Below, piece after piece: positions 1 to 56,672 of a DNA stretch of 56,672 bases; the stretch's first letter is position 1; each line of letters opens with the position of its first letter. The translations under genes and the position numbers were made by a program. Below the pieces are notes generated by a model that did no database searches, was not told where the DNA came from, and worked only from the letters and a program-made list of their open reading frames with translations. The stretch comes from Bacteroidota bacterium (GTDB lineage: Bacteria; Bacteroidota; Bacteroidia; Flavobacteriales_D; Crocinitomicaceae), in NCBI GenBank assembly GCA_016868915.1, contig VGFL01000002.1, positions 1 to 56,672 on the forward strand, written 5' to 3'.

Positions 1-221
1 TTATTAATTATTTGTTCCACTTCCAAAGGAGTCAAATTCAGTAAACAAGATAAATCTCTCCAGCTTTCAATGCTAAAAAAAGTTAGAGCTCTTGAGTCAA
101 TATTTGAATTTGAGTATTGAAAAATTTCCCGGTTTGAAGTGAATAACATTTTACGTATTTCATCTTTGTCGCCATTTATATGCGCAAAAGATCTGAGCCA
201 TATTCTGCTTCCATCAATCAT
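1..221 (-). CDS. Hypothetical protein, 3' end outside the window
   Basis: An open frame of 73 codons starts with ATG at 221-219 and runs without a stop off the left edge. The protein begins MIDGSRIWLRSFAHINGDKD and matches no family I recognise. It has no signal peptide and no membrane segment in the visible part. It reads in the same direction as the VWA and DnaB-like genes upstream of it, so it may be the next member of that operon, although an inverted-repeat element (237-380) lies between. Function is unknown. Confidence 0.5.
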   Translation of the reverse strand, partial: MIDGSRIWLRSFAHINGDKDEIRKMLFTSNREIFQYSNSNIDSRALTFFSIESWRDLSCLLNLTPLEVEQIIN

Positions 222-236
222 ATTTTAAAAAATTAA

Positions 237-380
237 AAACTGCCGGTCGCTATCTCTGTTGGCGATTGCGGGAATGCGGAGCGTTCCCGCGATCGGAGAT
301 CAAATCCTCTCTTTTTTAAATGGATTGCGGAACACAATCGCTAATCGTACCATGCGACTCATATTTTAGACCGGCAGTTT
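237..380. repeat. Palindromic intergenic element with 12-bp terminal inverted repeats
   Basis: The 12 bases aaactgccggtc (237-248) recur as their reverse complement at 369-380. Inside is a GC-rich hairpin: an 11-bp arm at 264-274 pairs with 284-294 with one G-T wobble. The interior is richer in GC than the flanks and has no ORF. It sits 3 bp after the stop of the DnaB-like gene and 15 bp before the next start. It could be a REP/MITE-like element or a large processing or termination structure. Confidence 0.55.
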
Positions 381-383
381 GTG

Positions 384-1445
384 TTAAAACGGAGGTTCTT
401 CATCCTCCAACTCTTTCAATCTGTCTTTAATAATTCGTAGATGCGGATTGGAAGGAATAAATGAAATAAAACTTCCATAAGGTAAATTGTGCCTAACAGA
501 TGTTCGTCCAATGTATCCGTTTCGATTCTTAGCCACATCAATTTCAATTATATTCTTAGTTGGAATACTGTTTTCATCTTCCAAAAAACCATAATATTCA
601 GCTCGATACAAGAATAAAATTTTATCCGCATCTTGTTCAAACGACCCTGATTCGCGTAAATCACTCAAAATTGGTCTTCTATCACCTCCTCTCGTTTCAC
701 AACTTCTACTTAGTTGGCTTGTAGCAATAATGCACACATTTTTTTCTCTTGCCAAATTTTTTAATTCTCTACTTATATATCCCAATTCTAGGTCACGTTG
801 ATAGCGATATCGGTACGAACCTAGTAATTGTAGAAAATCAATGTAAATCACCCTAACTCCCTTTTCTTCAATATATTTTTCACATAGATGACGAAATGCA
901 TGTATACTTTTTATGACTTCATCACTTATATAAATTGGTAAGTTTTCAATATCTGATTTTACTCGCTCAATCCTTCGCCACTGAACTACAGAAAGACTAT
1001 TGTTTTTAAAATATTTGTATTCCACCTCCGATAAGGAAGATAATAAATTCAACATAAAATGTTCCTTTCCGGTGTCCAACGCAAAATACAAAACTGGAAA
1101 CTTCCTAGCGCCCTCAATAGCTAGGTAATTCAAAAACTTTGTTTTACCCATTCCTGGTCTTGCTCCAATGATAATAAATTCACCTAATCCAAATCCACCC
1201 GTTATATCATCGAGATATGAGATATTACTTTTGTATTCAAAATTTTTTTGGTCAATTTTCAACGATGAGATCGAATCAGCCATTAAATCACCAAAAACAG
1301 TTGGTTCTGTCAAATCATTTATTGCCAAATGTTGATTCTCTGCTAATAGTTCTGACAATTTATCAAAAACAAAGGCGTCTGAAAAGCTTTGGTTTTCGCA
1401 AATATCTTGTAGACGTTTCCGAAACTTCAAATTATTTTCCATCAA
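384..1445 (-). CDS. DnaB-type helicase C-domain ATPase without the usual N-domain
   Basis: A 353-residue RecA-fold ATPase of the DnaB hexameric helicase family. Visible motifs are a Walker A GARPGMGKT near residue 94, a Walker B-like VIYIDFLQLL, the SQLSR segment, LSDLRESGSFEQDAD, and an arginine-finger-like KNRNGYIG near the C-terminus. A replicative DnaB is about 450-520 residues. Here the roughly 80 N-terminal residues do not resemble the DnaB N-domain that binds primase, so it is probably not the main replicative helicase. It starts 8 bp after the VWA gene and is probably cotranscribed with it from the sigma-54-type site at 2424-2440. Its substrate, DNA or RNA, is unknown. Confidence 0.8.
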   Translation of the reverse strand: MMENNLKFRKRLQDICENQSFSDAFVFDKLSELLAENQHLAINDLTEPTVFGDLMADSISSLKIDQKNFEYKSNISYLDDITGGFGLGEFIIIGARPGMGKTKFLNYLAIEGARKFPVLYFALDTGKEHFMLNLLSSLSEVEYKYFKNNSLSVVQWRRIERVKSDIENLPIYISDEVIKSIHAFRHLCEKYIEEKGVRVIYIDFLQLLGSYRYRYQRDLELGYISRELKNLAREKNVCIIATSQLSRSCETRGGDRRPILSDLRESGSFEQDADKILFLYRAEYYGFLEDENSIPTKNIIEIDVAKNRNGYIGRTSVRHNLPYGSFISFIPSNPHLRIIKDRLKELEDEEPPF

Positions 1446-1453
1446 ATAATTAT

Positions 1454-2089
1454 TTAAAAATCACTATCCAAAAAGTCGTCAGAAAACATCCCCATGGATT
1501 TATTTTCTTCATACCTTCTTACGGAATTGCTGATCTTTTCTAACTTTGATGCGTACTCAGCTTTATCAAATGAAGCTACATTTCTTGAATGAATCTTAAT
1601 TCTATCGGCGATCGATTTTGCATTTACTCCCGCTCCTAAAAATGTGAAAATCCATTTTTTTGTCTCGTTTAATCGATCAATATTTTTAGCGATTTGTTCA
1701 TAGGTATATTTACGTGAAGAATTTTCATAACCATCCGTTAAAATTACGATTACTACTGTTGCTTTATCTTCATTTATTTCATTTCCATATTTCTCTTCAA
1801 TTGAGTAAATTGTATGCCCGATAGCATCTAATAGTGATGTTGAGGAGCCTGGTTTGTAATTTTCTCTATTCAATAATGGAATTTCCTCCACTTTACCAAA
1901 ACGGATAATATCAAATACCTCATCTTCAAAATAGGTTACTGACACCACATATTCATTTTGAGGAAATTCTTCCTTTAGTTTTTTAATCGTCTTCAATTGG
2001 GAATTAAATCCTTCGATTGTTTCATTTTCAAGACCCGACATTGATCCGCTTTGATCCACTACGAAGTGGTAAATTGTTTTGTTGTTCAT
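1454..2089 (-). CDS. VWA domain protein with intact MIDAS
   Basis: A 211-residue protein that is essentially a single von Willebrand factor A domain. The metal-ion adhesion site looks complete: DQSGS at residues 12-16, Thr84 in PGSSTSLLD, and Asp119 in ILTDG. There is no signal peptide or membrane segment, so it should be cytoplasmic. Such VWA proteins usually bind a protein or RNA partner through a metal ion. It is tightly linked to the DnaB-like ATPase (8-bp gap) and divergent from an RtcR-like activator. In enterobacterial RtcR regulons a VWA-containing Ro60-like protein (Rsr) is a target gene, but this protein lacks the TROVE half of Rsr, so the parallel is only suggestive. Confidence 0.85.
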   Translation of the reverse strand: MNNKTIYHFVVDQSGSMSGLENETIEGFNSQLKTIKKLKEEFPQNEYVVSVTYFEDEVFDIIRFGKVEEIPLLNRENYKPGSSTSLLDAIGHTIYSIEEKYGNEINEDKATVVIVILTDGYENSSRKYTYEQIAKNIDRLNETKKWIFTFLGAGVNAKSIADRIKIHSRNVASFDKAEYASKLEKISNSVRRYEENKSMGMFSDDFLDSDF

Positions 2090-2101
2090 TTTTATTTGTT
2101 T

Positions 2102-2333
2102 TTAATTATTCATTTTTATTTCTTGTTCAAGAGTGTCCTTACAAATAGTTAAAATTTCATTCATACTTACTTTTTCCCTGGCGTGAGAAAAGTAAATCTA
2201 TTGTTAACCAGTGTATACATTATCTTGTCTTCAAATCTTATTTCTTTAAAATAATCGTAAAAAAAGCTAAAACACTCCTTCTTGACTTTCGATTAAAATA
2301 GTTTCCATAGTCAACCAAAAGCTCTTCCAACAT
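2102..2333 (-). pseudogene. Small ORF of about 77 aa broken by two single-base shifts
   Basis: An ATG at 2333-2331 opens a frame beginning MLEELLVDYGNYFNRKSRRS. The frame breaks at a run of seven T, continues in the next frame (YDYFKEIRFEDKIMYTLVNN), breaks again at a run of five A, and resumes with VSMNEILTICKDTLEQ before a stop at 2104-2102. Adding one base at each run gives one uninterrupted protein that ends 12 bp before the VWA start. This could be a decayed gene, two homopolymer errors in the assembly, or less likely -1 frameshifting at both slippery runs. It is the first frame after the sigma-54-type site. I recognise no family. Confidence 0.5.
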
Positions 2334-2423
2334 CTCTCAATTTTTGACAAAAATTGCAACTTTAAATCTTTTCAAAACAAATGATTCTTGGTTCTTCTCG
2401 TTTTTGCCTCAACAGAGGGGAAT

Positions 2424-2440
2424 TGGCAAAGGATATGCCA
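2424..2440 (-). promoter_or_regulatory. Sigma-54 -24/-12 promoter, palindromic
   Basis: Read on the minus strand the bases are TGGCATATCCTTTGCCA. This matches the sigma-54 pattern TGGCAC-N5-TTGC, with GG and GC 12 bases apart. It points to the VWA/DnaB-like operon and predicts a start near 2412. The ends TGGCA/TGCCA are inverted repeats, so the plus strand (TGGCAAAGGATATGCC) keeps the same GG/GC spacing toward the activator gene, with a poorer -12 box. An activator of the sigma-54 class is encoded next door. A dyad attaat-t-attaat at 2485-2497, about 50 bp upstream, might be an activator site; that is a guess. Confidence 0.6.
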
Positions 2441-2528
2441 CAACGAAAAAATGAATATTTTAGATAATTTATTCCAATTTTTATATTAATTATTAATTTT
2501 ATATAGTAAAATTTTATATTTAAATATT

Positions 2529-3971
2529 TTGAAAATTCTTATATCTTGGCACGCTTATAATCAAGATTTTGCCTCTGGTCAAGTGGTAGACGATGGCCCC
2601 ACCAATTCATTTCATCGGTATTTTTTCAAACATGATAAGCACATTATTCTTTCTGCAGAAAAAGAAGAAGATTTGCGCGCTATGCATCTCAGAAGTCATT
2701 TAGTTAAAATGTATACTGATCGGAATATTGAAATTCGTTATATGGATTTGAGTGACCCGATTGATCATGCAGAAATACAATCTAAAATCCATCCGTTTTT
2801 GGCAGAACTAAAAGACGATGAAATAGATATTTTTGTTTCTCCAGGAACGCCAGCTATGCAAGTAGTTTGGTACCTTTCACACATGTCTTTAAATCTAAAA
2901 ACTACTCTTTATCAAACGCGACCGGCAAAATTTACGGTAAAAAAAGATCGCCCTGAATTGATCAAAATAAGGATGGAACGCTCCGCTCTTGGAATGACTG
3001 CCTTATATCACCAACAAGACATAAAGAAATCTAGCTCTGATAATTATTTTACTACGCCAGGAATTGAAAAAATATACGAAAACGCCCGCAAAGTTGCTTT
3101 AACTGACGAAGTTTCTGTTTTAATTCTCGGAGCGAGTGGAACGGGAAAGGAAAATCTCGCAAAATACATACACACGAATTCCATTCGATCCAATAAACCC
3201 TATATTGCTATAAACTGTTCGGCCTTCAGCGATACCCTTCTTGAATCTCGTTTGTTTGGTTATAGAAAAGGTGCATTTACAGGGGCAGATAAAGACAGCG
3301 AAGGATTGTTTGAGTTGGCAAATGAAGGAACTCTTTTTTTGGATGAAATTGGTGATATTTCGCCCTACATGCAACAATCACTACTTAGAGTTTTACAAGA
3401 AAAAGAAATTATGCCTTTGGGAGGTAAAGGAAAAAAAATTGACGTTCGAATCATTGCAGCAACGAATCAAAACTTAGTAAAACGTTGTGAGGAAGGATAT
3501 TTTCGCTGGGATTTGTATTACCGATTATCCGTTGTAGAATTGGATTTACCAACCTTAATACAACGAGGAAAAGCAGACCTAAAACAAATGATTGATTTCT
3601 TCCTAACGCAAAAGAAAAAACAATTGAGAAAACCGCAAAAATTAGCTTTCACCAAATCAGCATTGGAAGTTCTTCTGAATTACTCCTATCCTGGTAATGT
3701 TAGAGAATTGGAAAATATCATTTCACGGCTTTATGTTTTTAACGACGAAAAAGTAACAGATGATGTATTGCCAAAACGTCTAAGGCAAGAACCAACTGAA
3801 AAGCCCATGCATTGGGAGTATATTGAAAAAGAACATATTAAAAAAGTGTTGGCTCATTTTAAAGGGAATAAACGGCAAAGTGCTCTAGCAATTGGCTGGA
3901 CAATTAATACCTTAAATGCCAAGATTGAAAAGTATGAATTAATCCAAAATTTAGATGTTTGGAAAAACTAA
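2529..3971 (+). CDS. RtcR-like sigma-54 activator with N-terminal CARF domain
   Basis: A 480-residue bacterial enhancer-binding protein. Residues 1-155 resemble the CARF ligand-sensing domain of RtcR; the segment IFVSPGTPAMQVVWYL (101-116) and the YQTRP that follows align well with the E. coli RtcR region TTGTHVAQICWFL. The AAA+ domain has Walker A GASGTGK (201-207), the sigma-54 loop GAFTGA (248-253) and Walker B LFLDEIGD (269-276). A Fis-type helix-turn-helix ends the protein (about 437-470). Known RtcR proteins respond to cleaved tRNA and switch on RNA-repair genes. By position, this one should control the divergent VWA/DnaB-like operon. The start is a TTG; no ATG or GTG lies between it and the in-frame stop at 2487. 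Confidence 0.85.
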   Translation: MKILISWHAYNQDFASGQVVDDGPTNSFHRYFFKHDKHIILSAEKEEDLRAMHLRSHLVKMYTDRNIEIRYMDLSDPIDHAEIQSKIHPFLAELKDDEIDIFVSPGTPAMQVVWYLSHMSLNLKTTLYQTRPAKFTVKKDRPELIKIRMERSALGMTALYHQQDIKKSSSDNYFTTPGIEKIYENARKVALTDEVSVLILGASGTGKENLAKYIHTNSIRSNKPYIAINCSAFSDTLLESRLFGYRKGAFTGADKDSEGLFELANEGTLFLDEIGDISPYMQQSLLRVLQEKEIMPLGGKGKKIDVRIIAATNQNLVKRCEEGYFRWDLYYRLSVVELDLPTLIQRGKADLKQMIDFFLTQKKKQLRKPQKLAFTKSALEVLLNYSYPGNVRELENIISRLYVFNDEKVTDDVLPKRLRQEPTEKPMHWEYIEKEHIKKVLAHFKGNKRQSALAIGWTINTLNAKIEKYELIQNLDVWKN

Positions 3972-3995
3972 AATTAGGTACTCCAAAAATAAAAA

Positions 3996-4706
3996 TCACT
4001 CATTCACCACCCATGACGTCACTAGCTTGGCTCTAATTATTTCACCAATGTGATTTTTATCATCTAAAGGCAAGTTGAGAAGATCTTTTTTGATTATTTT
4101 TGAATATGGAGCTTGGTCAAGGTATACTCCGGAAGGAATCTTGTTTTGAAGTCGTATGTAACCGTTTGTTACCTTATCTCCATTGATTTCACCTGGATTT
4201 ACCGGAAGATGTTCCGTTATCAAGAGATTTGGAATGTGCTTCGTGTTTTCCAAAATTTTGAGAATACTTTCATTACTCAAATGCTGTAGTACTTGCCTGA
4301 TAATACATAAATCAACTTGGGGAATTTTAGCTTTAGGAGACGAGGCATCCAAACACAAAAAATGGATCTTTTCAGTTTGGTAATTTTTATTCAAATGATC
4401 AATCAAGGATGGAACAACATCCAATCCTGTATAATCGACATCCACTCTTTTCAGCAATGCACCAGTTACATTAAAATCACCGCAGCCAATTTCACAAACT
4501 GTTTTGACGTTATTTTCTTTGATAAAACTATAAACTGCATCAATATAGACTTGAATATCTTTGAAATAAGTTCCTTCTCCCGAATAAAAATCTTCTCCGC
4601 CTTCTCCGCCCCACTGATGCGTATCATAAATCTTAGAAAATATTTCCTTATTTGATCGATTTCTGTTCAGAATATCTGAAATATAACGTTTCATCGTTTG
4701 AATCAT
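3996..4706 (-). CDS. Class I SAM-dependent methyltransferase
   Basis: A 236-residue protein with a Rossmann-type SAM site: motif I VCEIGCGDFNVTG near residue 70, then an acidic residue in YTGLDVVPSL, and LCLDASS. The segment PQVDLCIIRQVLQHLS is the usual post-motif region. The substrate is not evident. It faces the RtcR-like gene tail to tail with 24 bp between, and the ALDH gene lies upstream on the same strand 35 bp away. Confidence 0.8.
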   Translation of the reverse strand: MIQTMKRYISDILNRNRSNKEIFSKIYDTHQWGGEGGEDFYSGEGTYFKDIQVYIDAVYSFIKENNVKTVCEIGCGDFNVTGALLKRVDVDYTGLDVVPSLIDHLNKNYQTEKIHFLCLDASSPKAKIPQVDLCIIRQVLQHLSNESILKILENTKHIPNLLITEHLPVNPGEINGDKVTNGYIRLQNKIPSGVYLDQAPYSKIIKKDLLNLPLDDKNHIGEIIRAKLVTSWVVNE

Positions 4707-4741
4707 ACGACTAATTTTACACGAGTTACCAAAATAAGAAA

Positions 4742-6298
4742 CTAAAAATCAAACTTAATTCCTTGTGCCAGAGGTAAACTATCAGAATAATTGATCGTAT
4801 TGGTTTGACGCCGCATGTATATTTTCCAAGAATCAGAACCTGATTCTCTTCCTCCACCTGTTTCTTTTTCGCCACCAAAAGCACCACCAATCTCAGCACC
4901 TGAAGTTCCGATATTAACGTTAGCAATACCACAATCTGAACCTGCCTGGGATAAAAATGCTTCGGCTTCTTTTAAATTATTTGTCATTATTGCCGATGAA
5001 AGTCCTTGAGGAACACCATTTTGCATACGAATTGCATTTTCCAATTCTCCAGAATATTTCATGATATATAAAATCGGGGCAAAGGTTTCGTGTTGAACAA
5101 TTTCAAAATGATTTTCTGCTTCAATAATCGCAGGTTTCACATAACATCCTGACTCATAACCAGCTCCAGACAAAACACCACCTTCAACGAGAACTTTACC
5201 ACCTTCTGCTTTTGCTTTTTCAATCGCATTCAAATATGCGGAAACTGCATCTTTATCAATCAACGGTCCCACGTGGTTTGACTGATCCAACGGATCTCCA
5301 ATTTTTAATTGGTCATATGCCTTAACCAATGCTTCTCTTACTTTATCGTAGATAGAGTCGTGAATAATCAATCTACGTGTGGATGTACATCGTTGACCTG
5401 CCGTTCCAACAGCTCCAAATACAGCTCCCGGTACAACCATTTTTAAATCGGCAGTTTGCGTGATAATAATTGCATTATTTCCTCCTAACTCCAATAAAGA
5501 ACGACCCAATCTTGCTCCAACAGCTGCTCCAACTGATTTACCCATGCGAGTAGATCCAGTGGCTGAAACCAAAGGAATACGTGTGTCTTCAGCCATCAAT
5601 TTTCCGATTTCAGCGCCTCCAATTACAACATTTGAAACACCTTCAGGAACGCCATTCGCATCAAAAACTTCTCTCGTAATTTGTTGACAAGCAATCGCAG
5701 TAATTGGCGTTTTTTCAGATGGTTTCCAAATACAAACATCACCACAAACCCATGCTAAAGCTGTATTCCAATTCCAAACGGCAACCGGAAAATTAAACGC
5801 TGAAATGATTCCAACTATTCCGAGCGGATGATATTGCTCATACATTCTGTGCCCTGGTCTTTCTGAATGCATTGTTAATCCATATAACTGACGCGATAAT
5901 CCAACTGCGAAATCACAAATATCAATCATCTCTTGTACCTCACCTAATCCTTCTTGAAGGGATTTCCCCATTTCGTAAGAAACAAGTTTTCCGAGTGGTT
6001 CTTTATAAAAACGAATTCTTTCCGCCAATTGACGAACTACCTCTCCCCTTTTCGGAGCTGGAATCATTCTCCACTCTTTAAATGCCTCTTGCGCTTTTGA
6101 AACCACTGATTGGTAATCAGCTTCTGTTGCGGAATATACTGTTGCAATTAATTTCCCATCCACCGGAGAAAATGAGTCAATTCGCTCTCCGACAGTTTTA
6201 AACCATTTCCCCCCTGTAGAGGCACCATAATTTTCTGGTTCTATTCCTAATTGTTCAAGAATTTGGACGATATCTGTTTTATTCACAACTACTGACAT
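4742..6298 (-). CDS. ALDH7-type aldehyde dehydrogenase (aminoadipate semialdehyde dehydrogenase-like)
   Basis: A 518-residue NAD(P)-dependent aldehyde dehydrogenase of full length. The catalytic cysteine is C304 in GTAGQRCTSTRR and the general base is E270 in LLELGGNN. FNFPVAVWNWN and the long SERPGHRMYEQYHPLG segment are typical of the ALDH7/antiquitin (AmaB) group, which oxidises alpha-aminoadipic semialdehyde in lysine catabolism. No other lysine-degradation gene is in the window, so the substrate is inferred from family only. Confidence 0.85.
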   Translation of the reverse strand: MSVVVNKTDIVQILEQLGIEPENYGASTGGKWFKTVGERIDSFSPVDGKLIATVYSATEADYQSVVSKAQEAFKEWRMIPAPKRGEVVRQLAERIRFYKEPLGKLVSYEMGKSLQEGLGEVQEMIDICDFAVGLSRQLYGLTMHSERPGHRMYEQYHPLGIVGIISAFNFPVAVWNWNTALAWVCGDVCIWKPSEKTPITAIACQQITREVFDANGVPEGVSNVVIGGAEIGKLMAEDTRIPLVSATGSTRMGKSVGAAVGARLGRSLLELGGNNAIIITQTADLKMVVPGAVFGAVGTAGQRCTSTRRLIIHDSIYDKVREALVKAYDQLKIGDPLDQSNHVGPLIDKDAVSAYLNAIEKAKAEGGKVLVEGGVLSGAGYESGCYVKPAIIEAENHFEIVQHETFAPILYIMKYSGELENAIRMQNGVPQGLSSAIMTNNLKEAEAFLSQAGSDCGIANVNIGTSGAEIGGAFGGEKETGGGRESGSDSWKIYMRRQTNTINYSDSLPLAQGIKFDF

Positions 6299-6486
6299 AC
6301 GATTAATTTGATAGCAAAGATACTAGCAAATTTTAATTGAGAAAAACGATGATGTGAATTATCTAAAGCTAAAATTTAATGTTGAAGCGATTCGAAAAAT
6401 CCTTATAGTGCTACAAGTAAAAAACGTAACGAAATAACACTTTAAAAAGTCCTTTAGAATTCATCTATCATGATAAAAATTTCAAT

Positions 6487-6501
6487 TCACAAAATTTGTG
6501 A
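6487..6501. promoter_or_regulatory. Perfect 15-bp palindrome, operator candidate
   Basis: TCACAAA-A-TTTGTGA is a perfect inverted repeat lying directly upstream of the -7 box of the next gene. Its place fits a repressor or activator site. No cognate regulator is identifiable here. Confidence 0.35.
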
Positions 6502-6502
6502 T

Positions 6503-6510
6503 TAGCTTTG
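6503..6510 (+). promoter_or_regulatory. -7 promoter box TAGCTTTG
   Basis: Matches the Bacteroidota -7 consensus TAnnTTTG and ends 4 bases before the ATG at 6515. The transcript would have almost no leader. No clear -33 box is seen. Confidence 0.5.
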
Positions 6511-6514
6511 CTTT

Positions 6515-7168
6515 ATGATACAACATACTTTTTTTAGAAGGCTGTTTTATTACCTAATTGGGGTTGGAATCGGATTAATCTTTGTTTTTTTTATCTTTAA
6601 AAATAAAGGTTGTAGTTGGTTACCACAAAATAAAGTCAAAGAAACAATCACCCATAAAATAATACTTAACGGTTCTAAAAAAATTTCTGCTACCAACATA
6701 AAAAAAATACTTGAAAAATCAACCGTAAATTTTGATAAAAGCAATAAAAAGACTCCGCTTAAAACATATTTTTTTGAATCAACAGGAAGTAAAGATGGAT
6801 TTTGTGTTTCTTTTTATTCAGACTCTTATTTCGCGGTAATTCATGACAATATAAACGACCTACAGACTTTTAAAACGGATACTTTCCTTAAAATTATAAA
6901 TCTACCAGAGATGAATGCCTCTCTTTTCAATTTTGAAGTATCTCAACCACTTATAACGTCATTAAAAAAAATTAATTTCACAAGAGAGAATTATTCAAAC
7001 ACTCTATTACAAAATGCTTATATATCCTGTAATCTTAATAAAAACAACAATTCAGAAGCCTCATTTCTGATTACAGATAATACAGATTCAACATTTTTAA
7101 TCTTTACTTGGAAAGAAGTTATGCTTACGCCGAAAAGCATTCATAGAAATGTTAAAACTATCCATTAG
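6515..7168 (+). CDS. Membrane-anchored hypothetical protein, DUF4258-like N-terminus
   Basis: A 217-residue protein with one N-terminal membrane helix (LFYYLIGVGIGLIFVFFIF), followed by KNKGCSWLPQNKV. That arrangement, a helix and then C-x-x-P and a short basic stretch, recalls small Bacteroidota proteins annotated as DUF4258, which are about this size. The rest is Lys/Asn-rich with no motif I recognise and is probably periplasmic. It lies 61 bp upstream of lpxD on the same strand, but lpxD has its own -7 box. Function is unknown. Confidence 0.6.
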   Translation: MIQHTFFRRLFYYLIGVGIGLIFVFFIFKNKGCSWLPQNKVKETITHKIILNGSKKISATNIKKILEKSTVNFDKSNKKTPLKTYFFESTGSKDGFCVSFYSDSYFAVIHDNINDLQTFKTDTFLKIINLPEMNASLFNFEVSQPLITSLKKINFTRENYSNTLLQNAYISCNLNKNNNSEASFLITDNTDSTFLIFTWKEVMLTPKSIHRNVKTIH

Positions 7169-7217
7169 AAATGATTTCATAAATAACGATAAACAATAAT
7201 TAATACCAACAAATAGC

Positions 7218-7225
7218 TATATTTG
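7218..7225 (+). promoter_or_regulatory. -7 promoter box TATATTTG of the lpx operon
   Basis: Matches TAnnTTTG and ends 4 bases before the lpxD ATG. It should drive lpxD-lpxC/fabZ-lpxA. No good -33 box is visible. Confidence 0.5.
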
Positions 7226-7229
7226 AAAT

Positions 7230-8276
7230 ATGGAATTTTCAGCAGTACAAATTGCAGAATTAGTGAATGGAAAAATTGAGGGTGACTCTACCGTTTGCGT
7301 CAATACTTTGGCCAAAATAGAAGAAGGCCATATTGGTGCTCTATCCTTTTTAGCGAATCCCAAATATGAAGAATTTATTTACACCACAAAATCATCAGTT
7401 TGTATCGTGAATGATTCTTTTTTGCCTTCTAAATCACTCCCTGAAAGTTTAACCCTGATAAAGGTTGAAGATGCCTATTCTTGTTTTGCCAAGCTACTTG
7501 AACTTTATAGTCAAATTTCAAAGAAAAAACCTGGAATCGAAAGTCCTGTCAATATTTCTGAAAGTGCAAAACTTGGAAAAGATATACACGTTGGCGCATT
7601 CAGCTATATTGCTGATTACACCAAAATAGGTGATAAGGTCATTATTTATCCGCAAGTTTTTATTGGTGATAATGTTGAGATCGGAGAGAATTCAATAATT
7701 CATCCCGGAGTAAAAATATACAACGATTGTAAAGTTGGTAAAAATTGTATTATTCATGCAGGAACTATTATTGGAGCGGATGGATTTGGGTTTGCCACTG
7801 ATGAAAACGGTATCTTTCAAAAAGTACCGCAAATAGGAAATGTAGTCATTGAGGACAATGTTGAAATTGGTTCAAACACAACTATTGACAGAGCCACAAT
7901 GGGGTCAACGTTCATTCGCTCAGGTTCTAAAATTGATAATTTATGTCAAATTGCGCACAATGTAGATTTTGGATCAAACTCTGCTATGGCAGCACAGGCA
8001 GGTATTGCAGGATCAGCTAAAATTGGAAATCGAGTTTTGATTGGGGGACAAGCAGGAATAAGTGGGCATTTACACATTGCAGATGAGACCAAAATTGTAG
8101 CTCAATCAGGTATACCCTCTACTGTCAAAAAAGCTGAAACATTAATGGGTTCTCCTGGGATTCCAATTGAGGACTTTAAGAAATCATATTTTGGTTTTCG
8201 AAAACTTCCAATAATTTTGAATAAAATTCAAGAATTGGAAAAAAAAATTAACGATATTTCTACAGAAAATAAATAA
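7230..8276 (+). CDS. lpxD: UDP-3-O-(3-hydroxyacyl)glucosamine N-acyltransferase LpxD
   Basis: A 348-residue protein of normal LpxD length, the third step of lipid A synthesis. The N-terminal uridine-binding domain (about 1-100) contains [11 protein letters not shown]. The rest is a left-handed beta-helix of hexapeptide repeats, with [13 protein letters not shown] and the catalytic-region [10 protein letters not shown]-terminal helix follows ([15 protein letters not shown]). It is first in a tight operon, with the next gene 5 bp downstream. Confidence 0.95.
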
Positions 8277-8281
8277 CTAAA

Positions 8282-9685
8282 ATGGCAGATTATCAACACA
8301 CTCTCAGTGGTATTGTAAAAATAATGGGAATAGGTCTTCACACAGGCGAAAAAGTAAATTTAGAGATTCACCCAGCACCCGAAAATTCTGGTTTTAATTT
8401 TCAGCGCATTGACCTACCTAACAAACCACAAATAAAAGCAGACGTTGATTTTGTAATTTCGACAGATCGTGGAACTACTTTGGAACAAAATGGTGCTCGA
8501 GTATATACAACCGAACACGTTCTTGCGGCATTGGTGGGATGTGGGGTTGATAACGCTTTAATTCAACTCGATGCTCCTGAGATTCCTATAATGGATGGAA
8601 GCTCCTTGCCTTTTGTTCACGCTATCCAACATGTTGGGATTGTTCAACAAGAAGCCCAACGAGAATATTTTGAGCTTTCAGAAAATATACCCTGGGAGGA
8701 TTTAGATAAAGGAATTGAATTTTTAGCCATTCCTGATATAAATTATAGAATTACAGTAATGGTTGATTATAAATCACCGGTGCTAGGTACTCAGCATGCA
8801 AGCATGTATCACCTCGGAGAATTTAACGACCAAATCGCGTCATGCAGAACTTTTGTGTTTTTGCGTGAACTTGAGTTTTTAGCAAGCAATAATTTAATTA
8901 AAGGAGGAGATTTAGACAATGCAATCGTTCTAGTTGACAAAGCAGATGTTCCTCAAGAGGAGTTAAATCGATTAGCTAAATTACTAGGCAAAGAAAGTCT
9001 GAAAATCTCGATTGACGGAATCGGCCTTCTGAATAGCACCAAACTTCAATACGAAAATGAGCCTGCTAGACATAAATTATTAGATATTGTAGGTGACTTA
9101 GCACTGGTTGGAAAATCCATAAAAGCACATATTTTAGCAGCAAGACCCGGTCATTCCGGAAATGTTCGATTTGCAAAAGTATTAAAAGAGCAAATTAAAA
9201 AACAAGGTGGTGATGTACGTAAATTTGATTTAACAAAAGAACCACTATACACTATAAACGATATAGAAAAGATGTTACCGCATCGCTATCCATTTTTAAT
9301 GATTGATAAAATCATGGAGATTAGTGAAAATTCAATTATCGGAGTGAAAAATATCACTGCAAATGAACCTATTTTCACGGGACATTTTCCAGGAAATCCC
9401 ATTTTTCCCGGTGTTCTTCAATTGGAAGCTATGGCTCAGACAGGTGGAATTTTTGCTTTAAGTAAAGTTGAGGATCCTCACCTTTATTCAACCTATTTTA
9501 TGAAGATTGATAAAGTAAAATTTAAACAAAAAGTTCTCCCAGGAGATACTGTTGTATTTGAATTAAACTTGATTTCTCCTCTTCGTAGAGGACTAGTTGA
9601 AATGGGCGGAAAGGCATACGTAAATGGAAAAGTTGTTTGTGAGGCCGAGATGCTAGCGCAAGTTATTAAAGATAAATCGGAATGA
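8282..9685 (+). CDS. lpxC/fabZ: Bifunctional LpxC deacetylase / FabZ dehydratase
   Basis: A 467-residue fusion. Residues 1 to about 305 are LpxC, the zinc deacetylase that commits to lipid A synthesis; the likely zinc ligands H79 (TTEHVL), H264 and D268 (HKLLDIVGD) and the catalytic H291 (PGHSG) are present. Residues from about 320 are FabZ, the 3-hydroxyacyl-ACP dehydratase, with the hot-dog motif GHFPGNPIFPGV (H368) and E382. This fusion is typical of Bacteroidota. It couples the lipid A and fatty-acid branches that compete for hydroxyacyl-ACP. It overlaps lpxA by 4 bp. Confidence 0.96.
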   Translation: MADYQHTLSGIVKIMGIGLHTGEKVNLEIHPAPENSGFNFQRIDLPNKPQIKADVDFVISTDRGTTLEQNGARVYTTEHVLAALVGCGVDNALIQLDAPEIPIMDGSSLPFVHAIQHVGIVQQEAQREYFELSENIPWEDLDKGIEFLAIPDINYRITVMVDYKSPVLGTQHASMYHLGEFNDQIASCRTFVFLRELEFLASNNLIKGGDLDNAIVLVDKADVPQEELNRLAKLLGKESLKISIDGIGLLNSTKLQYENEPARHKLLDIVGDLALVGKSIKAHILAARPGHSGNVRFAKVLKEQIKKQGGDVRKFDLTKEPLYTINDIEKMLPHRYPFLMIDKIMEISENSIIGVKNITANEPIFTGHFPGNPIFPGVLQLEAMAQTGGIFALSKVEDPHLYSTYFMKIDKVKFKQKVLPGDTVVFELNLISPLRRGLVEMGGKAYVNGKVVCEAEMLAQVIKDKSE

Positions 9686-10458
9686 TTAGTAATTTAGCTT
9701 CTGTTTCTACAACTGCAGAAATTGGGGACAATGTGCAAATTGATCCCTTCGCAATGATTCATGCCAATGTAAAAATTGGAGCAAATACGAAGATTCATTC
9801 AAATGTATCCATATATCCTAATACAACAATTGGAGAAAATTGCGAGATTTTTCCCGGAGCTGTAATTGGTGTAATCCCGCAGGATTTAAAATTTAATGGA
9901 GAAAATACAACAGTAACAATTGGTAACAATACCATAATTCGCGAATGTGTCACTATTCATCGAGCAACAAAAGATAAGTGGAATACTGCAGTTGGTGAGA
10001 ATTGCTTATTAATGACTTACGTTCATGTTGCGCATGACTGTCAGATTGGTAATAACGTTATTTTAGCAAGTTATGTCGGTCTGTCAGGACATGTAAAGAT
10101 TGATGATTTTGCCATACTTGAGGGAAAAGTTGCCGCTCAACAATTCACGCATATTGGAGCCCATACCTTTATCGGTGGAGCCTCATTAATTCGAAAAGAT
10201 ATTCCACCTTTTATAAAGGCGGCAAGAGAACCGTTGGGCTTTGTTGGAGTAAATTCTGTTGGGCTTCGAAGAAGAGGATATTCAGACGAAAAAATAAAAG
10301 AGATTGAGGATATTTACCGTGTACTTTATGTTCAAAATAAGAATATCACAAAAGCAATAGACCACGTACGAAACACAGTGCCTGAAAGCGAAATAAGGAA
10401 AACCATCCTTGATTTTATCGAATTGTCTGATAAGGGAGTTATACGTGGAATGATCTGA
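9682..10458 (+). CDS. lpxA: UDP-N-acetylglucosamine O-acyltransferase LpxA
   Basis: A 258-residue protein of expected length, the first step of lipid A synthesis in the cytoplasm. It has a left-handed beta-helix of hexapeptide repeats, the catalytic histidine region YVHVAHDCQIGNN and a helical C-terminal part. The start overlaps the lpxC/fabZ stop (ATGA), so the two are translationally coupled. It ends 26 bp from a convergent gene. Confidence 0.95.
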   Translation: MISNLASVSTTAEIGDNVQIDPFAMIHANVKIGANTKIHSNVSIYPNTTIGENCEIFPGAVIGVIPQDLKFNGENTTVTIGNNTIIRECVTIHRATKDKWNTAVGENCLLMTYVHVAHDCQIGNNVILASYVGLSGHVKIDDFAILEGKVAAQQFTHIGAHTFIGGASLIRKDIPPFIKAAREPLGFVGVNSVGLRRRGYSDEKIKEIEDIYRVLYVQNKNITKAIDHVRNTVPESEIRKTILDFIELSDKGVIRGMI

Positions 10459-10483
10459 TTTGGATTCTGTGTCGTGTTGAGAT

Positions 10484-11860
10484 TTAAAGTTTATGTTTAT
10501 CATCTAATAAATCCATAATTGTTTTGACTGGACTAAAAACCTCTGAAGGAATTTCCACAAAAACTGATGTCCATTGAGCCATTGAGCCATTCCACAAACC
10601 TGGCCTCTCAATATACTGAATCATTTTACCTTGATAAGTTTTAGAAACTATAAAATAGGTTTCATGATCCGCAAATTGCGTTAAATCATATTTTTTATCA
10701 GTAAAATCTTTTACAGAAGCAACGATCATCACCGGATTAAAATGAGTACTTTTCTCTAACAAATCTTGTTGATTCTTATTAGATAAAATTTGAGTCTCTT
10801 CAACAATTTGTTTGGTTAAAAATCCACTTTTATTTTTCACCCAGTAGGGGCCTCCTCCCTGTTGGCCACTATTCGTTACCATACCACAAATTCGCAAGGG
10901 TCTATTTATTAAGGCTAAAATTTGCTCCGAAGTTTTTATTGAATCAATATGATCAGAATCATAAAAATGATACATTTCATTTAATCTCAATAATGCCTCT
11001 TTTGTGGGATTTTTCCAAATCTTCTTAAACTCTTTATTAATTTGAAGAGTAAGATTTAACAATCTATTCCACACATCAATCGAATTCTGACTTTTTGAAG
11101 AATGTTGAACGTTATCAATATTTCTTATTAAAATATAATCAGCATCTACTCTATTTAAATTTGTCAACAACGCCCCATGCCCAGATGGTCTTGTAAGAAA
11201 TTGATTCTCTGAAATTTTAATAGGATTAAAATAAGAATCAAAAATAATTGAATCGGTTTCTTTATATTGTTCCGAAAATTGAACTTTTGATAAATCATCC
11301 ACTAAAACCTTTGAAATGGATTGCATTATCTCGTTTTCAAATTCTCGTTGAATTGTAAAATGAAAATCAATCTTTTGAATGCCTAATTTTAACCCTTGAA
11401 TAATTGAATCTTGAAATGGATTTGATGTTCCATCAACACCAAGATGAAAAGGTATAAGTCCTTTGGGTAATCGAGCATAATTAAGTCCTCTTTCGGAAAA
11501 AATAAATTTTATTAAATCCTCGAGTGAAAGTTGATTTCCTTCAAAAGCAATTCTGAGTTGACTATCAATATTTTTATAAAATGCGAAATTGGCTACTGAT
11601 TCACTGAACTGCTTAATTTCCTTTTTAGTCAGATCAAAATCATTTAGATAATCAAATAAACTCTGAAACATGCGTGATCCGGCTCCAGAGGCCGGAATAA
11701 ATAATGAAATAGATTCATTTACAACCTCGCGGGTTTTTATTTCAGGTAATGGAATAATGCCGTTATTTAAGATACAGGGCTTAATCAATTGTATTTCAGG
11801 AAGTCCTGATTTTAATTTTTCACGTTGTTGGTCAATATTTTTTTGCTCTGAATTATCCAT
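10484..11860 (-). CDS. DUF4301 family protein
   Basis: A 458-residue protein matching the Bacteroidota DUF4301 family. The N-terminal part carries LFIPASGAGSRMFQSL, which resembles the nucleotide-binding loop of sugar nucleotidyltransferases. HGALLTNLNRVDADYILIRNIDNV further supports a nucleotidyltransferase-like fold. No activity is established for the family as far as I know. It is divergent from a methyltransferase, with the starts about 25 bp apart. Confidence 0.8.
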   Translation of the reverse strand: MDNSEQKNIDQQREKLKSGLPEIQLIKPCILNNGIIPLPEIKTREVVNESISLFIPASGAGSRMFQSLFDYLNDFDLTKKEIKQFSESVANFAFYKNIDSQLRIAFEGNQLSLEDLIKFIFSERGLNYARLPKGLIPFHLGVDGTSNPFQDSIIQGLKLGIQKIDFHFTIQREFENEIMQSISKVLVDDLSKVQFSEQYKETDSIIFDSYFNPIKISENQFLTRPSGHGALLTNLNRVDADYILIRNIDNVQHSSKSQNSIDVWNRLLNLTLQINKEFKKIWKNPTKEALLRLNEMYHFYDSDHIDSIKTSEQILALINRPLRICGMVTNSGQQGGGPYWVKNKSGFLTKQIVEETQILSNKNQQDLLEKSTHFNPVMIVASVKDFTDKKYDLTQFADHETYFIVSKTYQGKMIQYIERPGLWNGSMAQWTSVFVEIPSEVFSPVKTIMDLLDDKHKL

Positions 11861-11873
11861 TATGGATATTGGT

Positions 11874-11881
11874 TACTTTTG
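11874..11881 (+). promoter_or_regulatory. -7 promoter box TACTTTTG
   Basis: Matches TAnnTTTG. Its last three bases are the TTG that opens the longest frame of the next gene, so that TTG is unlikely to be the translation start. Confidence 0.4.
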
Positions 11882-11884
11882 TTT

Positions 11885-12649
11885 GTGAATTTACTCTTCG
11901 AAATTATAAATTATTATTTAATAGCTCAAGGCAGACATGGTACTCATTCGCCATTTGCCTACGATTTCATTGATAAATGTGTCAGAGTTCATCTAGACCA
12001 AAAATTTAGTGCAAAAAGAGACTCGCTTTTTTCAGAATTAAAATACTCAAATGAAATAATTACTGTTCAAGATTTTGGTGCTGGATCAAAAAAAATGGGC
12101 AAACAAAGAGGAATTCCCTCCATTTTTAAGAACAGTTCTTCAAAAGGAAAATATGCTGATTTACTTTATCGAATAAGCAACTTTTACAAACCTCAAAAAA
12201 TATTAGAACTTGGAACATCTCTTGGTGTTGGTACAATTCACTTACAAGCAGGCAACAGGAAAAGTGAAATAATTACAGTTGAAGCATGTAAGGAAACGCT
12301 AGCAATAGCTCAAAAAAACTTTAAACAATTTGATTTCAATATCAAAACAATTAATTCTACTTTCCAACAGTATATTGAGCAATTAAACGAGGAAAAATTT
12401 GATTTAATTTACATCGATGGCCATCACGATGGCGATTCTCTTCTCTTGTATCTAGAAAAACTAATACCATTCATTCACAATGATACAATTGTACTATTGG
12501 ACGATATTCGATGGAGTAATTCCATGATTAATGCGTGGAAAATAATTTGTAAATCAGAATTTTACCACGTTTCTATTGAATTACTCAGAATGGGATTAAT
12601 TACCCCGAGAAAACAACAAACTAAACAACATTTCGTATTGAGGTATTAA
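11885..12649 (+). CDS. O-methyltransferase-like SAM protein
   Basis: About 254 residues. The SAM site is ILELGTSLGVGTIHLQAG, with an acidic residue in ITVEACKETLAIA and FDLIYIDGHHDGDSLL followed by TIVLLDDIRWS. This fits the Methyltransf_24 group of class I O-methyltransferases. RHGTHSPFAYDF near the N-terminus is typical of Bacteroidota homologues. The frame extends two codons upstream to a TTG (11879), but that lies in a -7 box, so the GTG at 11885 is preferred and the mRNA would be nearly leaderless. The stop overlaps the convergent DUF3089 gene by 4 bp. Confidence 0.75.
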   Translation: MNLLFEIINYYLIAQGRHGTHSPFAYDFIDKCVRVHLDQKFSAKRDSLFSELKYSNEIITVQDFGAGSKKMGKQRGIPSIFKNSSSKGKYADLLYRISNFYKPQKILELGTSLGVGTIHLQAGNRKSEIITVEACKETLAIAQKNFKQFDFNIKTINSTFQQYIEQLNEEKFDLIYIDGHHDGDSLLLYLEKLIPFIHNDTIVLLDDIRWSNSMINAWKIICKSEFYHVSIELLRMGLITPRKQQTKQHFVLRY

Positions 12650-13632
12650 CGCCCGGAATGAACAGTAAACCAGTGGGCCAATCGCAATTTTGAATTTATT
12701 CGAATATCCTCCCAAAAGAGATTGATATCTCCCGAATGAAAATCATCCATACTGAAAGCTAAGTACTTGAATGGGAAATTTGGCGTGGTGATCCATAAAG
12801 CACCGTCTATTAAGGTAGTAGAGAAACTTTTTCTGTATATTTTTCCGTTCTTAAATAAAAACCCCTTGTGTTCACTTTTATCTGAAAATTGAGTCAAATC
12901 CCAAGTAATAGGATTTATTACTGATTTTCCTCTATACCATTTTTCATATTGTTTTTTGTTAATTTTTTTTTTGAAAGTATTCCACGTTACAAAGCCATTA
13001 ACTTCCGTAGGAGTTTTCATTAATCGTAAAGAGGAGTACATATTTGTATCAATTCCAATTCCCGGAATGTAGGCAGCAACTAATTTTTTTTGAATTTCAG
13101 TTCCGTCAAATAAATCCTTCAAAAGCAATGATATAAGCGTTGAACCTTGGCTGTGGCCCGCTAAAATAATTGGTCTCCCATTGTTGTAATTTTCCAAATA
13201 ATATAAGAATGCGGCTTTAACATCAGAATAGGCCAATAGTAAGGATTCTCTTCCGCCGTTATCGAGCTTTTCGTATGCTCGAATGTGGGCCTGCCTGTAA
13301 AATGGTGCAAAAAGTCTACCGCTTTCGGCCCATGCCGAAGCTTGATATTTCACGGCATAATTTAAAACTTTTGAGCGCTGTTCCGAATGACTAATATCGA
13401 TATTATTGGTCGTATCTTTAGCATTTATCAATAATGTTGGGTAAACATAGAAAACATCCGCTTTTTCAATCCATGACGAATCCTGAATAAACATTTTTAA
13501 TTGATTGTTTTGAAAATTTGGTAGAACAGCCCAATTTTTAGTATCTGTGTAATCAATGGGTTGGGCATTGAAATCTATGCTCGTTATGAAACATGATATA
13601 ATTATAATCTGTAATTTCGCAAAAAATCTCAC
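12646..13632 (-). CDS. DUF3089 alpha/beta-hydrolase-like protein
   Basis: A 328-residue protein with a probable signal peptide (LQIIIISCFITSIDFNAQ). It carries the DUF3089 features VFYVYPTLL, ESGRLFAPFYRQAH, and the nucleophile elbow GHSQGS of a serine hydrolase with an alpha/beta fold. It is probably a periplasmic esterase or lipase-like enzyme; the substrate is unknown. The start is GTG, 14 bp from the divergent DUF3078 gene. Confidence 0.8.
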   Translation of the reverse strand: MRFFAKLQIIIISCFITSIDFNAQPIDYTDTKNWAVLPNFQNNQLKMFIQDSSWIEKADVFYVYPTLLINAKDTTNNIDISHSEQRSKVLNYAVKYQASAWAESGRLFAPFYRQAHIRAYEKLDNGGRESLLLAYSDVKAAFLYYLENYNNGRPIILAGHSQGSTLISLLLKDLFDGTEIQKKLVAAYIPGIGIDTNMYSSLRLMKTPTEVNGFVTWNTFKKKINKKQYEKWYRGKSVINPITWDLTQFSDKSEHKGFLFKNGKIYRKSFSTTLIDGALWITTPNFPFKYLAFSMDDFHSGDINLFWEDIRINSKLRLAHWFTVHSGR

Positions 13633-13646
13633 CGTTTTTAATTTAG

Positions 13647-14624
13647 ATGAACAAAAATAATATTCATATCTCTTGTCTACGCATATTATGGTTTGTAATA
13701 ATAATATTTATTTTTTTTAACGCTAGAACACAAAATAATACAAAACCTAAAGTTGATTCAATTATAAGTCAAAACGGCTGGAAACATAAATTTATTTACC
13801 AACTCACAGGAACACAGTCGTCGTTTGTAAATTGGAATGCTGGTGGTAGGAATAATCTTTCATTAATTGGTACGGTTATCACAGGTAATTATTACTCAAA
13901 AGGCGCATCGAAATGGTCAACCGATTTAACTCTATCCTTAGGAGGAATAAAATATCTTGATAATATTGTTGGAAACTCACTACAAAAAACAGATGATAAA
14001 ATAGATTTAAGTAGTATCTACGGACAAAAAATTACCAAATATTTATTTTTTTCATTAAATATGGGATTTAGAACTCAATTTCTTGACGGTTTTAACCTCC
14101 CAAATGATTCAATTCGAGTTTCAACTTTTTTAGCCCCCGGATATTTGAACCTCGCCTTTGGAATTGACTTCATAAAAAATGATAAATTTTCTATATTTGC
14201 CTCCCCTTTTGCATTCAAAGGAACTATTGTTGGTGACCAAAAACTTGCTGATTCAGGTGCTTTCGGGGTGGATAAGGCAATTCTTGATTCACAAGGAAAT
14301 ATAATTTCCGGAGGAAGAAATTTTCGAGAAGAATATGGCGCTTACATAAAGGCTAAGTGGAATAAAACCATCATGAAGAATATTGAATTAAAATCTAGAT
14401 TAGAATTATTCAGTAATTACATAATCAATCCAGAAAATATAGATGTAAATGCGGAATTGATCCTTTTGTTTAAAATCAATAAATTATTTTCCGCAACTAC
14501 TCAATTTAACTTGATATATGATGATGATATAAAAATAAAAGATCGATTTGGAAAAACTGGACCGAGAACCCAGTTTAAATCTGTTTTAGGAATTGGTGTG
14601 TACTATAAAGTAGAAAATCCCTAA
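13647..14624 (+). CDS. DUF3078 outer-membrane-like beta-barrel protein
   Basis: A 325-residue protein with an N-terminal signal segment (ILWFVIIIFIFFNARTQ). It shows alternating, aromatic-rich strands typical of a beta-barrel, with the family hallmarks FVNWNAGGRNNLSLIG, KWSTDLTLSLG, and PFAFKGTIVGDQKLADSGAFG. It probably sits in the outer membrane. Its role is not known. Confidence 0.8.
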   Translation: MNKNNIHISCLRILWFVIIIFIFFNARTQNNTKPKVDSIISQNGWKHKFIYQLTGTQSSFVNWNAGGRNNLSLIGTVITGNYYSKGASKWSTDLTLSLGGIKYLDNIVGNSLQKTDDKIDLSSIYGQKITKYLFFSLNMGFRTQFLDGFNLPNDSIRVSTFLAPGYLNLAFGIDFIKNDKFSIFASPFAFKGTIVGDQKLADSGAFGVDKAILDSQGNIISGGRNFREEYGAYIKAKWNKTIMKNIELKSRLELFSNYIINPENIDVNAELILLFKINKLFSATTQFNLIYDDDIKIKDRFGKTGPRTQFKSVLGIGVYYKVENP

Positions 14625-14645
14625 ACTTAAATTAAAATGGAATGT

Positions 14646-14653
14646 TAACTTTG
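14646..14653 (+). promoter_or_regulatory. -7 promoter box TAACTTTG of trxB
   Basis: Matches TAnnTTTG. A start near 14660 would give a leader of about 40 nt before the trxB ATG. Confidence 0.5.
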
Positions 14654-14698
14654 CAATGATACATTTTTTCAAAATCAATCACAACATAAGCGAATCAA

Positions 14699-15649
14699 AT
14701 GAATAAACCAGAAAGAATAAAATGTCTAATCATCGGCTCAGGACCAGCAGGTTATACTGCAGCGATTTATGCTGCTCGTGCTGATATGAAACCAGTGCTA
14801 TATCAAGGAATGCAACCAGGAGGTCAATTAACAACCACCAATGAAGTTGAAAATTTTCCAGGTTACCCAAATGGAATAACTGGGCCTGAAATGATGACTG
14901 AATTAGAGACACAAGCAAAAAGATTTGATGCAGATATCCGGTTTGGTTTTATAACAAAGGTTGATTTAACTGGTGCAATTCACAAATGCTGGACTGACGA
15001 TGGCCATGAAATTCACAGTGATACTATAATAATTTCAACTGGTGCTTCGGCTAAGTATTTAGGCTTACCAAGTGAGCAAAAATACCTTGAATTAGGTGGT
15101 GGAGTTTCGGCTTGCGCTGTTTGCGATGGTTTCTTTTATCGCGGTCAAGAGGTAATCATCGTTGGTGCGGGTGACTCCGCTTGCGAAGAAGCACATTATC
15201 TCGCTAAACTGTGCACGAAAGTTACGATGTTGGTAAGAAAAAGCGAATTTAGAGCTTCAAAAATTATGGCTTCAAGAGTTAAAAACACTCCAAATATTGA
15301 AATTTTATTCAATACTGAAACTGATGAAGTACTAGGTGATGGAGTTGGTGTTACAGGTGTTCGAGTCAAAAATACTTTATCTGGTGAAAAATTTGAAATT
15401 CCTTGCAAAGGATTTTTTGTCGCAATCGGACATAAACCCAATACAGATATCTTCAGTAATTTTATAAATTTAGATGAAACAGGCTACATAAAATATGAGC
15501 AACCAGGTACAACGAAAACAAATGTCCCTGGGGTATTTGTTGCAGGGGATGCAGCAGACAAAACCTACAGACAAGCTGTAACTGCAGCTGGAACAGGTTG
15601 TATGGCAGCATTAGATGCAGAACGGTATTTAGCAGCATTGGAACATTAA
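14699..15649 (+). CDS. trxB: Thioredoxin reductase
   Basis: A 316-residue flavoprotein of standard length that uses NADPH to reduce thioredoxin. The FAD loop is GSGPAG (13-18), the redox-active pair C139/C142 is in ACAVCDG, the NADP loop is GAGDSACEEA, and the second FAD motif GVFVAGD is near the C-terminus. It is followed 10 bp later by the DUF3467 gene and probably shares its transcript. Confidence 0.96.
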   Translation: MNKPERIKCLIIGSGPAGYTAAIYAARADMKPVLYQGMQPGGQLTTTNEVENFPGYPNGITGPEMMTELETQAKRFDADIRFGFITKVDLTGAIHKCWTDDGHEIHSDTIIISTGASAKYLGLPSEQKYLELGGGVSACAVCDGFFYRGQEVIIVGAGDSACEEAHYLAKLCTKVTMLVRKSEFRASKIMASRVKNTPNIEILFNTETDEVLGDGVGVTGVRVKNTLSGEKFEIPCKGFFVAIGHKPNTDIFSNFINLDETGYIKYEQPGTTKTNVPGVFVAGDAADKTYRQAVTAAGTGCMAALDAERYLAALEH

Positions 15650-15659
15650 TTAACAAGAC

Positions 15660-15968
15660 ATGGAAAATCAAGAAAATCAAATGAATATTGAGCTATCAGA
15701 AGAAGTAGCTTTGGGAGTGTATTCTAATCTTGCAATAATTACTCATTCTCCTGCAGAGGTAGTTTGCGATTTTATTCAAATTATGCCAGGAATGCCAAAA
15801 GGCAAAGTCCGTTCTCGTGTTATAATGACTCCAGAAAATGCCAAACGTTTTCTTCAAGCTTTAACGGATAATATTGAAAAATACGAGGAAAATTTTGGTA
15901 AGATTTCCGATTCAAATAATGGAAAATTACCCCCTATGAATTTTGGAACACCAAGTACAATGGCCTAA
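15660..15968 (+). CDS. DUF3467 family protein
   Basis: A 102-residue protein with the DUF3467 core: ALGVYSNLAIITHSPAEVV, FIQIMPGMPKGKVRSRVIM, and PENAKRFLQALTDNI. The family is small, cytoplasmic and widespread in Bacteroidota, with no assigned function. It lies 10 bp after trxB. The following 200 bp hold no gene; an AT-rich imperfect hairpin around 16074-16102 could end the transcript. Confidence 0.85.
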   Translation: MENQENQMNIELSEEVALGVYSNLAIITHSPAEVVCDFIQIMPGMPKGKVRSRVIMTPENAKRFLQALTDNIEKYEENFGKISDSNNGKLPPMNFGTPSTMA

Positions 15969-16168
15969 AACCATATTTATATTTTCTTATAAAGTTCCTT
16001 CTTTTTGGTTTCAAAATAGACCGAAATATAAAGAAATTCAAATGAATTATCCTAGTGATTTTAAAAAATTGCGAATTTCACAAATTGAAATTTTGTGGAT
16101 TTGAATTTTGATTTTGAATTTGTTCAATTCTATCCTAATTTTAATACGTTTTTATAATATTCAGCGCT

Positions 16169-17029
16169 ATGAAAATAACTGAAATTCAACGAATCGATGA
16201 AATTACCCCGGAAAAATTCAAATCAGATTTTTTACAAACCAACACACCATTGATTTTTAGGACTTTTTCAGAAAGTTGGCAGGCCGCACATCAGTGGGAT
16301 TTCGAATTTTTTAGAAATTATTCTGGACATTTACAAATTCCAGTCTCAGGCGACTGGTCTAAAAATAATTCAACGCAAATTGATCGCGGGGTTGATTATA
16401 AAATGACATTTAATGAATTCATAGACGCTATTGAAAATGGCCCAACTGAATATCGTTTATTTGCGTTTAATCTATTTAAAAGTCAACCTGAATTAAAAAA
16501 ATATTTTAACTATCCAAATTTTGCTAATAGATGGTTGAAAATGCCTTATCTATTTTTTGGAGGCGAAGGATCAAATGTTCGATTACATTATGATTTTGAC
16601 AATTCTGATGTCTTTTTAACTCAATTTTCCGGGATAAAAAAAATCACTCTTTTTCATCCGAAATATTCCAAACTATTGTATCGACAACCTTTCACAACTC
16701 ATAGCCATCTTAATATTTCCAGTGAAGAATTTAAAACAATTCCATCTTACCCTTTACTTGAGGCATTAACGTGCAAAATCGAATGTGGAGACACCCTTTT
16801 TATACCAGCCAATTTTTGGCATTTCATCGAATATGAAACTGGAGGGTTTTCTCTTGCTTTACGAAGTTTAAATCAATCAAATTTAAAAGTGATTATGGGT
16901 GGAATAGTTGTAATTGGATATACAAATATGGACAAATTCTTAGGTAAAATTTGTCCAAATAAATGGGCTCAGTTTAAACTCAAAAGTGCTAAAAAACAAG
17001 TCGAAAAAACCTTATCAAACTTAAAATGA
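16169..17029 (+). CDS. Cupin-like JmjC-type oxygenase
   Basis: A 286-residue protein of the Cupin_8/JmjC-like group of Fe(II)- and 2-oxoglutarate-dependent hydroxylases. The likely iron ligands are the HYD of VRLHYDFDNSD (H-x-D) and the later histidine in IPANFWHFIEY. FSGIKKITLFHP is the expected strand between them. The target may be a protein side chain, but none can be named. It overlaps the cysteine-cluster gene by 4 bp (ATGA), so the two are translationally coupled. Confidence 0.8.
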   Translation: MKITEIQRIDEITPEKFKSDFLQTNTPLIFRTFSESWQAAHQWDFEFFRNYSGHLQIPVSGDWSKNNSTQIDRGVDYKMTFNEFIDAIENGPTEYRLFAFNLFKSQPELKKYFNYPNFANRWLKMPYLFFGGEGSNVRLHYDFDNSDVFLTQFSGIKKITLFHPKYSKLLYRQPFTTHSHLNISSEEFKTIPSYPLLEALTCKIECGDTLFIPANFWHFIEYETGGFSLALRSLNQSNLKVIMGGIVVIGYTNMDKFLGKICPNKWAQFKLKSAKKQVEKTLSNLK

Positions 17030-17520
17030 CTACCCCTGATAAAGATAGTTTAACTCACGCCAAGAGTAATTTTAAATTGAATCAGAAAGTACTTTTGAAT
17101 TTAAAGCGAAAAAAATCAAATATGCTGGATTTCGCGTTTCATACCAAGCATGAGTCTGAATTCAAAAAAATGGATTGCTTAACTTGTGCCAACTGCTGTA
17201 AAACAACAAGCCCAATTTTTCGGGATTCTGACATACGACGAATTTCAAAACATTTGAGAATTAAAGAAAGTAAATTAATTAATGATTTGTTACGAATGGA
17301 TGAGGATGAAGATTATGTACTAAGAACCTCACCTTGTTATTTCTTAAATTCTACTAATTCTTGCTCAATTTACGAATTTCGTCCCTTGGCTTGCAGAGAA
17401 TATCCTCATACGAATCGAAAAAATATGTCACAAATTCTTAATTTAACTATTAAAAATTCTCTTATTTGCCCTGTTGTTTCAAGAATTATTTCGCAAATAG
17501 TTGTAAGTGAAAAAAAATAA
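17026..17520 (+). CDS. YkgJ-family cysteine cluster protein
   Basis: A 164-residue protein with CLTCANCCKTTSP, then CYFLNSTNSCSIYEFRPLACREYP and a later CPVV. This is the CxxCC arrangement of the YkgJ/UPF0153 family, thought to bind zinc or an iron-sulfur cluster. Its start lies inside the end of the cupin gene. The convergent DUF5606 gene ends about 120 bp away. Confidence 0.85.
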   Translation: MTTPDKDSLTHAKSNFKLNQKVLLNLKRKKSNMLDFAFHTKHESEFKKMDCLTCANCCKTTSPIFRDSDIRRISKHLRIKESKLINDLLRMDEDEDYVLRTSPCYFLNSTNSCSIYEFRPLACREYPHTNRKNMSQILNLTIKNSLICPVVSRIISQIVVSEKK

Positions 17521-17643
17521 ATAAGGAAGAATATAACTTAAATGGAAAGCCCTTATTTTTCGCAATAATATTTCTAGGATGTCTTTTTTACCTCGTGAGT
17601 TTAAATTATTCACTAATTCGGTAAAATTCTCATAATTCAAATT

Positions 17644-18210
17644 CTATTTACCTCGACTTCCACCTGTCTTTACTGTAGCAACTTTCTTCGCCCCAGATGC
17701 AGATTTTACAGAGGATTTAGCAGTTGGCATTTGCTTCACAGGTTTTGTCGGTTTGTTTTCTAAAACAGTTTTCGAGGTTTTTAATTTTTTGTCAGATATA
17801 CCGTTTTCGTTTTTAGGCTCTATTACTTCTGGCGTTAATAAACCCTCAGCCAATAAAGTATTATACCATTGAAATAATTTTTTTACATCTGAATCATAAA
17901 CCCTCTCACTGTCGTAATCCGGTAAGAAAGTTAAAACAAATTCACGGAGTTTTACCGTATCTTCCTTGTGCGATAAAGCCTCCTTTCCCTGTAATTTTTC
18001 ATACATCTTGGAATACACATCTGTTAGTTTCATATCCTCACCTGAGGTATATACAGAAATATCCTCTAGTGTAGATATTTTATCTGAAGCATGCGCCGCA
18101 AAGCGTTTTTTATCAATCATAGACTCAACAATAACAGTTTGTTTGCCTTGAGCAACAATCTTAAAGAGACCTGGACGACCAGCAATAGAAATAATTCCTT
18201 GTAAATTCAT
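17644..18210 (-). CDS. DUF5606 family protein
   Basis: A 188-residue protein. The conserved part spans residues 1 to about 120, with LQGIISIAGRPGLFKIV, VIVESMIDKKRFAAHA, and LFQWYNTLLAEGLL. The tail is rich in Lys, Ala, Ser and Thr and probably disordered and basic, so nucleic acid contact is possible. It is a Bacteroidota family without known function. Confidence 0.8.
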   Translation of the reverse strand: MNLQGIISIAGRPGLFKIVAQGKQTVIVESMIDKKRFAAHASDKISTLEDISVYTSGEDMKLTDVYSKMYEKLQGKEALSHKEDTVKLREFVLTFLPDYDSERVYDSDVKKLFQWYNTLLAEGLLTPEVIEPKNENGISDKKLKTSKTVLENKPTKPVKQMPTAKSSVKSASGAKKVATVKTGGSRGK

Positions 18211-18253
18211 GTATTTTTAAATAATTATCGCTGTCAAAAATAAAAATCTTTTA

Positions 18254-18913
18254 CTAATCCTGTTGTTTTTGGACTGAATTATTTGTGGTCATGGCAATTT
18301 TTCTAGTAAAAATCTGAAAGATAATTAGACTTACAGTTACTCCAATAAGGGCCCCTGCCAAAGTATCCTGAAAAAAATGCTGCGATAAATAAATTCTTGA
18401 ATAAGCCGTGGCTAATGCTATTACGAACAAAAAAATTCCGAACTTTCTCGATTTTACAAATAATGAAAACATAGAGCACATTGCAAAAATAGTCGTTGTG
18501 TGTCCCGAAGGAAAACTATTGTATAAATGTAATTTTAATCCTTCAACAATTTCTACTTTTAATTCTCCAGATTGAATGTAAAAAAGAGGGCGCATGGAAT
18601 CAAAAAATATGAAATTTTTCAATATTTGAACGAGTAAAGCAGAAATTAAAAACGTAAGTATAAGAAGTATTCCTTGTTTTTTTTCCTTTACGAAAAATAT
18701 AAAAACAGATACTATTATTGCAAAAACACCATCACCGAGAACTGTAATAACTTGAAAAAAATAATCTAAAAAAATAGAATGATAACAATTTAAATACGTA
18801 TGAATTTCTAATTTGTTCAATACTAAAGACCAAAAAAAACCAAGAATAAGTATTAAAATAAAAAATTGCACAAATATTGCAAAGGCTGGTCTTTCTTTTA
18901 AGATTGTCAACAT
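18254..18913 (-). CDS. PAP2-family membrane phosphatase
   Basis: About 219 residues with several membrane helices. The acid phosphatase signature is present: FPSGHTTTIFAM and SRIYLSQHFFQDTLAGALIG. Such enzymes dephosphorylate undecaprenyl pyrophosphate, phosphatidic acid or lipid A at the outer face of the inner membrane; the substrate is open. The frame extends upstream to 18946, but a -7 box (18918-18925) lies between the two ATGs, so the ATG at 18913 is the likely start. Confidence 0.8.
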   Translation of the reverse strand: MLTILKERPAFAIFVQFFILILILGFFWSLVLNKLEIHTYLNCYHSIFLDYFFQVITVLGDGVFAIIVSVFIFFVKEKKQGILLILTFLISALLVQILKNFIFFDSMRPLFYIQSGELKVEIVEGLKLHLYNSFPSGHTTTIFAMCSMFSLFVKSRKFGIFLFVIALATAYSRIYLSQHFFQDTLAGALIGVTVSLIIFQIFTRKIAMTTNNSVQKQQD

Positions 18914-18917
18914 GAGG

Positions 18918-18948
18918 CAAAAATACGAGATGAAATTTTGATACACAA
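18918..18948 (-). promoter_or_regulatory. Promoter of the PAP2 gene
   Basis: On the minus strand TTG, then 20 bases, then TATTTTTG (18925-18918). This is close to the Bacteroidota pattern TTG-N19-TAnnTTTG. It sits only 5 bases upstream of the ATG at 18913 and overlaps the divergent hemE promoter region. Confidence 0.5.
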
Positions 18949-18965
18949 CGAAATGATTATCTTTG
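18937..18965 (+). promoter_or_regulatory. Promoter of hemE
   Basis: TTTG (18937-18940), 17 bases, then TATCTTTG (18958-18965). The -7 box is an exact match; the spacer is two bases short of the usual 19. It ends 10 bases before the hemE ATG. Confidence 0.5.
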
Positions 18966-18975
18966 AGCTCAATTT

Positions 18976-20004
18976 ATGAAAAACGACTTATTAATAAAAG
19001 CAGCAAAAGGTGAAAATATCAATAGGTATCCTGTTTGGATTATGCGCCAAGCTGGTCGAATTTTACCCGAATATCGTGCTGTAAGGTCTTCAGTTAAAGG
19101 CTTTAAAGAATTAGTAAAGAACCCTGAATTATGCTGTGATGTAACCCTTCAGCCCGTTGATATTTTGGATGTGGATGCCGCTATCATCTTTTCAGATATT
19201 TTAGTTGTTCCCGAAGCCATGGGACTAGATTATGAAATGATCGAACAAAAAGGTCCATGGTTCGAAAAAACAATTCGTTCAGAAAAAGATTTTGAGCTGC
19301 TTTCATCAAAAGTTGATATTGAGGATAGACTAGGATATGTTCTTGAAGCAATTTCGTTAACAAAAAAAGAGCTGAACGATAGAGTTCCACTGATTGGATT
19401 TGCTGGTGCTCCATGGACAATATTTTGTTACATGATAGAAGGAAAAGGATCAAAAACATTTTCTGAATCTCGAAAAATGCTTTACACAAATCGAGAATTA
19501 GCTCATAAACTCCTTGATCGAATAACTAACGTTACTATTGATTATTTGAAAGCTCAAATTGCTCATGGGGCTGACCTAGTTCAAGTATTTGATTCATGGG
19601 CAGGAATACTTTCCCGTCAACAATACGCTGAATTTTGTATTCCTTATCTAGAGAAAATTTGCTCTGCCATTAGTGATACACCAGTAACCATTTTTTCAAA
19701 AGGCGCAATTTTATCTCTCCCAGATTTAGCAAAACTAAACTGTAATACCTTAGGCTTGGACTGGAATATGGAAATTGAAGGAGTAAGAAAATTAGTTGGT
19801 GAATCTAAAACGTTGCAAGGCAACTTAGATCCTTGCGTGCTCTATTCAGATCGCAGTGCAATCGAAAGTGAAACAAAAAAATTACTCAATTCCTTTAAAA
19901 GTACGAGACATATTGTTAACTTAGGGCACGGAATTTATCCTGATACAGACTTTGAAAAAGTAAAAATCTTTATTAATACAATTAAAAGTTATGAAATTAA
20001 ATAG
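18976..20004 (+). CDS. hemE: Uroporphyrinogen decarboxylase
   Basis: A 342-residue enzyme of normal length that converts uroporphyrinogen III to coproporphyrinogen III in heme synthesis. The N-terminal signature PVWIMRQAGRILPEYR, FSDILVVPEAMGL, and GFAGAPWTIFCYMIEG are all present, as is NLGHGIYPDTDFE near the C-terminus. Its last 14 bases overlap the next gene. Confidence 0.96.
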   Translation: MKNDLLIKAAKGENINRYPVWIMRQAGRILPEYRAVRSSVKGFKELVKNPELCCDVTLQPVDILDVDAAIIFSDILVVPEAMGLDYEMIEQKGPWFEKTIRSEKDFELLSSKVDIEDRLGYVLEAISLTKKELNDRVPLIGFAGAPWTIFCYMIEGKGSKTFSESRKMLYTNRELAHKLLDRITNVTIDYLKAQIAHGADLVQVFDSWAGILSRQQYAEFCIPYLEKICSAISDTPVTIFSKGAILSLPDLAKLNCNTLGLDWNMEIEGVRKLVGESKTLQGNLDPCVLYSDRSAIESETKKLLNSFKSTRHIVNLGHGIYPDTDFEKVKIFINTIKSYEIK

Positions 20005-21364
20005 CGTTAAAACTGCAATTAATTGGTCGTTAACCTCGTTGGCTCTCGTTGGCTTCATTTTTTTATCCAACCCTCTTTTATCGCAAAAAGGTAATAAAAA
20101 TCAAACCAATGATAATGAAAAGAATAATAATAATTTGGTAAAAAACGGCAGTTTTGAAAATTTAATAAATAAAAAGCCAAAGAAATTAGGCGGTATCAGT
20201 ACCCTCGATGGCTGGTTTTCTGCAACCGGCGTTAAAGCTGATACATACCGTGATGACACAAAAACCCCAACAGATTCTAAAGAACGATCCTTAATTGGAT
20301 CTCCACAAAACACCTTTGGTTTTGAAGAGCCATACGATGGCATGTGTTATGTCGGTATCAGTGCTTATTTGACAGGTAAAAATCAAAACGCACGGTCATT
20401 TCTAACCGGGGAATTGACAACAAAATTGACGAAGAATAAAACCTACTGTGTTGAATTTTGGATTTCTTTAGCCGAAGGGTCAAAGTTCGCATGCAATAAT
20501 ATTGGGGCAAAATTTGACCAAAAACAACCGGATGAAAAAAGCGACAAGCAACTTATGAAAGGAAACGTTGATGTGCTTCACCCTGAAAATAAGATTTTTA
20601 ATTCTGCAAATGGATGGTTTAAAATTTGTGGGACCTACCTTGCCAAAGGAGGTGAAGAATATATCTCAATCGGAAATTTTAAAACAAATGCCGAGACAGG
20701 ATATGAACCTTTCAAAAAATCCAAACAAGCAAAAGCGACTGCTATTCAGTCAGCTTACTATTACATCGACAACGTAATTGTAAGAGAACAATTTACTGAT
20801 TTTGAATCTTATTTGAAAGCAAATGAAATTGATATTTCAGTGTTATCAGAGGACGAGGAGTCAGAAGAGCGTGGAAAATTTTCAAAAATTGAACCCTGCA
20901 CCTGCTTCACAAAAGCAATTATTGACACTGACTCGAACTATTCTAACTTAACCTACCAAAAAGAGTTTATTGTGGAAGATATGAAAGCTGATGAGAAAAT
21001 TAAAAACTATCAAGTGTTTTTCTCTGCTGGTAGTGCTGCATTAACCAACGAGGCCAACATAACGATAGAGGAAATCGCAAATATACTTAAAGCAAACCCT
21101 TCATTTAAACTAAAAATTGTAGGTCATTCTGATACCGTAGAATATCAAATGAGTAAGATTAATAAACCAGAGTACATTGATGTGGATAAGAAAAGAGCAG
21201 AAAGTGTAAAAGAAAAATTAATTTCTCTTGGCGTTAAAAATATGATTTCAACTGATTCTCAGGCAGCAAAAATTGAAAGTGATTTTGTTTCTGGCGAGGC
21301 AGATGAAAAAGAAATAGATTGGGCGAAAAATCGAAGAGTAGAATTTGTCGTTGAAAAGAAATAA
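19991..21364 (+). CDS. OmpA-family protein with N-terminal lectin-like domain
   Basis: A 457-residue envelope protein. A signal peptide (residues 1 to about 32, ending FLSNPLLSQ) is followed by a region starting NLVKNGSFENL with GWFSATG and ISLAEGSKF, which looks like a carbohydrate-binding jelly-roll. The C-terminal part (about 340-457) is an OmpA-type peptidoglycan-binding domain: VFFSAGSAALTNEANITIEEIA, VGHSDT, and WAKNRRVEFVV. It probably tethers the outer membrane to the wall. The start overlaps hemE by 14 bp; the signal peptide supports that start. Confidence 0.8.
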   Translation: MKLNSVKTAINWSLTSLALVGFIFLSNPLLSQKGNKNQTNDNEKNNNNLVKNGSFENLINKKPKKLGGISTLDGWFSATGVKADTYRDDTKTPTDSKERSLIGSPQNTFGFEEPYDGMCYVGISAYLTGKNQNARSFLTGELTTKLTKNKTYCVEFWISLAEGSKFACNNIGAKFDQKQPDEKSDKQLMKGNVDVLHPENKIFNSANGWFKICGTYLAKGGEEYISIGNFKTNAETGYEPFKKSKQAKATAIQSAYYYIDNVIVREQFTDFESYLKANEIDISVLSEDEESEERGKFSKIEPCTCFTKAIIDTDSNYSNLTYQKEFIVEDMKADEKIKNYQVFFSAGSAALTNEANITIEEIANILKANPSFKLKIVGHSDTVEYQMSKINKPEYIDVDKKRAESVKEKLISLGVKNMISTDSQAAKIESDFVSGEADEKEIDWAKNRRVEFVVEKK

Positions 21365-21369
21365 ATCAG

Positions 21370-21395
21370 AAGCCGCTTTGAGCGGCTTTCTTTTT
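21370..21395 (+). terminator. Rho-independent terminator after the OmpA-family gene
   Basis: AAGCCGCT (21370-21377) pairs with AGCGGCTT (21381-21388) across a 3-base loop and is followed by a T-rich run. It begins 5 bases after the stop codon. Confidence 0.85.
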
Positions 21396-21470
21396 AAATT
21401 TCCTCCAAATTAATTGTATTCCTAGTCCTGAAATAGATCACTGTTATCCCTGATACTCTCGATTACAATA

Positions 21471-21500
21471 TTGTTCAACTTATATTTTAACCTAATTTTG
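21471..21500 (+). promoter_or_regulatory. Promoter of ffh, exact Bacteroidota consensus
   Basis: TTG (21471-21473), exactly 19 bases, then TAATTTTG (21493-21500). This is the textbook Bacteroidota housekeeping promoter, ending 19 bases before the ffh ATG. Confidence 0.75.
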
Positions 21501-21519
21501 TACAACTCTATTTTATCAC

Positions 21520-22869
21520 ATGTTTGAAAATCTAACCGAAAAATTTGAAAGAGCATTTAAAGTTCTTAAAGGCCAAGGACAAATTACAGAAATAAACATT
21601 GCAGAAACCCTGAAAGAGGTTAGAAGAGCTCTTCTTGACGCCGATGTTAATTTTTCAACGGCCAAAAATTTCACCAACTCTGTTAAAGAAAAAGCACTTG
21701 GCAGAAATGTATTAAATGCAGTTTCTCCTGGCCAACTTATGATTAAAATCTGTCACGAGGAACTGGTCGAATTAATGGGCGGAAATGAAAGTGAAATCAA
21801 TCTAAAACAAAATCCTTCCATTGTCCTGATGTCAGGACTACAAGGATCCGGGAAGACTACTTTTACAGGAAAACTTGGCCTATTTCTTAAATCAAAAAAA
21901 GGTAAAAAAGTATTACTAGTCGCATGTGACGTTTATCGACCCGCTGCAATTGATCAGTTACATGTTCTCGGTGAACAACTAAATATAGATGTATACTCCG
22001 ATAAAGAAGAGAAAAATCCCGTGAAAATTGCCCAGAATGCAATTCAGCATGCCAAAAATAACTCCTTTAATGTTGTTTTAGTCGATACAGCGGGGCGTTT
22101 GGCAATCGATGAGCAGATGATGAATGAAATCGCTCAAATAAAAAATACAATTGAGCCTTCAGAAACACTTTTCGTAGTCGACTCAATGACCGGACAAGAT
22201 GCAGTGAATACAGCTAAAGCATTTAATGATAAAATCAATTTTGACGGTGTTGTTCTCACTAAACTAGATGGTGACACGCGAGGAGGTGCTGCATTAACAA
22301 TAAAATCAGTAGTTGACAAACCAATCAAATTTGTTGGTACGGGAGAAAAAATGGATGCCCTTGATGTTTTCTATCCTTCTCGAATGGCAGATCGAATTCT
22401 TGGTATGGGAGACGTAGTTTCTTTGGTAGAAAAAGCACAGGAACAATTTGACGAAGAACAAGCGAGAAAATTACAGAAAAAAATCATGAAAGATCAATTC
22501 GACTTTAATGATTTTCTCTCTCAACTGCAACAGATAAAGAAAATGGGGAATATGAAGGACTTAATGGGGATGATACCAGGAATGGGAAAAGCAGTTAAAG
22601 ATATTGATATTAAAGATGATGCTTTTAAACATGTTGAAGCCATAATCTACAGCATGACTCCCAAGGAAAGAGCAAATCCGGTTATATTAAATAACTCACG
22701 AAAAATGAGAATCGCTTCCGGAAGTGGTACAAACATGATAGAGGTGAATAAACTTATCAAACAATTTGATGACATGAAAAAAATGATGAAGCTTATGAGT
22801 AATCCGCGAAATATGGCAGGAATGATGAATCAGCTGAAAGGAATGAAAGGTGGAATGCCAGGATTATAA
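21520..22869 (+). CDS. ffh: Signal recognition particle protein Ffh
   Basis: A 449-residue SRP GTPase. The N-domain (1 to about 90) is followed by the G-domain with GLQGSGKTTFTGKL, DVYRPAAIDQL, DTAGRL and TKLDGDTRGGAAL. The methionine-rich M-domain (about 320-449) binds SRP RNA and signal peptides; it holds GMIPGM, SGTNMIEVNKL and the Met/Gly-rich tail. It delivers nascent membrane proteins to FtsY and the Sec channel. It stops 2 bp from the convergent ferredoxin gene. Confidence 0.97.
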   Translation: MFENLTEKFERAFKVLKGQGQITEINIAETLKEVRRALLDADVNFSTAKNFTNSVKEKALGRNVLNAVSPGQLMIKICHEELVELMGGNESEINLKQNPSIVLMSGLQGSGKTTFTGKLGLFLKSKKGKKVLLVACDVYRPAAIDQLHVLGEQLNIDVYSDKEEKNPVKIAQNAIQHAKNNSFNVVLVDTAGRLAIDEQMMNEIAQIKNTIEPSETLFVVDSMTGQDAVNTAKAFNDKINFDGVVLTKLDGDTRGGAALTIKSVVDKPIKFVGTGEKMDALDVFYPSRMADRILGMGDVVSLVEKAQEQFDEEQARKLQKKIMKDQFDFNDFLSQLQQIKKMGNMKDLMGMIPGMGKAVKDIDIKDDAFKHVEAIIYSMTPKERANPVILNNSRKMRIASGSGTNMIEVNKLIKQFDDMKKMMKLMSNPRNMAGMMNQLKGMKGGMPGL

Positions 22870-22871
22870 TT

Positions 22872-23192
22872 CTATTCAGGCGCCAATCTTAACACAATAC
22901 CTTCAATAGACTCACTAAGTTGAATCTGACATCCTAAACGACTATTTGGTTTTACATAAAATGCTTGGTCAAGCATATCCAATTCTGCATCACTTTGCTC
23001 ATGTAATTCTGTTTCTGATTCCAAATAGCATTGACAAGTGGCACATAGAGCCATTCCACCACATTCGCCAATAACAGGAAGATCATACGCTCTACATAAT
23101 TCCATTATATTCATATTCATATCCGTAGGTCCTACAAGCTCATGGGAAACACCTTCCCTGTCAATTATTGTAACTTTAATTTCATTTTTCAT
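22872..23192 (-). CDS. [2Fe-2S] ferredoxin
   Basis: A 106-residue protein of the adrenodoxin-type ferredoxin family. Cluster cysteines are in GECGGMALCATCQCYL and a fourth in RLGCQI near the C-terminus. It should carry electrons in the cytoplasm; the partner is not evident from the neighbours. Confidence 0.9.
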   Translation of the reverse strand: MKNEIKVTIIDREGVSHELVGPTDMNMNIMELCRAYDLPVIGECGGMALCATCQCYLESETELHEQSDAELDMLDQAFYVKPNSRLGCQIQLSESIEGIVLRLAPE

Positions 23193-23217
23193 TGCACAAA
23201 TTTATGTAAAATTAGTT

Positions 23218-24789
23218 CTAAGGTAGCTTCAACTTTTGGCCAATTTGTAGTTTATCGCTTGTTAACTTATTTATTTTTTTTAATTGGGATACAGAAGTTT
23301 TATATCTCGTAGCAATTTTCGAGAGAGTATCCCCCTTTTTTACAATATACATCTTTGAAGATGGTATTTTTTTCTTGTCTTTTGGAGGTTCAGCTTTTTT
23401 AATTTCTATTTTTTTCTCTTTCTTTACGATTTCACTCGGCTCATTTTTTAAATTCATGTGAGATGAATCTGAAATAGCTAGAGTATCTTTTATTGGAGGG
23501 GCGATTATCTTTCTATCATAAATGACTGAATCTTTTGGATTTGATAAGTAGCGAGCAAATGAATTCAAAATAGCATTTCCGTAGAGTTGGCCCTTCAAAA
23601 AATATCCGTCTTCGGTAAGATGTACAAAATCGCTCTTAGCAATTCCTGAATTATACCATTTCTTCATTGACTTTCTTGCCCCAGAAATCCAATAGTAATC
23701 GTAGAAAATAAGATTATTTTTCTTCACAAATTCACGAACGAATTCGGAATAATTACTTGTAATAGCTATATTCCTGCCATTAACGGAAAAATCTTGAATT
23801 GAGGGAATTAAAATACAAACATCAGGGATAACTGACCGAATTCGCCGAATTGATTGTCCTAGATTTCTATCAAAATACATTGAATCAAATTTACCACCCG
23901 CCAAATCATTCGTTCCATAATCTAAGATTACCAAATCAGGTTTTACGTACTTTAATTGGTCAACAAATAAATCTTGTTTCATGAAACTTTGTAAACTCGC
24001 CCCATTTATTCCAACAGAGTTATAAAGAATACCCTGATTTTTTGAACTAACCAATTGAATTCCATATAATTCTAGATTCCGTTGTATAGAGTCGTTTTTG
24101 AGGACTTTAAACTCAATGTATTTATCAAATTTCTCATTAAGCATTACCTCAACAAAGTTTTGGGAGAAAGGTATTGCTGAGAGTGATATAAGAGTCCAAT
24201 CTGAGGTTGGAGAGAGTCTGTATTTTAAATGGAAAGAAGAATCACTCGTTTTTGCAAATACGTTTAACTTATCCACTGCATTTCTTTCTACTGACGAATT
24301 ATAAAATTGGATTAAAAACCCTGCCGTTGTATCTTTTGTATTAATCGTAATGCCTGAAACTCCAAGTGGGTAATTTATTTCTTTACTAATGTTTCGTGAG
24401 CTATACCACTTACCAGTTGCAGTTGTCTTGTAATCGTAGGCCGCATGTGTTCCTCCCGCAGCATACGGAAAAATAAATCCTCTTCCCGAAAATCCAAAAA
24501 GCGCTTGAAAAGAATTTCTCATTTCACCAGCACCACGATCATACTGCACGTGTGAATCTCCAATATGTAAAACTCTAACTTGTTGATTCGCTGATTTTTT
24601 GAGTTTTTCAAAAAATGGTTTAATCGCATTCAAAGTATAAAATTCAAGCTCATTCGTTTTGTATTCAATAAAGTCTAATTTTTTCGAATAAGAAATATTT
24701 GAAACTATTGAAGCCGAATCAAATGTAATTTTTTGACTTAATAAAGAATTTGAAAAAGTAAGTAATATGAAGAAATTTTTAAAACGCAT
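23218..24789 (-). CDS. Secreted SGNH hydrolase with C-terminal LysM
   Basis: A 523-residue protein. A signal peptide (1 to about 18) precedes an SGNH/GDSL esterase domain: block I HIGDSH with S79, YGTNDLAGGKFD, and HLTEDGYFLKG with the catalytic Asp/His. A Lys/Pro-rich linker leads to one LysM domain (about 478-523, YIVKKGDTLSKIATRYKTS), which binds peptidoglycan. Together these suggest an acetyl-esterase acting on wall glycan in the periplasm; that is an inference from architecture. Confidence 0.8.
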   Translation of the reverse strand: MRFKNFFILLTFSNSLLSQKITFDSASIVSNISYSKKLDFIEYKTNELEFYTLNAIKPFFEKLKKSANQQVRVLHIGDSHVQYDRGAGEMRNSFQALFGFSGRGFIFPYAAGGTHAAYDYKTTATGKWYSSRNISKEINYPLGVSGITINTKDTTAGFLIQFYNSSVERNAVDKLNVFAKTSDSSFHLKYRLSPTSDWTLISLSAIPFSQNFVEVMLNEKFDKYIEFKVLKNDSIQRNLELYGIQLVSSKNQGILYNSVGINGASLQSFMKQDLFVDQLKYVKPDLVILDYGTNDLAGGKFDSMYFDRNLGQSIRRIRSVIPDVCILIPSIQDFSVNGRNIAITSNYSEFVREFVKKNNLIFYDYYWISGARKSMKKWYNSGIAKSDFVHLTEDGYFLKGQLYGNAILNSFARYLSNPKDSVIYDRKIIAPPIKDTLAISDSSHMNLKNEPSEIVKKEKKIEIKKAEPPKDKKKIPSSKMYIVKKGDTLSKIATRYKTSVSQLKKINKLTSDKLQIGQKLKLP

Positions 24790-24811
24790 CTATCATTTTC
24801 CAAAACAATTT

Positions 24812-24848
24812 ACAAAAAAATCGCCGAGAAGAGAATCATGCGGCGATT
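24812..24848 (-). terminator. Rho-independent terminator of clpC
   Basis: On the minus strand AATCGCCG (24848-24841) pairs with CGGCGATT (24826-24819), with a 14-base loop and a run of seven T after it. It lies 24 bp after the clpC stop. Confidence 0.8.
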
Positions 24849-24871
24849 AATTAGGATTATTTATGAAATAG

Positions 24872-27391
24872 TTAGTTTGTTACATCTTTTGATTTTGATT
24901 TAGATATAACAATTTCAAGATCATCAGAGGTGGAATTGACATCCATCCGTATGGTATCCCCATTTTGTAAATTTGATTTGATGATTTCTTCAGCCAAACG
25001 GTCCTCGATATATTTTTGAAGTGCTCTTTTTAGGGGCCTTGCACCAAACTTCTCATCATACCCTTTATCAACAATAAAATCTTTTGCCTTTTCAGTAAGT
25101 TTTAATGAGTATCCGAGAGTCTCTATTCGTTTCATCAATTTGAATAATTCTAAATCAATAATTTTATGTATCTCACCTCTTCCTAAAGATTTAAACATAA
25201 TGAGATCGTCAACCCGATTCAAAAATTCAGGAGAAAATGCCTTTCTTAATGCATTTTGAATCACTGACTTTGCATTATCATCGCGGGCCTCAGATTGTGA
25301 CTTGGTTCCAAAACCAACCCCTGTTCCAAAATCAGCCAACTGACGAGCTCCAATATTTGATGTCATGATTAAAATAACATTCTTAAAATCAATCTTTCGC
25401 CCTAATCCATCGGTCATATGACCATCATCTAAAACTTGCAACAATAAATTGAATACGTCTGGGTGTGCTTTTTCAATCTCGTCTAACAACACAATTGAAT
25501 ATGGCTTTCTTCGAACTTTTTCAGTCAACTGCCCCCCTTCTTCATAACCGACATATCCTGGCGGAGCGCCTACCAATCTTGAAATGGAAAATTTTTCCAT
25601 ATATTCAGACATGTCAATTCGAATTAACGAATCCTCTGAATCAAATAAATATTTTGCCAATACTTTCGCCAATTGAGTTTTTCCGACACCTGTCGGACCA
25701 AGAAAGAAAAATGAACCAATTGGCTTATTTGGATCTTTCAAACCGGCACGATTCCGTTGTATTGCCTTCACAACTTTGTCCACTGCATCGTCTTGACCAA
25801 TTACTCTTCCGCGCAACTCCTCTCCCATTTTTGCTAAACGACCTGTTTCCTTCTCCGAAACCTTCGTAACGGGAATTCCGCACATCATTGAAACAACCTC
25901 CGCTACATGCTCTTCTGTCACTATCACTCGATTCGTTTTTGATTCCTCCTCCCACTTCTTTTTTGCCGTTTCTAGTTCTTCCTGAAGTCTTCGCTCATCA
26001 TCACGCAATTCGGCTGCTTTTTCGTATTGCTGGGATTTAATGACTTCATTTTTTTGAATTTTTAACGCCTCAATTTGTTCCTCAACATCTAAAATTTCCT
26101 TCGGCACATTTATGTTTGTCAAATGAACTCGGGATCCAACCTCATCCAAAGCGTCAATTGCCTTGTCAGGTAAATGACGATCTGTGATATATCGTTCAGT
26201 TAACTTAACGCATGAAACCAACGCTTCTTCCGTGTAAATTACGGAATGGTGATCTTCGTATCTCTCTTTTATATTATTCAAAATTTGAATTGTCTCGTCA
26301 ATCGTGGTTGGTTCAACCAACACTTTTTGAAAACGACGTTCAAGTGCGCCATCTTTTTCAATATATTGCCGATACTCATCCAATGTTGTAGCGCCAATTG
26401 CTTGCATTTCCCCACGCGCTAAAGCCGGTTTAAACATATTTGATGCATCCAAAGAACCACTTGCACCACCAGCACCAATTATTGTGTGTATTTCGTCGAT
26501 AAAAAGGATAATATCCGGATTTTTTTCGATTTCGGCCATAACAGCCTTCATTCTCTCTTCAAATTGGCCACGATATTTCGTTCCTGCAACAAGGGAGGCT
26601 AAATCAAGGGAGACAACCCTCTTGTTGAAAAGAATTCGTGAAACTTTTCGTTGCACAATCCTTAAAGCCAGTCCCTCGGCTATTGCACTTTTTCCAACTC
26701 CTGGTTCACCAATTAAAATAGGATTGTTTTTCTTTCTTCTAGATAAAATTTGACTCACTCGTTCTATTTCTTTCTCTCTTCCAACTATCGGATCTAATTT
26801 GCCAATTTCAGCCATTTTTGTTAAGTCCCTACCAAAGTTATCTAAAACAGGCGTTTTGGATTTTGGGTCAGCAGATTTTCGTTGTGATGAAAAAGTCTCA
26901 CCCTCTTCCTCCTCCTGACCACCGGGGAATTCTGATCTCGGAATACTATTTTCCTCCCGAATCGCCTCATATTCATCTTTCACATTGTCATAAAGCAATC
27001 CGTACTTATTCAGAATTGAACTCGCTACACTATTGTCCTCTCTTAAAATACTTAACAATAAATGCTCGGTACCAATTATTGGGCTTTTGGTATCTTTTGC
27101 CTCTAAATACATCATTTTAATAATTCTTTCCGCCTGCTTGAGAAGAGGTATATTTGTAGTTTTTACTTGGTAATCAACGGCAGACTTTAGTAAAATCTCC
27201 TCTAATTCTTTTTTTATAACCGATAAGTCCAATTGAAATTCTGAAAAAATCTTAATAGCCGTACCATCTGTAAGTCGCGTCATTCCAATTAAAAGATGTT
27301 CAACTGTAATGTTTTCGTTATTCAATCGTATTGCCTCTTCTTTGCTGAGGGCGATTACATCTTTAACGCGATGTGAAAATTTTGCTTCCAT
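24872..27391 (-). CDS. clpC: ClpC AAA+ unfoldase of the Clp protease
   Basis: An 839-residue Hsp100 protein. The N-terminal double Clp-N repeat (1 to about 145) is followed by AAA1 with Walker A GEPGVGKSA, a middle region with a UVR motif (QYEKAAELRDDERRL), and AAA2 with Walker A GPTGVGKTQ and the Walker B-like VLLDEIEKAHPD. This is the ClpC/MecB type, not ClpA or ClpB. It unfolds substrates for ClpP. It is divergent from gyrA. Confidence 0.95.
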   Translation of the reverse strand: MEAKFSHRVKDVIALSKEEAIRLNNENITVEHLLIGMTRLTDGTAIKIFSEFQLDLSVIKKELEEILLKSAVDYQVKTTNIPLLKQAERIIKMMYLEAKDTKSPIIGTEHLLLSILREDNSVASSILNKYGLLYDNVKDEYEAIREENSIPRSEFPGGQEEEEGETFSSQRKSADPKSKTPVLDNFGRDLTKMAEIGKLDPIVGREKEIERVSQILSRRKKNNPILIGEPGVGKSAIAEGLALRIVQRKVSRILFNKRVVSLDLASLVAGTKYRGQFEERMKAVMAEIEKNPDIILFIDEIHTIIGAGGASGSLDASNMFKPALARGEMQAIGATTLDEYRQYIEKDGALERRFQKVLVEPTTIDETIQILNNIKERYEDHHSVIYTEEALVSCVKLTERYITDRHLPDKAIDALDEVGSRVHLTNINVPKEILDVEEQIEALKIQKNEVIKSQQYEKAAELRDDERRLQEELETAKKKWEEESKTNRVIVTEEHVAEVVSMMCGIPVTKVSEKETGRLAKMGEELRGRVIGQDDAVDKVVKAIQRNRAGLKDPNKPIGSFFFLGPTGVGKTQLAKVLAKYLFDSEDSLIRIDMSEYMEKFSISRLVGAPPGYVGYEEGGQLTEKVRRKPYSIVLLDEIEKAHPDVFNLLLQVLDDGHMTDGLGRKIDFKNVILIMTSNIGARQLADFGTGVGFGTKSQSEARDDNAKSVIQNALRKAFSPEFLNRVDDLIMFKSLGRGEIHKIIDLELFKLMKRIETLGYSLKLTEKAKDFIVDKGYDEKFGARPLKRALQKYIEDRLAEEIIKSNLQNGDTIRMDVNSTSDDLEIVISKSKSKDVTN

Positions 27392-27430
27392 AGATAATTT
27401 GTAAATGGCAATTTAATCTTGTAACCTCCA

Positions 27431-27438
27431 CAAATATA
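27431..27438 (-). promoter_or_regulatory. -7 promoter box TATATTTG of clpC
   Basis: Read on the minus strand, an exact TAnnTTTG match 40 bp upstream of the clpC ATG. No -33 box at the right spacing is seen. Confidence 0.45.
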
Positions 27439-27538
27439 CGAGATAATTTAATCAAATGACTTTAAATTATTCACATTTTATAACCAAAATTTGTTAGTAA
27501 AAAGAATTGAGAAAACAAGTACACGCTTTCATTTTGGT

Positions 27539-27546
27539 TAAATTTG
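27539..27546 (+). promoter_or_regulatory. -7 promoter box TAAATTTG of gyrA
   Basis: Exact TAnnTTTG match 30 bp upstream of the gyrA ATG. The -33 region is weak. Confidence 0.45.
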
Positions 27547-27576
27547 AATATAAAAAAATTTTAAGAAAAAAGAGTC

Positions 27577-30135
<2,559 letters not shown>

Positions 30136-30142
30136 AATTTAT

Positions 30143-30150
30143 TACTTTTG
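30143..30150 (+). promoter_or_regulatory. -7 promoter box TACTTTTG
   Basis: Matches TAnnTTTG between gyrA and the TPR gene, 17 bp before the TPR ATG. It could give the TPR gene its own transcript. Confidence 0.4.
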
Positions 30151-30167
30151 AACTTTAAATTTCTCTT

Positions 30168-31298
30168 ATGAAAATAGTACCTATCCTTATTTGTTTTGTA
30201 TCAACTACACTTTTTTTGTCCACTAAGTCATTTTCACAGTCTAAAAATGTGCAAGATGCATACAATAAATTCAAATCCGTTAATCTTAAAAATGACTCGG
30301 AAAAGAATTTACGTTCGCTAGAAGAAGCTCGAATTTTCATTGATTTGGCGGCTGATAATCCTGAAACCAAAGAAGATCCAAAAATGCATTTCTACCGGGG
30401 TCAAATATACATGTCTTTGTATGAATTAAACGCTCAACAAGCCATGGTTTCTGGAAACGTTGACCAAACTTTATTAGAAGGTTACAAAGCTAAAGCAGCA
30501 GAGAGTTTCATCTTTTGTTTGAACGAACCAAAGAAAAAATTCAAAGATGAGGTTTTAGGAATGGCCGAATTGAAATTTAACATGATGTTTGATGAAGGAG
30601 TAAAAAAGTACAACGAGAAAAGTTTTGAACAAGCCTTAATTTTATTTTTTCAAGCCTACGATGTAAAAAACATGCTTAATTTGGATTATGGCGATTCAAA
30701 GAAAAATGGTATAATCTGTATGAATCAAATCATAGATAAACTCATTTCTTCGGAAAATCCTGATTTCAAAACAGCAATATTGATTGTTGAACAAATTCGC
30801 ACTCAATTTCCCATGGATATTGACATTCTGATAAGTTTAATAAATATACATTTACGAAATAATGACTTAACCTCGGCTGAAAAATTTATGAACGAAGCAG
30901 TCGCTTTAGATCCAACTAACAAAGTTTTACACTACAACCTGGGTACTTCATACATGAATCAAGGTCTCAACGCAAGAGCAGAAGAATCTTTAAATAAAGC
31001 ATTGGAGATTGACCCTTCCTACAAAGACGCTCAATATCAGTTGGGAGCTCATCTTTATAACTGGGCAAACGAAGTAAATAAGGAAGCAAATGACCTAAAC
31101 TCAAATGATCCGAAAGTTCCTGAATTAGAAAAACAATCAGGTCTATTACTGCAAAAATCGTTGAACGTACTCGAAAAATACATTGAAAACAATCCTAATG
31201 ATAAAGACATTTTAGGTATAATTTACAAAACACATTACAAATTAGGAAACGCTGAAAAAGGAAAAGAATACAAAGCACGTTTCGATGCGATAAAATAA
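30168..31298 (+). CDS. Secreted TPR-repeat protein
   Basis: A 376-residue protein with an N-terminal signal peptide (ILICFVSTTLFLSTKSFSQ). Several tetratricopeptide repeats follow, clearest in the C-terminal half: AEKFMNEAVALDPTNKVLHYNLGT, ARAEESLNKALEIDPSYKDAQYQLG, and NVLEKYIENNPNDKD. It is likely a periplasmic scaffold or assembly factor. No specific partner can be named. The 150 bp that follow lead into the tmRNA promoter. Confidence 0.8.
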   Translation: MKIVPILICFVSTTLFLSTKSFSQSKNVQDAYNKFKSVNLKNDSEKNLRSLEEARIFIDLAADNPETKEDPKMHFYRGQIYMSLYELNAQQAMVSGNVDQTLLEGYKAKAAESFIFCLNEPKKKFKDEVLGMAELKFNMMFDEGVKKYNEKSFEQALILFFQAYDVKNMLNLDYGDSKKNGIICMNQIIDKLISSENPDFKTAILIVEQIRTQFPMDIDILISLINIHLRNNDLTSAEKFMNEAVALDPTNKVLHYNLGTSYMNQGLNARAEESLNKALEIDPSYKDAQYQLGAHLYNWANEVNKEANDLNSNDPKVPELEKQSGLLLQKSLNVLEKYIENNPNDKDILGIIYKTHYKLGNAEKGKEYKARFDAIK

Positions 31299-31413
31299 AT
31301 ATCCTTTCTTTTTAAAATTTAAAACTTCCATAGAATTGGGCAGTATTTTTTCACTTTTATATTCTGTTTAATTTCATTAATAGATTTTAACACAGATTTC
31401 GTTCAGAATTCTC

Positions 31414-31421
31414 TAACTTTG
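31414..31421 (+). promoter_or_regulatory. -7 promoter box TAACTTTG of ssrA
   Basis: Exact TAnnTTTG match 28 bp before the mature tmRNA 5' end, leaving a precursor leader of about 20 nt for RNase P to remove. Confidence 0.5.
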
Positions 31422-31449
31422 TGAAGATTAAAACAATCAAACGTTCTTT

Positions 31450-31849
31450 GGGGTCGACATTGGATTTGACAGCGATAGCGGTAGTCAAGTGTCAGCATGC
31501 AGAGGGTTGTGGTGAACCTCTTAAATATCTTGTCACGAACAATAATTGACAATACGTCATACGCACTTGCTGCTTAATTAACTGAATGTTAATTGGCTTA
31601 ATCCGACTGAAGCATAGTAGGTTGGACGAGTACTTCCGGTAAGTTGCTACCCTTTCGGCTTACCGTTCGGAAGTTCATCCCATAGGGTTAGCTAAAGCGA
31701 GGCAACTAAGTTTTAGCGAAACAACAGTTGCTAAGTTGCAGTTTTGGGTGTTCTTGTCCGGCCTGCATTCGAAAATCAATCATGAAATAAGCATGTAGAA
31801 AGCTTGAAAACTCATCGTTTGGACGAGGGTTCAAACCCCTCCGACTCCA
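31450..31849 (+). ncRNA. ssrA: Transfer-messenger RNA (tmRNA)
   Basis: A roughly 400-nt tmRNA that rescues stalled ribosomes. The 5' end GGGGTCG pairs with CGACTCC at the 3' end to form the tRNA-like acceptor stem, and the T-arm carries GGTTCAAACC. The discriminator A is at 31849, and the CCA is not fully encoded. The reading frame ends D-N-T-S-Y-A-L-A-A at 31548-31574 with a TAA stop at 31575; the exact resume codon upstream is uncertain. GC-rich pairs such as the GGTAAG/CTTACC stem near 31640-31665 fit pseudoknots of the core. Confidence 0.95.
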
Positions 31850-31857
31850 CTCTGATA

Positions 31858-31888
31858 AAAGCACTTTTCGTAGGAAGGTGCTTTTTTT
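31858..31888 (+). terminator. Terminator of ssrA
   Basis: AAAGCAC (31858-31864) pairs with GTGCTTT (31878-31884), with extra pairing inside and a T run after it. It begins 9 bases after the tmRNA 3' end. Confidence 0.8.
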
Positions 31889-31983
31889 ATTTCACAACGA
31901 AGCGATGCATTGCTTCAGTGAGTTATTGAAATAAAAAAATATGAACGAAGTGAATAAGGGCTTTTATCCATTGCACGTTAGTT

Positions 31984-32019
31984 GAGGTGTTCATAAAATA
32001 AACCCCTCTGACTCCACCA
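31984..32019 (+). repeat. Second imperfect copy of the tmRNA 3' end
   Basis: The bases aacccctctgactccac (32001-32017) repeat the tmRNA 3' end at 31834-31850 with one mismatch. Just upstream, gaggtgttc resembles the T-arm gagggttc, with a few extra bases between the halves. Unlike the functional copy, this one continues with the full CCA. A duplicated RNA-gene 3' end about 170 bp away is what integration at an att site in ssrA leaves behind. Confidence 0.6.
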
Positions 32020-32028
32020 ACGCCCTGA

Positions 32029-32162
32029 GAAGCTTGAAAAGCGAAGCAGGGCTATTTTAAACCAAAAATTATTTTTCTAATTCTAAATTTATTTACGCAG
32101 GGCTTCGGCGGACTCGGTCCATTCTAAAGATATGCGAAGCTGAAGCTTGAAAAGCGAAGCAG
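32029..32162 (+). repeat. Pair of 21-bp direct repeats next to the GIY-YIG gene
   Basis: The same 21 bases, starting gaagcttgaaaa and ending gcgaagcag, occur at 32029-32049 and 32142-32162. The first half, aagcttgaaaa, also occurs inside the tmRNA at about 31800-31810. The first copy lies inside a stem formed by gccctg (32022-32027) and cagggc (32047-32052). The 350 bp between ssrA and the GIY-YIG gene hold only these repeats and the 3'-end copy; no other gene was seen. Confidence 0.6.
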
Positions 32163-32207
32163 TTATATCAATTATTTTCACTATATTTAGGTAACAACCC
32201 TTTTTTT

Positions 32208-32444
32208 ATGCAATTCGTTTACTTACTTAAATGCGCCGATAATACAACATATACAGGATGCACTCAAAATATCGAAGAAAGACTTAAAAGACACGAGAAC
32301 AAACAAGTACTCTATACTTCAACACGCTTGCCAGTTAAATTAATTACCTACATTGCTTTTAGTGATAAATACCAAGCTTTTCAATTTGAAAAATACCTCA
32401 AATCAGGTTCTGGAAAAGCTTTTTCCAATAAACGGTTTTTGTAG
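32208..32444 (+). CDS. Small GIY-YIG nuclease
   Basis: A 78-residue single-domain protein. It shows the GIY-YIG signature as VYLLKC (4-9) and TYTGCT (14-19), the R25-L-K-R-H29 motif, and the metal-binding glutamate in FQFEKYLKSGSG. This is the UPF0213/YhbQ-like size class. It lacks a separate DNA-binding domain. It lies next to the duplicated tmRNA end and direct repeats, so a homing-like role in a small mobile element is possible but not shown. Confidence 0.85.
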   Translation: MQFVYLLKCADNTTYTGCTQNIEERLKRHENKQVLYTSTRLPVKLITYIAFSDKYQAFQFEKYLKSGSGKAFSNKRFL

Positions 32445-32567
32445 GATCCTATTTTAAATCTAGTCTAACGACAATAAGCAAAAGCATCACGGTATCAAAT
32501 TATTTGATTTGCTACGTTCGGCAGCCCTCAAACAAGTTTGGCGCTTCTCTCACTTATCACAAAAATT

Positions 32568-33188
32568 CTAATCCCTGAGGCAACGAACAGAAAACCCTTT
32601 CCCCTTGTCGCTGTCGTCCCTGCTCACCCTGCCATGGTCGTAACTCAGGTAGCGGTACCAGGCATAGTAAGTAATGTACTCGGTAGAACTCCACCAGTAA
32701 CCGTAGAAACCCATAAAGAAGAAATTTCCAAGGCTGTAGCGGAAGCCCCCAGGAAGACCTGAGAAACCGCTGCTGTTGGTGCCATTGCCATTTTCTGCCC
32801 AACCACTTTTGCTCTTCATTTTTGTGCCAGCAGCTTCTCCACCTAAAGAGTCGGTAAGTATATGCCATTCTTCATCGGAAGGAATATGATACCCAACAGG
32901 CGCGAGACCTCTTGAATCATTCACTGCATACCAATTATACAACTTACCGTATTTCGCACCATTCGCTGTGTCATTATCGTAATAACACCAAGCAGGTTTG
33001 CCTTCCGTTGCAGCTTTTTCCCATTCTTCATTAGTTTTCGCTTGGGGTATGGGGTCACCGTTTCTAAAGGTTGCAACATCCAAATTCTTGGTCATCCATA
33101 CTTGGGTACCAATGGTTACGGTTTGGGAAAAGATTGTGCTACCTGTTCCGATAAGCACAAATAAGAAAGGTGTTAACGTGGCTTTCAT
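32568..33188 (-). CDS. FISUMP-domain secreted protein
   Basis: A 206-residue protein with a signal peptide (to about residue 22, ending TIFSQ) and one Fibrobacter succinogenes major paralogous domain: IGTQVWMTKNLDV, AKYGKLYNWYAVND, GYHIPSDEEWHIL, YWWSSTEY and the closing GFSVRCLRD. These domains are common in surface and secreted proteins of Bacteroidota and have no assigned activity. It stands alone, without a T9SS sorting tail. The 120 bp between it and the GIY-YIG gene show nothing recognisable. Confidence 0.85.
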   Translation of the reverse strand: MKATLTPFLFVLIGTGSTIFSQTVTIGTQVWMTKNLDVATFRNGDPIPQAKTNEEWEKAATEGKPAWCYYDNDTANGAKYGKLYNWYAVNDSRGLAPVGYHIPSDEEWHILTDSLGGEAAGTKMKSKSGWAENGNGTNSSGFSGLPGGFRYSLGNFFFMGFYGYWWSSTEYITYYAWYRYLSYDHGRVSRDDSDKGKGFSVRCLRD

Positions 33189-33201
33189 ACTAATGTTTTA
33201 C

Positions 33202-33209
33202 CAAATTTA
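33202..33209 (-). promoter_or_regulatory. -7 promoter box TAAATTTG of the FISUMP gene
   Basis: Exact TAnnTTTG on the minus strand, 13 bp upstream of the ATG at 33188. Confidence 0.45.
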
Positions 33210-33609
33210 TTGAAATCATTTAACTTTCCTACCCGTGCTTTGTCACTTTTTGGAGTTATTCCAGAAAGTTAGTGATCATCTTATTTTTAGGCTAGAAGGA
33301 AAATCACTTTTTAGCAGTAAAGAGAATGGCCTCCTTATAATAAAAGGAGAACAATCCAATTTTTTCCCTTTGATATTTGCCAAAGTAACTGTGCTATTTT
33401 AATTTAAGTATTTAATGGAAAAATAGAGTGTTAAGGCAAAGCAACGCTAATTTGTTTCTAATCGGAATAACAGTATTCAAACTATTGTTCCTTATCACCT
33501 CAAAAACCATATATCTGTAAATTCCCTCAACAATTATTTTAGTGAAAAACAAATACTTTTATCTTAATTTGTACTTTTACTTAAAATACTATTTTAATAT
33601 TACTGGATT
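33210..33609. other. AT-rich intergenic region, no gene seen
   Basis: About 400 bp between two divergent genes. No ORF with a plausible start, no hairpin with a T run and no tRNA-like fold was found. It presumably holds the promoter of the membrane-protein gene at 33610, but no convincing -7 box is visible. Confidence 0.5.
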
Positions 33610-34404
33610 ATGGGTCTTGTCAACTCCTTTATAAATCAAATAGGTCGCGAACTTGGGCGTGATGCCTATCGATCAGTAGCAGTAAGTTCCTTCAGGCTTA
33701 ATAGACAACACCAAATTGTGAACTCCTCTGAGTCTATTTATGACCAAGTAATTAATTTTGAATTACTCACAGATGACGAAAAAAGCTTTCGGCATTTAAG
33801 TAATTTAGTTGAAAAAGCAGAATATACCGATCCGCAAAACTTTGAGTGGCAGTCTCTTTTTTATGAACTTGATAATAAAATTGATTTCTGTAAAGCCAAT
33901 TTATCGCAAAATTATCAAGTCCAGCTTGAGCAACTTGATAAAATTAATGCAACAAACTATAAAAAAATAAAAGAGGAGCATCTTTCCTATATCGACACTG
34001 TTATCGCATATTTAAAAGAAACTGAGGTAAATTTATCCAAAAAGAATAGTTTTTTTGCATTCCTGCTTATTTTAATCGGTTTTAGACCAAGTTATTTTGG
34101 AGAAAAACTTATCTACTCTATAATTAACGTTCTTATTCTATTTTTACTCGGTATAATTTTCAGTCAGGGTTTAATTACTTTCTTATACCCTGAAACATTC
34201 AACGGTAATTTACCAAACAAAACAGTAGATGACTTAAATGCAGTAAGAGCAGCTGCAAGATTATTAATGGGCATTCCTCTTTTTTTCTATTTCTTGTATT
34301 TGTTTTTTGGGGTAAATAAAATACTGAAATATAAAAAGCAAATCAGAGGTAATACTGAATCTAAAATCAAATTTGAGAATTATAAAGCAGAAATGATGAA
34401 ATAA
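33610..34404 (+). CDS. Membrane protein of unknown function
   Basis: A 264-residue protein. The first 130 residues are soluble and charged, with helical, probably coiled-coil content (EQLDKINATNYKKIKEEHLS). Two hydrophobic segments follow at about 170-195 (IINVLILFLLGIIFSQGLI) and 220-240 (LLMGIPLFFYFLYLFFG), giving a hairpin in the membrane with both ends in the cytoplasm. I recognise no family. It is isolated, with long AT-rich flanks on both sides. Confidence 0.65.
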   Translation: MGLVNSFINQIGRELGRDAYRSVAVSSFRLNRQHQIVNSSESIYDQVINFELLTDDEKSFRHLSNLVEKAEYTDPQNFEWQSLFYELDNKIDFCKANLSQNYQVQLEQLDKINATNYKKIKEEHLSYIDTVIAYLKETEVNLSKKNSFFAFLLILIGFRPSYFGEKLIYSIINVLILFLLGIIFSQGLITFLYPETFNGNLPNKTVDDLNAVRAAARLLMGIPLFFYFLYLFFGVNKILKYKKQIRGNTESKIKFENYKAEMMK

Positions 34405-34519
34405 TATACCAGATAAGTGTATCCTTTTCAGCTACTAAAAAATTTTCGATAATTCATATGAGATAAATAACTTTGTAGCAATCATCTTTAAATTTCTGAT
34501 TCATTTTCTAAAGAACACG

Positions 34520-34527
34520 TATCTTTG
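34520..34527 (+). promoter_or_regulatory. -7 promoter box TATCTTTG of gltX
   Basis: Exact TAnnTTTG match. The TTG that opens the longest gltX frame (34525) is part of this box, so translation must start downstream, at the ATG 34543. Confidence 0.55.
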
Positions 34528-34542
34528 CACAAAATTTTGAAA

Positions 34543-36063
34543 ATGTCAAAACCTGTTCGCGTTAGATTTGCTCCATCACCTACTGGCCCCTTACACATGG
34601 GTGGTGTACGAACGGCTCTCTACAATTACTTATTTGCCAAAAGGAATAATGGGACGTTCATCATCCGAATTGAAGATACGGATCAAACTCGCTTTGTACC
34701 CGGAGCTCAGGAATATATTTTGGAATCGATGAAATGGTGTGGCATAATGCCAACGGAAGGTCCTGGTCTTGGAGGTGATTACGGTCCATACGTTCAATCA
34801 GAGCGCAAGGAAATGTATAAACCGTTTGCGGAACAATTAATTTCGGAAGACAAGGCGTACTATGCTTTTGATACAGCTAAGGAATTGGAAAAAGTGCGTG
34901 AACAAGCCAAGCAAATGGGCATGCCTAATTGGCAATACAACAGCGTTACGAGAATGTCGATGAGGAATTCCCTTACCTTACCAAAAGATGAAGTGGAAAA
35001 GCTTCTTAGCGAAGGAGTTCCTTATGTAATACGAATGAAAATGCCACGAAACAGAGATGTTCGTTTTCAAGATATTATACGTGGTTGGGTCGTTGTGAAT
35101 ACTAATAACTTAGACGATAAAGTACTTTTCAAAAGTGATGGAATGCCAACCTACCATTTAGCGAATGTAGTTGATGATTACTTAATGAAAATCAGTCATG
35201 TTATTCGCGGTGAAGAATGGTTGCCCTCTGCCCCACTTCATTATTTGTTGTATGAAGCTTTTGGCTGGGATTGTCCTGAATTTGCCCACCTACCTCTACT
35301 CTTGCGCCCGGACGGAAATGGCAAACTTTCTAAAAGAGATGGAGACCGCTTGGGTTTTCCTGTTTTTCCGTTGGATTGGCATACTTCAGATGGCGAATTG
35401 TATTCCGGTTATCGCGAAAAAGGCTTTCATCGCCAAGCTTTCATCAACATGTTGGCCTTTTTAGGTTGGAATCCAGGTACTACGCAAGAAATATTTAGCT
35501 TGGAAGAACTTGCAAATAGTTTTTCACTGGAGCGCGTCTCAAAAGCGGGAGCTAAATTCGATCCGGATAAAACAAAATGGTTTCAACAACAATACCTGAG
35601 AGCAACGCCAGATGCGGAATTAGCACAAGATTTAAAAAACAAAATCGAGAAAAATGACAAGCTATTAAATTTGGAAGAGATTTGTAGGTTGATGAAAGAG
35701 CGGGCTACTTTTGTTACTGACATTTTAGAAGAGGGAAGTTACCTATTCGATCGACCAAAAACCTATGATTTCGATACGATCTCAAAGAAATGGAAACCAG
35801 AAACGACAGAGTTAATCCAAGGATGGATGCACAAAATTGACGGTCTATCTGATTTCTCAGCTACAGCAGTTGAGTCAAAATTTAAAAATTATTTAGAGAC
35901 AAAAGGTGTTGGAATCGGAGCTGTTTTGTTGCCATTTCGTTTGCTTGTGACCGGTGTTGGCATGGGACCTGGCATGTTTGATATTTCAGCTTTTTTAGGA
36001 AAAGAAGAAGTTCTTGAACGCATGAAAACAGGATTATCTTTAATTGTAGAACGTGTGAAATGA
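34543..36063 (+). CDS. gltX: Glutamyl-tRNA synthetase
   Basis: About 506 residues, a class I aminoacyl-tRNA synthetase that charges tRNA-Glu. The HIGH-like motif is FAPSPTGPLHMGGVRTAL at the N-terminus and the KMSKS-like motif is KLSKRDG. It is of GluRS length and has no glutamine-specific features. The ATG at 34543 is chosen over the in-frame TTG at 34525 because the latter lies in the -7 box. It overlaps folB by 4 bp. Confidence 0.96.
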   Translation: MSKPVRVRFAPSPTGPLHMGGVRTALYNYLFAKRNNGTFIIRIEDTDQTRFVPGAQEYILESMKWCGIMPTEGPGLGGDYGPYVQSERKEMYKPFAEQLISEDKAYYAFDTAKELEKVREQAKQMGMPNWQYNSVTRMSMRNSLTLPKDEVEKLLSEGVPYVIRMKMPRNRDVRFQDIIRGWVVVNTNNLDDKVLFKSDGMPTYHLANVVDDYLMKISHVIRGEEWLPSAPLHYLLYEAFGWDCPEFAHLPLLLRPDGNGKLSKRDGDRLGFPVFPLDWHTSDGELYSGYREKGFHRQAFINMLAFLGWNPGTTQEIFSLEELANSFSLERVSKAGAKFDPDKTKWFQQQYLRATPDAELAQDLKNKIEKNDKLLNLEEICRLMKERATFVTDILEEGSYLFDRPKTYDFDTISKKWKPETTELIQGWMHKIDGLSDFSATAVESKFKNYLETKGVGIGAVLLPFRLLVTGVGMGPGMFDISAFLGKEEVLERMKTGLSLIVERVK

Positions 36064-36419
36064 AGAATTTAATTTACGTTTCAGGGATAAAACTTTACGC
36101 TTTCCACGGATGCTTGGAGGAGGAAACCAAAATAGGTGGACATTACGTCGTAAATATTAAAATTGAAACAAATTTTGGCAATTCGGCTGATCTGGATGAC
36201 CTCACAAAAACCATTGATTACGTAACTGTCAATCAACTTGTTGAATCAGAAATGAAAATCCCTTCTAAATTGATTGAGCATGTCGGGAAACGAATTTTTA
36301 CTAAAATTAAAGCAGCATTTCTCTCGTGTACGAAACTAGAAGTTCATATCGTAAAATTATCTCCACCAATCAACGGAGATGTCGACTCTGTATCAATCGT
36401 GATTTCGGATTTTGAATAA
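36060..36419 (+). CDS. folB: Dihydroneopterin aldolase
   Basis: A 119-residue protein of normal FolB length, acting in folate synthesis on dihydroneopterin. YAFHGCLEEETKIGGHYVV and the later LTKTIDYVTVNQLVE and KLSPPINGDVDSVSI are conserved family segments. Its ATG overlaps the gltX stop (ATGA), so it is translationally coupled to gltX. Confidence 0.92.
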   Translation: MKNLIYVSGIKLYAFHGCLEEETKIGGHYVVNIKIETNFGNSADLDDLTKTIDYVTVNQLVESEMKIPSKLIEHVGKRIFTKIKAAFLSCTKLEVHIVKLSPPINGDVDSVSIVISDFE

Positions 36420-36447
36420 GGAACTTTCTTGTGAAGAACCAATCGTG

Positions 36448-37257
36448 TTATTTTCGAGATGATTCAAGTGCTTTGCGAACTGAACCATATTTTTCTAACA
36501 ATTGAGCTGCAGTTTTTTCATCAATCGACAATTCATTCATTATCATTCTTGTACCTCGGTCGATTAATTTATTATTGCTCAATTGCATATCAACCATTTT
36601 ATTTCCCTTTACACGTCCAAGTTTGATCATTAAACTTGTGGAAATCATATTCAATATAAGTTTTTGAGCTGTTCCGGACTTCATCCGTGTGCTTCCAGTA
36701 ACAAACTCGGGGCCTACCTCTGCTACCAGCCCATATTTGGCATTTAAGGCTAACTGGCTTCCTGGATTACAAGTAATTCCAGCCGTTAGGTTTCCATTCG
36801 CATTTGCCTTATCAATAGCTCCCAATACGTATGGAGTTGATCCAGATGCAGCTATACCAACTATAATATCATTCTTTGTTATTGAAAATTCATTCAAATC
36901 TTGCCATGCTTGATCCGTATCGTCTTCAGCAAATTCAACCGCTTTTCTAATTGCTTGATCTCCGCCTGCTATTATTCCGACAACCAAACCATGCTCCACA
37001 CCGAAAGTAGGTGGACACTCGCTTGCATCAACAATTCCAAGTCGTCCACTGGTTCCTGCACCCAAATAAAAAAGTCTTCCTCCCTGCTTCATTTTGTCGG
37101 CTGCTTCCTCAACAAAAGTACCAATTTTCGGTAGGATTTTTTGAACCGCTAAAGCAACTTTTTGATCCTCTTGATTAATTCCATTAAGCAAATCTAACGT
37201 AGCCATTTTCTCTAAATCATTATGGAGAGAATCAGATTCAGTAATGCGATTTATCAT
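36448..37257 (-). CDS. murQ: N-acetylmuramic acid 6-phosphate etherase
   Basis: A 269-residue SIS-domain enzyme that splits the lactyl ether of MurNAc-6-phosphate to GlcNAc-6-phosphate in peptidoglycan recycling. The signature GAGTSGRLGIVDASECPPTF, GIAASGSTPYVLGA, and TGSTRMKSGTAQKLILNM are all present. It overlaps the upstream phosphoribosyltransferase gene by 4 bp (ATGA). Confidence 0.95.
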   Translation of the reverse strand: MINRITESDSLHNDLEKMATLDLLNGINQEDQKVALAVQKILPKIGTFVEEAADKMKQGGRLFYLGAGTSGRLGIVDASECPPTFGVEHGLVVGIIAGGDQAIRKAVEFAEDDTDQAWQDLNEFSITKNDIIVGIAASGSTPYVLGAIDKANANGNLTAGITCNPGSQLALNAKYGLVAEVGPEFVTGSTRMKSGTAQKLILNMISTSLMIKLGRVKGNKMVDMQLSNNKLIDRGTRMIMNELSIDEKTAAQLLEKYGSVRKALESSRK

Positions 37258-37748
37258 TCTAAAGTTGCTTTATATGATTTAGGTTCAAGACACACTTCAA
37301 CGCGTTCTTTTAAGGTTGTTGATAAACTCATTCCAACAAAATCAGCTTTAATGGGATACCTGCGATGCAGCCGGTCAATTAGAACAACGGTTTTAATAGA
37401 TTTAGTAGGTCTTTCAAGTATTTTTTTCAAGGCATATTGCATTGTTACACCTGAATTTATAACATCATCAATTAAAATAATAAAAGAATTGCTTAATTTC
37501 TCCTCTGAAATAGATAAAGTTATGGGATGTGAAAGTGGATCACTCTTGTCTAGTGTAATTTCAAAAATAAATGTTTTTAAATCAGATTCCTTTTCAATTA
37601 TTGCCTTCACTTTCTCTGCCAATAAAATTCCATTTCCGCAAATACCACCAAGAAAAATTTCATTCTCGCCGTGACAGTTTTCAATGATTTGATGTGCAAG
37701 ACGGGTTATTTTTTGCTCAACTTGAAGATGTGTTAGAATGCTTTGCAT
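37254..37748 (-). CDS. Phosphoribosyltransferase-family protein
   Basis: A 164-residue protein with the PRPP-binding loop FIILIDDVINSGVTM near residue 92 and the N-terminal FLGGICGNGILLAEKV. It resembles PyrR or hypoxanthine phosphoribosyltransferases, but the substrate cannot be set from sequence. Its stop overlaps the murQ start, so the two are made together. Confidence 0.85.
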   Translation of the reverse strand: MQSILTHLQVEQKITRLAHQIIENCHGENEIFLGGICGNGILLAEKVKAIIEKESDLKTFIFEITLDKSDPLSHPITLSISEEKLSNSFIILIDDVINSGVTMQYALKKILERPTKSIKTVVLIDRLHRRYPIKADFVGMSLSTTLKERVEVCLEPKSYKATLE

Positions 37749-37910
37749 AATTCTTTTTTCAAAATTAATTGAATTTATCGAAAATCAACTACATTAAAAT
37801 CATGAACCTTTTTAATGAGTCAGAGATATTTCAACTTCAAAACAATTGCTTTCAAAAATAACTTGTTGAAACATTAAGTTCAAATTGCATAGAACAAAGG
37901 TAATTCTCGG

Positions 37911-37918
37911 TACTTTTG
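37911..37918 (+). promoter_or_regulatory. -7 promoter box TACTTTTG of the ABC exporter operon
   Basis: Matches TAnnTTTG. The TTG that would open the longest frame (37916) is inside it, which moves the start to the GTG at 37934. Confidence 0.45.
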
Positions 37919-37933
37919 GTAAAAATCAACTTA

Positions 37934-38881
37934 GTGAGTATCTTAAAAATTCAAAATATCTCTAAGAGATTTCAAGGGAAAAGCGCACTTGATGATGTTT
38001 CTATAGAAATAAACCACGGTGAAATTTTTGGCCTTCTTGGTCCAAATGGTGCAGGAAAAACTACGTTGATTCGCATAATCAATCAAATATTACAATCTGA
38101 TACGGGAAATATTTTTTATGAAAATGAACCTTTAAAACAAAGGCATTTGGAATCAATTGGGTACTTGCCAGAAGAGCGCGGTTTATATCGTTCAATGAAT
38201 GTATTGAATCACTTAGTTTTTCTCGGTGAATTGCGAGGACTAAAAAGGCGTGATGCGATTAAAAAATCTGAACAATGGCTTGAAAAAATGGATATTTTAT
38301 CGTGGAAAAAGAAACGAATTGAAGAGCTTTCCAAGGGGATGGCGCAAAAGGTTCAATTTATCGGAACAATTTTGCACGAACCGAAACTATTGATTCTGGA
38401 CGAACCCCTAAGCGGCTTCGATCCGCTTAATGTGGAATTGATTTTATCAATCCTGAAAGAAATGAAAAGCCAGGGAAAAACGATTATACTTTCAACACAC
38501 AATATGAAAAGTGTAGAAGAAATTTGTGATAGAGCTGCTATTATACATCAATCCCGAAAAATATGCGAAGGAGAGGTTATTAATCTTCGTGAATCTATTA
38601 AAAAAGGTCACTACGCACTTCGTTTTCAGGGGAATATGGTTGCTTTCGTGACTGCTTTATGGACAGATTTTGAATTACTTGAAAAGAGGGAACTCAGCCC
38701 AAATCGATTTGAAACAACTGTTGCCATGCGTTCGTCTGCTGAATTTGAAGATTTACTCAAGTCACTAATTGGTAAAGTAATATTAGAGGCTGCATGGGAA
38801 GTAATGCCCAGTATGAATGATGTTTTTTTAACAAATGTGCAATCATCTGAAAAATCACAAAAAGCGAGTAATGAAAAATAG
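37934..38881 (+). CDS. ABC transporter ATP-binding protein, NatA-like
   Basis: About 315 residues. Walker A GPNGAGKTT, the signature-like ELSKGMAQKVQFIG, Walker B LLILDEPLSGFDP and the H-loop STHNM are all present. The C-terminal roughly 80 residues match the DUF4162 extension of NatA-type exporters. The GTG start at 37934 avoids the -7 box. It overlaps the permease by 11 bp. The likely role is efflux of an ion, lipid or drug; the substrate is unknown. Confidence 0.88.
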   Translation: MSILKIQNISKRFQGKSALDDVSIEINHGEIFGLLGPNGAGKTTLIRIINQILQSDTGNIFYENEPLKQRHLESIGYLPEERGLYRSMNVLNHLVFLGELRGLKRRDAIKKSEQWLEKMDILSWKKKRIEELSKGMAQKVQFIGTILHEPKLLILDEPLSGFDPLNVELILSILKEMKSQGKTIILSTHNMKSVEEICDRAAIIHQSRKICEGEVINLRESIKKGHYALRFQGNMVAFVTALWTDFELLEKRELSPNRFETTVAMRSSAEFEDLLKSLIGKVILEAAWEVMPSMNDVFLTNVQSSEKSQKASNEK

Positions 38882-40187
38882 TTGGATAATTGCAAAACGT
38901 GAAATAAAGGAGCGGCTTAATTCCAAGTTTTTTCTGATTTTCCTATTCATTGGACCTTGCCTTGTTTTACTTAGCCTATTTTTTCTCTTCAAAGCAGGCG
39001 ACGAAGGAAAAGATAAGATCAAACTTCTTGTATCTGACGAAGGCAATATTTTAGAAGGAATACTGCACACGCAAAAAAATGGAAGTGTCAGTTACCAATT
39101 TTCGAAGGAATATATCAGTTTTGAAGATTTTAGAACCAAACCTGAGTTCCAGCAGTACGATGCCTTATTAGATTTAAATCACAAACTTTTGGAAAATAAA
39201 ACATGTTTTATTTGGTACCGCGAGAAGCCATCTGTAGATCGACAAATCGGTATACGTGGTCAACTCGAACGAAGAATCGAAGAGGTAATGGTAAAAGTAA
39301 CAAAAAAAATCAGCATGTCGGATTACAAAAGGATCAAACAACCGCTCAATTTGGCTTTTCGAGATGTCTATGACCCTAGACAAGAAGAAGATCATTTGGC
39401 TGGATGGTCCGGATTTGCTTTTGGATTGCTAATAATGATTTTTATATTTCTCTTTGGAATGACCATATTACGAAGCACAACACGCGACAAAAGCAACCGC
39501 ATTGTGGAGGTAATTCTTGCCTCTGTTAAATCAACTGAAATGATGTTTGGAAAAATAATCGGATTAGGTGTCGTTGCATTTTTTCAGTTCTTCATCTGGA
39601 TTATATTTGTTGCTTTAGGTCTTTATTTTCTTCGCGAACAATTTGATTTAAATATTTACGATGGAGCCAATCAAGTATCAACAATTTTAGGGTCTGAAGT
39701 AGAAACAACAAATGCACTTTACTTAAATAAAGTGGTTGAACTCGTTTATGAGCGAATTAATTATGGAGTTATGCTACCGATTTTTCTTTCTTTCTTCACG
39801 TTTGGGTATGTCTTTTACGCTGCATTTTTTGCAGTTATTGGGGCAAGTTCAGGATCTGAAAGTGATGGACAGCAATTTATTATTCCCTTACTAGCGCTTC
39901 TTGGTATTTCTATTTATGCTGGTTATTTATCGGTTGAATTTCCGGATAGCGCAATTGTCAGTTACTTATTTTATATCCCTTTTACCTCGCCAATGGTAGC
40001 AATGGTTAAACTTGCTCAAGGATTTTCCGATGGAGACTCATACACCATACTTCTTTCTTTCCTTATTTTAATCGTTTCAGCAATTCTTGCCATTCAAATT
40101 GCTGCAAAAATATTCAAAAATGGGATCTTAGCTTTCGGTCATCGTCTCTCTTTAAAACATTTCATTCTGTGGATTCGTCAAAAGTAA
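38871..40187 (+). CDS. ABC-2 type permease, NatB-like
   Basis: About 438 residues. One N-terminal membrane helix is followed by a large extracytoplasmic domain (about 50-180) and then five or so helices from FAFGLLIMIFIFLFGM onward. STTRDKSNRIVEVILASVKSTEMMFGKIIGLG is the typical cytoplasmic loop of ABC-2/NatB permeases. The ATG at 38871, which overlaps the ATPase gene, gives MKNSWIIAKREIKERLNSKF, the usual N-terminus. A longer in-frame start (38835) lies deeper in the ATPase gene and is less likely. Confidence 0.88.
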   Translation: MKNSWIIAKREIKERLNSKFFLIFLFIGPCLVLLSLFFLFKAGDEGKDKIKLLVSDEGNILEGILHTQKNGSVSYQFSKEYISFEDFRTKPEFQQYDALLDLNHKLLENKTCFIWYREKPSVDRQIGIRGQLERRIEEVMVKVTKKISMSDYKRIKQPLNLAFRDVYDPRQEEDHLAGWSGFAFGLLIMIFIFLFGMTILRSTTRDKSNRIVEVILASVKSTEMMFGKIIGLGVVAFFQFFIWIIFVALGLYFLREQFDLNIYDGANQVSTILGSEVETTNALYLNKVVELVYERINYGVMLPIFLSFFTFGYVFYAAFFAVIGASSGSESDGQQFIIPLLALLGISIYAGYLSVEFPDSAIVSYLFYIPFTSPMVAMVKLAQGFSDGDSYTILLSFLILIVSAILAIQIAAKIFKNGILAFGHRLSLKHFILWIRQK

Positions 40188-41068
40188 TTCGCAAAGCAGT
40201 AATAGATCTAGGCACAAATACGTTCAATTTATTGATTGCTGAATGGATAGACGAGAAATGGCGACGAATTCATTCGGAAAAAGATGGTGTAGCTTTGGGA
40301 ATGGGGGGAATCAATCAAAAGATTATTACCGAGGATGCCATTTTACGTGCTGAAAAAGCCTTAAGCCATTTTAAATCAATTGCTGATTCTTTTGGCATAT
40401 CCGAAATACAGGCAGTTGGAACAAGTGCTATTCGTGATGCTAAAAATCAATCTGAATTTGTCGAGAGAATGAAAAAAGGTGTTGGTATAGACATTCTCGT
40501 TATTTCAGGGGATGAAGAAGCAGATTTTATTTACAGAGGTGTTGCAAAAACTATTGATTTTTCTGTTCCCTCACTAATTATGGATATCGGAGGCGGAAGT
40601 ACTGAATTCATTTTGGTTGATAAAACTGGTATTCAAGAAAAAGTTAGCTTTAATATTGGTGTATCACGTATACTTCAACTTTTTTCATGTGACGATCCAA
40701 TTAAACCAGATCAGGTTCTAGAATTAAATCAGTGGCTTGAAGATCAGGTTGCTGGATTTTTTGATCATCTTAAGATTTCCCGATTGATTGGGGCATCAGG
40801 TAGTTTTGAAACATTCTACGAGTTAATTCATAACAAGACAGTTCCTTCCTTGGACAATGCAATCAAATTGCCTTTTTTGAATTTTTACTCAGAATTAGAA
40901 CACTTAATATTTTCTACCCAAGCAGAACGTGATTTAAATCCTTGGATAATTCCGATTCGAAAGAAAATGGCGCCTTATGCAGCTATAAAAACAAAATGGG
41001 TGATTGACAAATTAAGGATTTCAGAAACCTATCTCTCACCGTATTCACTAAAAGAGGGGCTATTTTAG
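40169..41068 (+). CDS. Ppx/GppA-family phosphatase
   Basis: A 299-residue protein of the exopolyphosphatase/pppGpp phosphatase family (actin-like ATPase fold). Motifs are AVIDLGTNTFNLLIAEW near the start, the AVGTSAIRDAKN segment, and LIMDIGGGSTEFILVD. It lacks the C-terminal HD-type extension of E. coli Ppx, like many short homologues. The start is a GTG that overlaps the permease gene by 19 bp. Polyphosphate or (p)ppGpp could be the substrate. Confidence 0.88.
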   Translation: MDSSKVIRKAVIDLGTNTFNLLIAEWIDEKWRRIHSEKDGVALGMGGINQKIITEDAILRAEKALSHFKSIADSFGISEIQAVGTSAIRDAKNQSEFVERMKKGVGIDILVISGDEEADFIYRGVAKTIDFSVPSLIMDIGGGSTEFILVDKTGIQEKVSFNIGVSRILQLFSCDDPIKPDQVLELNQWLEDQVAGFFDHLKISRLIGASGSFETFYELIHNKTVPSLDNAIKLPFLNFYSELEHLIFSTQAERDLNPWIIPIRKKMAPYAAIKTKWVIDKLRISETYLSPYSLKEGLF

Positions 41069-41079
41069 TCTATGACTAA

Positions 41080-41994
41080 TTAATAAACCAAATGACGATC
41101 TTTTTTCTCATCATAAATATCATCAATTGTGATAAAAATACCTGTTTCTTCTACATTTCCAAAATCAGGATTTACAGCTGTACCGAATGTTTTCATTGTC
41201 GGAGAAAGATGCATATATATATTAACTAAAGGCGGTATGAACTCACCCTTATCTCGTAAAAAAGTGTTTACTATTTTAATACCCTCTTTAAAATCTAATC
41301 CCGCTAATTTTGATTCAAACTTTTCGCAATCATAATCTTGATGCAACGGATTATAGGGCGTCATTAGATGATCACTATCTGGAAAATAATAATGCATGAA
41401 ATGCAAGAGAAAATCCCGGCATTCAATATTATAAGTTGGATACATGGTTACTTTACCGAAGAAATATCGAATGTCTGGATTTATTTTCACGATAGCACCA
41501 AGGCCATCCCAAATATTATCAAGTGCAAACAATCCTTTTCTTGGATTTACAGTTGCCTGAAAATTTGGCTGAATCCAACTTCTTCCAAGTTCAATGGTAT
41601 GCGGAAGATAATCTGATACAAAAGAAGAACTAAAATTAAAATAATGTGCCGTTGAAAGATGTATTTTCCCGGAATCGTCGATGGCTTTCTCACAACGAAT
41701 AAAACGATACCCTCCGATGATTTCTTCATCCTCTGGTGACCAAACAATAAGCTGATCGTAACAATAATTATTTGTATCGTATTCATCTAAATCCACACTC
41801 TCGCCCGTTCCACCACCCGATTCACGGAAAGCAATCTCACGCAATCGACCAATTTCCTGCAAAACATGTGGTGAGTTATGTTGATTTACAATGTAAATCT
41901 CATTTCCCCCTTTACGCGTAATTCGTACAAATCGATCTTGATTGAGTTCTTTTTTTAATATTTCCTTGGCTATTGCGTCAATGATCGGCTTCAT
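41080..41994 (-). CDS. GNAT-type N-acyltransferase, GlsB/OlsB-like
   Basis: A 304-residue protein with the Acetyltransf_5 features of lipid N-acyltransferases: VWSPEDEEIIGGYRF, ELGRSWIQPNFQ, YFFGKVTMYPTYN. Together with the O-acyltransferase-like gene 9 bp upstream, it matches the two-gene arrangement that makes glycine or ornithine lipids in Bacteroidota (GlsB makes the N-acyl product from acyl-ACP and amino acid). The amino acid used cannot be told from sequence. Confidence 0.75.
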   Translation of the reverse strand: MKPIIDAIAKEILKKELNQDRFVRITRKGGNEIYIVNQHNSPHVLQEIGRLREIAFRESGGGTGESVDLDEYDTNNYCYDQLIVWSPEDEEIIGGYRFIRCEKAIDDSGKIHLSTAHYFNFSSSFVSDYLPHTIELGRSWIQPNFQATVNPRKGLFALDNIWDGLGAIVKINPDIRYFFGKVTMYPTYNIECRDFLLHFMHYYFPDSDHLMTPYNPLHQDYDCEKFESKLAGLDFKEGIKIVNTFLRDKGEFIPPLVNIYMHLSPTMKTFGTAVNPDFGNVEETGIFITIDDIYDEKKDRHLVY

Positions 41995-42003
41995 TATAAT
42001 TTA

Positions 42004-42819
42004 CTAACTTTTAAAATCGTACAATATATTTCTAATTCTAACAGAAACTTCCCTATCACTTTCATCAGAATAAAATGATTCCAAATCGATGTTATCTCTT
42101 ACTGTAAATCGTATTGTCTTGTTTTTCTGTTTAAACATTTCGTCAGCCAAATACATCATTTCGAGATTCGTCTTTACCCCAATTCGTTGACGAAGTTCAT
42201 ATAACCGGTAGAAAAAATTACTCAATTCTCCATCAATGTATATCGGAACTATTTTTCGTTTGTATTTTCTACTCAGTGTTACGAATGTTTTTTTCCATTC
42301 AAGATCTTTAATTTGACCTTTAATTCTCCTACTTACTTTACCTGCCGGGAAAATGCAAACTGAATCATTTGATTCAAATAGGTTGTCAATTTTATTTCTT
42401 GTAGAGCCATCGTTTTTGCCAAACTTATTTACACCAAGAAATAATCCACGTAGGTTTTTTACATGAAGTAAAAGATCATTTACAATAAACTTATAATCCT
42501 GTCGAATATGAGCAAAACCTGTTATAAAAGCCATGGCGTCCATACCACCCAATGGGTGATTCATAACAACCACAATTCGCTCATTTGAAGGGATTTTTTC
42601 AGCCCCATCAATTTCAATGTTAATGTTGAAATATGCCATGACCGATTTACAAAAATCAATATCATAATCATCCTTGTGGTCAGAAATGAACTTATTTATC
42701 TCGTTTTGATGTAGAATACGTTCAAAATAACGAACGACAAAGCCCGGAAGCCATTTCAAAAGTTTCGGATTTTTACTTTTGATTAAATATCTAATATCAA
42801 TAAGTTTATCCTTTTCCAC
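42004..42819 (-). CDS. PlsC-family O-acyltransferase, GlsA/OlsA-like
   Basis: A 271-residue acyltransferase with the H-x4-D motif as NHPLGGMD near residue 88 and FPAGKVSRR later. The second acylation of glycine/ornithine lipids is done by such proteins (GlsA/OlsA); lysophosphatidate acylation is the alternative. It is the first gene of a two-gene operon with the GNAT protein. Confidence 0.75.
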   Translation of the reverse strand: MEKDKLIDIRYLIKSKNPKLLKWLPGFVVRYFERILHQNEINKFISDHKDDYDIDFCKSVMAYFNINIEIDGAEKIPSNERIVVVMNHPLGGMDAMAFITGFAHIRQDYKFIVNDLLLHVKNLRGLFLGVNKFGKNDGSTRNKIDNLFESNDSVCIFPAGKVSRRIKGQIKDLEWKKTFVTLSRKYKRKIVPIYIDGELSNFFYRLYELRQRIGVKTNLEMMYLADEMFKQKNKTIRFTVRDNIDLESFYSDESDREVSVRIRNILYDFKS

Positions 42820-42876
42820 AGTACAAATATAACTTTAATAGACTTTTCGGGACTAAAATAACTGGAATTATACATA

Positions 42877-43641
42877 TTAACATTCAATAACTAATCCGTC
42901 ATATGACACGAAAACATTGTTGGGAAGCATTTTCTGAATTTCTTGATGAGTACCAAATAAATGTGAAAGATGAGTAAGATATGCTTTTTTTGGTTGGATC
43001 AAACTGATAAATTCTAGCGCCTCATCAAGATTAAAATGGGCAGGATGTGATTGGATTCTTAAAGCATTAATGACCAAAATTTCCGTCCCTTGAATTTTTT
43101 TAATTTCACGAGCATCAATTGATTTTGCATCTGTAATGTATGTTAAATTTTTAATTCTAAACCCAAAAACTGGTAGTAAATAATGTTTTACCTCAATAGG
43201 AATCACTTGAATATCCTCACTAATGAAAAAAGGATTTAAATCTATTCTGTGTAGACTTATTTCCGGAATACCCGGATACTTTTTTTCTGCAAATATGTAA
43301 TGATATTCTCTTTTGATAGCCTCCTCAACCTGTTTTGATGCATAAACTGAAATAGGAGTATGTTGCTTAAAATTAAATGGTCGAATATCATCCAATCCCG
43401 CAACGTGATCTTTGTGTTCGTGCGTAAACAAAACAATGTCTAATCGTAGAACTTTATTCGCCAACATTTGACTCCGAAAATCAGGGCCAGTATCAATTAC
43501 AATTGATTTATTATTAATTTCAATTAAAACTGAACTTCTAAAACGCTTATCTTTTGTGTCAGAACTCGTACAAACCTTGCAGTCACAAGCAATTACAGGT
43601 ACTCCTTGCGACGTTCCTGTTCCTAAAAAAGTTAGCTTCAT
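42877..43641 (-). CDS. MBL-fold metallohydrolase, PhnP-like
   Basis: About 254 residues. The metal-binding HEHKDHVAGLDD motif (HxHxDH) and the N-terminal LGTGTSQGVPVIACDCKVC, as in the PhnP/RNase Z-like branch, are present. It is probably a phosphodiesterase. The longer frame (43680) begins inside the DUF423 gene; the ATG at 43641 gives MKLTFLGTGTSQG and a 4-bp ATGA overlap with that gene, so it is chosen. Confidence 0.82.
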   Translation of the reverse strand: MKLTFLGTGTSQGVPVIACDCKVCTSSDTKDKRFRSSVLIEINNKSIVIDTGPDFRSQMLANKVLRLDIVLFTHEHKDHVAGLDDIRPFNFKQHTPISVYASKQVEEAIKREYHYIFAEKKYPGIPEISLHRIDLNPFFISEDIQVIPIEVKHYLLPVFGFRIKNLTYITDAKSIDAREIKKIQGTEILVINALRIQSHPAHFNLDEALEFISLIQPKKAYLTHLSHLFGTHQEIQKMLPNNVFVSYDGLVIEC

Positions 43642-44021
43642 GACTTGTTTTTCCATATTGAAATGAACAAATAAACCCATGAAAATAGTATCATTGCACC
43701 TCCAAGGGGCGTTAGTGGAACCAACAGTATTTTTGGGATTAGGATGAAATCATTGAGACACAACAAATAGATTGAAAATGAAAATAAAAATGTTCCACTA
43801 ATATTTAAATTGAAAAATAACTTCGGAAGAAATATTTTTTTTCCTGATAATCCCAAAATTAAGAGGGCTAATCCACTATACATTTGATATTTAATGCCAA
43901 TTTCAAAACTCGTAAGTTTGTCAATCGGAAGAATAGCTTTCAAAGCATGTGCTCCAAAAGCACCAAGCAATATGGATGAACCAATAAAAAAAATGGCAAA
44001 AAATAATACTTTTTTATTCAT
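43638..44021 (-). CDS. DUF423 small membrane protein
   Basis: A 127-residue protein with four predicted membrane helices and the family marks GAFGAHALKA and YQMYSGLALLILGL. The family (YgdD/TMEM256) has no assigned function. It overlaps its upstream neighbour by 8 bp and its downstream neighbour by 4 bp, in a compact operon. Confidence 0.85.
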   Translation of the reverse strand: MNKKVLFFAIFFIGSSILLGAFGAHALKAILPIDKLTSFEIGIKYQMYSGLALLILGLSGKKIFLPKLFFNLNISGTFLFSFSIYLLCLNDFILIPKILLVPLTPLGGAMILFSWVYLFISIWKNKS

Positions 44022-45303
44022 TATTGTCCAATTCTAATGTAAACTCCAAAACATCTTTCCATCCACGATAAATACCGTATTGACCAATGGTTGAATTATG
44101 CCAAATAAATGAAAAATCACCACCGTATTCACGAACCTCTTGATTCAATTGTGATATTTTTTTCTTTGCTTCATCTACTGATAATTTCATATACTCATTT
44201 AATGTTCCATCCATGTATGCAAAAGGATGTATTACATAAGAGGTCATTTCATTTTTCGATAAATCAAACCAGCGAAATGATCGCGCAGTTCCAGCCCGAA
44301 AACCAACAGTCTCAGCATATCCCATAGTGTAATCGTGTTTGAAACCCATCGAATGCAATATTTGGTAGGTTGTTGGTATATTTAATTTTAAAAAGTGCTG
44401 TCTCGAACAGTCAACTGTATGCTGTAAAATAGATTCAATTCGATCTTTTTCATTTAATAAGTAAAATTCGTACGTATTTGACTTGTAGCTTGGATGCAAA
44501 CCAATCTTTGCATATTTACTCATTTCTTTGATTAACTGTCGGTGCTTGAAATTACGATGTGAAATATTTTTATCGTACTTTGAGTAATCCCCCAATAGCC
44601 AAAAGATATTTATTTCAAATCCTCGATCAGTTATCGCTTGGATATAACTGAAAGTATCAAAGGGGTCCGTTCGCTTACCCGATATAACTCGTTGGCGTTC
44701 AACTAGGCGATCCTTTTTTCCAAAAAGTAGGTCTTTCGATGTAGCATACCATAGTCTGAATGGACTTTTTAATTTGTAAGCGAATGTTTGATCTATATCA
44801 AAAGTAGGATTCATTTTATATGGAATAGGAATTGGCAAACTAACCTCAACGTCATTTCTTAATAAGTAGCGAATTATAGATTCAGCCCAACGATCGCAAA
44901 CTACCTTTTCCAACCAGTTGAATCTGCTCATAACACTGTTTTTAGCTTCAAACCTACCATGCTGATCAGTATATGAAGAAGTATACTCCTCCATACGAGA
45001 TAAAATGTAAAAAATACTGGCAATCGGGTCAACAATATTATTGAAAGCAATACACTCTTCTCCTTCAAAATTTCCTTTGTCAATTCCATATACTCCAATA
45101 TTTTCATCAAAAAGTAAGGAAGACGGACGTATGTACAAAACATGATCAATTTCAATATTTGAGTAGTTAAACTTCGGAAGAGATGAGGTCTCAGTAAAAT
45201 AACGATCGTTTGTAATGCGATACTCTATTTTCCGATCATTGAAAATAAAATCAAAAGTGTAAAGAATTCGTTCTGATATTTCTTCGACGTATATTAAAAT
45301 CAT
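44014..45303 (-). CDS. Polysaccharide deacetylase-like protein
   Basis: A 429-residue protein. The N-terminal half (DUF7033-like) is followed by a NodB-type fold suggested by NPTFDIDQTFAYK (metal-binding Asp region), IGLHPSYKSN and YAETVGFRAGTARSFRWFD. It probably trims acetyl groups from an envelope glycan. It overlaps wecB by 4 bp and lies upstream of DUF423, so it belongs to the wecB operon. Confidence 0.7.
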   Translation of the reverse strand: MILIYVEEISERILYTFDFIFNDRKIEYRITNDRYFTETSSLPKFNYSNIEIDHVLYIRPSSLLFDENIGVYGIDKGNFEGEECIAFNNIVDPIASIFYILSRMEEYTSSYTDQHGRFEAKNSVMSRFNWLEKVVCDRWAESIIRYLLRNDVEVSLPIPIPYKMNPTFDIDQTFAYKLKSPFRLWYATSKDLLFGKKDRLVERQRVISGKRTDPFDTFSYIQAITDRGFEINIFWLLGDYSKYDKNISHRNFKHRQLIKEMSKYAKIGLHPSYKSNTYEFYLLNEKDRIESILQHTVDCSRQHFLKLNIPTTYQILHSMGFKHDYTMGYAETVGFRAGTARSFRWFDLSKNEMTSYVIHPFAYMDGTLNEYMKLSVDEAKKKISQLNQEVREYGGDFSFIWHNSTIGQYGIYRGWKDVLEFTLELDNNE

Positions 45304-46451
45304 CCTATGTTCTCAATAATTTTCTGTGCAATAAATAAAGCAGCATTTCCATCTCCGTAAAATGATGGATAACTAAATTCATTTTTATTCAATAAATATA
45401 GACCTCCATCGACTATCTCGTTTGTTTTAGTACCGACAAGCTTTGCATTACCGTTTTCTACAATTTCAATCCATTCTGTTTGGTCGCGAAGGATTATACA
45501 AGGCTTGCAAAAGAAAAATGCTTCTTTTTGCAAACCACCACTGTCTGTGACGATTAATTTTGCTTTTTTTTGTAGTGAAATAATATCCAAAAATCCTACC
45601 GGAGGGATGATTAAAATATCTATTGAATTCTGTAACCTGCCAAGAAGTTTATCCGATAAATTTTCATCTAACTTGTTTTTTGTTCTTGGATGCAGTGGTA
45701 AAACAAGTCTTAGTTTAGTACGTTCAATCAACTCAATCAAACCTAAAAATATACTTTCTAAATTTTTTGGGTTGTCCGTATTCGTATCCCTGTGAATTGT
45801 ACACAGTATAAATTTATTGGATTCTAAATTCAAATCTGCACAAATAGTGGAGTTTTGTTCACTTAAAACTGAAAAATAGAGGGAATTATCATACATTATA
45901 TCTCCGCAGTGATAAACAGCAGGATTATCTATGGTTGCCTTCCTTGAATTGGTAATTGCAAATCCCTCTTTTTTTAAATTATTAAGCCCTGTTTTTGTCG
46001 GAGTAAATAATAGCGTGGACATGTGATCGCATGAAATTCGATTTATTTCCTCAGGCATTTCCTTAAAAAAACTGCGTAGACCCGCCTCAATGTGTACAAC
46101 TGGAATATGAATTTTTGCCGCAGCCAGTGAACCTGCAATTGTTGAGTTGGTATCTCCATATACTACTATAGCATCTGGTTTTTCATCGATAAAAATTTGT
46201 TCAAGACCCTCTATCATTTTTGCTGTTTGCACCCCATGTGTTCCGCTTCCCACGCTCAGATTAAACTTTGGCTTTGGAATACCCAACTCCTCAAAAAATA
46301 CTTTCGACATATTATCATCATAATGCTGACCAGTGTGAACCAAAATTTCCTCAAGCTCATTTTTAAACTCATTTTCAATAGCCCTACTCAATGCGCTCGC
46401 TTTAATAATTTGAGGCCTTGCACCAATGATGGTAATGATTTTTTTCCTCAT
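45300..46451 (-). CDS. wecB: UDP-N-acetylglucosamine 2-epimerase (non-hydrolysing)
   Basis: A 383-residue enzyme of normal length that interconverts UDP-GlcNAc and UDP-ManNAc for envelope polysaccharides. IIGARPQIIKASALS, VVYGDTNSTIAGSLAA, HIEAGLRS and VTDSGGLQKEAFFF are conserved signatures. It heads a tight operon with the deacetylase-like gene (4-bp overlap), DUF423 and the MBL protein. Confidence 0.93.
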   Translation of the reverse strand: MRKKIITIIGARPQIIKASALSRAIENEFKNELEEILVHTGQHYDDNMSKVFFEELGIPKPKFNLSVGSGTHGVQTAKMIEGLEQIFIDEKPDAIVVYGDTNSTIAGSLAAAKIHIPVVHIEAGLRSFFKEMPEEINRISCDHMSTLLFTPTKTGLNNLKKEGFAITNSRKATIDNPAVYHCGDIMYDNSLYFSVLSEQNSTICADLNLESNKFILCTIHRDTNTDNPKNLESIFLGLIELIERTKLRLVLPLHPRTKNKLDENLSDKLLGRLQNSIDILIIPPVGFLDIISLQKKAKLIVTDSGGLQKEAFFFCKPCIILRDQTEWIEIVENGNAKLVGTKTNEIVDGGLYLLNKNEFSYPSFYGDGNAALFIAQKIIENIG

Positions 46452-46463
46452 TTTTATCTTCTC

Positions 46464-47144
46464 TTAAATCAAACTGTTATCGACAAAGCTAAAGTATGAA
46501 TTATCTGCAACGATTAAATGATCAAGTATACTTATATCGATACATTTCCCAAATTCTTTAAGTTTTTTTGTCAAATTTATGTCAGAATCACTGGGATTAC
46601 CATTACCACTTGGATGATTATGTGCAAGGATAAGAGATGTTGAATTAAGTAAAATTGCCTCCTTAAAAATGATTCTTCCATCAGCTATTGTCGCTGTTAT
46701 TCCTCCCTTTGAAATACACTTAAAATCTATCACAATATTTGAATTATTTAAAAAAATAACATAAAATTCCTCGTGGTTTAAATCCTGAAATGAACTCTTT
46801 AATAAATCAAAAGCAACCTTTGCATTGGTTATTTTTAGATTTTTTGAGGTCAATCGAGTTAATCGACTGCTCAGCTCAAGTGCTGAAAGAATTGTGATTG
46901 CTTTCGTTTTACCTACTCCTCTTACGCTCATTAATTGTTGCAGTTCCATTTTACGGATACTATCAAGTGAAAAATTATTGGCCTCCAATAGTAAATGAGC
47001 AATTTGTAGTGCAGAATTATTCTTTGTCCCATTTCCTATAATTATTGCTAATAATTCAGCATCTGTCAATGATTTTCTCCCTCCTGAATAAAATTTCTCG
47101 CGAGGCCTGTCTTGAATTGACCATTTAGTGATTGGTATGGACAT
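46464..47144 (-). CDS. radC: RadC/JAB-domain protein
   Basis: A 226-residue protein of the RadC family. An N-terminal helix-hairpin-helix region (LMSVRGVGKTKAITIL) is followed by the JAMM metalloprotease-like motif LAHNHPSGNGNPSDSD. Its true function is uncertain despite the DNA-repair name. It lies 12 bp upstream of wecB and could be the promoter-proximal gene of that operon. Confidence 0.88.
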   Translation of the reverse strand: MSIPITKWSIQDRPREKFYSGGRKSLTDAELLAIIIGNGTKNNSALQIAHLLLEANNFSLDSIRKMELQQLMSVRGVGKTKAITILSALELSSRLTRLTSKNLKITNAKVAFDLLKSSFQDLNHEEFYVIFLNNSNIVIDFKCISKGGITATIADGRIIFKEAILLNSTSLILAHNHPSGNGNPSDSDINLTKKLKEFGKCIDISILDHLIVADNSYFSFVDNSLI

Positions 47145-47208
47145 GTTTTCTGATTACTCTTGAAGTTACGAATTATTTCTTTGATTTCATAATCTCGCTA
47201 CAATTTGA

Positions 47209-47216
47209 TAGTTTTG
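47209..47216 (+). promoter_or_regulatory. -7 promoter box TAGTTTTG of the cyclophilin gene
   Basis: Matches TAnnTTTG and ends 14 bp before the ATG at 47231. It lies after the longer in-frame start at 47132, which argues against that start. Confidence 0.45.
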
Positions 47217-47230
47217 TCAAAAAATTTAAA

Positions 47231-47686
47231 ATGAAAGCCAAAATCACTACAAACAAAGGGGAAATGATTGCAGAGTTATTTGTTAATGAAACTCCCATCG
47301 CTGCAAATAATTTTATCGATCTTTCAAAAAAAGGATTTTACAATGGATTGAAATGGCATCGTGTTCTCCCCGATTTCGTTATTCAAGGTGGCTGCCCGAA
47401 TTCACGAGAAGGTGCAAATGGCATGCCCGGTACAGGTGGCCCGGGTTATCAAATTCCTTGTGAAGTTACGGCTGAAAAACAGTATCATGATAAAGGAGTT
47501 TTATCAATGGCTCACGCTGGACCCAACACAGGCGGCTCTCAATTTTTCATCTGTCATTCAAGAAACAATACTGCCCATTTAGATGGGAATCATACTTGCT
47601 TTGGAAAAGTAATCGAAGGATTAGATGTTATTCACGATATCCGTCAAGGAGATTCAATTGATAAGATTGAAATTATCGCTGAATAG
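47231..47686 (+). CDS. Cyclophilin-type peptidyl-prolyl isomerase
   Basis: A 151-residue cytoplasmic cyclophilin. FYNGLKWHRVLPDFVIQGGCP, GPGYQIPCE, and MAHAGPNTGGSQFFICH carry the active-site Arg, Phe and Gln residues. The open frame reaches back to 47132, but the ATG at 47231 gives the normal N-terminus MKAKITTNKGEM and follows the -7 box. Confidence 0.92.
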   Translation: MKAKITTNKGEMIAELFVNETPIAANNFIDLSKKGFYNGLKWHRVLPDFVIQGGCPNSREGANGMPGTGGPGYQIPCEVTAEKQYHDKGVLSMAHAGPNTGGSQFFICHSRNNTAHLDGNHTCFGKVIEGLDVIHDIRQGDSIDKIEIIAE

Positions 47687-47692
47687 AATTAT

Positions 47693-47860
47693 TTACAAAA
47701 TATTTTTTAGTATCAGGTAGCTTATTGCATAAAAAGCAATGACGCTGATTATTAGCGCACCGAAATTGGTAAAACCTTTTTTTCTGTTATATACGTAATT
47801 TAATATTCCCAGGATTAGAGCAGGAACAAGAGCAGCAAAAAGAGGATTCGTAAAATTCAC
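47693..47860 (-). CDS. Small two-helix membrane protein, 55 aa
   Basis: A GTG at 47860-47858 directly follows the stop of hldD and opens a 55-codon frame. The protein has two hydrophobic stretches (PLFAALVPALILGILNYVY and FGALIISVIAFYAISYLIL) with a basic NRKKG turn between them. That turn should face the cytoplasm. It lies immediately downstream of hldD on the same strand, which suggests cotranscription. Function is unknown. Confidence 0.6.
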   Translation of the reverse strand: MNFTNPLFAALVPALILGILNYVYNRKKGFTNFGALIISVIAFYAISYLILKNIL

Positions 47861-48826
47861 CTATAAATAGCGGTGGTTTGTGAGATAATTTGTCACGTAA
47901 TCTTTCACTCCTTCTTCAATTGACGTAAATTCATTTGAATATCCTACAGCTCTCAGTTTTGCCATATTGGCCTCAGTAAAATATTGATACCTCTCGCGAA
48001 TATCCTCAGGAGTATCAATAAAATCAATAGCAACTGGCTTTTTCAAATTCTGAAAGGTAATTGAAACCAAATCTAAAAAACTGCGCGCCTTACCAGATCC
48101 CAAGTTATAAATTCCTGAAGCGGGCCTTTTATTTTTCAAAAATAGACACACATCAATCAAATCTTTAACATAAATGAAATCACGCAGTTGCTCACCATCT
48201 TTAAAATTTGGATTATGAGATCGAAATAATTGCATGTTTCCCTTCTGTTGAATTTGATTAAACGCATGAAAAATTACGCTTGCCATTCTTCCTTTGTGAT
48301 ATTCATTTGGTCCGTAAACATTGAAAAACTTCAATCCTGACCAAAAGGGTGGTTCGGTTGTTTGAGTCAATACCCATTTATCAAAATCATTTTTTGAATC
48401 TCCGTATGGATTCAATGGAAGCAACTTTGGAATTATTTCGTGCTTATCATCATATCCAAATTCTCCCAAACCGTAGGTAGCTGCCGAACTTGCATAAACC
48501 AACGGAACAGAATTAGATGTACAAAACGTCCAAACTTTTTTTGAAAAAGCAACATTTAATTGATCAAAAATTTCATGATTAATTTCAGTTGTATCTGTTC
48601 TTGCGCCCAAATGATATATAAATTCCAATTCAGGCCTTTCCAACTCCAACCAAGAAAAAAAATTTGATCTATCGATTTTTTGAAGGTATTTTTTTCCGAC
48701 TAAATTTCTATTTTTCTGCGTATTTGAAAAATCGTCAACAAGAATTAAATCCGTAAATCCCAAATGATTGAGTCGACTTACCAAACAACTTCCAATAAAT
48801 CCAGCTGCACCAGTAACTACAAACAT
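47861..48826 (-). CDS. hldD: ADP-L-glycero-D-manno-heptose 6-epimerase
   Basis: A 321-residue extended short-chain dehydrogenase. It has the NAD loop TGAAGFIGS, the catalytic YGDSK (YxxxK), and the HldD-typical YHLGARTDTTE and FFNVYGPNEYHKGRMASV. It makes the heptose precursor of the LPS inner core. It is 9 bp downstream of the deoxynucleoside kinase gene. Confidence 0.92.
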   Translation of the reverse strand: MFVVTGAAGFIGSCLVSRLNHLGFTDLILVDDFSNTQKNRNLVGKKYLQKIDRSNFFSWLELERPELEFIYHLGARTDTTEINHEIFDQLNVAFSKKVWTFCTSNSVPLVYASSAATYGLGEFGYDDKHEIIPKLLPLNPYGDSKNDFDKWVLTQTTEPPFWSGLKFFNVYGPNEYHKGRMASVIFHAFNQIQQKGNMQLFRSHNPNFKDGEQLRDFIYVKDLIDVCLFLKNKRPASGIYNLGSGKARSFLDLVSITFQNLKKPVAIDFIDTPEDIRERYQYFTEANMAKLRAVGYSNEFTSIEEGVKDYVTNYLTNHRYL

Positions 48827-48835
48827 TGTAATGGT

Positions 48836-49450
48836 TTAAAAAAGACCGTTGATTTCGGCATCAATCGAACTGATAATTTTCCCTAGGTCTTCCTGATTTT
48901 CAGGAAAACGATTGTTATCAATGTCAATAATCAATAATTTTCCTTTATCATAGGTTGAAATCCAAGCCTCGTAGCGCTCATTTAATCTTTTCAAATAATC
49001 CAAGCGAATACTTTCTTCATATTCTCGTCCACGTTTGTTTATTTGCTCAACTAATGTGGGAATACTAGCTCGTAAATAGATTAATAAATCTGGTGGATTA
49101 ACGAATGAATCCATCAAATTGAATAAGGAAAAATAATTTTCAAAATCTCTTGTTGTCATTAATCCCATTGAATGTAAATTCGGCGCAAAAATAAAGGCAT
49201 CTTCATATATTGTTCTATCCTGAATTACATTTTTTTTATTCTGATTAATTTCTTGAATTTGCATGAAACGGCTGTTCAGATAATACACTTGAAGATTGAA
49301 AGACCATCGTTGCATATCCTCGTAAAAGTCATTCAAATACGGATTTTGTTCAACGTCTTCAAAATGAGCCTCCCACTCATAATGTTTCGATAACATTTTA
49401 GTTAGTGTTGATTTCCCTGCTCCAATATTACCGGCAACCGCAATGTGCAT
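48836..49450 (-). CDS. Deoxynucleoside kinase
   Basis: A 204-residue kinase of the dAK/dGK/dCK family. The P-loop is GNIGAGKST, and VEQNPYLNDFY, the DR-containing IQDRTIYEDAFIF motif and RGREYEESI (lid) are present. It salvages deoxynucleosides, probably deoxyadenosine or deoxyguanosine. Its pairing with hldD seems positional only. Confidence 0.88.
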   Translation of the reverse strand: MHIAVAGNIGAGKSTLTKMLSKHYEWEAHFEDVEQNPYLNDFYEDMQRWSFNLQVYYLNSRFMQIQEINQNKKNVIQDRTIYEDAFIFAPNLHSMGLMTTRDFENYFSLFNLMDSFVNPPDLLIYLRASIPTLVEQINKRGREYEESIRLDYLKRLNERYEAWISTYDKGKLLIIDIDNNRFPENQEDLGKIISSIDAEINGLF

Positions 49451-49508
49451 ATTCCAAATTTTTATGGTGATAAAGTTAACGATTAAATTGTGCTAACCGA
49501 GAAAAAAA

Positions 49509-50324
49509 TTATTTTTTTTTCACCAATCTCAAGCAACTAATTTTATCCTTAAATTGAAAATAGAATAGGTCCGAAAAAGTCCGAAAATGTTCAATTTCAT
49601 TAAAAGGCAATTGAAAAAAAGGAGAGGTGATCTCACCATCTGAAAGTAGAAAAATTTCTTTTTCATTCCTCAGCCAAACTCGATTTTCAGAAACACTCAT
49701 ACCCTTACAATTCAATGTGTTTTGGGAAAGTAAACTTCCGTTTAAATCACATATCGTAAGTTTTCCTGATGTATCCAAGACATGTAAATCAGATTCAAAT
49801 TCAAGAATTTCCACGAGATCCCCAAGCGAAATAAGTCCTTGTGTATTGCGAATTTCTTGGGCAATCTTTCCTGGCTTCATTAAATCTATAAGTAATAGCT
49901 CTGAATTTACTTGGTCAAAAACCCAAAGTTTTCCTCCCCTACTTGATCTTCCAATCAATGAGGCAAACCCAATATTAAAATCTCCTAAATCAATGCATAA
50001 ATCGACAGGAGTCAATGTGTTATCTAAAAAACATATTTGCTGTTGCTGTTCCGAAAAAAGTACAAGTTTAAATGGAGTAATTGAAATAATTTGTTTGATT
50101 TCACCAAAAGCTTTACTACTTATTTTATAGGATAAATCTCCTGCCGAATTAAATTTACGTATTGAAGATGAACTAGCAACGATCAAATTCCCGAATGCAT
50201 CAACATTCCAACCAGAAATTGTATTTTCTTCAACTTTAAAAGTTTCATTCCACGAATAAAGCGAATCTTGGGTATATGAAAAAGTTACAATTAATAAACA
50301 GGATATAAGCAGAATGTTTTTCAT
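49509..50324 (-). CDS. Secreted beta-propeller-like protein
   Basis: A 271-residue protein with a clear signal peptide (residues 1-18, ILLISCLLIVTFSYTQ). The rest is a series of short beta blocks, such as NLIVASSSSIRKFNSAGDL, GKLWVFDQVNSELLLIDL, and ESDLHVLDTSGKLTICDLNGSL, that suggest a propeller-like fold. It overlaps the GH3 gene by 4 bp. Its role is unknown. Confidence 0.65.
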   Translation of the reverse strand: MKNILLISCLLIVTFSYTQDSLYSWNETFKVEENTISGWNVDAFGNLIVASSSSIRKFNSAGDLSYKISSKAFGEIKQIISITPFKLVLFSEQQQQICFLDNTLTPVDLCIDLGDFNIGFASLIGRSSRGGKLWVFDQVNSELLLIDLMKPGKIAQEIRNTQGLISLGDLVEILEFESDLHVLDTSGKLTICDLNGSLLSQNTLNCKGMSVSENRVWLRNEKEIFLLSDGEITSPFFQLPFNEIEHFRTFSDLFYFQFKDKISCLRLVKKK

Positions 50325-51841
50325 GTAAGAGATTTCAAACTAGGCAGTATTTGTTCCAAAATCTCACGATCATTAGATAATCTTGGAATCTTATTTTGTC
50401 CACCTAACTTACCTTTGCCTTTCAACCAAGACTGAAAAAAACCCGATTGTGCGTAATGTATGAATGGCTTTGAAAGTATCATATCATTGTATCTCTTAGC
50501 GTCATAATCTGAATTAATTTCACGCAACCTAGTGTCCAATAAAAATTCAAAACGTTCTCGATTATTAGGATCTGAAGAAAATTCTATTACCCATTCGTGT
50601 CCGCCCCCATTTTTATTATCCATATAAATTGGTCCTGCAGTATAATCACGTATGCTAGAATTTGTGTTTTCACAAGCGAAAGCAATTGCCTGTTCTGCAT
50701 TTTCAACAATTAATTCCTCCCCAAACGTATTGATAAAACTTTTCGTTCTACCCGTTATTTTAAACCGATACGGTAATAGCGAGGTGAATTTTACTGTATC
50801 TCCCAATATATATCTCCAAAGACCGCCATTTGTGGAAATCACGACCGCATAGTTAACGTTTTCCTCTACCTCTGAAAGCGCCAAAACATTTTTTGAATTA
50901 ATTCCATCAAATTCATTCATGGGGATAAATTCATAATAAATACCGTAATCGAGCATTAATAAAAGGGCATTATCATCAGGCAGGTCTTGTATTCCAAAAA
51001 AACCCTCTGAGGCATTGTAAGTCTCAACATAGTGCATGTTCGGATCCGGAATTAATTTGGCAAAATGATCACGATAAGGTTCAAAACATACACCGCCATG
51101 CATAAATAATTCAAGGTTTGGCCAAACCTCTTTTAAGTGCTTTTTTCCCGTGATTTCCAATATTCTATCAGCTAAAACTATTGTCCAACTCGGAACGCCT
51201 GCAAGAGTTAATACATTTTCTTTAATTGTAGAATGAGCCATTTTTTCAATTTTCTCCTCCCAATCACTCATCATAGTAATTTCTTTAGATGGAGTTCGTC
51301 TTATTTCCGCCCACCAAGGTAAATTTTTTACAATAATTGCAGAAAGATCACCAAAATAGGAATCAGACGTAAGCGGGTTAATTTGAGCACTCCCACCAAC
51401 AGCTAGATGCTTTCCATTATATAGCTTGCAACCGGGATAATTAGAGTAATACAAGGCCAATAAATCTTTTCCCGCTTTGTAATGACATTCTTCAAGAGAT
51501 TCTTTTGTTACAGGTATAAATTTACTTCTTTCGGCAGTTGTTCCGGAGGATTTAGCAAACCATTTGGTATCCCCTGGCCAAAGAATATTCTTATCTCCTG
51601 TCATTAATTGATCTACATACTTTTTTATGGCATTATAATCGGATAACGGAACATTGTCTTGGAATGTTTTATGGTCTTTTACACTGATAAAATTGTACTG
51701 ACAACCAAACTGAGTGTCCACACATAAAGAAATCAGGTTACTTAAAACTTCATTTTGAACGTCAATGGGGTACTTTTTGAATAATTCAATTTGATGAATT
51801 CGCTTCTTTATAAACCAAGAAAAAATGGAATTAAACGGCAT
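50321..51841 (-). CDS. GH3-family acyl-adenylating enzyme
   Basis: A 506-residue protein of the GH3 family, known from plants as auxin-conjugating enzymes and common in Bacteroidota. The ATP-binding motif is KSSGTTAERSKFIPVT near residue 110, with YNASEGFFG, YILGDTVKF and the hinge RTKSFINTFGEE further on. It should adenylate a carboxylic acid and join it to an amine; the substrate is not known here. It is translationally coupled to the beta-propeller gene. Confidence 0.88.
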   Translation of the reverse strand: MPFNSIFSWFIKKRIHQIELFKKYPIDVQNEVLSNLISLCVDTQFGCQYNFISVKDHKTFQDNVPLSDYNAIKKYVDQLMTGDKNILWPGDTKWFAKSSGTTAERSKFIPVTKESLEECHYKAGKDLLALYYSNYPGCKLYNGKHLAVGGSAQINPLTSDSYFGDLSAIIVKNLPWWAEIRRTPSKEITMMSDWEEKIEKMAHSTIKENVLTLAGVPSWTIVLADRILEITGKKHLKEVWPNLELFMHGGVCFEPYRDHFAKLIPDPNMHYVETYNASEGFFGIQDLPDDNALLLMLDYGIYYEFIPMNEFDGINSKNVLALSEVEENVNYAVVISTNGGLWRYILGDTVKFTSLLPYRFKITGRTKSFINTFGEELIVENAEQAIAFACENTNSSIRDYTAGPIYMDNKNGGGHEWVIEFSSDPNNRERFEFLLDTRLREINSDYDAKRYNDMILSKPFIHYAQSGFFQSWLKGKGKLGGQNKIPRLSNDREILEQILPSLKSLT

Positions 51842-51876
51842 AGTAAATCAAAATTATTCTTCAAATTAAAGGATTT

Positions 51877-51984
51877 TTATCCCCAAATAAGAATAGAAAT
51901 AATAATACTTAATAATGCAAGGGTATATATAACTCCAACTGCGACTGTGGACTCATCAAAAAAAGTGTCATTTTTCTTCGACAT
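51877..51984 (-). CDS. Small single-helix membrane protein, 35 aa
   Basis: ATG at 51984-51982, stop at 51879-51877. A polar start (MSKKNDTFFDES) is followed by one long hydrophobic helix (VAVGVIYTLALLSIIISILIW). It lies 35 bp upstream of the GH3 gene on the same strand. It could be a small subunit of a membrane complex; nothing more can be said. Confidence 0.45.
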   Translation of the reverse strand: MSKKNDTFFDESTVAVGVIYTLALLSIIISILIWG

Positions 51985-52197
51985 AATTATTTTTTTTTCA
52001 AAGGTATAAATTCAAAGTCAATTAGTAATCGAATTCAGGAGAATTTTAGGGAAAATATGTTCGAGGAAACATTAAAACATAGTTCAGTTGATTGTAAAAT
52101 TGAAAAATAACTCGGAAAATTATATTTCAAATAAATTGAATACAAATTAATTTTGATAAAATAATCATTTGATAACAAAATTAAAGATCAAAATATG

Positions 52198-52205
52198 TAC
52201 ATTTG
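52198..52205 (+). promoter_or_regulatory. -7 promoter box TACATTTG of the surface-protein gene
   Basis: Exact TAnnTTTG match 20 bp before the ATG at 52226. The 180 bp upstream are AT-rich and hold no gene. Confidence 0.45.
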
Positions 52206-52225
52206 ATTCCTTAAAATAAACAAAA

Positions 52226-55200
52226 ATGAACTTAACTAAAATTTTTCCGATTTTAACATTCCGCGTTTGGATGACTGCGCTACTGTTATTCCTTCAAATG
52301 ATTTTTATTAACCATTTGTTTTCTCAATCTGCGGGTTTTAATTCAACGTATGCAATTCTTTCGATCAACGGAGGTGCAAATGCTTATTATGATTTGCAGG
52401 CTACAACAAGTAATCCGGATTTCAATGGATCAAACTTAGGATTGTTTTACACTGGTACGAATACACTTACCTTAAAAGGTGCTGAACACAATGTATACAA
52501 GTGTGGATCCTCGGATTTAACTTCCACCAGGTTAATGTATCGTATTTATCCAACGAGTGGAACAGGCGGTTCGTTCACCTCAATTAATGTGAATTGGGCA
52601 TCAGGATTCAACAATGGTTGTGGAGGACAAGACCAACAGTGGTCTTTAACCAATAACAATTTAGATGTATTGGCTGGCCTTTCCGCAGGCTCTTACTTTT
52701 TGGAGGTTTACAGCGAGGCAACCGTAACCAATTGTTGCGGGGGAACAGTTTATGCTGGAAATAACGGAGCCAACTATAAAGCATCATTTACCATAGCCCC
52801 AATGTCTCTTACGTCAGCTGGTGTTGCAGTTGTAGAGAATTTTGATAACATTGGCTCAAGTGCAACTGCTGCTCTACCAAGCGGTTTTAAATTTGGACAA
52901 AATGTATCATTCGCTAATGGTGTTTTGGCGACCACATTAGCCGCAGGATCAACAGGCACGGGAGTCTTGACAGGTAGTTCAGGAGGTGCTTACTACAATT
53001 TTGCCAACGGAATAACAGCGAGCTCCACTGATAGGTCCGTCGGCTTCTTGTCAACAGGTAGTTTTACATCTCCAAGAGATCTTATGTTACAAATTCAAAA
53101 TAATACAGGAAGTTCCGTATCACAGTTGCAAATTTCTTTTGATTATGAAAAGTATCGATCTGGAACGCGAGCTTTCAACTTAAACTTCTTCCAAAGTCTT
53201 GATGGAGTGAGTTGGACTCCAGTAATATCCGGAGATGAATCTTTTGCTGCAGATGCTGGTAATACAACAATTTTTAATCCGCCTACATCGATCTCAAAAA
53301 ACGTAAACATTACAGGATTAAATGTACAAAATGGTAATTTTATTTACTTAAAATGGACGTACACAGGTGTTGGAGGAAGCTCCAATGGCCAAGCAATTGG
53401 CATCGATAATGTATCGGTTACTGCTATAAATCCATCTTTTAACGTTACCTACGATGGTAATTCAAACACCGGCGGTACAGCTCCTACGGATGCAACAAAT
53501 TACTCTTCAGGTTCAACAGTTACAGTATTAGGAAATACAGGTTCACTAGCACGCACAGGCTATACTTTTGACGGATGGAATACGTTGGCAAACGGCTCTG
53601 GAACGGACAGACCCGCAGGTTCAACATTTTCTATTTCAGCCAATACGACCCTTTTTGCAAAATGGGCGGCTAACAGCAACACGATAACCTTTGATGGAAA
53701 TGGCGCAACTAGTGGCGCAACGGCATCCCAAAATATCAGTACAGCAGCATCCGCAAATTTAACTGCCAATGGATTTATACGAGCAGGCTATTCTTTTACT
53801 GGTTGGAATTCAACTTCTGATGGAACGGGTACATCTTATGCCGACCAGTCGAGCTACACCATGGGTACTTCAAATGTAACGCTTTATGCTCAGTGGACTG
53901 CCAATAATTTGACTGTCACATTTGATAGTCAGGGTGGAAGTTCTATTCCAAATGGATCTACTGTAACTGGTGGTAGTGTATCTAATCCCGGTAACCCGAC
54001 ACAAAGTGGTTACTCCTTTAATGGTTGGTTTGTATCTGCCAGTGGCGGCATAGCTGTTTCCTTTCCATACAGCCACGGTGAAACCTCAGATTTTACTTTG
54101 TTTGCTCAGTGGACAGCGGCCTCTGTTCCAATAATTGACCAAGTGGCTCTTACCAGTCCTCTAACAAATGTTTACGGTACAGCTTCATCAGCTGTGAGTT
54201 TCCAAGCGGCTGGATCTAATTTGACTGAAAATATCCTTGCCAGTGCAGAGGCGGGTTATGAAGTTTCACTTGATAATATAGCTTACAGCAACACGGTAAC
54301 AGTTTCTCCCGGAACAACGATTTATTTACGTAATGCTGCAACGAAAGGTGCAGGAACTTACAACAGTATGAATGCTGTTTTATTATCAAGCAGTGGAGCA
54401 AGTTCCCAATATGTTTCGAGCTCGTCCTCAGGAAATATTGTATCAACAAAGGAAATTACAGTATCGGGAATTACAATATCAAATAAAATTTACGATGGTA
54501 ATACTACGGCTACTGTCGGAGGATCCTCAGCATACTCAGGTTTAGAAAACGGTGAGTCATTTGCTGTAGTTGGAACGCCAGTCGCGAGTTTTGACAATAA
54601 AAACGTAGGTGTGGCAAAACCTATTTCAATAGTAGGTTTCCTTTCTCCAAGTTCGAACTACTCAACAACACAACCCTCAAATTTAACCGCGGACATTTCC
54701 CCACTGTTAATTAATGTTGAGAATCCGCAGGTAAATTCTAAAATCTATGACGGTAATTTAAGTGCCACCATTACCGCATCTTTGAATGGAGCAGTGGCAG
54801 GAGATGTTGTGACATTTATCGGAACAGGGACATTCGCTTCTCCAAATGCCGGAACAAACATACCTGTTACATCGAATGCAACTTTGGGAGGATCAGACGG
54901 AGGAAATTACACAATCCAGCAACCTCTTGGACTACAAGGTAACATTACAGCTAAATCACTCTCAATTTCGGCAAATAATGTTACCAAAGCTATTGGGCAA
55001 GTAATAACAGGTGGTGCTGGATCTACTGCCTTTACATCAACTGGTTTAGTCGTTCCTGAAACCATCGGATCTGTGACAATAAGTTACGGATCAGCAAGTG
55101 CGGCAACCGGAGATGGAGCAGTTGTTGGGACATATCCAAATCAAGTAACCCCATCAAATGCAGTTGGTGGTAGTTTCGATGCAAATAACTACTCCATTAC

Positions 55201-56672
55201 TTACGTTGATGGATCAATAATTGTATCTGGATTTACACCAGGAAATCTATTGGTTGAAAGAATTGGAAATGGTACCACTAGTCTTTCTGGATCGGCCAGT
55301 GAAATTAATATCCTAGAGTTGACATCAACTGGATCGAATGTTCAAACTATCGTCAACCAATTTACCGGTGTAAATTTATTAACTGAAGGAGGTAGTACTA
55401 CTTCCAACGGATATTTCAACTCATATGACCTTCGAGTGGGCTTTACCGGCCAAAATACCCCAATAGGAACGGCATCAGCTTCTTCACTAAATTTAAAAGC
55501 TGTAAACGTTCTGGATGCGGGCGCCTATGTTGTGAAAAGGGTTGAACTTCCGACCGGTGGCCCGTTGGCAACCCCGCCGTCTCCGTTTTCAGGAAGTAAC
55601 ATGAGAAGTGTTATTCCGATTACTGACTCAACCTTTTATGTATCGGGAACGAGTACTCAACAAACGGGAAATCCAGTTACTGGTGGTTTGTGGTACTACA
55701 ATGGTAACTCTTTTAATCAAATTAATAACTCAACTACTGGTTTTCCGACCAATTTTAGAAATGTTGAAATATTTAACGGCCAATTGTATTTTTCTTCGGC
55801 AACAGGAAATTTTTTAGGTATATCAAAAATAGGAAATGGTCTCCCTACATCCTCCAATGAAATTCCCGAGTCAGTGATATTCATGGGTGCTGGCGCAAGT
55901 CCTTACGGATTTTCCTTTAGCCCGGATAACAAAATCTGTTACATCAGTGATGATCGAGCTTCTGTGGTAGGTGGTGTCCAAAAATGGGTCAAAACCGGTG
56001 AAACTTGGAATTTGGCCTATATTTTGGGTTCGGGCGCAACAAACATTGGTGCGCGTGGATTAACTGTAGATTATTCGGGTGAATTTCCGGTAATATACGC
56101 AACAACAGCGGAGTCTTCATCAAATCGTTTGATAAAAATAATAGATAATGGGGCTCAGGCTGCAGCGACAACAATTGCTACTGCTGGAACTAATTTTATT
56201 TTTAGAGGAGTTGATTTTTCACCAGCTTTAACACCTAGTGCACCTGTAATTAGCAGTGTTGTACAACCAAATTGTTCATCAACAACGGGTTCTGTAATAT
56301 TGTCAGGATTACCGGCTGAACAATGGAGTATTTACGGTCATCCAAATGGTAGTATCACGGGCAGTGGTTCAACTGTTCAAATCGATAATCTTCCATACGG
56401 TCAGTATCAGTTCTCTGTTACAACCATAAATGGCCGAACTTCAACTCAGTCAGCTTCTGTAACAATAAATAATACAACTCCTACAAACCTACTCTGTTGG
56501 GAGACTGCGACATGCAATCAAGCCACGGGTCAGTGGGAAATTACGGGAACCCAAGCGCCTCAACCCGCAACTGCCTGTTACCAAACAGCTACGTTCAATA
56601 CTACAACGTGTCAGTGGGACGTAGCAGGAACACAAGCGCCTCAACCAACAGCAACGAACTGTTGGGACAACT
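52226..56672 (+). CDS. Giant modular surface protein, continues past the window
   Basis: One frame of 1,482 codons from the ATG at 52226 runs open to the right edge. A signal peptide (to about residue 37, ending HLFSQ) leads to two beta-rich domains (to about 400). Three Listeria-Bacteroides-type repeats of about 70 residues follow (about 406-630), with GYTFDGWNT, GYSFTGWNS and GYSFNGWFV. Two YDG-type domains (KIYDGN at about 755 and 840) and an MBG-like domain (about 909-1000) are next, then a propeller-like region (about 1010-1335). A Cys-rich repeat array starts near residue 1424. The missing end probably bears a type IX secretion signal. GC and codon use look richer than in the neighbouring genes. 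Confidence 0.85.
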   Translation, partial: MNLTKIFPILTFRVWMTALLLFLQMIFINHLFSQSAGFNSTYAILSINGGANAYYDLQATTSNPDFNGSNLGLFYTGTNTLTLKGAEHNVYKCGSSDLTSTRLMYRIYPTSGTGGSFTSINVNWASGFNNGCGGQDQQWSLTNNNLDVLAGLSAGSYFLEVYSEATVTNCCGGTVYAGNNGANYKASFTIAPMSLTSAGVAVVENFDNIGSSATAALPSGFKFGQNVSFANGVLATTLAAGSTGTGVLTGSSGGAYYNFANGITASSTDRSVGFLSTGSFTSPRDLMLQIQNNTGSSVSQLQISFDYEKYRSGTRAFNLNFFQSLDGVSWTPVISGDESFAADAGNTTIFNPPTSISKNVNITGLNVQNGNFIYLKWTYTGVGGSSNGQAIGIDNVSVTAINPSFNVTYDGNSNTGGTAPTDATNYSSGSTVTVLGNTGSLARTGYTFDGWNTLANGSGTDRPAGSTFSISANTTLFAKWAANSNTITFDGNGATSGATASQNISTAASANLTANGFIRAGYSFTGWNSTSDGTGTSYADQSSYTMGTSNVTLYAQWTANNLTVTFDSQGGSSIPNGSTVTGGSVSNPGNPTQSGYSFNGWFVSASGGIAVSFPYSHGETSDFTLFAQWTAASVPIIDQVALTSPLTNVYGTASSAVSFQAAGSNLTENILASAEAGYEVSLDNIAYSNTVTVSPGTTIYLRNAATKGAGTYNSMNAVLLSSSGASSQYVSSSSSGNIVSTKEITVSGITISNKIYDGNTTATVGGSSAYSGLENGESFAVVGTPVASFDNKNVGVAKPISIVGFLSPSSNYSTTQPSNLTADISPLLINVENPQVNSKIYDGNLSATITASLNGAVAGDVVTFIGTGTFASPNAGTNIPVTSNATLGGSDGGNYTIQQPLGLQGNITAKSLSISANNVTKAIGQVITGGAGSTAFTSTGLVVPETIGSVTISYGSASAATGDGAVVGTYPNQVTPSNAVGGSFDANNYSITYVDGSIIVSGFTPGNLLVERIGNGTTSLSGSASEINILELTSTGSNVQTIVNQFTGVNLLTEGGSTTSNGYFNSYDLRVGFTGQNTPIGTASASSLNLKAVNVLDAGAYVVKRVELPTGGPLATPPSPFSGSNMRSVIPITDSTFYVSGTSTQQTGNPVTGGLWYYNGNSFNQINNSTTGFPTNFRNVEIFNGQLYFSSATGNFLGISKIGNGLPTSSNEIPESVIFMGAGASPYGFSFSPDNKICYISDDRASVVGGVQKWVKTGETWNLAYILGSGATNIGARGLTVDYSGEFPVIYATTAESSSNRLIKIIDNGAQAAATTIATAGTNFIFRGVDFSPALTPSAPVISSVVQPNCSSTTGSVILSGLPAEQWSIYGHPNGSITGSGSTVQIDNLPYGQYQFSVTTINGRTSTQSASVTINNTTPTNLLCWETATCNQATGQWEITGTQAPQPATACYQTATFNTTTCQWDVAGTQAPQPTATNCWDN
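56495..56672 (+). repeat. Tandem 27-28-residue Cys repeats inside the surface protein
   Basis: Units start with TGT codons at 56495, 56576 and 56660, spaced 81 and 84 bases. Each unit reads roughly CYxTATxN..TxQW..xGTQAPQP. The first copy has Cys in place of the Phe of TATFN and Gly in place of Cys in TCQW. The array runs off the window, so copy number is unknown. Confidence 0.8.

Follow-up and report, generated by a model that had tools for sequence, protein, structure and literature searches.

The DNA that follows the ssrA gene in the window, the whole stretch of 56,672 nt that was analysed (GCA_016868915.1, contig VGFL01000002.1, forward strand; window coordinates are positions in it), probably holds a small, integrase-free and homing-like mobile element that colonises tRNA and tmRNA genes, together with an ORF-less derivative inserted before it; its cutting and movement are deduced from the arrangement of the sequence. 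An earlier note on this DNA had described a recurring ssrA end, two 21-bp direct repeats and a nuclease ORF as one insertion. Comparison with relatives points instead to two insertions after ssrA, an ORF-less insert in front and an older, partly decayed GIY-YIG element behind, and, more broadly, to minimal mobile elements forming a family so far overlooked, whose members enter RNA genes without putting them out of action. No description of such an element family was found in the open-licence literature, as judged by titles and abstract openings.

The host gene of the insertions, the tmRNA gene ssrA, is intact (31450..31850, + strand, by ARAGORN; Rfam RF00023, E 2.8e-49, with an extent of 31450-31852), and its T-loop, TTCAAAC, lies at 31830-31836. 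The stretch AAACCCCTCCGACTCCAC of the ssrA end, at 31833-31850, has a second copy at 32000-32017 with one mismatch and a spacing of 167 bp. The recurrence, spacing and mismatch are as the earlier note gave them, and the repeat is longer than was stated there: it spans 31984-32018 and includes the T-arm. This displaced copy (31984..32018, + strand, assigned from sequence and shuffles) reads GAGGtGTTC[ATAAAAT]AAACCCCTCtGACTCCACC and consists of the ssrA T-arm and the 3' strand of the acceptor, with 7 bp added in the T-loop (31993-31999). No match to the ssrA end of at least 13/16 arose in 20 shuffles of the 700 bp downstream. The second copy of AAACCCCTCCGACTCCAC is followed by CA, which completes a CCA. 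The full CCA remarked on earlier is therefore present but probably incidental, relatives having CCACC followed by TTCGCCC where the window has CCACC followed by AACGCCC.

Between ssrA and its displaced copy lies the ORF-less insert ("type A"; 31851..31983, + strand, about 167 bp with the repeat included), delimited by sequence and comparison with relatives. It starts with a terminator-like hairpin at about 31860-31887 and ends near a right-end motif, ATCCATTGCACGTTAG, at 31966-31981. The same motif is present 3' of the GIY-YIG ORF in L094 and L013, and probably in L251; because the GIY-YIG elements of L094 and L013 share it, the type A insert may be regarded as a non-autonomous derivative. A search tolerating one mismatch finds the motif in 10/61 genomes of the genus; in at least L247 and L253 the match is unrelated by context.

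ORF-less inserts also occur at other loci. The ssrA 3' flanks of L051 and L069 contain inserts of about 110-120 bp that are unlike that of the window, each ending in an ssrA 3'-end copy. In the window's own genome, an ORF-less insert of about 85 bp follows tRNA-Ser(gct) (L008, on C111) and contains a second tRNA 3'-end copy with an expanded T-loop, as in the ssrA insert of the window. A different type of ssrA flank, common to several genus members (L047, L051, L065, L072 and L073), has a TCCACAGGAAAGCACGCC-type hairpin and, after it, conserved sequence that seemingly codes on the opposite strand.

The GIY-YIG element begins with a left hairpin (32019..32052, + strand; sequence, relatives) that includes the first 21-bp repeat, 32029-32049; its family form is CC followed by TTCGCCCTNCGAAGC..GCGAAGNAGGGC, and its form in the window is AACGCCCTGAGAAGC. 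Next is a target-matching palindrome region, GGGCTTCGGCGGACTCGGTCCAT (32100..32122, + strand; sequence, relatives), which is weakened in the window relative to the family form GCTTCGGYGGACnnnGTCCRCC. The second 21-bp repeat (32142..32162, + strand; repeat search, relatives) is interpreted as what is left of a second hairpin unit. Both repeats, already pointed out in the earlier note, are identical and have no further match in the genome at up to 3 mismatches. Their role as element ends was considered and rejected, since they are absent elsewhere in the genome and hairpin units explain them better. Similarly repeated hairpin units were seen by eye in L088, L091, L119 and L146.

The nuclease ORF (32208..32444, +, the strand of ssrA; Pfam, alignment, AlphaFold2) is intact and encodes 78 residues. 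Its identification as a GIY-YIG nuclease is borne out by a match to PF01541 that passes the cut-off (E 1.6e-13). The marks of the GIY-YIG superfamily are the GIY and YIG motifs, an arginine and a glutamate (PMC1564403), and in the present protein Y5, Y15, G17, R25 and E61 are invariant across 30 homologues. The AlphaFold2 model has a mean pLDDT of 95.2, and sequence and fold searches of the PDB place the UPF0213 proteins and Slx1 as the closest solved relatives. There is no separate DNA-binding domain beyond the core.

The absence of an integrase, also part of the earlier description, was upheld by Pfam among the larger ORFs downstream. Of these, a 206-aa reverse-strand ORF is a Fib_succ_major gene, and a 264-aa ORF has only a sub-cut-off match to DUF485. 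The Fib_succ_major gene (32568-33188, opposite strand, downstream of the element) has a counterpart near ssrA in G041 (81% DNA identity). There it lies about 475-1150 after ssrA (L060) and is bracketed by two copies of an ssrA-flank terminator; the gene is possibly cargo at ssrA in its own right.

GIY-YIG ORFs at RNA genes elsewhere in the same genome, which the earlier note had proposed to look for, were found. Six clear copies, including that of the window, all lie at tRNA or tmRNA genes or, as judged by eye, at tRNA pieces: one at ssrA, one at tRNA-Met (C115) and a tandem pair each on C111 and C104. On C115, the 3' part of tRNA-Met recurs behind the ORF with its T-loop broken. Each member of the C111 pair stands behind a broken tRNA 5' half, and the C104 pair is situated among tRNA copies in which a palindrome replaces the anticodon arm. 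A seventh match, on C31 (E 0.27), was left out of the count.

Matches at E ≤1e-8 are present in 24/100 genomes, the window's own being one of the 100. The 12 closest loci (E ≤3.8e-15, window included) comprise six with a tmRNA nearby and six without an RNA gene detected by ARAGORN, some of the latter having an RNA 3'-end fragment. Within the genus, 35 ssrA loci are readable for at least 300 bp; the ssrA-end repeat is present in seven and absent from 28, and most loci other than those of window type have a plain terminator or unrelated inserts after ssrA (by eye). The pattern that had been named as speaking against a mobile element, the same 600 bp at ssrA in distant relatives with gene-like conservation and no empty sites, is not what was found: the window-type GIY-YIG gene is present at 4/35 of these genus loci. 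Copies in L013, L017 and L022 contain stops.

A first set of loci was taken from genome contigs by protein similarity, as the best 80 of 279 homologues; these 80 come from Bacteroidota and Patescibacteria. In 56/80, ARAGORN places a tRNA or tmRNA gene in the 800 bp that precede the ORF and on its strand: tRNA-Ser in 20, tmRNA in 17, tRNA-Ala in 12, tRNA-Val and tRNA-Met in two each, and tRNA-Pro, tRNA-Thr and tRNA-Trp in one each. When tmRNA genes seen by Rfam alone are added and the count is restricted to the 70 loci whose upstream sequence exceeds 450 bp, a same-strand gene is found within that distance in 57/70 and an opposite-strand gene in 0/70; on the downstream side, a tRNA or tmRNA gene lies within 800 bp of the ORF in 4/73. 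The median distance from RNA gene to ORF is 150 bp. The earlier suggestion that the GIY-YIG protein targets structured RNA genes consequently stands as an association (57/70 relatives and 6/6 copies in the window's genome), and cutting of these genes would be a further step deduced from it.

Among the remaining 13 loci, eight have an RNA 3'-end fragment that matches at 14-16 of 16 bases, above shuffles, and three reach 13/16, a value also reached by shuffles, at the element border in L092 and L142 and elsewhere in L117. L111 has an N gap after an apparent tRNA-Met start, and L123 has no convincing RNA gene or fragment. An Rfam scan for ribosomal and other RNAs beside homologues without a tRNA (20 loci) gave one short match only, to Acido-Lenti-1 in L197. 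Among loci of the subfamily nearest to that of the window, the RNA-end repeat is found behind the ORF in just 3/56 (L157, L165 and L135), so the right border and insertion mode of this subfamily are less clear than those of the wider family; in L137 the repeat stands before the ORF, and in L087 it is a second whole tRNA-Ala. Many of the loci are from draft metagenome assemblies, some with contig breaks at repeats.

The wider family has profile matches at E ≤1e-10 in 146/395 Bacteroidota genomes. A second set of 70 loci from this profile list, 30 as listed and 40 hand-picked, contains 83 hits, 48 of which adjoin a same-strand tRNA or tmRNA gene. Two classes can be distinguished. In class I (39 hits, one of which has an opposite-strand tRNA as well) the ORF comes after the RNA gene, and the last 16 bases of that gene recur behind the ORF at 13/16 or better in 13/39. 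In class II, a mirror form with nine hits, the ORF comes before the RNA gene, and the first 16 bases of the tRNA stand as an exact copy before the ORF in 7/9; the order is a broken tRNA 5' half, the nuclease and an intact tRNA. The remaining 35 hits have no neighbouring RNA gene, six of these being in arrays with tRNA halves (L203, L204 and L242).

The repeats in this set are 14-32 bp long, and single units measure 289-729 bp where both borders could be set. That size leaves no room for an integrase, and it goes against the earlier alternative of a remnant of a larger island as far as the GIY-YIG part is concerned. Units are found singly, in combination and in arrays: class I and class II forms flank one intact tRNA-Ser in L174, three units of a broken tRNA-Ser 5' half and an ORF precede the intact tRNA in L204, and the largest tandem array, in L203, has five ORF units after tRNA-Leu. 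Small inserts or palindromes interrupt the displaced copies. In the 3'-side cases read by eye the interruption falls inside the T-loop or at its edge; exceptions are the C104 copies, which are broken at the anticodon arm, and L216, where the break extends from anticodon to T-loop. Terminal inverted repeats, as in a DNA transposon, were rejected as a general feature: among 15 units with a distal repeat, inverted ends score above every shuffle in four, all at tRNA-Ser (L174, L188, L189 and L192), and do not in the other 11.

The palindrome that precedes the ORF holds the last 5-7 bases of the host gene in both orientations. Where the host gene ends in TCCACC the palindrome is GGTGGAC/GTCCACC, and where it ends in TCCGCC the palindrome is GGCGGAC/GTCCGCC; the corresponding forms are GTGGGC/GCCCAC at tRNA-Met (L124), GTCGGGC/GCCCGAC at tRNA-Pro (L149) and GCGGGC/GCCCGC at tRNA-Trp (L166), all of these palindromes having been picked with the gene end known. 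In a further test, palindromes were chosen at 51 loci by G+C content and length alone. Their mean match to the end of their own gene was 4.27/6, compared with a permutation mean of 3.86, and was reached in 0/20000 permutations, a result that relatedness inflates because the Ser elements cluster. The end of the locus's own gene is carried by 32/51 of these palindromes and is missing from the other 19, one of which carries the end of the other class, the rest being other hairpins. The agreement holds for Ser elements of both phyla and for the single Met, Pro and Trp cases.

Several comparisons suggest movement between sites. In the protein tree, elements at ssrA and tRNA-Ala are mixed, also inside a supported Fluviicola-type clade (100/95), and Ser elements cluster, with 8 changes vs 18 in shuffles (78 columns, many forks unresolved). 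L090 and L091, one linked to ssrA and one to tRNA-Ala, have matching sequence, split into two pieces, that runs from the start of the element to a point about 90 bp beyond the ORF. Presence is patchy, with empty alleles at the same site both among the genus ssrA loci and in a comparison of L278 (G143) with L210: in the former, tRNA-Leu is followed at once by a terminator that in L210 lies beyond the GIY-YIG unit and repeat. The two are 78% identical over 72 bp, 23 of them tRNA, which leaves about 49 bp outside the tRNA in a comparison between genera, and on this basis they are regarded with moderate confidence as an empty-site pair. A pair from Marinilabilia salmonicolor (L099/L106) is 82% identical over 799 bp around the element, just the last bases of ssrA preceding the element in L099. 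L216 has a unit at tRNA-Cys; in the relative examined for an empty site, the contig stops before the tRNA.

The nuclease appears to be kept working under purifying selection, since dN/dS ranges from 0.008 to 0.163 in pairs at least 74% identical, many with saturated dS. Searches for carriage on plasmids and phages gave just distant GIY-YIG proteins in three plasmid and two phage records (E ≤1e-5); 0/131 candidate stretches in viral contigs were confirmed, and 0/9 members had a PHROG match at 1e-5. A separate candidate, an acceptor end borne by the element, was rejected. The ssrA end in G002, G015, G036 and G058 is CGGCTCCA and not CGACTCCA, and the 5' strand is altered too (GGGGCCG vs GGGGTCG); as both strands changed together, the acceptor stem is simply conserved. 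The first three of these genomes carry the element, and G058 has the hairpins without the ORF in the stretch read.

The anatomy, the strand rule, the broken displaced copies and the selection on the ORF together point to the nuclease as the mobility enzyme, and a possible cycle can be outlined. The element would be read from the strand of the RNA gene, probably by read-through. The GIY-YIG protein would cut an unoccupied RNA gene in the T-loop, a sequence largely common to tRNAs and tmRNA, or, in the mirror form, in the D-arm or anticodon region; these sites are suggested by where the displaced copies are broken. Break repair would then use an occupied allele or locus as template and bring in the element along with a new end for the RNA gene. 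The end products are those seen: the RNA gene is whole, and beyond the element lies a partial copy, displaced and broken. The palindrome, which matches the gene end, may align element and target. Later arrivals, whether elements or islands, would enter at that RNA 3' end too and displace the older ones, as appears to have happened in the window.

The main rival to this homing-like reading takes the insertions for very small integrative elements, or scars of attachment sites, that tyrosine integrases of resident islands mobilise in trans, with the GIY-YIG gene as a passenger. Integrases leave direct repeats at tRNA genes that run from the anticodon or T-loop to the 3' end, and the repeat geometry found here resembles such attachment sites. 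ORF-less inserts do occur, L236 has an extra insert with an intact repeat and without a GIY-YIG hit, and at one genus locus (L071) an ORF behind ssrA resembles an integrase by eye. This explanation is nevertheless judged unlikely, given that the window lacks an integrase and units of 289-729 bp could not hold one, that the same small nuclease recurs at RNA genes in two phyla under purifying selection, and that a 5'-side mirror form exists. The palindromes in the T-arm or D-arm of displaced copies would also be unusual for att sites.

Purifying selection, the conserved hairpins and the nearest solved relatives among small UPF0213 GIY-YIG proteins are also consistent with a host function, in which a vertically inherited, resident nuclease gene is kept by RNA genes for tRNA-locus repair, processing or copy-number control. 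That possibility is made improbable by the patchy distribution already described (24/100 relatives, 146/395 Bacteroidota and 4/35 genus ssrA loci), by close relatives at different RNA genes, by tandem arrays of up to five copies and by the stops in L013, L017 and L022. The protein might alternatively act on small palindromes in the manner of REP/RAYT systems, RNA genes being just where palindromes settle. Palindromes do lie beside or inside the displaced RNA copies, and a dispersed palindrome of the GAGC..AGTCGA type is found within 600 bp upstream in 12/35 second-set hits without an RNA gene vs 1/48 with one. In the window's subfamily, however, dispersal of the left hairpin is not seen (0-2 hits per genome, 6 in all over 8 genomes), and strand and placement with respect to RNA genes show too much regularity for this explanation, to which we give little credence.

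Returning to the homing-like reading, a fuller version of it can be proposed tentatively, with a probability that we place below even. The elements would constitute a minimal class of mobile DNA in Bacteroidota and Patescibacteria whose sole mobility enzyme is a GIY-YIG protein of 78 aa that has no separate DNA-binding domain. They would enter tRNA and tmRNA genes at the T-loop, or in the 5' half as far as the anticodon, rebuild the gene from a carried copy, leave the displaced copy sealed by a palindrome, and find or align the target via a palindrome holding the last bases of the gene, such that a new target could be learned by copying its end. If the homing-like reading is true, minimal parasites only a few hundred bases long, each encoding a single tiny enzyme, live in the tRNA and tmRNA genes of two large phyla. 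Their insertion would account for partial tRNA copies and additional ssrA ends, and would show how an essential gene can be invaded with no need of intron, intein or integrase. It would also become directly testable by what means a nuclease that lacks a DNA-binding domain locates its site, and the family would be a bacterial counterpart of phage SegB.

SegB of phages T4 and T6, the closest analogue, is described as a free-standing GIY-YIG homing endonuclease of the tRNA region that cuts inside tRNA genes, with the motif RAWTSGAAC at 23/83 mapped sites (PMC13096335), and its homologues are reported near tRNAs in phages (PMC13096335, PMC2988022). On our reading rather than that of PMC13096335, this motif would be the antisense of GTTCSAWTY, the T-loop of many tRNAs; the ssrA T-loop of the window, GTTCAAACC, is not an exact match. 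Both systems have a GIY-YIG gene beside tRNA genes (here tRNA or tmRNA, in 57/70 and 48/83). SegB belongs to phage genomes, however, whereas the present elements are on bacterial contigs of Bacteroidota and Patescibacteria, have a 78-aa ORF without a PHROG match and leave partial RNA-gene copies behind. Since the displaced copy and target-matching palindrome are unexpected from SegB, the elements are probably a variant of homing-type elements and possibly a class of their own. Integrative islands with a tyrosine integrase likewise insert at RNA genes and leave a whole gene and a partial copy (PMC9897764); a repeat of the RNA 3' end behind the ORF is found here in 13/39 class I hits and in 3/56 loci of the window's subfamily. 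They differ from the present units of 289-729 bp, which have one nuclease, no integrase, a palindrome-broken displaced copy and a 5'-side form.

Among proteins with the same catalytic core, the small UPF0213 GIY-YIG proteins (1zg2, 1ywl; YazA-like) are alike in fold and size class and are the best PDB matches. We know of no link between them and RNA genes, and a search of the open-licence literature by UPF0213 names found no paper on one. Intron homing endonucleases of the I-TevI type share the GIY-YIG catalytic core; the similarity to NCBIfam TIGR01453 is weak (18.5 bits vs a cut-off of 56), and I-TevI itself (1ln0) ranks 33 in the fold search with E 2.0. Unlike that type, the elements have no separate DNA-binding domain, and no group I intron family scored above the Rfam gathering score in 79 loci, or at E ≤1 in the window region. 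In a Yanofskybacteria MAG (L148, about 2630-2960), a tRNA with a group I-like intron, recognised by eye and without an Rfam intron above the gathering score, stands directly before a GIY-YIG element.

RAYT/REP systems, in which one small enzyme, an HUH transposase, is linked to palindromes, resemble the present elements in having a single small enzyme with such a link. They differ in that the enzyme here is of the GIY-YIG type and the left hairpin is low-copy in the window's subfamily (6 hits/8 genomes). The 12 homologues beside the dispersed GAGC..AGTCGA-type palindrome (L205, L208, L211, L217, L220, L221, L223, L227, L231, L235, L240 and L241) are about 99-117 aa long, and possibly represent a REP-like system with a GIY-YIG enzyme.
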